Virus record (IMG/VR): IMGVR_UViG_3300031857_001382
Span: 1-23,916 of that record
Direction: 5' to 3' (one strand)
Length of the DNA stretch: 23,916 nucleotides
DNA from: a virus
Positions within the stretch are counted from its first letter, which is position 1; every line of letters begins with the position of its first letter. A program made the translations under genes and the position numbers. This document shows, in pieces, positions 1 to 23,916 of this stretch. The notes beneath the pieces were generated by a model. The model had not been told where the DNA came from, did not search any database, and worked only from the letters and a program-made list of their open reading frames with translations.

Positions 1-1846
1 GCTCTTCAGGGATCATTTGAGCTTCAATCATGGTCTTCTGAGCCTCAGCTGACTGTTTCTGAGCCTTAGAGGTCAAGTCAGCCACTTGAGCCTGTGCCAG
101 CTCCATTGCAGCCTGTTGTTGCATCTGCTCAGCCTCAGCAGCCTGTGGATTAGGTTGAGACATCTGATCCAAAGCCTTCATCAACTCACCACGGTTAGAC
201 AATGAGCTGTTCTGCAAGATACCTTTAAGGATCAATGGCAATACTGGAGTATTTGGGCCTAAGGTCTGCAACAAACCAATCATCTGTTGTTGTTCAAACT
301 CTCGTGCCAAGATACCCAAGGTAGCTGTAGGTACGAATGTCATGTCAACTGATGGATAACGCTCACTGTCAAACTGCATATAACGGAAGGCAGCCTTGTT
401 AATGAACGGGATCATGAAGTCTTCTTGGAAGTTACTCAAGGTACGCTTGTACTTCTTGATGATGCCAGCCATAGCCATTGACATACCACCAGCACCTGCG
501 TCACGAGGTACATTAGATGGCATACCTGCGCTGTCAACTGTGCCTGTAGCTTGTAGTAGCATACGCTCAAAGTTCTGCGCTGCTGCAACTGCATTACCAT
601 CAGTCTGACCGAACTTGAAGGGATACAAGATCTCAGATGGTGAGCCATTGGTCAAGATAGCCTTACCGGGCTTAATCTCAAACTTAGCACCACGTGGGAG
701 CCTTGTAGCATCCATTGCAATCATAGGTGCTGTGGTAAGGGCTAGGGAGTCCATGTGAGCACGTAACTGACCATCAATAGCCTTCTGCATATTGTAGGCT
801 TTCTCAGCTGTGCCTCGACCCCAGAAGCGTCCGGGGACTGTATCATCTTGGTAGGCAATAACTGGACGATCCTTCATCATGTAAGGATTAGCTTCAGCCT
901 TGAGCAAGATTGAGTCATTGGCAATAACGACAATAGCTTCTACCAAGTCTGAGTAGTCTTCAGCTGCTGAGCCTTCAGGGAACAACTCAGCATACTCGGT
1001 TGACTCTTCACCATCTAAGTACTCACGAGGAATTAAACCATAGTAAGTGATTAGCTTAACCTTATCATCTTGATAGGTCTTCAAGTCTTGAGTTACTTCT
1101 AAGTCTTCATCTTCTGAGGCTGTGGTGATGTCTACCTTCTTGTAAATGCCTCTTTCAATACCTTCAACAATCTTGTGAATGGATACGTACTTCTCGATAG
1201 CAACGCCCAAAGCATCGTCAATGGAATCAGCATTAGGATCAATAAGGAAGTTTTTAGGGTTAACTGGTTTAATCTTAACAGCAACTCTATCCTTCTCTTG
1301 AACCCCAATAGCAGCTGCGTTAGCAATACCGGGAATAGCTTGAGTAGCTGGTATGTACTCTTTCTCAGTCTTAACAATGATTTCACCAATACCTGTACCA
1401 TAAATCTCAGCCATCAACTCAATCTGGTCAATAGCTTTCTTAATCTTGTCTCTCTTAAAGTCCTCATGCAGTTGAATCTTGATTTGTTCAACATCTAAAG
1501 GATTACCATCTACATCTAGAACATCATCGGAGATGTCAAAGAATTCACCTTGACCGAAGATAGCTTCCATGATCTCAGCGTGACGAGTCTCAATGGCTTG
1601 CTGTGTAGCTGGAGAGATGATACGTGAACGCTCTGACTCACGTTGCTTATCCTCAGAAGACCAGATACCTCGGAAGACTCGCTCATACTCCTGCCACAAG
1701 TCCATGTAGTTAGCATCTCGGTGGTCACGCCAGCGAGTAATGTGCTGAGTAACCCATGAGGTTAATTCTTTCTCAGTCTCTGTAGGTTCCTCAAAGGACG
1801 TACCGTTCTTCTCATCATCATTAAACTTATCATTAGTTAAAGCCAT
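1..1846 (-). CDS. Portal (head-tail connector) protein, C-terminus cut by window edge
   Basis: The frame is open from an ATG at 1846-1844 to the left edge, about 615 residues with no stop, so the C-terminus is missing. It is preceded by a good Shine-Dalgarno sequence (AAGGAAT). The N-terminal third is acidic and helical (ESERSRIISPATQQAIETRHAEI), the middle has FGQGEFFDISDD-type and VKPVNPKNFLIDPNA-like segments, and there is a WGRGTAEKAYNMQKAIDGQ stretch. The C-terminal part is a Gln/Ala/Met-rich probable coiled coil. This organisation and length are typical of podovirus portal proteins, the dodecameric ring through which DNA is packaged and ejected. Position just downstream of the terminase genes supports the call. 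The assignment is by pattern and context; the exact portal family is not certain. Confidence 0.8.
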   Translation of the reverse strand, partial: MALTNDKFNDDEKNGTSFEEPTETEKELTSWVTQHITRWRDHRDANYMDLWQEYERVFRGIWSSEDKQRESERSRIISPATQQAIETRHAEIMEAIFGQGEFFDISDDVLDVDGNPLDVEQIKIQLHEDFKRDKIKKAIDQIELMAEIYGTGIGEIIVKTEKEYIPATQAIPGIANAAAIGVQEKDRVAVKIKPVNPKNFLIDPNADSIDDALGVAIEKYVSIHKIVEGIERGIYKKVDITTASEDEDLEVTQDLKTYQDDKVKLITYYGLIPREYLDGEESTEYAELFPEGSAAEDYSDLVEAIVVIANDSILLKAEANPYMMKDRPVIAYQDDTVPGRFWGRGTAEKAYNMQKAIDGQLRAHMDSLALTTAPMIAMDATRLPRGAKFEIKPGKAILTNGSPSEILYPFKFGQTDGNAVAAAQNFERMLLQATGTVDSAGMPSNVPRDAGAGGMSMAMAGIIKKYKRTLSNFQEDFMIPFINKAAFRYMQFDSERYPSVDMTFVPTATLGILAREFEQQQMIGLLQTLGPNTPVLPLILKGILQNSSLSNRGELMKALDQMSQPNPQAAEAEQMQQQAAMELAQAQVADLTSKAQKQSAEAQKTMIEAQMIPEE

Positions 1847-1865
1847 TGTGTTTATTCCTTGTTCA

Positions 1866-2123
1866 TTACCATTTAACTTTGTTAGCCCAATAAGCCGCTG
1901 ACATCTTACCTTTAGCTATGTTCTTAGCGTGTCTAGCTTTAAAGGAATCACTACGAGCTGAACCTTCTGGAGATCCTTGAACACCCTGCTGTCCAAACCT
2001 GATAGTCTTAACTTCATCACCCTCTTTAGCCACAACTACGTGACTTTTAGTTGGATGATTAGGTGTACGCTTAGGTTTGTTAAAGCCACTGACACCAGCT
2101 CTATCAAGTCTAGAATCTTTCAT
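1866..2123 (-). CDS. Small basic conserved phage protein (85 aa)
   Basis: An 85-residue basic protein starting MKDSRLDRAGVSGFNKPKRT and ending MSAAYWANKVKW, with a VVVAKEGDEVKTIRFGQQGV segment in the middle. I recall near-identical small proteins in marine and freshwater phages, possibly the DUF6321 family, but that name is from memory. Function is unknown. It lies between terminase and portal and starts 4 nt after the stop of the preceding 56-aa gene, so it is part of the packaging/head transcript. High Lys/Arg content and the FKARHAKNIAKGKMS segment suggest nucleic-acid binding or a minor virion role; this is inference. Confidence 0.8.
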   Translation of the reverse strand: MKDSRLDRAGVSGFNKPKRTPNHPTKSHVVVAKEGDEVKTIRFGQQGVQGSPEGSARSDSFKARHAKNIAKGKMSAAYWANKVKW

Positions 2124-2127
2124 CTTA

Positions 2128-2298
2128 TTACTTACCTTTAGTTTTAGTAGATGGCTTACTTTTCTTTTTAGTGTGAACTAAGTATTGACTAGAGGCTGTA
2201 TGCTTAGCACCTGACATCAGCTTACCACTGGCATCCTTGTGCACTGCACCTTTGTGCTCTCTACCATCTTTAAAGTAATGTTTAGAACCAGCTGCCAT
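2128..2298 (-). CDS. Very basic 56-aa protein of unknown function
   Basis: A short ORF with ATG at 2298-2296 and TAA at 2130-2128. The protein begins MAAGSKHYFKDGREHKG and ends KKKSKPSTKTKGK. It is rich in Lys, His, Ser and Gly with a strongly positive tail and no membrane segment or cysteine. It starts one nucleotide after the stop of the upstream 56-aa gene, so translational coupling is likely. I do not recognise a family. Its neighbours are terminase and portal, so a small DNA-binding or head-associated role is possible. Evidence for coding is tight packing, a clean frame and similar composition to its neighbours. Confidence 0.7.
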   Translation of the reverse strand: MAAGSKHYFKDGREHKGAVHKDASGKLMSGAKHTASSQYLVHTKKKSKPSTKTKGK

Positions 2299-2299
2299 T

Positions 2300-2470
2300 T
2301 TAGTAACCCTTTTTAGTTGGCTTCTTAGTCTTAGCAGTCTTAGCTGAGTTAATGAAGTCCATCTTAGACGGTGCAGCTTTAGAGCCTACCTTGTTCATCT
2401 TCTCACCTGAACCTGCAGCTATACGTTTACGTTTAGCATTGATATTTGCATACAAACCCATTTTAGCCAT
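2300..2470 (-). CDS. Small basic conserved phage protein (56 aa, MAK-GLYANI type)
   Basis: ATG at 2470-2468 follows a strong AAGGAAT Shine-Dalgarno sequence 8 nt upstream. The 56-residue product begins MAKMGLYANINAKRKRIAAG and continues with SGEKMNKVGSKAAPSK and a Lys/Thr-rich tail. The opening GLYANI(N/H)AKR(K/E)RI...GSGEKM is a pattern I recall from small conserved proteins in many marine and other aquatic phages, with no established function. It lies directly downstream of the large terminase gene and upstream of two other small basic genes in the same direction. Confidence 0.78.
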   Translation of the reverse strand: MAKMGLYANINAKRKRIAAGSGEKMNKVGSKAAPSKMDFINSAKTAKTKKPTKKGY

Positions 2471-2483
2471 GATAGTATTCCTT

Positions 2484-3770
2484 TTAATAACCTGAAATAA
2501 CGTCTAAGACTTCGTAGTCATCATCTTCGTAGTCTGTGTTGTAGCTTGTGATAGCTAACTGGTCAATGTAACTTAAAGCATCTACCAAGTCATCATGTAC
2601 ACCAGCTGTGGGGAACATCACTAATTGATCTCTGAACTCACTCCAGTCTTCTTTCTCATTGAAGGATACCCTTCCATGTTCCATACGACCTTGTAAGCTC
2701 CAGACAACCCTGTCAGTCTTCTTCTTGTTACCGTGAGTTAAGTCCTGTATGTGAGCATAGATGTTATTCTTCCTCATCAAGTCATTAAGGTATGGCAGTA
2801 CAGCATTCTTTAATGCTCCTCGCTCAATACCAATGCTTGTAGGCTGGAAGTCTCTAACCACCTTCAAGATGTTAACTGCAGTCTCTCTAATGTCCCACCT
2901 ACCATGCTGTATCTTGTGAACCCACCAGTCACCATTGTCCTCAAGCTTAACTACAGCAATGGCTGTCTCATCTAGTCTCTTCTTAGATGCACCTGCATTC
3001 TTACCAACTTCTTCAAAGCCAGCTAAGTCAATCGCTACAATGTATGTACCAAACTGAGGTTCTTCAGCAGTCTTGAACCATTCCTCTTTAAAGACATCTG
3101 CACCTGCAGTATCAAAGCTAGACAAGTATTCCTGCTTGAATGCAAATGAACTCAGTGTTCTCTTTGCAGCCTCAACTTCCTTAGGATCAATAGTCTCATT
3201 GTCAGCTGTTGTGAAGTGCCATGACTTCCACTCTTCGTCAATCTGGTCAGCCTTGTCTTCAAAGCTACCTAGCTTAAAGATGTCATAGAACCAATTACGA
3301 CCTGATGGTGTTGAGATGAATAAAGCTCTACCCTTCTTGTCTGACAGTGAAGCCCTGATAATCTTCTGCCATGTATCTTCTTTAACGAAAGCACACTCAT
3401 CAAGTACTACAAAGGTCAATGAGACACCTCGGAGACTATCTGGGTTATCTGCACCTCGTACCAGTATCTTCCTACCATTAATCAGTGTTATCTCTAGATT
3501 ATTGATGTGACTTGCTTTAATGACTGGTCTACCCAGCTCATGCAGTAAGTCCCACATAATCGTTCTAGCTTGTCCTAGGGTAGGTGCTATGTACATCACA
3601 GCTGAGCCTTCAGGACAGTTTAAACCCTCAATCAATAACGATATAGCTGACAGCCTTGACTTACCACAACGCCTACCTGCTGCAACTACTTTAAACCTTG
3701 TAGTATCTTTAAAGACACTCTGCTGCCATTTAAGCAGTTGGAAGTTAAGTTCAGCACTGCGTTCAGACAT
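2484..3770 (-). CDS. terL: Terminase large subunit (DNA-packaging ATPase/nuclease)
   Basis: A 428-residue protein with the two-domain terminase plan. The N-terminal ATPase has a Walker A motif GRRCGKS (about residues 32-38) and a Walker B motif VVLDE (acidic pair about 124-125), followed by a FISTPSG coupling-type motif. The C-terminal RNase H-like nuclease starts at YIVAIDLAG (Asp about 248), continues with a SIGIERGA segment and ends with acidic HDDLVDALSY. The length is at the shorter end of phage large terminases. It packages DNA into the prohead through the portal encoded nearby. Its start overlaps the end of the upstream small-terminase candidate by 8 nt. Confidence 0.93.
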   Translation of the reverse strand: MSERSAELNFQLLKWQQSVFKDTTRFKVVAAGRRCGKSRLSAISLLIEGLNCPEGSAVMYIAPTLGQARTIMWDLLHELGRPVIKASHINNLEITLINGRKILVRGADNPDSLRGVSLTFVVLDECAFVKEDTWQKIIRASLSDKKGRALFISTPSGRNWFYDIFKLGSFEDKADQIDEEWKSWHFTTADNETIDPKEVEAAKRTLSSFAFKQEYLSSFDTAGADVFKEEWFKTAEEPQFGTYIVAIDLAGFEEVGKNAGASKKRLDETAIAVVKLEDNGDWWVHKIQHGRWDIRETAVNILKVVRDFQPTSIGIERGALKNAVLPYLNDLMRKNNIYAHIQDLTHGNKKKTDRVVWSLQGRMEHGRVSFNEKEDWSEFRDQLVMFPTAGVHDDLVDALSYIDQLAITSYNTDYEDDDYEVLDVISGY

Positions 3771-4122
3771 CTATGACCTCACTGTCAGTAGTAGAAACTA
3801 GAGGTGACGTTAAGCCTGTAATGTTAATAGACACTGTTGGTGTATTGTTACCAGCCTTCTGTGCCTCAAAGACACTTACAGGGACAATCCTATCAACAAT
3901 TAACTTCCAAGCTGCTGCTTGATTCTTATGTTCATCATTCAATGCTGCATCATAAATAGCTTCTAGAACCTTAGCACTCTTAGGTGAGTTAAGCATTCTA
4001 AGCTTATATTCATTGATGATAGCTGCATCACCTTTAGGTCTACCTACACTACGGTTCTCAGTTATGGACTTAAGTTCCTTAGTTGAGGTACGACCTCTCT
4101 TATTACCTGTTGGTCTAGTCAT
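3763..4122 (-). CDS. Putative terminase small subunit / DNA-binding packaging protein
   Basis: This 119-residue protein has a basic N-terminus (MTRPTGNKRGRTSTKEL, then a GRPKGDAA AT-hook-like stretch) and a helical centre with LNSPKSAKVLEAIYDAALND and AAAWKLIVDRIVPVS. The C-terminus is a Thr/Ser-rich tail. It lies immediately upstream of the large terminase with overlapping ends, the usual place for the small subunit that recognises DNA and regulates packaging. The call rests on position and DNA-binding character. It is the first gene of the leftward block and follows the strong minus-strand promoter at 4369-4397. Confidence 0.65.
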   Translation of the reverse strand: MTRPTGNKRGRTSTKELKSITENRSVGRPKGDAAIINEYKLRMLNSPKSAKVLEAIYDAALNDEHKNQAAAWKLIVDRIVPVSVFEAQKAGNNTPTVSINITGLTSPLVSTTDSEVIDV

Positions 4123-4156
4123 TTCGTCTTTGTCCTCTATTGGGAGACTTTCTAAG

Positions 4157-4168
4157 TATAGTACTATA
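4157..4168. promoter_or_regulatory. Perfect 12-bp palindrome TATAGTACTATA, operator candidate
   Basis: TATAGTACTATA is its own reverse complement. A second AGTACT core follows at 4170-4175. It lies in the untranslated leader of the small-terminase gene, 35-46 bp upstream of its start codon. A dimeric regulator could bind here, but AT-rich palindromes also arise by chance. Confidence 0.3.
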
Positions 4169-4283
4169 GAGTACTAAGACATTATATTTAAGTTATATAG
4201 ACATATAAACATTATAAGTAATTAATATTAATTTACTTAGTAAGTTATTACTTAAATTAATCTAAGTGTGTTTTAACTACTAT

Positions 4284-4487
4284 GTTCCCCTACTAGGGTG
4301 TGCATCTCAGACTAACTTAGAAGTGGGGTCAGGCTTCTCAGTAAACTCAATTATATCCTATAAAGAATATTGTATCATACTTTTGTCTATTTGTCAAGCT
4401 TTTATTGTCATGTACACATATATTTCTTCTTTTGTGTAATTCTAATCACATATATGTTAACTTAGACGTTCCCCTTTCCTAGGGTGT
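4284..4487. repeat. Pair of GTTCCCCT...TAGGGTGT repeats
   Basis: GTTCCCCTACTAGGGTGT at 4284-4301 is echoed by GTTCCCCTTTCCTAGGGTGT at 4468-4487. The first copy contains the inverted repeat CCCTA-C-TAGGG. The copies start 184 bp apart and flank the minus-strand promoter at 4369-4397. They could be paired protein-binding sites for looping; no known factor is recognised. Confidence 0.4.
4369..4397 (-). promoter_or_regulatory. Strong sigma-70-type promoter driving the terminase/portal block
   Basis: On the minus strand, TTGACA (4397-4392, perfect -35) is followed by exactly 17 bases and then TACAAT (4374-4369, five of six matches to TATAAT). A TG one base upstream gives an extended -10 (TGATACAAT). 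Transcription would start near 4362 and run left into the small-terminase gene at 4122, leaving a leader of about 240 nt. This is the best sigma-70 match noticed in the region. Confidence 0.72.
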
Positions 4488-4631
4488 CTGGTTTGTACTT
4501 TGAAGTTCTACTTTAGCCTTACGAATCATAGGGTTATCTCTGATGACTGTTAAGGTCTATATTTCCTTTTTTGTGAACTTCAGAGGCTCCTACAACAACC
4601 TTCATAGTTACGATGACCCTCCCCCCCTATG

Positions 4632-4717
4632 AAGTTAGTTAGTGCTTACTTCGCAGTGCCTACAAAGTCATAAGTACACTTACGATCTCTTAAGTTAGTA
4701 AGTACTCACTTCGTAGT
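4632..4717 (+). repeat. Two imperfect 26-bp direct repeats exactly 60 bp apart
   Basis: The unit at 4632-4657 starts AAGTTAGTTAGTGCTTACTT and the unit at 4692-4717 starts AAGTTAGTAAGTACTCACTT; both continue CGYAGT. They differ at only a few positions. The second copy is also a degenerate palindrome (16 of its first 20 bases match the reverse complement). They lie just left of the iteron-like arrays. Confidence 0.55.
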
Positions 4718-4733
4718 TACTGTGTAGGTACAC

Positions 4734-4789
4734 TGTCGGAAACTTGACAGTTACAGTGTCGGAATATTGACAGTGTCGGGAAGTTGACA
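4734..4789 (+). repeat. Iteron-like array I: three TGTCGGRANNTTGACA units
   Basis: Three 16-bp units occur at 4734-4749, 4757-4772 and 4774-4789: TGTCGGAAACTTGACA, TGTCGGAATATTGACA and TGTCGGGAAGTTGACA. Each begins TGTC and ends GACA, so each is also a dyad suited to a dimeric protein. Starts are 23 and 17 bp apart. Each unit contains TTGACA, but no acceptable -10 box follows at the right distance, so I read them as protein-binding sites and not as promoters. Confidence 0.65.
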
Positions 4790-4831
4790 CGTGAGGGACG
4801 ATGTAGCACCCTCTGAAGTACTACCCAGTAT

Positions 4832-4899
4832 CACCAACATGGTGCATTTAAGGGTGTCAGTGCATCAATATAGTGCACATTATCACCAATACAGTGCAC
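4832..4899 (+). repeat. Iteron-like array II: three CAYCAAYAYRGTGCAY units
   Basis: Units at 4832-4847 (CACCAACATGGTGCAT), 4863-4878 (CATCAATATAGTGCAC) and 4884-4899 (CACCAATACAGTGCAC). Starts are 31 and 21 bp apart, close to three and two helical turns, so all would face the same side of the DNA. The first contains CACC-N5-GGTG, and the second lies within GTGCA-N9-TGCAC (4860-4878). The array sits between array I and the DnaA boxes. Confidence 0.65.
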
Positions 4900-4901
4900 C
4901 C

Positions 4902-4983
4902 TGTGGATAACTCTGAGAATTGTGGATAACTAAAATGCCTGTGGATAACTTAGAAGCTACACTCTAGAGATGCCTGTGGATAA
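4902..4983 (-). other. Four perfect DnaA boxes (TTATCCACA), origin signature
   Basis: TGTGGATAA, the exact reverse complement of the consensus DnaA box TTATCCACA, occurs at 4902-4910, 4921-4929, 4940-4948 and 4975-4983. All four are in the same orientation, with starts 19, 19 and 35 bp apart. Three are followed by CT, giving TGTGGATAACT. In bacteria and many plasmids DnaA binds such boxes to open the origin and load helicase, or to regulate promoters. The match is direct; use of host DnaA by this phage is inference. Confidence 0.8.
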
Positions 4984-5003
4984 GCTGTTAGTCAGGGGTA
5001 AAC

Positions 5004-5027
5004 TGCAAAGCTGGCACAGTGTTTGCA
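5004..5027 (+). promoter_or_regulatory. Sigma-54 (-24/-12) promoter candidate for the early genes
   Basis: CTGGCACA-GTGT-TTGCA (5011-5027) fits the RpoN consensus YTGGCACG-N4-TTGCW with one deviation. The invariant GG (5013-5014) and GC (5025-5026) are separated by exactly 10 bases. It lies about 50 bp before the first plus-strand gene. The site also overlaps an inverted repeat TGCAAA-N12-TTTGCA (5004-5027), so it may instead be, or also be, an operator. No convincing sigma-70 -10 box sits at the right distance from the TTGCAT. Confidence 0.5.
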
Positions 5028-5075
5028 TGGTGTATTGTGTCTCTCAAGACAGTTAACCATTAAGGAACCACTACT

Positions 5076-5423
5076 ATGAAACATGATGCTATCTTCTTCG
5101 CACACACCACAGGCCGTAACTGGACTAATAAGGACATTGCGAAGTTCCACTACTTCAACCAAGGCCACGGCCTCAACGCTCAGAAAACAGCCAGTGACTT
5201 AGAGATTGACAAGTTAGTAGAAGAAGGCCTGTGCAAGTCAGGTGCGATCATAGCCTACGGAGGCCTCAACTACTTCTACACTGACATTCTCCGTGGTTTA
5301 GCCACCAAGAAGCGTGTCGATGGCATTGAGCTTCGTGTGTGCTTAGAAGGCCTCAAAAGGGACATAGAAAAAGCTCAAGCATTTATCGCTGAAATTCGCA
5401 GCACTCAAAAGGAGACAGTATGA
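5076..5423 (+). CDS. Hypothetical early protein (115 aa)
   Basis: First gene of the rightward block, starting 49 bp after the sigma-54-like site and preceded by TAAGGAACCACTACT. The protein is soluble and mixed in charge. The N-terminal half is rich in aromatic residues (FFAHTTGRNWTNKDIAKFHYFNQG); an acidic helix (ASDLEIDKLVEEGL) and a C-terminal helix (CLEGLKRDIEKAQAFIAEI) follow. The GLCKSGAIIAYGGLNYFYTD segment could be a small beta element. I do not recognise a family. Its stop overlaps the next start (ATGA). First position in the block suggests an immediate-early role. Confidence 0.8.
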   Translation: MKHDAIFFAHTTGRNWTNKDIAKFHYFNQGHGLNAQKTASDLEIDKLVEEGLCKSGAIIAYGGLNYFYTDILRGLATKKRVDGIELRVCLEGLKRDIEKAQAFIAEIRSTQKETV

Positions 5424-5581
5424 CTAAAAAAGAAATTGACTTTGTGAAAACAGTAAACTGGATTCAACATAACCTCGAGCTAGATTTAGCTGAGGGTGAA
5501 GTAGAGGATTATAAAAAGCGTCTACATGAAACAGTGGGTGAGCTTGCTAAAGCCCTCAAAGATTTAAACGATTCATACTAA
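5420..5581 (+). CDS. Hypothetical acidic helical protein (53 aa)
   Basis: ATG at 5420 overlaps the TGA of the 115-aa gene, with GGAGACAGT as ribosome-binding site inside that gene's end. The 53 residues (MTKKEIDFVKTVNWIQHNLE, then an acidic EGEVEDYKKRLHETVGELAKALKDL) look almost entirely alpha-helical and amphipathic, possibly a coiled coil. There are no cysteines or membrane segments. Function unknown. Start-stop overlap and the clean frame support it as a real gene. Confidence 0.68.
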   Translation: MTKKEIDFVKTVNWIQHNLELDLAEGEVEDYKKRLHETVGELAKALKDLNDSY

Positions 5582-5590
5582 GGAACCAAC

Positions 5591-5791
5591 ATGAAACAAC
5601 AACTCATTCACATCACGTACAAAGATCAATACGGCATCCATTCATATTCATTGGAGGGCTTTGTCGACGGGGATTATGTAGGCTTTGCCAGTGCCTCTAA
5701 AGACAGGGTACAACATGAGCTTGCATGGTACACTGACAACTTCGACGGTTTACCAGTATCATTCACCACAATCACAGAGGAACTAAAATGA
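5591..5791 (+). CDS. Hypothetical protein (66 aa)
   Basis: Begins 9 nt after the previous stop with the local leader AAGGAACCAAC directly before the ATG. The product starts MKQQLIHITYKDQYGIHSYS and alternates polar and aromatic residues, suggesting a small beta-rich fold with a helix at SKDRVQHELAWYTDNF. The pattern of a beta hairpin followed by a helix is common in small phage regulators, but no family is recognised. Its last codons overlap the start of the next gene (ATGA). Confidence 0.72.
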   Translation: MKQQLIHITYKDQYGIHSYSLEGFVDGDYVGFASASKDRVQHELAWYTDNFDGLPVSFTTITEELK

Positions 5792-5883
5792 TTGAAAAGA
5801 TTATAGACATATGCTTCGCAGTACTTATCGGCCTAATGTTGGCGGGTGGTGCACTCGCATACTTTGATGTCCTGTATCAGTGA
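5788..5883 (+). CDS. Single-pass membrane micropeptide (31 aa)
   Basis: ATG at 5788 overlaps the preceding TGA. The 31-residue product has a charged N-terminus (MIEKIID) followed by one uninterrupted hydrophobic stretch (ICFAVLIGLMLAGGALAYF) with a Gly-Gly kink, and ends VLYQ. It is a plausible small inner-membrane protein. In an early gene cluster such peptides may modify host membrane functions or block superinfection; that is speculation. Overlap with the neighbour and the strong hydrophobic periodicity support coding. Confidence 0.55.
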   Translation: MIEKIIDICFAVLIGLMLAGGALAYFDVLYQ

Positions 5884-5982
5884 GTCACATTAGTGACAGC
5901 CTATTGTGTAGCAGTGTGACAGACTGCTATGCACTGCACTGTCGCAGTAACTCAGGCTATGGCCTACCTTTAAGGAAACAAG
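5884..5982 (+). promoter_or_regulatory. Hairpin-rich intergenic spacer
   Basis: This 99-bp gap is unusual in a block where most genes touch. It contains GTCAC-N4-GTGAC (5884-5897), a 7-bp stem TAGCAGT/ACTGCTA with a 7-base loop (5909-5929) and ACTGC-N6-GCAGT (5933-5948). The GCAGT and ACTGC arms could also re-pair with one another. No T-tract follows, so a simple intrinsic terminator is unlikely; an RNA processing or translational control element is possible. Confidence 0.4.
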
Positions 5983-6300
5983 ATGACAAAAGCAAACTTT
6001 GTGCAACACATTGCCGACACTCTTACAAATGGCTTTGGTGATGATGATCTAAACGCTGATGAGGAGCAGATGACAGCCTTTGACTACCTTCAAGATGCTT
6101 TAGATATTGAATACATTGTCAATGGAAAGGGTGAATATTTAGGTGCTCGTGTACTGGTGGCCTTTGGTGGGCCTAATATATGGGTTAACACTCGCACAAA
6201 CACTGTAGAAGGCCACTGGTGGGCTGACTCATGCACAGCCAAATTCACTGACAATATTGGCCTCGATGATGCTCTTGAAGAGCTTTGGAACTGCAGATAA
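5983..6300 (+). CDS. Conserved phage/plasmid-type protein of unknown function (105 aa)
   Basis: Starts after TAAGGAAACAAG. The N-terminal half is acidic (GFGDDDLNADEEQMTAFDYL). The C-terminal half has a distinctive segment, GEYLGARVLVAFGGPNIWVN then TRTNTVEGHWWADS, followed by an acidic C-terminal helix (DDALEELW). The FGGPNIWVNT...GxWW pattern is one I have seen in proteins of phages and mobile elements with no assigned function. The Trp/Gly-rich core suggests a compact beta domain. Anti-restriction or host-takeover activity is conceivable from context only. Confidence 0.78.
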   Translation: MTKANFVQHIADTLTNGFGDDDLNADEEQMTAFDYLQDALDIEYIVNGKGEYLGARVLVAFGGPNIWVNTRTNTVEGHWWADSCTAKFTDNIGLDDALEELWNCR

Positions 6301-6336
6301 TTGTCTATCAATACTATATAGGGAAACAGTAACATT

Positions 6337-6561
6337 ATGACTAATGAACAACAAGCATTTATCAAAGCATACAGGCTTTGTATGGGCAATGCACCCACGC
6401 ATGAGATTGAGTATTTCTTTGAATACAGGGACAAGGCTCAAGAGGGAAGCTTTAGAGATCAGCAACTTGTCAGGGAAGGGGCTGAATACTGGAACAGTAT
6501 CGAAGATGCTTGGGAGCTTTGGCTACAGGCTATTGAGTACACAAAGGAGACAACAGAATGA
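6337..6561 (+). CDS. Hypothetical acidic, aromatic-rich protein (74 aa)
   Basis: ATG follows GGGAAACAGTAACATT. The protein is acidic and rich in Tyr, Trp and Phe (IEYFFEYRDKAQEGSF; EDAWELWLQAIEY) and appears all-helical. The C-terminus KETTE is encoded by the ribosome-binding leader of the next gene (AAAGGAGACAACAGA), whose ATG overlaps this stop. Acidic helical proteins of this size in early phage regions often bind host enzymes or mimic DNA, but there is no specific evidence for that here. Confidence 0.72.
   Translation: MTNEQQAFIKAYRLCMGNAPTHEIEYFFEYRDKAQEGSFRDQQLVREGAEYWNSIEDAWELWLQAIEYTKETTE
6543..6557 (+). promoter_or_regulatory. Stereotyped early ribosome-binding leader AAGGARMCAACA
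   Basis: AAAGGAGACAACAGA precedes the ATG at 6558. Nearly the same leader recurs at 6800-6814 (AAAGGAAACAACAGA), 6961-6975 (AAAGGAACCAACACA), 7313-7328, 5581-5590, 5971-5982 and 5061-5075. When it lies inside the upstream gene it encodes the C-terminal residues KE(T/P)T. It decides several starts, notably 6976. Confidence 0.6.
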
Positions 6562-6818
6562 CCTATAAAGCACGTATGAGAGACGACCTAGCAGAGGAGG
6601 GCTTCTCTGTCCCTGCCTCACGCACCTTTAGCAATTACGACACGCTAGACGATGACCTGTATATCAGTGCAAAGGAACTGGAAGGGGCAACACAGGGCAA
6701 TGACCCTGCAGACCCTGACGATCACCCATTCTGCTATTTGCAATTAAAGGATGGACGGTCACTGTACTTTGTAAGTGTAGACTTAGACTTTGAAGATATA
6801 AAGGAAACAACAGAATGA
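6558..6818 (+). CDS. Hypothetical acidic protein (86 aa)
   Basis: ATG overlaps the previous TGA and follows AAAGGAGACAACAGA. The N-terminus is charged (MTYKARMRDDLAEEG); the middle is very acidic (NYDTLDDDLYISAKELEGAT; NDPADPDDHPFCYLQL), and a beta-like C-terminus (GRSLYFVSVDLDFED) follows. It again ends KETTE because its last codons form the next gene's leader. No family recognised. The strongly negative charge is compatible with DNA mimicry, but the sequence does not prove it. Confidence 0.72.
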   Translation: MTYKARMRDDLAEEGFSVPASRTFSNYDTLDDDLYISAKELEGATQGNDPADPDDHPFCYLQLKDGRSLYFVSVDLDFEDIKETTE

Positions 6819-6979
6819 ATACTAAACTACTAAAACACTCACGTGAGCTTTTCAAGTCTTATGACGTACCGGAACACGTGCGACGAAGTTATAGGCTTAA
6901 ATGGGTGAGATCAATCAGAAACCTAGGTGATAAGTGGCTATTTGCCAACTATGTAGAACGAAAGGAACCAACACAATGA
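6815..6979 (+). CDS. Hypothetical basic protein (54 aa)
   Basis: ATG at 6815 overlaps the TGA of the 86-aa gene after AAAGGAAACAACAGA. The 54-residue product (MNTKLLKHSRELFKSYDVPE, then HVRRSYRLKWVRSIRNLG) is strongly basic and helical, contrasting with its acidic neighbours. The arrangement could fit a small nucleic-acid-binding protein. Its last residues KEPTQ come from the next gene's leader. Coupling on both sides supports it as genuine. Confidence 0.68.
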   Translation: MNTKLLKHSRELFKSYDVPEHVRRSYRLKWVRSIRNLGDKWLFANYVERKEPTQ

Positions 6980-7224
6980 CTATCGACACAATAACCTTTC
7001 ATTTTGTAGGTGAATTAGAAGATTCAGGGGCTATCGTTACTGTTCAATGTCAGATTGACGAAGATGGTGACTGCAGGGACTTGGACATGGTGTTCTATAA
7101 AGGCTTAAATGTGCTTGATGTAATCTCACATAGTCAGTGGTCAGACCTTGAATGGCAGGGATCAAAGAAATATAAAGCTGAGAGAGATACTCAGGCAGGG
7201 ATTGACTTTGAGAATAGCCTTTAA
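6976..7224 (+). CDS. Hypothetical protein (82 aa)
   Basis: A longer in-frame start exists at 6934, but the ATG at 6976 is preferred. It follows AAAGGAACCAACACA and overlaps the preceding TGA, as for its neighbours. The product begins MTIDTITFHFVGELEDSGAI and has a beta-rich acidic core (IVTVQCQIDEDGDCRDLDMV). A C-terminal region with HSQWSDLEWQGSKKYK follows. No family recognised. Followed by a short gap with the tandem TTTAAAGGGC repeat at 7221-7239. Confidence 0.7.
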   Translation: MTIDTITFHFVGELEDSGAIVTVQCQIDEDGDCRDLDMVFYKGLNVLDVISHSQWSDLEWQGSKKYKAERDTQAGIDFENSL

Positions 7225-7280
7225 AGGGCTTTAAAGGGCTGTTTTAGCCTACATTTTAACAACTTAATGGTGGAGGTGCT

Positions 7281-7478
7281 ATGATCTCAGATATTGACAT
7301 AAAAGACTGGATAAAGGAACCAAAGAAAATGAAGAATGAATACTGTTATCAGGTAAGCCCGACAATGGATATATGGGTGTATGCTTCTAGTGAAGAGGAG
7401 GCTGAAAGCATGGTCTATGAGCAGCTTGGGTATGACCCTGACATGATGGACTTGATTGAAGTCAGGGAGGATGTATGA
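7281..7478 (+). CDS. Hypothetical acidic protein (65 aa, alternative start at 7329)
   Basis: The ATG at 7281 has a good Shine-Dalgarno (GGTGGAGG). A second in-frame ATG at 7329 follows the standard local leader AAAGGAACCAAAGAAA and would give a 49-residue protein starting MKNEYCYQVSPTMDIWVYAS. The latter part (SSEEEAESMVYEQLGYDPDMMDLIEV) is an acidic helix like those of small single-domain phage proteins. Either start may be used. The first 16 residues look like the tail of an upstream gene fused in frame. Function unknown. Confidence 0.65.
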   Translation: MISDIDIKDWIKEPKKMKNEYCYQVSPTMDIWVYASSEEEAESMVYEQLGYDPDMMDLIEVREDV

Positions 7479-7714
7479 GATGCTTAGCCTGTGATCGAGC
7501 ATTGACAGACTACGAAGCCACTAGAAAACACGCAGTGACAGGTACATTCATTGACCTATGCCAGCAATGCTTTAAAGCGGTACAGGCTGACTCACATCTG
7601 CCAACAAAGGATCGTAAAGACCTTATATCTTCGGATGACATTGATGACAGTGCTGAGACTGAAGAACAGGATGACTGTCACGTTAGCGACACCAACACTG
7701 AAGGAGAGCATTGA
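7475..7714 (+). CDS. Small zinc-finger-like protein (79 aa)
   Basis: ATG overlaps the previous TGA with AGGGAGGATGT upstream. The N-terminal half has two CxxC pairs: CLAC near residues 3-6 and CQQC near 29-32, separated by ALTDYEATRKHAVTGTFIDL, a typical zinc-ribbon spacing. The C-terminal half is a disordered acidic tail (SSDDIDDSAETEEQDD). The MRCxxCDxALxDYEATRK opening is a pattern I recall from T7-like phage proteins of unknown function. It may bind nucleic acid or a host polymerase component. Confidence 0.78.
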   Translation: MRCLACDRALTDYEATRKHAVTGTFIDLCQQCFKAVQADSHLPTKDRKDLISSDDIDDSAETEEQDDCHVSDTNTEGEH

Positions 7715-7739
7715 CAAACTGTACAAAGTGTGCTACCCT
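7711..7739 (+). promoter_or_regulatory. Possible sigma-70 promoter for the replication genes
   Basis: TTGACA (7711-7716) is followed by a 17-base spacer and TACCCT (7734-7739), preceded by TGC so it has an extended -10. The hexamer keeps only the most conserved bases of TATAAT. It lies at the end of the zinc-finger gene, before the gap at 7715-7865, where a second promoter for the middle genes would be expected. Confidence 0.4.
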
Positions 7740-7794
7740 AACTTTAAAGATACTACAAAGTATCTAGGATGATTCATAGAAGTTAAATACACTA

Positions 7795-7824
7795 TATAAG
7801 TATTATTTAAGTAATATACTTATA
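7795..7824. repeat. AT-rich inverted repeat in the 7715-7865 gap
   Basis: TATAAGTAT (7795-7803) and ATACTTATA (7816-7824) are perfect 9-bp inverted arms around a 12-base centre that itself contains ATT...AAT dyads. No T-tract or GC stem is present, so it is not a standard terminator. The 151-bp gap around it holds no other gene. It could be an operator or a minor unwinding site. Confidence 0.4.
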
Positions 7825-7865
7825 AAGACTTTAAAGTAGACAACAACCCTTGAAAGGATAATTTT

Positions 7866-8069
7866 ATGTCTATAGAAATGATGAATGATGATGACTTTGA
7901 CATGGACTTGGTACAGTATGAATGCTGGTATTGGTCTGTCATTGACAGTATGGCTGAATTAGTTATGAACAATGGTCGTGATAAGGTTATGTCTCATGTT
8001 GCTGAGGCAGTCTTGAACAAGGCTCATAACGGTCACGTAGCGGCTCAGGAAGACCCCTTCGCATGGTGA
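7866..8069 (+). CDS. Hypothetical acidic protein (67 aa)
   Basis: ATG follows GAAAGGATAATTTT. The 67-residue product is acidic at its N-terminus (MSIEMMNDDDFDMDLVQYE), then has an aromatic CWYWSVIDSMAELV stretch and a helix with DKVMSHVAEAVLNKAHNG. No transmembrane segment or recognised family. It is the first gene after the gap with a possible promoter, and leads into a coupled run that ends in the primase-helicase. Confidence 0.7.
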   Translation: MSIEMMNDDDFDMDLVQYECWYWSVIDSMAELVMNNGRDKVMSHVAEAVLNKAHNGHVAAQEDPFAW

Positions 8070-8122
8070 TGGCTATATTTGTCTTCATCGTAACTTTAAT
8101 TAAACTGGTACTAAGTAAATGA
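8069..8122 (+). CDS. Possible 17-aa hydrophobic micropeptide
   Basis: MAIFVFIVTLIKLVLSK is encoded from an ATG that overlaps the upstream TGA by one base (TGATG), and its TGA overlaps the next start (ATGA at 8119). It exactly fills the gap between two genes and reads as a single hydrophobic helix with a positive end. Translational coupling on both sides favours a real coding region. Its very small size makes it uncertain. Confidence 0.4.
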   Translation: MAIFVFIVTLIKLVLSK

Positions 8123-8334
8123 CTATTGATGAGAATAAACCTTGGCCTTTCCCGTCACACTTTGGTGACACTGCTGAAGATGATAAGTTAAAGGCTGATT
8201 GTCTAGCCCTGCTGGAGAACTTTACAGCCTTCCAGCTTCGAGGTGAAATTTACTATGGCTACCTCGATGTGAGAGCATTGAAGGTCATTGAAGAACTACG
8301 TAAGGACAGGGATGAAACTCAATCTAGTACCTGA
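8119..8334 (+). CDS. Hypothetical protein (71 aa)
   Basis: Starts MTIDENKPWPFPSHFGDTAE, with a Pro/Trp-rich beginning, then a helical body (DDKLKADCLALLENFTAF) and a charged end (VIEELRKDRDETQ). The last 23 bases overlap the primase-helicase start, whose ribosome-binding site (AAGGACAGGG) lies inside this gene. No family recognised. The tight link to the primase-helicase suggests co-expression with replication. Confidence 0.72.
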   Translation: MTIDENKPWPFPSHFGDTAEDDKLKADCLALLENFTAFQLRGEIYYGYLDVRALKVIEELRKDRDETQSST

Positions 8335-9916
8335 GTCAAAGCTTATCAAGCATATTGCCTGTGATGCCTGTGGTAGCTCAGATGCCAATGGCTTGTATGA
8401 CGATGACCACACCTACTGCTTTTCATGCCACACCTATGCCCATGGACAAGATGTAGCACCTAGAGTGGCTGTGCCACAAAGAAAGACCCAGATGTTAGAC
8501 ATCAAAGGAACCATTAAAGCGATACCTGACAGAGGTATTACCCAGCAAACCTGTGAGAAATATGGAGTTACACAAGAGAATGGACAACACTTTTATCCTT
8601 ACACTGACGATGCCGGAACAACAGTTGCAGCAAAACTTAGAAGAGTGGCAGACAAAACTTTCAGCATTCTTGGAACATTCACGAATGCTAGGCTTTTCGG
8701 ACAGCAGCTCTTTCACGCTGGTGGCAAAGCAGTCACCATCACTGAGGGAGAACTTGACGCTCTAGCAGCTTTTCAGATGAATGGTAGCCTCTACCCTGTG
8801 GTGTCAGTCAGGAACGGTGCACAGGCTGCTTTAAAGGACTGCAAGACACAGTATGAGTGGCTTAACTCCTTTGACAGTATTGTCATCTGCTTTGATGCTG
8901 ATGAGCCGGGTAAGAAAGCTTCTAAAGAGGTAGCTGAACTGTTTGGTCAGAAGGCTAAGATTGTGAAGCATTTGAGTGGCTACAAAGATGCCTGTGACTA
9001 CTTGATTGCAGGTGCTACCAAAGAGTTTGTGAATGAGTGGTGGAGAGCTGAGGTGTACATCCCAGACGGGATTATTAATGCTGCATCACTGTGGGAAGAA
9101 GTGATTAAACCTGAGGCTAAGGCTGAGGCTATGTACCCTTGGAAGGGCTTGAATAAGCTCCTCTATGGTATGCGTCCATCGGAGTTAATCACAGTCACAG
9201 CAGGTAGTGGACTAGGTAAGAGTCAATTTCTGCGAGAGATATTGTTCAATATACTGAACACTACCAAGTGGAATGTTGGAGGGTTATTCCTTGAAGAGTC
9301 CACTCGAAAGACAGCTAGAAGCATTATGTCGTTACACGCTAACAAGCTTCTGCACTTACCTGACACACCAACAACTGAGAAGGAACTTAAAGATGCTTTC
9401 GATGCAACACTTGGTACTAATCGTGTGTATCTCTTTGACCATTTCGGTAGCAGTGACGTTGACAACATTGCCAACAGAATCCGATACATGGCTAAAGCTT
9501 GCGATTGCAGGGTTATCTTTCTTGACCACATCAGTATTGTTATATCTGGTCAAGACAATGGAGATGAGCGTAAGGCTATTGATAACATGATGACGAAGCT
9601 TCGTACACTGGTTCAAGAGCTGGAGATTACCTTGATCTGTGTCAGTCACCTTCGTAGACTGCAAGGGAACCAAGGGCACGAAGATGGAGGCAGTGTGTCA
9701 TTGTCTCAGCTCAGAGGCTCAGGTGCTATTGCTCAGCTGAGTGATGCTGTGATTACCTTGGAGCGTAATAGCATGGCAGCAGATGACAATGAACGTCACA
9801 TGACTAAGGTGGCTGTGGCTAAGAATCGTTACAATGGCTACACAGGCCCAGCTTGTGTGCTGAAGTATGACATGAATACTGGACGTATGGTTGAAGTGCA
9901 AGAGGAGATATTATGA
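8312..9916 (+). CDS. Bifunctional DNA primase-helicase (T7 gp4 type)
   Basis: The 534-residue product unwinds the fork 5' to 3' as a hexamer and primes the lagging strand. The ATG at 8312, after AAGGACAGGG, is preferred over an upstream TTG. Domains in order: a zinc-binding primase domain with C17-x2-C20 and C36-x2-C39; a TOPRIM fold with Glu145 (ITEGELDA) and Asp195/Asp197 (FDADEPG); a RecA-like helicase with Walker A GSGLGKS (298-304), catalytic Glu near 329-330 (GLFLEES) and Walker B VIFLDH (Asp405). The downstream SVSLSQLRGSGAIAQLSD segment is typical of DnaB-family helicases. Length is close to T7 gp4 (566 aa). It works with the polymerase and SSB-like protein encoded downstream. Confidence 0.95.
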   Translation: MKLNLVPESKLIKHIACDACGSSDANGLYDDDHTYCFSCHTYAHGQDVAPRVAVPQRKTQMLDIKGTIKAIPDRGITQQTCEKYGVTQENGQHFYPYTDDAGTTVAAKLRRVADKTFSILGTFTNARLFGQQLFHAGGKAVTITEGELDALAAFQMNGSLYPVVSVRNGAQAALKDCKTQYEWLNSFDSIVICFDADEPGKKASKEVAELFGQKAKIVKHLSGYKDACDYLIAGATKEFVNEWWRAEVYIPDGIINAASLWEEVIKPEAKAEAMYPWKGLNKLLYGMRPSELITVTAGSGLGKSQFLREILFNILNTTKWNVGGLFLEESTRKTARSIMSLHANKLLHLPDTPTTEKELKDAFDATLGTNRVYLFDHFGSSDVDNIANRIRYMAKACDCRVIFLDHISIVISGQDNGDERKAIDNMMTKLRTLVQELEITLICVSHLRRLQGNQGHEDGGSVSLSQLRGSGAIAQLSDAVITLERNSMAADDNERHMTKVAVAKNRYNGYTGPACVLKYDMNTGRMVEVQEEIL

Positions 9917-10059
9917 GTGCATGGTTAATTGCTGTAGTTGGAGTGGTTTACACTATCGTAGCCATTGACTTGATCGTCAAAGGGAATATTGGTCTGGGTA
10001 TAGCCTTTGTAGGTTATGCACTGGGTAACGTGGGGCTGTACATGGAGGCTGCAAAATGA
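9913..10059 (+). CDS. Small two-pass membrane protein (48 aa)
   Basis: ATG overlaps the primase-helicase TGA (ATGA). The 48 residues form two hydrophobic segments, about 3-21 (AWLIAVVGVVYTIVAIDL) and 27-44 (IGLGIAFVGYALGNVGLY), with a short VKGN turn. I recall small membrane proteins of similar form next to replication genes in T7-like phages, without a known function. The stop overlaps the next start. Confidence 0.68.
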   Translation: MSAWLIAVVGVVYTIVAIDLIVKGNIGLGIAFVGYALGNVGLYMEAAK

Positions 10060-10331
10060 GTAAGTGGGTTGAAGGAATGATTGCTAGAGGTGTATCACCT
10101 GAAGTCATTGAACAACGGATTGCACAGAGGAAACGCAATACTCGTGAGTGGGCTGAGAAGAACAGGGAAAGAAAGTATGCACACAAACGAGCATACAAAG
10201 CAAGGCTTAAGAAAGCAAACACTCAGAGTGGTTATGAGGGTGTGATAATTAAGTCAGCTTATCACCCTAACTGGAAAGAAGTTCCTGTGTATCATTGTCC
10301 TGAACTAACGTATAGAGGAAAACATGATTGA
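10056..10331 (+). CDS. Highly basic helical protein (91 aa)
   Basis: ATG overlaps the previous stop. Residues 17-55 are a long helix dense in Arg, Lys and Glu (EVIEQRIAQRKRNTREWAEK, NRERKYAHKRAYKARLKKA), followed by a less charged end (YHPNWKEVPVYHC). The single-helix basic pattern suggests DNA or RNA binding, perhaps in the replisome, since it sits between the primase-helicase and the polymerase. No family recognised. Confidence 0.7.
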   Translation: MSKWVEGMIARGVSPEVIEQRIAQRKRNTREWAEKNRERKYAHKRAYKARLKKANTQSGYEGVIIKSAYHPNWKEVPVYHCPELTYRGKHD

Positions 10332-10506
10332 CGTAGACACGATAGCTGGTAGAATGCTTGACTTGGAGACTAAGTACTATGAAATGCAGGATAAGTATCA
10401 GTTACTCATTCACCACTATGAAGACTTGAAAGCGGAATATGAAGCGTATCGTATTGGACATAGAGACAACCTTAGATCACAACACGATTTGGATGGTGGT
10501 AACTAA
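10324..10506 (+). CDS. Hypothetical coiled-coil protein (60 aa), overlapping the polymerase start
   Basis: ATG follows TATAGAGGAAAAC. The product is a predicted coiled coil (MLDLETKYYEMQDKYQLLIH, then HYEDLKAEYEAYRIGHRDNL). Its last 68 bases are also the first codons of the DNA polymerase in another frame. Function unknown; the overlap may couple its translation to that of the polymerase. Its coding status is supported by the ribosome-binding site and the continuous gene chain. Confidence 0.62.
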   Translation: MIDVDTIAGRMLDLETKYYEMQDKYQLLIHHYEDLKAEYEAYRIGHRDNLRSQHDLDGGN

Positions 10507-12154
10507 GGACATTGACAGTGGAGAAGTGAACGTATGGAAAGCAGCAGACAGCCTCGTGGAGTATTTAAAGGACGTTACATTGATAGTAGCCCACAACGGG
10601 ATAAGCTTCGATTTCTCGATACTCAACAGGCTTTGGAGTACGAAGATTCGCTTGAACCAAGTGTTCGATACACTGATAGCCTCAAGACTGCTAGATCCCT
10701 CAGTAGAGAACGGTCACAGCTTAGACGCTTGGGGCGAGAGATTGAAGGTGAAGAAGGTTAACTACAAAGGAGTGTGGCAATGGTTAATGGACAAACGAGA
10801 GGAGTACAAGGGTGAGTGCTTTGATGTTCCTCACATGGGTCTTCTTGAGCATTATTGCATTAGGGACGTTGAGGTCACTTGCAATCTTTATAAGCATCTT
10901 ACTGATGAATTCACTAAGAAGGACTTTTCACAAGAAAGCCTTACTCTTGAACATAAGGTAGCATCTATCATTGCTGAACAGGAACGTCATGGATTCAAAC
11001 TCGATCAAGCCTATACAACCTGTTTACTTGCTGACATCAAGGGAAAGATGGCAGGAATCTATGAACAGATGCAAGAGAGATGGCCTCCAGTCATCACACA
11101 AAGGTTCCACAAAACCAGTGGAAAGCCCATTAAAGACTGCATTGATACTTTCAATCCCGGAAGTAGAAAGCAAATTGGAGAGAAACTGATGGAGCTAGGA
11201 TGGAAGCCTAAGGTGTTCACTGAGAAGGGTCAGGCTATTGTCGATGAGTCTGTACTTGCTAAGGTTCCTCTACCTGAGGCTCAGATGATTGCTGAATACT
11301 TGATGCTGCAGAAACGAGTAGCTCAGATTGAAAGCTGGCTAGAGGCTGTGGGTAAGGACGGTAGAGTTCACGGTAAGGTAATAACGAATGGAGCTGTAAC
11401 TGGTAGGATGACACACAGTAGTCCTAACATGGCACAGATTCCTAATGCTGGAAGTATTTATGGCCCAGAGTGCAGAGAATGTTGGACTGTGGAAGCAGGT
11501 AACGTATTGGTTGGTTGCGACGCTAGTGGCCTTGAGCTTCGTATGCTTGCACATTATATGAAAGATGAAGATTATGTTAAAACGGTCACTGAAGGATCAT
11601 CAAAGGATGGAACTGATGTTCACACGCAGAACCAGAAAGCTGCAGGTTTACAGACAAGGGATCAAGCGAAGACATTTATTTACGCATTCCTATACGGTGC
11701 AGGGCCAGCTAAGATTGGCTCCATTGTCGGTGGTAATTCTAAAGCGGGACAGAAACTTATCGATGCCTTTCTTACGAACACACCAGCCTTACAACGTCTT
11801 AGAAGTACGGTTAGCAGATATGCGGGTAAGGGCTTTGTACCGGGGCTTGATGGTCGTAAGATATGGGTACGCTCGGAACACGCAGCTCTTAATTCCCTCC
11901 TTCAAGGTGCAGGTGCAATCGTAATGAAGAAAGCTTTAGTACTATTTTATGATAAGACTAAGGCTAACAAGTGGCCTGTGAAGCTAGTAGCTAATGTCCA
12001 TGATGAATTTCAACTTGAAGTTCCTAAGATATATGCTACAATAGTAGGTGAGGCTGCAAAGCAAAGTATCGTTGAAGCTGGTGAACACTTTAAGCTTCGT
12101 TGTCCATTAGACGGGGAGTTTAAAATTGGTAACAACTGGCGTGAAACACATTGA
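10439..12154 (+). CDS. T7-type family A DNA polymerase, compact form
   Basis: This 571-residue polymerase carries both proofreading and synthesis domains. Exonuclease motifs are ExoI D7-x-E9, ExoII NGISFD (Asp58) and ExoIII YCIRDV (Asp143). Polymerase motif A is DASGLELR (Asp361); motif B runs from Lys411 to Tyr419-Gly420 with Tyr415 at the E. coli 762 position; motif C is HDE (521-523). As in T7 polymerase, it ends in His. It is about 130 residues shorter than T7 gp5 (704 aa). Most of the difference lies where T7 has its thioredoxin-binding insert: here only a short stretch (about 220-237) separates the helical region from FNPGSRKQI. It replicates the phage genome. Confidence 0.95.
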   Translation: MKRIVLDIETTLDHNTIWMVVTKDIDSGEVNVWKAADSLVEYLKDVTLIVAHNGISFDFSILNRLWSTKIRLNQVFDTLIASRLLDPSVENGHSLDAWGERLKVKKVNYKGVWQWLMDKREEYKGECFDVPHMGLLEHYCIRDVEVTCNLYKHLTDEFTKKDFSQESLTLEHKVASIIAEQERHGFKLDQAYTTCLLADIKGKMAGIYEQMQERWPPVITQRFHKTSGKPIKDCIDTFNPGSRKQIGEKLMELGWKPKVFTEKGQAIVDESVLAKVPLPEAQMIAEYLMLQKRVAQIESWLEAVGKDGRVHGKVITNGAVTGRMTHSSPNMAQIPNAGSIYGPECRECWTVEAGNVLVGCDASGLELRMLAHYMKDEDYVKTVTEGSSKDGTDVHTQNQKAAGLQTRDQAKTFIYAFLYGAGPAKIGSIVGGNSKAGQKLIDAFLTNTPALQRLRSTVSRYAGKGFVPGLDGRKIWVRSEHAALNSLLQGAGAIVMKKALVLFYDKTKANKWPVKLVANVHDEFQLEVPKIYATIVGEAAKQSIVEAGEHFKLRCPLDGEFKIGNNWRETH

Positions 12155-12317
12155 CAAGAATCAGATTCTATTTAGTGTTGAAGGGGAAACTTTCAAGATT
12201 AAGATAGGAGAGGATCTAGACCTTGAAGAGGTGTACACTGTGCTCTTATCAGCACTTGTGCACTTAGAAGATCTAGCATCGGGTAATACAGCTCACCCGT
12301 CCCAAGAGCTGCATTGA
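12126..12317 (+). CDS. Hypothetical protein (63 aa; GTG at 12141 also possible)
   Basis: Two starts are possible. The TTG at 12126 has GGGGAG seven bases upstream, while the GTG at 12141 gives VKHIDKNQILFSVEGETFKI and a shorter overlap with the polymerase. The product has a small beta hairpin (ILFSVEGETFKIKIGE) and a leucine-rich helix (LEEVYTVLLSALVHLEDLA). No family is recognised. It sits between the polymerase and the SSB-like gene. Confidence 0.6.
   Translation: MVTTGVKHIDKNQILFSVEGETFKIKIGEDLDLEEVYTVLLSALVHLEDLASGNTAHPSQELH
12151..12178 (+). promoter_or_regulatory. Weak internal promoter candidate with palindromic spacer
   Basis: TTGACA (12151-12156) is followed after 16 bases by TAGTGT (12173-12178). 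The perfect palindrome AGAATC-A-GATTCT (12157-12169) fills most of the spacer, where a repressor could act. The -10 match is poor and the site lies inside a gene, so it is only a candidate. Confidence 0.25.
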
Positions 12318-12341
12318 TAGTAGAAACTAAAGGAAAATGAA

Positions 12342-12773
12342 ATGAGTATTGATACACTGAAACCCGTTAAAGTTGCTGGTGAAATCTTCTGGAGTAACTG
12401 GATGAACACCTTTAACACTAAGTTTAACGAAGACAACAAGAAGTACGAATGTACCATTGGTAACTTGAGTGATGCAGCTTGTGAGAAGCTTAAAGAGCTT
12501 GGCATCAACATCAAGAACAAAGAGAGCATGGGTAACTTTATTGTTGCTAAGTCAACTTACTTGTTCACACCTGTGGATGAGGAAGGTAATCCTGTAGACA
12601 TTGCCATGATGGGTAATGGTACTAAGTGTCACGCAGTTGTCTCCTCATACCGCCACAAGATGTCAGCTAAGTTTGGTGCTGCACCCTCAATTAAGAAACT
12701 CATCATTACTGAGTTGAAAGTCTACTCTCCTGAAGGTGAAGAAGCAACAGAGACAGCGGACGATGTCCTCTAA
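12342..12773 (+). CDS. Single-stranded DNA-binding protein (T7 gp2.5-like)
   Basis: A 143-residue protein with a beta-rich (OB-fold-like) body, including YECTIGNLSDAACEKLKELG, STYLFTPVDEEGNPVDIAMM and GNGTKCHAVVSSYRHK. A flexible acidic tail (EGEEATETADDVL) follows. Tails of this kind in phage SSBs contact polymerase and helicase. The GNGTK...KKLIITELKVYSP end is typical of phage ssDNA-binding proteins. The gene lies between polymerase and exonuclease, where T7-like phages often place it. It would coat the lagging-strand template and stimulate the replisome and recombination. Confidence 0.78.
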   Translation: MSIDTLKPVKVAGEIFWSNWMNTFNTKFNEDNKKYECTIGNLSDAACEKLKELGINIKNKESMGNFIVAKSTYLFTPVDEEGNPVDIAMMGNGTKCHAVVSSYRHKMSAKFGAAPSIKKLIITELKVYSPEGEEATETADDVL

Positions 12774-13488
12774 CCGTCAGGTGACTGATAAGCCTACTGA
12801 GGCTATTGTAGATGCTGACTTTTTAGTTTATAAAGTTGGCTTCTCCAATGAGGAAGAAGAAGAACAGTGGGCACTAAATCGACTCACAGAGTGGTTTACC
12901 GACATCATCTATATGCGTCTGAAGTGTGATGACTACAGAGCTTGGATTACAGGTAAAACTAACTTTAGATTTGAGATAGCTACCACTGTTCCTTACAAAG
13001 GTAATCGTAAAGATGCTCCCAAGCCTAAACATTACGATGCTCTCAGAAACCATCTCATGAAGCTCGGTGCTAAGATGTCTGAGAACGAGGAAGCTGATGA
13101 TGCTGTAGGCATAGCGTCCACTGAAGGTAACTACTGGATCGTCCACGTTGACAAGGATCTAGATCAGTTACCGGGGTGGCACTATAATCCTGTAAAGGAT
13201 GAGGAGTATTATGTTACTGAGTTTGAAGGCTTGTACAGTTTCTATAAACAGATACTGACAGGTGACAGAGTTGATAACATTGAAGGTATCCGAGGTATTG
13301 GCCCTGTAAAGGCTGATAAGATTCTCAAAGACTGTACAACCGAAGAGGAATTATATGCAGCTTGTATCAAAGCTTATGACGGCAATACTGACAGGGTATT
13401 GGAAAATGGAAAGCTCCTATGGCTAAGAAGGGAACCAAACCAGATGTGGCAGCCACCTTCAGTCTCGCAGGAGCAGTCTGGACAGTAG
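12763..13488 (+). CDS. 5'-3' exonuclease (T7 gp6-like, PIN/H3TH fold)
   Basis: The ATG at 12763 inside the end of the SSB gene is preferred over an upstream GTG (12736). The 241-residue product has N-terminal metal-binding Asp17 and Asp19 (IVDADFLVY), an acidic cluster ENEEADDAVGIAS, an Asp-rich VHVDKDLDQL motif and a helix-hairpin-helix stretch, TGDRVDNIEGIRGIGPVKAD. It ends with LWLRREPNQMWQPP, which is typical of phage exonucleases. These features match T7 gp6-like flap/5' exonucleases that remove RNA primers and degrade host DNA. Its last 70 bases overlap the next gene. Confidence 0.9.
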   Translation: MSSNRQVTDKPTEAIVDADFLVYKVGFSNEEEEEQWALNRLTEWFTDIIYMRLKCDDYRAWITGKTNFRFEIATTVPYKGNRKDAPKPKHYDALRNHLMKLGAKMSENEEADDAVGIASTEGNYWIVHVDKDLDQLPGWHYNPVKDEEYYVTEFEGLYSFYKQILTGDRVDNIEGIRGIGPVKADKILKDCTTEEELYAACIKAYDGNTDRVLENGKLLWLRREPNQMWQPPSVSQEQSGQ

Positions 13489-13712
13489 AGTTTGTTAATC
13501 ATTTAGACGATATGGGTAAGTGTGATTCTGAGAAACAGACTATCTCAATTCGTAGTGGAATGAACAAACAAAGTACTGAGCAAACCTTCTACCATGAGTT
13601 AGTTCATGCCATTATGTTTACAATGGGTAAGCTAAACCACGATGAAGAGTTTACAGATGCCTTCGGAGCTTTACTGCACCAGTATCACAGGACAAAGTCA
13701 GATGAAGCCTAA
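13419..13712 (+). CDS. Putative zinc metallopeptidase (HExxH), 97 aa
   Basis: The ATG at 13419 follows GGAAAG within the exonuclease gene. The core is FYHELVHAIMF: the zinc motif HExxH occupies residues 59-63 (His59, Glu60, His63). Asp75, Glu76 or Glu77 in the following NHDEEFTD segment are candidates for the third metal ligand. The N-terminus (MAKKGTKPDVAATFSLAGAV) leads into a small beta sheet. It has no signal peptide, so it should act in the cytoplasm. I recall homologues next to exonuclease and endonuclease genes in other T7-like phages. The substrate is unknown; cleavage of a host or phage regulator is inference. Confidence 0.8.
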   Translation: MAKKGTKPDVAATFSLAGAVWTVEFVNHLDDMGKCDSEKQTISIRSGMNKQSTEQTFYHELVHAIMFTMGKLNHDEEFTDAFGALLHQYHRTKSDEA

Positions 13713-14127
13713 GCGTAAGAAGCCACTGACAGTTAGACAAGTAGCTTTGAAGCATGGGTTCAGGTCAGGCTTAGAGGACAAGATAGCTGATAACTTAACA
13801 GCCTTAGGTATTCCTTTTGAGTATGAGAAGCTAGTGATTGGATATACGCAGCCTGAGAAGAAGCGTACATACACTCCTGACTTCTTACTACTGAGTAACG
13901 GTATTATCATTGAGAGCAAGGGCAGGTTCGTGACTGCTGACAGACAGAAACACTTGATGGTGAAGGAACAACATCCTGAACTTGATATTAGATTTGTCTT
14001 CAGTAACTCTAGGTCTAAACTCTCAAAGATAAGCCAAACTACATACGGGGATTGGTGCACTAAGCATGGATTCAAGTATGCCGATAAAGATATTCCACTG
14101 TCATGGTTAAAGGAAAAGGGTAAATAA
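13702..14127 (+). CDS. Endonuclease I, Holliday-junction resolvase (T7 gp3-like)
   Basis: The ATG at 13702, inside the metallopeptidase gene's end, is preferred over an earlier start at 13642 because MKPKRKKPLTVRQVALKHGF leads straight into the conserved domain. The 141-residue product keeps all four catalytic residues of T7 endonuclease I: Glu25 (RSGLEDK), Asp60 (TYTPDFLL), Glu71 and Lys73 (ESKG). Segments HPELDIRFVFSNSRSKL and TYGDWCTKHGFKYADKDIP are close to the T7 enzyme (149 aa). It resolves branched DNA before packaging and helps degrade host DNA. Confidence 0.95.
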   Translation: MKPKRKKPLTVRQVALKHGFRSGLEDKIADNLTALGIPFEYEKLVIGYTQPEKKRTYTPDFLLLSNGIIIESKGRFVTADRQKHLMVKEQHPELDIRFVFSNSRSKLSKISQTTYGDWCTKHGFKYADKDIPLSWLKEKGK

Positions 14128-14129
14128 TT

Positions 14130-14393
14130 ATGTTAGATAACCTTATTAAAGAACTTGAGAAGTCAGCTGATCTTCGTAATGCTTGGGATGACTTCACAGA
14201 TGTACTGGTAGTCAGTAAGCTCAAAGAGTCTTACCTGAATACTATCAATGGTGGATTCAGTAGCCATCCTGAGGACATTGAGGATAACTTGAAAGTCAAT
14301 GCAGCCATTGCTGTGTGTCTCGGTTACTTCATGTACGTTGGTGATGCTCAGGCGTTTCTAAAGGAGGCTGAAAGTGAACGTAAATCTGATTAA
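14130..14393 (+). CDS. Hypothetical helical protein (87 aa)
   Basis: ATG lies two bases after the endonuclease stop, after AAAGGAAAAGGGTAAATAATT. It is an acidic helical protein (MLDNLIKELEKSADLRNAWD, then DDFTDVLVVSKLKESYLNT). A more hydrophobic segment follows (VNAAIAVCLGYFMYVGDAQ) and then a charged end. No family recognised. It carries the Shine-Dalgarno sequence of the next gene near its own end. Confidence 0.75.
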   Translation: MLDNLIKELEKSADLRNAWDDFTDVLVVSKLKESYLNTINGGFSSHPEDIEDNLKVNAAIAVCLGYFMYVGDAQAFLKEAESERKSD

Positions 14394-14568
14394 AGAGCAC
14401 TCCAATGGAGATGCAACATATCAGTTTGACTTGACTCATGCTGAAGCTCAATCACTCCTTACCTTTGGTATCCTAGAGGCCATCAAAGCTGGCTTACGTG
14501 AAGGTGAGAGACTAACAGTGGAAGGAGATGATGTTGAAGATTTTAGTCATACCGGACTGTCAGATTAA
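14374..14568 (+). CDS. Hypothetical protein (64 aa, GTG start)
   Basis: The GTG at 14374 is preceded by AAAGGAGG (14360-14367), one of the best Shine-Dalgarno matches in the window, so this start is well supported. The gene overlaps the previous one by 20 bp. The product starts with a polar strand (NLIKEHSNGDATYQFDLTHA), then has a helix LLTFGILEAIKAGLREGE and an acidic end. No family recognised. Its end carries the ribosome-binding site of the metallophosphoesterase. Confidence 0.7.
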   Translation: MNVNLIKEHSNGDATYQFDLTHAEAQSLLTFGILEAIKAGLREGERLTVEGDDVEDFSHTGLSD

Positions 14569-15301
14569 AGAAGGTGTACCTTTGGAGCACTTGACATGGG
14601 CTGGTAAAGCCATTGTCGATTACAAACCTGATGTGGTGGTTAACATAGGTGACTTTGCAGATATGCCAAGTCTTAGTAGCCATGACATCAAAGGGAGTAA
14701 GTACTTTGAAGGTCTGCGCTACAAGAAGGACGTTGAGGCTGCTAAGGAGGCCATGAAGTTGTTACTGGCTCCTTTGAGGGAAGCTCAGAAGTCTCAGAAG
14801 GAATCTAAGCACAAGGTGTACAAGCCTCGTATGGTGATGACTCTAGGCAATCATGAGAACCGTATCGATAGGGCTGTTAATAACAATCCTACACTGGAAG
14901 GCTTAATATCTACAAAGGATCTTGAGTATGAGAAAGACTGGGAAGTACACGGGTTTCTTCATCCTGTGTTCATTAATGGTGTTGGCTTTAACCATTATTG
15001 GCCTGTTGGTGCAATGGGACGTCCAGCAGGTGCTGCTAGTGCTATCATTAACAAGCTTCACATGTCTTGTGTTGCAGGACACCAACAAGGAAAGCAAATT
15101 GCCTATGGTAAGCGTGCTGATGGGAAGCCTATTTGTGCTATCATCGTTGGCTCTTACTATCTACACGATGAGAGTTATATGGATCAACTAAGTAACAGAC
15201 ACTGGAGAGGATTACTGATGATGAATGAAGTACAGGATGGTCACTTCGATGAAATGTTTTTAAGTGTTGAATATCTTGGGAGGAAATATGGCAACAGTTG
15301 A
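14528..15301 (+). CDS. Calcineurin-like metallophosphoesterase
   Basis: A phosphoesterase of about 257 residues with the ordered metal-binding blocks of the family: IPDCQ near the N-terminus, NIGDFAD, LGNHENR, then late His-containing motifs (GFNHYWP, AGHQQG). Three start codons lie together (ATG 14528, ATG 14531, TTG 14534). The Shine-Dalgarno AAGGAG ends at 14527, so TTG 14534 has the best spacing and gives the typical MKILVIPDCQ opening. The substrate could be a nucleotide, a 2',3'-cyclic phosphate or DNA ends. Position among nucleotide and recombination genes suggests DNA or nucleotide processing. Confidence 0.85.
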   Translation: MMLKILVIPDCQIKEGVPLEHLTWAGKAIVDYKPDVVVNIGDFADMPSLSSHDIKGSKYFEGLRYKKDVEAAKEAMKLLLAPLREAQKSQKESKHKVYKPRMVMTLGNHENRIDRAVNNNPTLEGLISTKDLEYEKDWEVHGFLHPVFINGVGFNHYWPVGAMGRPAGAASAIINKLHMSCVAGHQQGKQIAYGKRADGKPICAIIVGSYYLHDESYMDQLSNRHWRGLLMMNEVQDGHFDEMFLSVEYLGRKYGNS

Positions 15302-15686
15302 ATGTAAGACTTGCTTTTACAGTGAACTAGATGGTAAAATACACCCCTGCAATGACTGTGAAGGTTATGACAAGTGGGTTAATCGTAGCATTTTCATTAG
15401 AGAAGCAGCAAAGCCTCTCAGTGAAGCCATTAAAGAATGGGTTGATGATAATGACGATGACGCTGGGTATCAGAAGTGGAGTCCGATTGAGAAACCTAGA
15501 CACTACACTGAGCACCCGTCAGGTATTGAATGTATCCAAGTTACAGAACACATGAGCTTTAATTTGGGCAATGCAATCAAGTACATCTGGCGTTGTGACC
15601 TTAAGTCAGATGCCATTGAAGACCTGAAGAAGGCTAAGTGGTACATTGACAGAGAGATTGATAAACGTGTTAAACATAACATTTGA
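15288..15686 (+). CDS. DUF3310 protein (T7 gp1.7-related) with N-terminal Cys motif
   Basis: The ATG at 15288 after GGGAGGAAAT is preferred over an earlier TTG-type start at 15264. The 132-residue protein has an N-terminal CxxC pair (CKTC, then CNDC) suggestive of a zinc ribbon. Its C-terminal half is a DUF3310 domain: PRHYTEHPSGIECIQVTEHM, FNLGNAIKYIWRC and DLKKAKWYIDREI. T7 gp1.7, a nucleotide kinase, also contains DUF3310. A role in deoxynucleotide metabolism beside the downstream ribonucleotide reductase is plausible but unproven. Confidence 0.85.
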   Translation: MATVECKTCFYSELDGKIHPCNDCEGYDKWVNRSIFIREAAKPLSEAIKEWVDDNDDDAGYQKWSPIEKPRHYTEHPSGIECIQVTEHMSFNLGNAIKYIWRCDLKSDAIEDLKKAKWYIDREIDKRVKHNI

Positions 15687-15825
15687 AGAACTGAAAGAGG
15701 CTCTCAAGCGTTTAGATGAGGTCACACTCGTGGAACTGTTAGGACTCCAGAGTGATGACCTTGTCGAAAGATTTGATGATGTGATTGAGAAGAAACAAGA
15801 ATATTTAATAAAGGAACTAGACTAA
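15667..15825 (+). CDS. Small conserved acidic protein (52 aa, GTG start)
   Basis: The GTG at 15667, overlapping the DUF3310 gene by 20 bases, starts an open frame to TAA at 15823-15825, directly before the reductase ATG. The product opens LNITFEELKEALKRLDEVTL and continues LVELLGLQSDDLVERFDDVI. I recall near neighbours in other podoviruses (NITFEEL...L(V)ERF pattern) without a known function. It is acidic and helical. It fills the gap of about 140 bases between two recognised genes, which supports coding. Confidence 0.7.
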   Translation: MLNITFEELKEALKRLDEVTLVELLGLQSDDLVERFDDVIEKKQEYLIKELD

Positions 15826-17730
15826 ATGACAACTATTATGACACCATACCAAGAATACATTGGCAAGAGCCGCTACTCTCGCTACTTGGATGATAAAGGC
15901 CGGAGAGAGCACTGGCCTGAGACTGTGAATCGCTACTTTGACTTCATGACTAAGCACTTGAAAGACAAGCATAACTATCCGCTAAGTAATGCAATGCGTG
16001 AACAACTGCAGACTGCTGTAACTAACTTAGAAGTGATGCCATCAATGCGTAGCATCATGACAGCTGGTGATGCTTTAGAGCGTCAGAACATTGCAGGTTA
16101 TAACTGTTCATACCTACCCATTGATGATCCCAAAGCCTTTGATGAGGCTATGTATATTCTGTTATGTGGAACAGGTGTAGGCTTTAGTGTGGAGCAAAAG
16201 TATGTATCTAAGTTACCTGAGATTCCAACTGAGTTGTACAATAGTGGCACTGTCATTAATGTTAAGGACTCCAAAGAGGGATGGGCTAAAGCCTTACGAC
16301 AAGTTATTGCCTTGCTATACGCTGGAGAAGTGCCTAAGTGGGATGTTTCGGGTGTACGTCCGGCAGGAGCGAGACTCAAGACTTTTGGTGGAAGAGCATC
16401 AGGGCCGGAGCCACTTGTTGACTTGTTCAAATATGTGGTTGCAAAGTTCCATAGAGCGGTTGGACGGAAGCTCACCTCGCTTGAAGCACACGATATTCTA
16501 TGTAAGGTCGGAGAGGTCGTGGTTGTTGGCGGTGTACGACGATCAGCAATGATCTCCCTGTCAGACTTGAGTGATGACCGTATGGCTCACGCTAAAGCTG
16601 GTAACTGGTGGGACGGTAATGGTCAACGTGCCTTGGCTAACAACAGTGCCATCTACGAGGTCAAGCCTGACGTAGGTAAGTTCATGCGTGAGTGGTCAAG
16701 CATTTATGAATCACATTCTGGAGAGCGAGGCATCTTTAATCGTTATGCAAGTGAACTTCAAGCAGCTAAGAGTGGACGTAGGGAATTGGGTAAAGAATGG
16801 GGTACAAACCCTTGCAGTGAGATTATCCTTAGACCTTATCAATTTTGTAATCTGTCTTCTGTTATTGTTCGGAGCGATGATAGTGTGGATACTCTACGGA
16901 ATAAAGTGCGCTTGGCTACTATTCTGGGGACTTTTCAATCGACGATGACTAACTTCCCGTACCTTCGTAAGGTGTGGCAGACAAACACTGAAGATGAGCG
17001 TTTGTTGGGTGTGTCTATGACTGGTATCTTGGATAATGCTTTACTCAATGACCCTGATAACACTGAGTTGCCAGCTATCTTGGAAGGACTGAAGAATGTT
17101 GCTATTGACACTAACGCTGAGTTTGCTGACGCTATCGGTATTAATCGTAGTGCTGCCATTACTGCCATTAAGCCAGAGGGAACTGTCTCTCAGCTTACAG
17201 GCACTGCTAGTGGCATCCACCCTCAGCACAGTCAGTACTTTATTCGTCGTGTACGCTCTGATAACAAAGACCCTCTGACTGCATTCTTGAAAGAGCAAGG
17301 GTTCCCGTCTGAGCTGTGTGTGATGAAGCCAGATAGCACAACTATCTTTAGCTTCCCCATGAAGGTTGAGAAGGGTGCTGTACTGCGTGAAGACTTGAAT
17401 GCTCTCCAACACTTGAAGCTGTGGCTCTTGTTCCAGCGTCACTACTGTGAACATAAGCCTTCAGTGACTATCTCAGTGACTGAGACTGAGTGGCCTGAAG
17501 TTGGTGCATGGGTGTGGAATAACTTTGATGAGATTACAGGTGTGAGCTTCTTACCTATGGATGGTGGAACATACCGACAAGCTCCTTATGAGTCCATGAC
17601 TGAGGAAGAGTATCATGCAATGGTTGCTGCTATGCCAGCTGGTATTGACTGGGACAAGCTGGTTGAAGGCACTGACAACGTAGAAGGTGCTCAGACACTA
17701 GCGTGTACCGCTGGTGCGTGTGAGATATGA
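15826..17730 (+). CDS. nrdJ: Class II (B12-dependent) monomeric ribonucleotide reductase
   Basis: A 634-residue reductase of the Lactobacillus leichmannii RTPR type. It reduces ribonucleotides, probably triphosphates, using adenosylcobalamin. Visible residues: the redox pair Cys94 (NCSYLP) and Cys341 (FCNLSS); the thiyl-radical Cys330 with Glu332 in NPCSE; and a C-terminal CTAGAC pair (Cys627, Cys632) that re-reduces the active site. The 11-residue step from Cys330 to Cys341 matches RTPR (408 to 419). It makes dNTPs for phage replication and needs host-supplied cobalamin but no oxygen or small subunit. The start follows AAAGGAACTAGACTAA. Confidence 0.94.
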   Translation: MTTIMTPYQEYIGKSRYSRYLDDKGRREHWPETVNRYFDFMTKHLKDKHNYPLSNAMREQLQTAVTNLEVMPSMRSIMTAGDALERQNIAGYNCSYLPIDDPKAFDEAMYILLCGTGVGFSVEQKYVSKLPEIPTELYNSGTVINVKDSKEGWAKALRQVIALLYAGEVPKWDVSGVRPAGARLKTFGGRASGPEPLVDLFKYVVAKFHRAVGRKLTSLEAHDILCKVGEVVVVGGVRRSAMISLSDLSDDRMAHAKAGNWWDGNGQRALANNSAIYEVKPDVGKFMREWSSIYESHSGERGIFNRYASELQAAKSGRRELGKEWGTNPCSEIILRPYQFCNLSSVIVRSDDSVDTLRNKVRLATILGTFQSTMTNFPYLRKVWQTNTEDERLLGVSMTGILDNALLNDPDNTELPAILEGLKNVAIDTNAEFADAIGINRSAAITAIKPEGTVSQLTGTASGIHPQHSQYFIRRVRSDNKDPLTAFLKEQGFPSELCVMKPDSTTIFSFPMKVEKGAVLREDLNALQHLKLWLLFQRHYCEHKPSVTISVTETEWPEVGAWVWNNFDEITGVSFLPMDGGTYRQAPYESMTEEEYHAMVAAMPAGIDWDKLVEGTDNVEGAQTLACTAGACEI

Positions 17731-17879
17731 TACTTGACTTTGAATTTAAGACTGGTTTAGTCTTTGGTATAGAGGCTGATGAACTCTACATCATGGATGA
17801 GAATGATAAGATGTCAGAGGAAGCTAATCAAGTCATCTACTTACACATAGGCTTTATAACACTAGCTTTTATATTCTAA
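17727..17879 (+). CDS. Small conserved phage protein (50 aa)
   Basis: ATG overlaps the reductase TGA (ATGA). The product opens MILDFEFKTGLVFGIEADEL, has an acidic middle (DENDKMSEEANQ) and ends with a hydrophobic HIGFITLAFIF. The FxFKxGLVFGI...H(I/F)GFIT pattern is one I recall from small proteins at the end of early/middle regions in podoviruses. The hydrophobic end could be membrane-associated. It is the last rightward gene, just before the terminator. Confidence 0.72.
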   Translation: MILDFEFKTGLVFGIEADELYIMDENDKMSEEANQVIYLHIGFITLAFIF

Positions 17880-17881
17880 CT

Positions 17882-17916
17882 AAAAAGCCCCTTAGGAGTG
17901 ATCCTTTGGGGCTTTT
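17882..17916. terminator. Bidirectional intrinsic terminator between converging blocks
   Basis: AAAAGCCCC (17883-17891) pairs with GGGGCTTTT (17908-17916). After a symmetric TT/TT internal loop, AGGA pairs with TCCT around the tetraloop GTGA. The A-tract and T-tract make it work on both strands. It lies 3 bp after the last rightward gene and just before the end of the leftward lysozyme gene, the expected place for a shared terminator. Confidence 0.9.
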
Positions 17917-17923
17917 CTGTATC

Positions 17924-18364
17924 TTAGAACAGTGCTATCTCAGCTTTCCTTCGCTTATCAAGGCCAGCAAGTACTTTACCGCCTCCCTTGTTCCACTTCA
18001 GTAGCTCTTCCTTAGCTGCATCCCATTCCTGAGCATTAATCTTCCTTCTCAGGGTACTGCTTTGTAGTCTACCAACACCCAGATTGTAGGTGAAGTCAAC
18101 GATGGCATTAAGCTTCCTGTTGTCAGTAGCTAGAATAGGACAATATCTTAAGACACCCGGCAGGTAAGTATGCTCAAGCTCCTTCAAGAGAAGCTCTGCA
18201 GCCTCAGGTTCACTCATGTGAGCATCCTGCAGAGTTACCTTAGTACCGTTAGCATAGTATGTACTGCCATAACCTATCGTAGCTACATTGGCAGGACAGA
18301 GGTAGGGCTTACTTCTAAACCCTTCAAACCTCTTGCACAGCTCAGCTGCAATACTCAGATCCAT
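17924..18364 (-). CDS. Endolysin, GH24 lysozyme
   Basis: A 146-residue muramidase of the phage T4/P22-type lysozyme family. Glu14 (KRFEGFRSKPY) and Thr29 (ATIGYG) are in catalytic spacing. The middle position is Cys23 (YLCPA), giving Glu-8-Cys-5-Thr, a known variant of the Glu-Asp-Thr triad. Conserved family segments include TIGYGSTYY, LNAIVDFTYNLGVGRLQSST and WNKGGGKVLAGLDKRRKAE. No signal peptide is seen, so release depends on a holin. It is last in the leftward transcript, and its ATG overlaps the TAA of the upstream holin gene (TAATG). Confidence 0.93.
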   Translation of the reverse strand: MDLSIAAELCKRFEGFRSKPYLCPANVATIGYGSTYYANGTKVTLQDAHMSEPEAAELLLKELEHTYLPGVLRYCPILATDNRKLNAIVDFTYNLGVGRLQSSTLRRKINAQEWDAAKEELLKWNKGGGKVLAGLDKRRKAEIALF

Positions 18365-18861
18365 TACAGACCTCGTTTAGCCAGTGTACGGTCAAGGAAC
18401 CAGTAGTTCAAAGTACCTGATACCAAGGCTGCAAAGTCAGCTGACATCATAACTTTAAAGACATCCAATGGAGGCATACCTGACACCCAAGCATTGTAGG
18501 ACAACCAGATGTGCACAAATGACCACAGGGCTAGAATCCAGTAAGTCACCACAGGACGTACAGAGGCTGACAATGAGGCTACCCATCCAGCTCCAGCAGC
18601 CTTAACCATCTCAGTCTGTTGCTCAATAGCTGACTGGAAGGCATCCATGACACCCACATCAATAGCAGCTTCACGTTGAGCACCTATCTCAGCTAACTTC
18701 TGTTGGCCTCTCTGAGCTTCTAATTGACACTGGAACTGAAACATGTTCAGCTCATGTGCTCTTTCATTCTTCTTGTCTAACCACTTAAGTACTTCGGGGG
18801 CCATTCGGAATAGACCTCCGAAGATACTACCGAGTAAACCACCACCTAACATATCTAACAT
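18364..18861 (-). CDS. Holin-like membrane protein (3TM/GTA-holin type)
   Basis: The ATG at 18861, after AAGGGATTGATT, is preferred over the TTG at 18867. The 165-residue product starts with a Gly-rich hydrophobic helix (LGGGLLGSIFGGLF), then a long charged coiled coil (MFQFQCQLEAQRGQQKLAEI). The C-terminal half has two hydrophobic segments (TYWILALWSFVHIWLSYNAW and FAALVSGTLNYWF) and ends DRTLAKRGL. The SVRPVVTYW...NYWFxDRTL pattern fits the three-TM holin family (PF11351). Gene order next to the endolysin supports a lysis role. Confidence 0.82.
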   Translation of the reverse strand: MLDMLGGGLLGSIFGGLFRMAPEVLKWLDKKNERAHELNMFQFQCQLEAQRGQQKLAEIGAQREAAIDVGVMDAFQSAIEQQTEMVKAAGAGWVASLSASVRPVVTYWILALWSFVHIWLSYNAWVSGMPPLDVFKVMMSADFAALVSGTLNYWFLDRTLAKRGL

Positions 18862-18863
18862 AA

Positions 18864-19112
18864 TCAATCCCTTCTGTTACAATGTTTCTTATCGTCATCG
18901 TGAGATAACTTCACACCTGCTAATAGGCCAATAAAGCCACCGATAATAGTTTGAAAGGCTGGAGATAATAGTTTGAATATCTCAGCATTATCAACTTCCC
19001 TAGCCCATAGTCCTAAGACAAATGCAGACATCATGGCTAACACTGATATACACAATGTAAAACTAACCATGAAAGTAACATAGAAAGTTAGTTTACTTTT
19101 CACATCATCCAT
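18864..19112 (-). CDS. Small two-pass membrane protein, second holin candidate (82 aa)
   Basis: The ATG at 19112 is preferred over the TTG at 19121, which sits too close to the AGGAG Shine-Dalgarno. The 82-residue product has two hydrophobic segments, YVTFMVSFTLCISVLAMMSA and a Gly-rich FQTIIGGFIGLLAGVKLS, with a charged tail (HDDDKKHCNRRD). Its size, two TM segments and location next to the holin-like and endolysin genes suggest a class II holin or an antiholin. It could form the pinhole/lesion partner of the larger membrane protein; which one is the true holin is open. Confidence 0.75.
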   Translation of the reverse strand: MDDVKSKLTFYVTFMVSFTLCISVLAMMSAFVLGLWAREVDNAEIFKLLSPAFQTIIGGFIGLLAGVKLSHDDDKKHCNRRD

Positions 19113-19125
19113 AATTATCAATCTC

Positions 19126-19362
19126 CTATGCGTATGTGTCTATTATTGATGGTTTGTTAAATACTTGGAGTTCTATCTGTTGAACTCTAGCCTTCTTGTT
19201 ATACAGCTCAAGCTCTAATTGAAGAGTAGCTAATTCAATCCTGTTAGCTTCTATAGCTTGTTTATATTCTTCCCGTACACGCTCTACTGCCTTATTAAAG
19301 GCCATAGCTTCTACACCTTGCTTAGGCTCTACCATCGGATAGAGCTTATCTAAGGTAATCAC
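19126..19362 (-). CDS. Coiled-coil protein in the lysis cassette (78 aa, GTG start)
   Basis: The GTG at 19362-19360 overlaps the upstream TGA (GTGA) and is preceded by GGGAG. The protein is mostly a charged coiled coil (FNKAVERVREEYKQAIEANR, then IELATLQLELELYNKKARVQ). It lacks a TM segment or signal peptide. A role as a soluble spanin part, tail component or scaffold is possible; no family is recognised. Location between the secreted protein and the membrane proteins links it to lysis or late functions. Confidence 0.65.
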   Translation of the reverse strand: MITLDKLYPMVEPKQGVEAMAFNKAVERVREEYKQAIEANRIELATLQLELELYNKKARVQQIELQVFNKPSIIDTYA

Positions 19363-19658
19363 TTAGACTCCCTCGATAAAGCATTCTTATAAGCAATAAT
19401 AACCTTGTGCCTTAGTTCTGCACTATCTGCACTTCCAGCCCATTCACTCAGATTGTTCCATATAACCACCATGTCGGAACTTTTACACAATGTCTGATGA
19501 TTTGTAAGCCACCTAGACATCTGTTGGTGACGCTCAGTAGGATTATGTACTGTGTAGGCTATACCATAAAACTCACGTACACTGCAGTTATCAGAAGAAC
19601 TAGAGGGAGTAGAAGCTAAAAGTCCTAGGGTTAGTAGGACTACTATTAGCTTTCTCAT
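19359..19658 (-). CDS. Secreted/periplasmic protein of unknown function (99 aa)
   Basis: The N-terminus has a clear signal peptide (MRKLIVVLLTLGLLASTPSS) with a plausible signal peptidase I site after ASTPSSSS. There is no lipobox cysteine at the cleavage point, so an outer-membrane lipoprotein spanin is not obvious. The mature part has two cysteines (SDNCSVREFYG; HQTLCKSSD) that could form a disulphide and the segments HNPTERHQQMSRWLTNH and WNNLSEWAGSADSAELR. I recall similar proteins near lysis genes in other podoviruses. Role unknown. Confidence 0.72.
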   Translation of the reverse strand: MRKLIVVLLTLGLLASTPSSSSDNCSVREFYGIAYTVHNPTERHQQMSRWLTNHQTLCKSSDMVVIWNNLSEWAGSADSAELRHKVIIAYKNALSRESK

Positions 19659-19663
19659 GATGG

Positions 19664-21538
19664 TTACTTAGTGGGGATTGAAGACCAGTCTACACCCATT
19701 GACTGACCAAACATTCCTGTATCGCCTGACTCATTAGAAGGGCCAAAGAAGTTAGCCAGAGGTTCTACAACCAACTTAGTAAATGCTGTAGGACTTCCAA
19801 GTTTATCTTTAGCTTGAGCTAGGTATGTGATAGCTTTAGCACCTTTAGGATCAGCCATGATCTTAGCCAACTTACGCTGACTTAGAATTAGACCACCACC
19901 TGCAATACTAGCTTCAACAAAGTTATCTTTAATCTTCTGTTGTTGCTCAGGGCTTAACAAGAAAGCATAACCAGTACCTACAGCCAATACAGGAGCACCA
20001 ATGTTAGCCACAGCAGCACCTGTACGTAGGTTAAGTCCGGGTTGTCTTTCAACAGATACTAGACCTTTCTTAGCAGCTTCATTCATAGCCAAGATAGCGT
20101 TATACTGAGGTGTGCCACTAAATAAAGCTTTAAATGTATTCTGTGTTGCTTTGTTCTGCTCTACCTGATTAGCAAACTTAAGCATATTCTCAGGTGTGTG
20201 AGTAAGCGCATCAAGATAACCAATACGAAGAGAATCTAATACTTCCTTAGAAGACTTCTTAGACAACGTACCAGCTGCAGCTACAGACTTATAAAGCTGA
20301 GAGATAGGTGTTTCCTTACCCGAAGCAAACAGGAAAGCTCCTACCTCTTCAGGGTTCTTAGACATGGCTTCTTGAATAGAGTCTGTTTGTAAGCCTTGAA
20401 TACCCTCACGGTATGTCTTAGTTACAGTTTTATATTCAGCCAATGTTGCAGGATTCAATGTTCTTCCCGCTGTGAAGTCCATCGCTCCATCAAGCTTATC
20501 AATTAACTCAGAGATTGTCTTTGAAGCTCTAGAATCTTTCTCAGAACCTAGAGAATTAGAATACTTATCTCTGTTCTCAGCTAAGTAACGTGAACGAAGC
20601 TTATGAATTAAGTTTACATCTACTTGAGGGGGTAAAGTATCTAGTTCTTTTAAGATACTCTTTTGACCTGCTGTCAAAGCTGCTGGATCAGATAGTTCCT
20701 TCTGTGCCCACTGCTTTACACTAAACATAGATACACGAGAATCTGTATCTTTAAATATATTTGTATAAAGAGGTGCTACAGCTTCACTAAGGCTTGTTTC
20801 ACCTTGCTTAATAAAGTTCTGTAATACCTCACCTGAAGCCTTCTGAGTTGATGAACCACTACGAAGTGCTTGTTCAAACTCAGGAGTCTTGGCAAAACTA
20901 GACAACACATCTTTCTGACCTGTCTGCAAAGCATCAGAGATCTCTTGTTGTTTCTTCTTAAAGATGTCAAAGGTAGCTGGTGTATAGACAAAACCTTCAA
21001 TGGCATCATCTATATTGCTACCTGTACGGGCAGCTAGTGGTAATGAAGAACCATACTTAGTAAGGAAATCCTGAGCTGCTTGATTAGCATCAGGAATGTC
21101 TTTCTTAGTAAAACCTAACTTATCAGCTCCAAAGCGGATAGTTTTAGCAGCTCCTTTGAGCACCAAGTTACCAGCAGCATCCCAAGCAGCCTCTTCAAAA
21201 CCAGCCTGAGCTAGGCGATTACCTGACATAGGCTCACCACGTATAAACTGTTCTACGCCTTCTCCAAAAGCACCACCAGCACCAGCTCCTAAAATACCTA
21301 AGCCAACAGAAGCTACAGGGCCAGCTGGAGCACCTGCAATTAAACCTGTGATACCACCAGCTAGTCCACCAATTTCCTGACCACCCAAGATACCACGAGG
21401 ACGATACTCAGGACTAAGTACAGATTTAGAAGTTAATTCATCAGACTTGGCAGCAGTCTGAGCTGCCTGACGTTCTGCAAGATACTTGTTAGCTGCTTGC
21501 ATTTGTTCGCCTTCAACAGGCACAGTGCTCCAATCCAT
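19664..21538 (-). CDS. Internal virion/DNA-ejection protein candidate (624 aa)
   Basis: Starts MDWSTVPVEGEQMQAANKYL and ends GVDWSSIPTK, so the motif DWS(S/T)(I/V)P occurs at both termini. Residues about 51-95 form a Gly/Ala-rich stretch with GGLAGGITGLIAGAPAGPVA and GLGILGAGAGGAFGEG, a glycine-zipper type that can insert in membranes. The rest is helical and polar. The gene follows the 449-aa protein by 1 bp. Size, order and composition fit podovirus inner-core proteins that form the ejection channel; assignment is by pattern. Confidence 0.65.
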   Translation of the reverse strand: MDWSTVPVEGEQMQAANKYLAERQAAQTAAKSDELTSKSVLSPEYRPRGILGGQEIGGLAGGITGLIAGAPAGPVASVGLGILGAGAGGAFGEGVEQFIRGEPMSGNRLAQAGFEEAAWDAAGNLVLKGAAKTIRFGADKLGFTKKDIPDANQAAQDFLTKYGSSLPLAARTGSNIDDAIEGFVYTPATFDIFKKKQQEISDALQTGQKDVLSSFAKTPEFEQALRSGSSTQKASGEVLQNFIKQGETSLSEAVAPLYTNIFKDTDSRVSMFSVKQWAQKELSDPAALTAGQKSILKELDTLPPQVDVNLIHKLRSRYLAENRDKYSNSLGSEKDSRASKTISELIDKLDGAMDFTAGRTLNPATLAEYKTVTKTYREGIQGLQTDSIQEAMSKNPEEVGAFLFASGKETPISQLYKSVAAAGTLSKKSSKEVLDSLRIGYLDALTHTPENMLKFANQVEQNKATQNTFKALFSGTPQYNAILAMNEAAKKGLVSVERQPGLNLRTGAAVANIGAPVLAVGTGYAFLLSPEQQQKIKDNFVEASIAGGGLILSQRKLAKIMADPKGAKAITYLAQAKDKLGSPTAFTKLVVEPLANFFGPSNESGDTGMFGQSMGVDWSSIPTK

Positions 21539-21539
21539 A

Positions 21540-22889
21540 TTATTTAACCTCTAGTTCTTTTTGCAGTTTCTGAGCTTCTTCAACTTCTGCTTTAGTCATT
21601 GGTTGTTTTGTCTTCAAAGCTTCTCTAGCCTTGTCTTCAAGATCACGATAACGCTTCAATTTAGTAAAGTTCTGACCTGTCAACAAGTTCAAGTCTTTAG
21701 AGTAACGCTCAGTCTCTGGTAACTTAGCCAGTTGTTCATAACTCTTAGTACCAGCTTCAATCTCAGTTTGCAGATCATTCAAGATACGTGCAATAGTCTT
21801 GATCTGTTGTGGGCTGCTGAACTTACTCTTAACCAACTGATCCATCTCTTTAACAGCCAATGAACCGGGGAAGTTACGAGCAATAGTCTGTAGAACCTGT
21901 GAAGAAACACTGTTCATGTACTCAGTGTTAGACAACTTATTCTCATCAACAGGTACACCAAAGGCTGATAATGCTTTACCAAACTGTAGCGCAGTCTCTG
22001 AGAAAGTACCTGTAAATGTTGCTGGCAGGTTATTCCTAACTTCTTTAAGCTTTTCAACCATTGGAACTTGCACTTTATAAGCATCTCCAGCAGTTTTCCA
22101 AACATTAGCTTTATCTTTAATGTCTTGCGTTGTACCAATCTCTTTGATAATAGCTGCAACATCCACAGGCTTATTAACTGTAGCTCCAGCTTTAGCAATA
22201 GCTGTCTTATTAGCCACTACGTTATCTTCCATTTTCTTAACTTGATCTGGTGTGTAATCACTCAGATAAGGCTTAGCTGTAAAGCCAAGTTTCTGTGCTT
22301 GTACGGCATAGTCAGAAGGTACTGGTACTTTCTTAGTTTCTATATACTTAGAAAAAGCTGTATCATTAGAAGCAATGCCCATAGCCTCAGACTCTCCCAG
22401 ACCAGCATCTCTTAACAGTTGAACACGAGCATTTTTACCTGCTTGCTTATCGGATAATTCTTGAGTTTCAAAACCAACTTTAGCTGTTTGAGCACCTTTT
22501 AAGCTAACCTCAGCTTCTTTGCCTCGTGCCTCAATAGCTTGTGTCTCCATTGCCTGAGCACGTTGAATTAACTGAAAGGCTGACTCAGGGTCTGAAACTT
22601 GTAAAGCATTAGCCATGTCACGAAGACCTTTGGCTGTATTGGTGTTGTACTGACTTGCAAGTTGACGCAAACGGGTAGCACGTTGAATAGTAGGGTCTTG
22701 AATGTTCACACCAAAAGCACCTGCTAAACCTTGTCCTAAGTTAGCACCACCCTTGTATGCCATTGAACTAAGTTGCTGGTTTTGACCCATCTCAGCAAAC
22801 TGTGCAGCCTTCTGCTCTATCATTTGACGTTGCATTTCCTCAGGAGAAGCCATGCCTCCAAACAAACCTTGAATTGATTGTGTAGCCAT
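21540..22889 (-). CDS. Probable internal virion protein (449 aa)
   Basis: ATG follows AATAAGGAATAAC. The N-terminus (MATQSIQGLFGGMASPEEMQ) leads into a Gln/Ala-rich helical region (QLASQYNTNTAKGLRDMANA), then long charged helices such as KQPMTKAEVEEAQKLQKELE at the end. A Phe/Pro-rich centre (LPATFTGTFSETALQFGKAL) interrupts the helices. It is the middle one of three virion-type genes with almost no spacing. No enzymatic motif was found. A role as inner-core or ejection protein is inferred from order and composition. Confidence 0.6.
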   Translation of the reverse strand: MATQSIQGLFGGMASPEEMQRQMIEQKAAQFAEMGQNQQLSSMAYKGGANLGQGLAGAFGVNIQDPTIQRATRLRQLASQYNTNTAKGLRDMANALQVSDPESAFQLIQRAQAMETQAIEARGKEAEVSLKGAQTAKVGFETQELSDKQAGKNARVQLLRDAGLGESEAMGIASNDTAFSKYIETKKVPVPSDYAVQAQKLGFTAKPYLSDYTPDQVKKMEDNVVANKTAIAKAGATVNKPVDVAAIIKEIGTTQDIKDKANVWKTAGDAYKVQVPMVEKLKEVRNNLPATFTGTFSETALQFGKALSAFGVPVDENKLSNTEYMNSVSSQVLQTIARNFPGSLAVKEMDQLVKSKFSSPQQIKTIARILNDLQTEIEAGTKSYEQLAKLPETERYSKDLNLLTGQNFTKLKRYRDLEDKAREALKTKQPMTKAEVEEAQKLQKELEVK

Positions 22890-22900
22890 GTTATTCCTTA

Positions 22901-23902
22901 TTAGTATCCAAAGTATCCGCTAACAGCAGCTGGTTGATAAGGTGTTGCAGATGGAGCAGACAATCCTTTAATCAACTGACTAATAGGATCTGTTAAGCCA
23001 GCTACAGTGCCCTGCAAAGCTGCACGTTGAGCTTGGTTAGCAGTTGACTGACCTGCTGCATATTGATTTGCAGCTGCCTGAGCTTGAGCAGAACCTGCTG
23101 AACCCAATGCAGTACCTTGAGTCAAAGCATTTAAGCCTTGATTCTCTAGGTTAGTAGCACCTTGCATATAATTAGTATATGGAGCCAGAGCTTGTGTCTG
23201 CAAACCATAACCAGCACCTTGCAAGTTCAAACCACCAGTCATCAAACCTTGACCGAATGTAGCTTGTTGTTGACCTGCCAACTGAGCCTGTGCAGCCAAC
23301 TGAGCATCCTGCTGAGCCATAGCATTGTAGTATGCAGCCATCTGAGGATTAGTAGCTTGCAATCCGGGAGCACCAGCAGTGTATCCAGCCATTGTGCCAC
23401 CAGTGGCTAGACCTAAACGACCTTGCTGTTGCTGTTGGTTAGTTAGATTAGCCAGTGACTGTTCACGACCGGGAGCAAGTAACTGCTGCTGTTGAGTAAT
23501 GTACTGCTGAGCTTGTGCTTGAGGTGTCTGAGCTATGTAGCCAGCACCTAAGTTAAACAACCCTTGACCAGCTTGAGTAATACCAGCTTGCTGAGCCTGT
23601 GCAGCTTGAGCTTGACCGATACCAGTACCAGCCAATCCCATTAGACCTTCACGAGCTGCAGCTACGTCAGGAGCTACCTGATAGCCAGCACCAATCAGCT
23701 GTCCAGTTGTGGGGTCATAGTTAAAGCCTGACTTACCAAACCTAGTAGTAACTCCTACAGGTCTGAATTGAGCCATCTGTGCAGCTGTTTGAGCTGACGA
23801 TGCAGCGTTACCAGCTGCTTGATTAGCTGCATAATTAGTACCTAAAGCACCTACGGCACTAGCACCGAGGGTTCCAAGTAAACTTGTATAATCGATAGCC
23901 AT
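22901..23902 (-). CDS. Ala/Gln/Gly-rich virion protein candidate (333 aa)
   Basis: ATG at 23902 is preceded by GGAGGCACATACTA. The protein is dominated by Ala, Gln and Gly. It starts MAIDYTSLLGTLGASAVGAL, has glutamine-rich blocks (QQYITQQQQLLAPG; LTNQQQQQGRLG), and ends with PYQPAAVSGYFGY. The N-terminal helix may insert in a membrane. It resembles inner-core or ejection proteins of podoviruses, the first of three in the leftward transcript. No catalytic motif. The 14 bases to its right are the window's end. Confidence 0.6.
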   Translation of the reverse strand: MAIDYTSLLGTLGASAVGALGTNYAANQAAGNAASSAQTAAQMAQFRPVGVTTRFGKSGFNYDPTTGQLIGAGYQVAPDVAAAREGLMGLAGTGIGQAQAAQAQQAGITQAGQGLFNLGAGYIAQTPQAQAQQYITQQQQLLAPGREQSLANLTNQQQQQGRLGLATGGTMAGYTAGAPGLQATNPQMAAYYNAMAQQDAQLAAQAQLAGQQQATFGQGLMTGGLNLQGAGYGLQTQALAPYTNYMQGATNLENQGLNALTQGTALGSAGSAQAQAAANQYAAGQSTANQAQRAALQGTVAGLTDPISQLIKGLSAPSATPYQPAAVSGYFGY

Positions 23903-23916
23903 TAGTATGTGCCTCC

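Follow-up and report, generated by a model that had tools for sequence, protein, structure and literature searches.

Why should a phage with T7-type replication genes carry a cluster of bacterial DnaA boxes immediately ahead of its early genes? A sequence-only reading of this locus had taken the cluster for a DnaA-dependent replication origin on a T7-like phage, and we address in turn what kind of phage carries the boxes, whether DnaA is their probable ligand, what surrounds them, and whether the same arrangement is kept by related phages.

The phage, its intergenic segment and the DnaA boxes

The window, by which we mean the whole stretch of DNA analysed (23,916 bp, positions 1 to 23,916 of the IMG/VR record IMGVR_UViG_3300031857_001382), derives from an uncultured virus and is probably an incomplete piece of a larger genome, since its relatives reach 36-41 kb. 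It encodes a T7-type primase-helicase, DNA polymerase, exonuclease and endonuclease I, which bears out the gp4-like primase-helicase and gp5-like polymerase named earlier, together with a class II-type ribonucleotide reductase. The portal is of the SU10/P22 type rather than the T7 type, and a T7-type single-subunit RNA polymerase was found neither in the window, itself a fragment, nor in 17 larger relatives, in a search that detected the positive controls T7 and Klebsiella phage S16a. Because of the portal and the RNA polymerase result, the designation "T7-like phage" is only half right and applies to the replication genes. Relatives in IMG/VR number in the hundreds, and the closest isolated phages share ~47% of the polymerase. 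A megablast search of the whole window against phage records returned 0 matches, plasmid records held nothing matching the control region, and no tRNA was found in the window. Searching genome contigs for the polymerase as a route to the host yielded no more than four loci, all of Rhizobiales and with 35-39% identity, and was uninformative; the Fur, NtrC and sigma-54 type sites described below suggest, as sequence motifs, a proteobacterial host.

The boxes are located in a non-coding segment of 953 bp. On one side of it, terL (2484-3770) and the ORF upstream of terL (3763-4122) run leftward, and on the other the early genes run rightward from 5076, so that the boxes indeed lie to the left of the early genes, as had been stated. 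The two triplet repeat families reported beside the boxes are likewise present. One comprises three TGTCGGRAANTTGACA palindromes (4734-4749, 4757-4772 and 4774-4789, without strand assignment), a putative operator that recurs in relatives belonging to several cassette types, and the other consists of GCACYA-N3-TRGTGC-like sites beginning at 4831, 4862 and 4883. Single-strand folding of positions 4725-5035 was no better than that of shuffled sequences (z -0.35).

An exact search recovered all four TTATCCACA boxes in one orientation, on the minus strand (4902-4910, 4921-4929, 4940-4948 and 4975-4983), spanning 82 bp with start spacings of 19, 19 and 35; box 3 is an exact match like the others, box 1 stands in the extended form CTGTGGATAACT, and no further exact copy exists elsewhere in the window. 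Among 20,000 first-order Markov shuffles of the 953-bp segment, only 4 contained at least two exact boxes. Among 65 homologous regions, 30 contained at least three DnaA boxes per 150 bp, versus a mean of 0.06 in permuted-letter controls; these regions are related, so that counts over them, here and below, are not independent, and the controls are nonetheless far lower. Conservation of the boxes and the low control counts together exclude a chance cluster.

The consensus motifs of DnaA, NtrC and sigma-54 are established knowledge, and the degenerate DnaA box reads TTWTNCACA. Among the relatives, the box pattern is TTATNCACA, with variation mainly at position 5. In one group of relatives, termed type B, weak boxes alternate with strong ones at a fixed spacing, and any of the four bases (A, C, G or T) occurs at position 5 of slots B1 and B4, nearly all other positions being fixed; in B4, position 6 can also be C or A. 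Because position 5 is free in the relatives and the extended motif CCTGTGGATAACTY recurs across phages, the four sites are very probably DnaA boxes. An identification drawn from sequence leaves some room for another protein that binds the boxes, or for a fortuitous cluster, but we consider this highly improbable, given that freedom at position 5 and the recurrence of CCTGTGGATAACTY are DnaA features and that chance is excluded as described. In the relatives sampled, neither a DnaA C-terminal domain nor a sigma-54 activator was found above cut-off, and therefore host proteins would have to act on the phage DNA.

NtrC-like sites and a sigma-54 element ahead of the early operon

The second repeat family resembles a nitrogen-regulated enhancer. 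Its three sites, TCACCAACATGGTGC (4831-4845), GCATCAATATAGTGC (4862-4876) and TCACCAATACAGTGC (4883-4897), all on the plus strand, differ by 1, 1 and 2 mismatches from the NtrC enhancer consensus GCACYA-N3-TRGTGC, and the first of them, one mismatch away from GCACYANNNTRGTGC, has the 14 bp CACCAACATGGTGC in common with the E. coli glnA enhancer. The spacings of 31 bp between sites 1 and 2 and of 21 bp between sites 2 and 3 correspond to 3 and 2 helical turns, which places the sites on one face of the helix. Single NtrC matches of such quality are expected by chance within the window; it is the clustering, phasing and conservation of the sites that argue for NtrC. Downstream of the boxes, on the plus strand at 5012-5027, follows a -24/-12 element of the sigma-54 type (TGGCAC-N5-TTGCA), a perfect match and the sole exact one in the window. 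It is directed towards the early operon, which opens with an ORF (5076-5423, plus strand) for a protein of 115 aa with no assigned function, and transcription would be expected to start at ~5037.

Sigma-54 elements occur in 20 of the 65 homologous regions (mean of 0.26 in permuted-letter controls) and NtrC-like sites in 12 of the 65 (0.15 in the controls). When examined for the features of a promoter of this kind, the region was found to have a -24/-12 element before a gene and, upstream of it, at least two in-phase and conserved sites of the NtrC consensus. The arrangement is kept as a unit. Twelve phages, which we refer to as type A, have a block of 214 bp that includes the three enhancer positions, the four box positions and the promoter, and that aligns with zero indels, the spacers inside it having 84% majority identity on average. 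Across 11 distinct type-A blocks, no variation occurs in NtrC site 1 (15/15), in box 1, including its extended form CTGTGGATAACT, or in box 4; box 2 is the one kept least among the relatives. The sigma-54 element stands at the same distance from box 4 in these phages as in the window. Scanning IMG/VR for DnaA boxes that have a sigma-54 element downstream of them, across a gap of 13-43 bp, retrieved 53 contigs, and the gap peaked sharply at 28, the window's type, and at 15, the value of a distant group with ~50% identical TerL. More distant relatives (L128, L133 and L139) have NtrC-like sites, DnaA boxes and sigma-54 elements in a different order.

Cassette exchange and the origin question

The position held by the type A block in the window is a slot that is filled differently in other relatives. 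In type B, it contains a CTTATATAAG palindrome surrounded, at fixed spacing, by approximately six DnaA boxes that face both ways, and in type C (L060, L089, L045, L028 and L096) three CGGCAATATTTGCCG repeats 21 bp apart, followed by a sigma-54 promoter and without boxes. Type D (L059, L039, L032 and L146) has TAAGACATAAGA / TTATATAAGACATAAGA repeats, with neither boxes nor a sigma-54 element. Types B and D thus carry DnaA boxes or repeats without any sigma-54 element, and since this holds for the boxes of type B, DnaA boxes do not require such an element. The CTTATATAAG palindrome is common to types B and D, and the CGGCAATATTTGCCG repeats of type C are probably the sites of a different sigma-54 activator. 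Upstream of the slot, Fur-like boxes or TGTCGG palindromes alternate in the relatives; the Fur pattern is absent from the window itself and present in 16 of the 65 regions, versus 0.00 in permuted-letter controls. Mapped onto a tree of TerL from 61 phages, the type labels require at least 29 changes, compared to a random mean of 37, and between the window (type A) and a type B phage (L083) the reported TerL identity is 100% over 418 columns. Because phages with near-identical TerL carry different cassette types, we conclude that the cassettes swap between phages.

This exchange bears directly on the proposal of an origin, according to which host DnaA would bind the array and open nearby DNA, and the phage primase-helicase and polymerase would start replication there. 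The position of the boxes, at the divergence of transcription and upstream of the replication genes, would suit such a role, repeats beside DnaA boxes occur in plasmid origins too, and the type B cassette, in which approximately six boxes of differing strength and orientation surround CTTATATAAG, is origin-like. However, the box cluster is missing in 30 of the 61 relatives placed in the tree. Boxes belonging to an origin would be expected in close relatives, yet the cluster is missing in L045, L028, L039, L032 and L059, which belong to types C and D and have ~90% identical DNA polymerase; in those longer records from such phages that were scanned, it occurs nowhere else either. Computed stability, moreover, gave no unusually unstable DNA up to 250 bp from the arrays; in every type the weakest segment lies ~600-800 bp away, and in the window the intergenic 60-bp segment of lowest stability (4181-4240, without strand assignment) is ~660 bp from the boxes. 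GC skew changes sign where the early block begins and where it ends, tracking gene strand, and was therefore rejected as independent evidence of an origin. Among the origin features tested, the box cluster was found, but an adjacent low-stability element and retention in close relatives were not. What stands of the earlier claim are the DnaA sites, which are very probable and form a fixed-spacing array in many relatives; the origin itself, weakened by the relatives that lack boxes and by the stable DNA next to the array, is unproven, and we regard it as unlikely. The idea is strongest for type B, and no finding demands an origin.

Site arrays in other phages and a proposed early control switch

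DnaA-box arrays are not confined to this phage group. Such an array of host-protein sites might stall DNA entry, similarly to the injection stop of phage T5, or might soak up DnaA, sigma-54 polymerase, NtrC or Fur. Repeats, inverted repeats and DnaA boxes have been described for the T5 injection stop signal (PMC13250531). In our analysis, this signal (L363; T5 9140-10149, 1.0 kb) contained one strict and two relaxed DnaA boxes, three Fur-like AATGAGAATCATT and five TGTCGGA elements, compared to 0, 0 and 1 for DnaA boxes, AATGAGAATCATT and TGTCGGA in the flanking 4.5 kb, and these element families are the same as in the phage group of the window. In addition, 29 of the 50 contig ends that lie up to 6 kb upstream of TerL (L083-L162) fall within the first 1.25 kb, a clustering in the interval that a physical genome end would give, but that assembly forks at a swapping cassette explain equally well.

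Arrays of DnaA boxes also occur in the non-coding DNA of unrelated phages. Three direct TGTGGATAA boxes were found in at least 120 contigs, versus 8 for a reversed-letter control, and among the matches listed, 106 of 120 arrays lie outside long ORFs and have CCTGTGGATAACTY in common. In isolated, unrelated phages (Klebsiella S16a, the T7-relative NJ2, Lactococcus P1048, Pseudoalteromonas H101 and a microvirus), non-coding arrays were located at 5948-6106 of L229, 4004-4046 of L230, 2982-3354 of L231, 2863-3029 of L232 and 1469-1550 of L233; no DnaA-box array was present in the first 6.2 kb of T7. In a distant group, stacks of 5-9 sigma-54 elements flank DnaA-box pairs, and one such stack precedes a canonical sigma-70 promoter. 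In the terL/early intergenic DNA of L388, L395, L371, L381 and L402, 4-9 sigma-54 elements ~26 bp apart surround a DnaA-box pair, and L388 has a canonical sigma-70 promoter ~370 bp downstream of its sigma-54 array. As the tandem elements of L388 stand upstream of a sigma-70 promoter, sigma-54 elements need not be promoters. Tandem sigma-54 elements were found in at least 120 IMG/VR contigs (L412-L528), versus 17 for the reversed-letter control, with 78 of 119 among the matches listed lying outside long ORFs, versus 2 of 17 in the control.

The recurrence of arrays in unrelated phages, in T5 and in the groups with tandem sigma-54 elements keeps the entry-stop and titration readings alive. For the window, we nevertheless judge them quite unlikely: its elements are laid out like a regular sigma-54 promoter and its enhancer, an arrangement kept without indels, and a single genome copy has few sites, so that titration would matter only late.

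We instead favour the reading that positions 4734-5037 form a modular region through which host regulators, DnaA among them, control the early genes, and on the strength of the sequence patterns we give it a probability of about one half. Host sigma-54 RNA polymerase would bind the -24/-12 element at 5012-5027, and phosphorylated host NtrC at the three in-phase sites (4831-4897, about -150 to -200) would switch the polymerase on, the early operon starting at ~5037. Host DnaA would occupy the four boxes that separate enhancer from promoter (about -55 to -135) and modulate the complex: it might bend or block the loop, or act as a reporter of the cell's replication state. The sites, their spacing, their conservation and their exchange as a cassette can be read from the sequences; that NtrC, sigma-54 polymerase and DnaA occupy the sites, and which way DnaA acts, we infer. 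The presence of NtrC and sigma-54 in the host is an assumption of the model. More tentatively, and with less confidence than we place in control of this region by host regulators, a virulent lineage may keep a rapidly exchanged early cassette of host-regulator sites (NtrC/sigma-54, DnaA, Fur and others), such that the start of takeover would be gated by host nitrogen, iron and replication state and near-identical relatives would read different signals.

If true, widespread uncultured phages would time their early genes by host nitrogen status, read through sigma-54 and NtrC, and DnaA would supply a second signal. With the wiring exchanged as a cassette, infection success would be tied to nutrient limitation and the cell cycle. 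Such a scheme would also help to explain the recurring non-coding DnaA-box arrays, including the poorly understood T5 injection stop signal. The literature searched, with incomplete coverage, held no precedent for NtrC/sigma-54 together with DnaA at an early phage promoter, and no direct precedent for phage promoters of the NtrC/sigma-54 kind or for DnaA boxes in podoviruses.

Several known systems share part of this architecture. Like oriC and the RK2/P1-type plasmid origins, the region has a DnaA-box cluster beside other repeats; unlike them, it has no adjacent melting-prone DNA, and half of the relatives lack the boxes. The T5 injection stop is likewise non-coding, with DnaA boxes and several repeat families, its Fur-like and TGTCGGA elements being those of the window's relatives, whereas no sigma-54/NtrC promoter is described in T5, the phages are unrelated, and a stop role here would be by analogy only. 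DnaA-regulated bacterial promoters such as nrdAB have upstream DnaA boxes with activator or repressor effects (PMC8203912). The location of boxes upstream of a promoter is common to both, but in the phage setting the promoter is of the sigma-54 type and the boxes lie between enhancer and promoter. In the cyanophages S-PM2d and P-SSM2, gel shift assays placed genes under host PhoBR control (PMC10976474), providing a case of a virulent phage that uses a two-component nutrient regulator of its host; the regulators proposed here would be the nitrogen-type NtrC/sigma-54 rather than a phosphate system, acting at the first early promoter and within an exchangeable cassette. Finally, E. coli glnA p2 resembles the region in its in-phase GCACYA-N3-TRGTGC enhancer sites upstream of TGGCAC-N5-TTGC, with 14 bp identical, and differs in that the phage region would drive early genes and that its enhancer and promoter are separated by four DnaA boxes.
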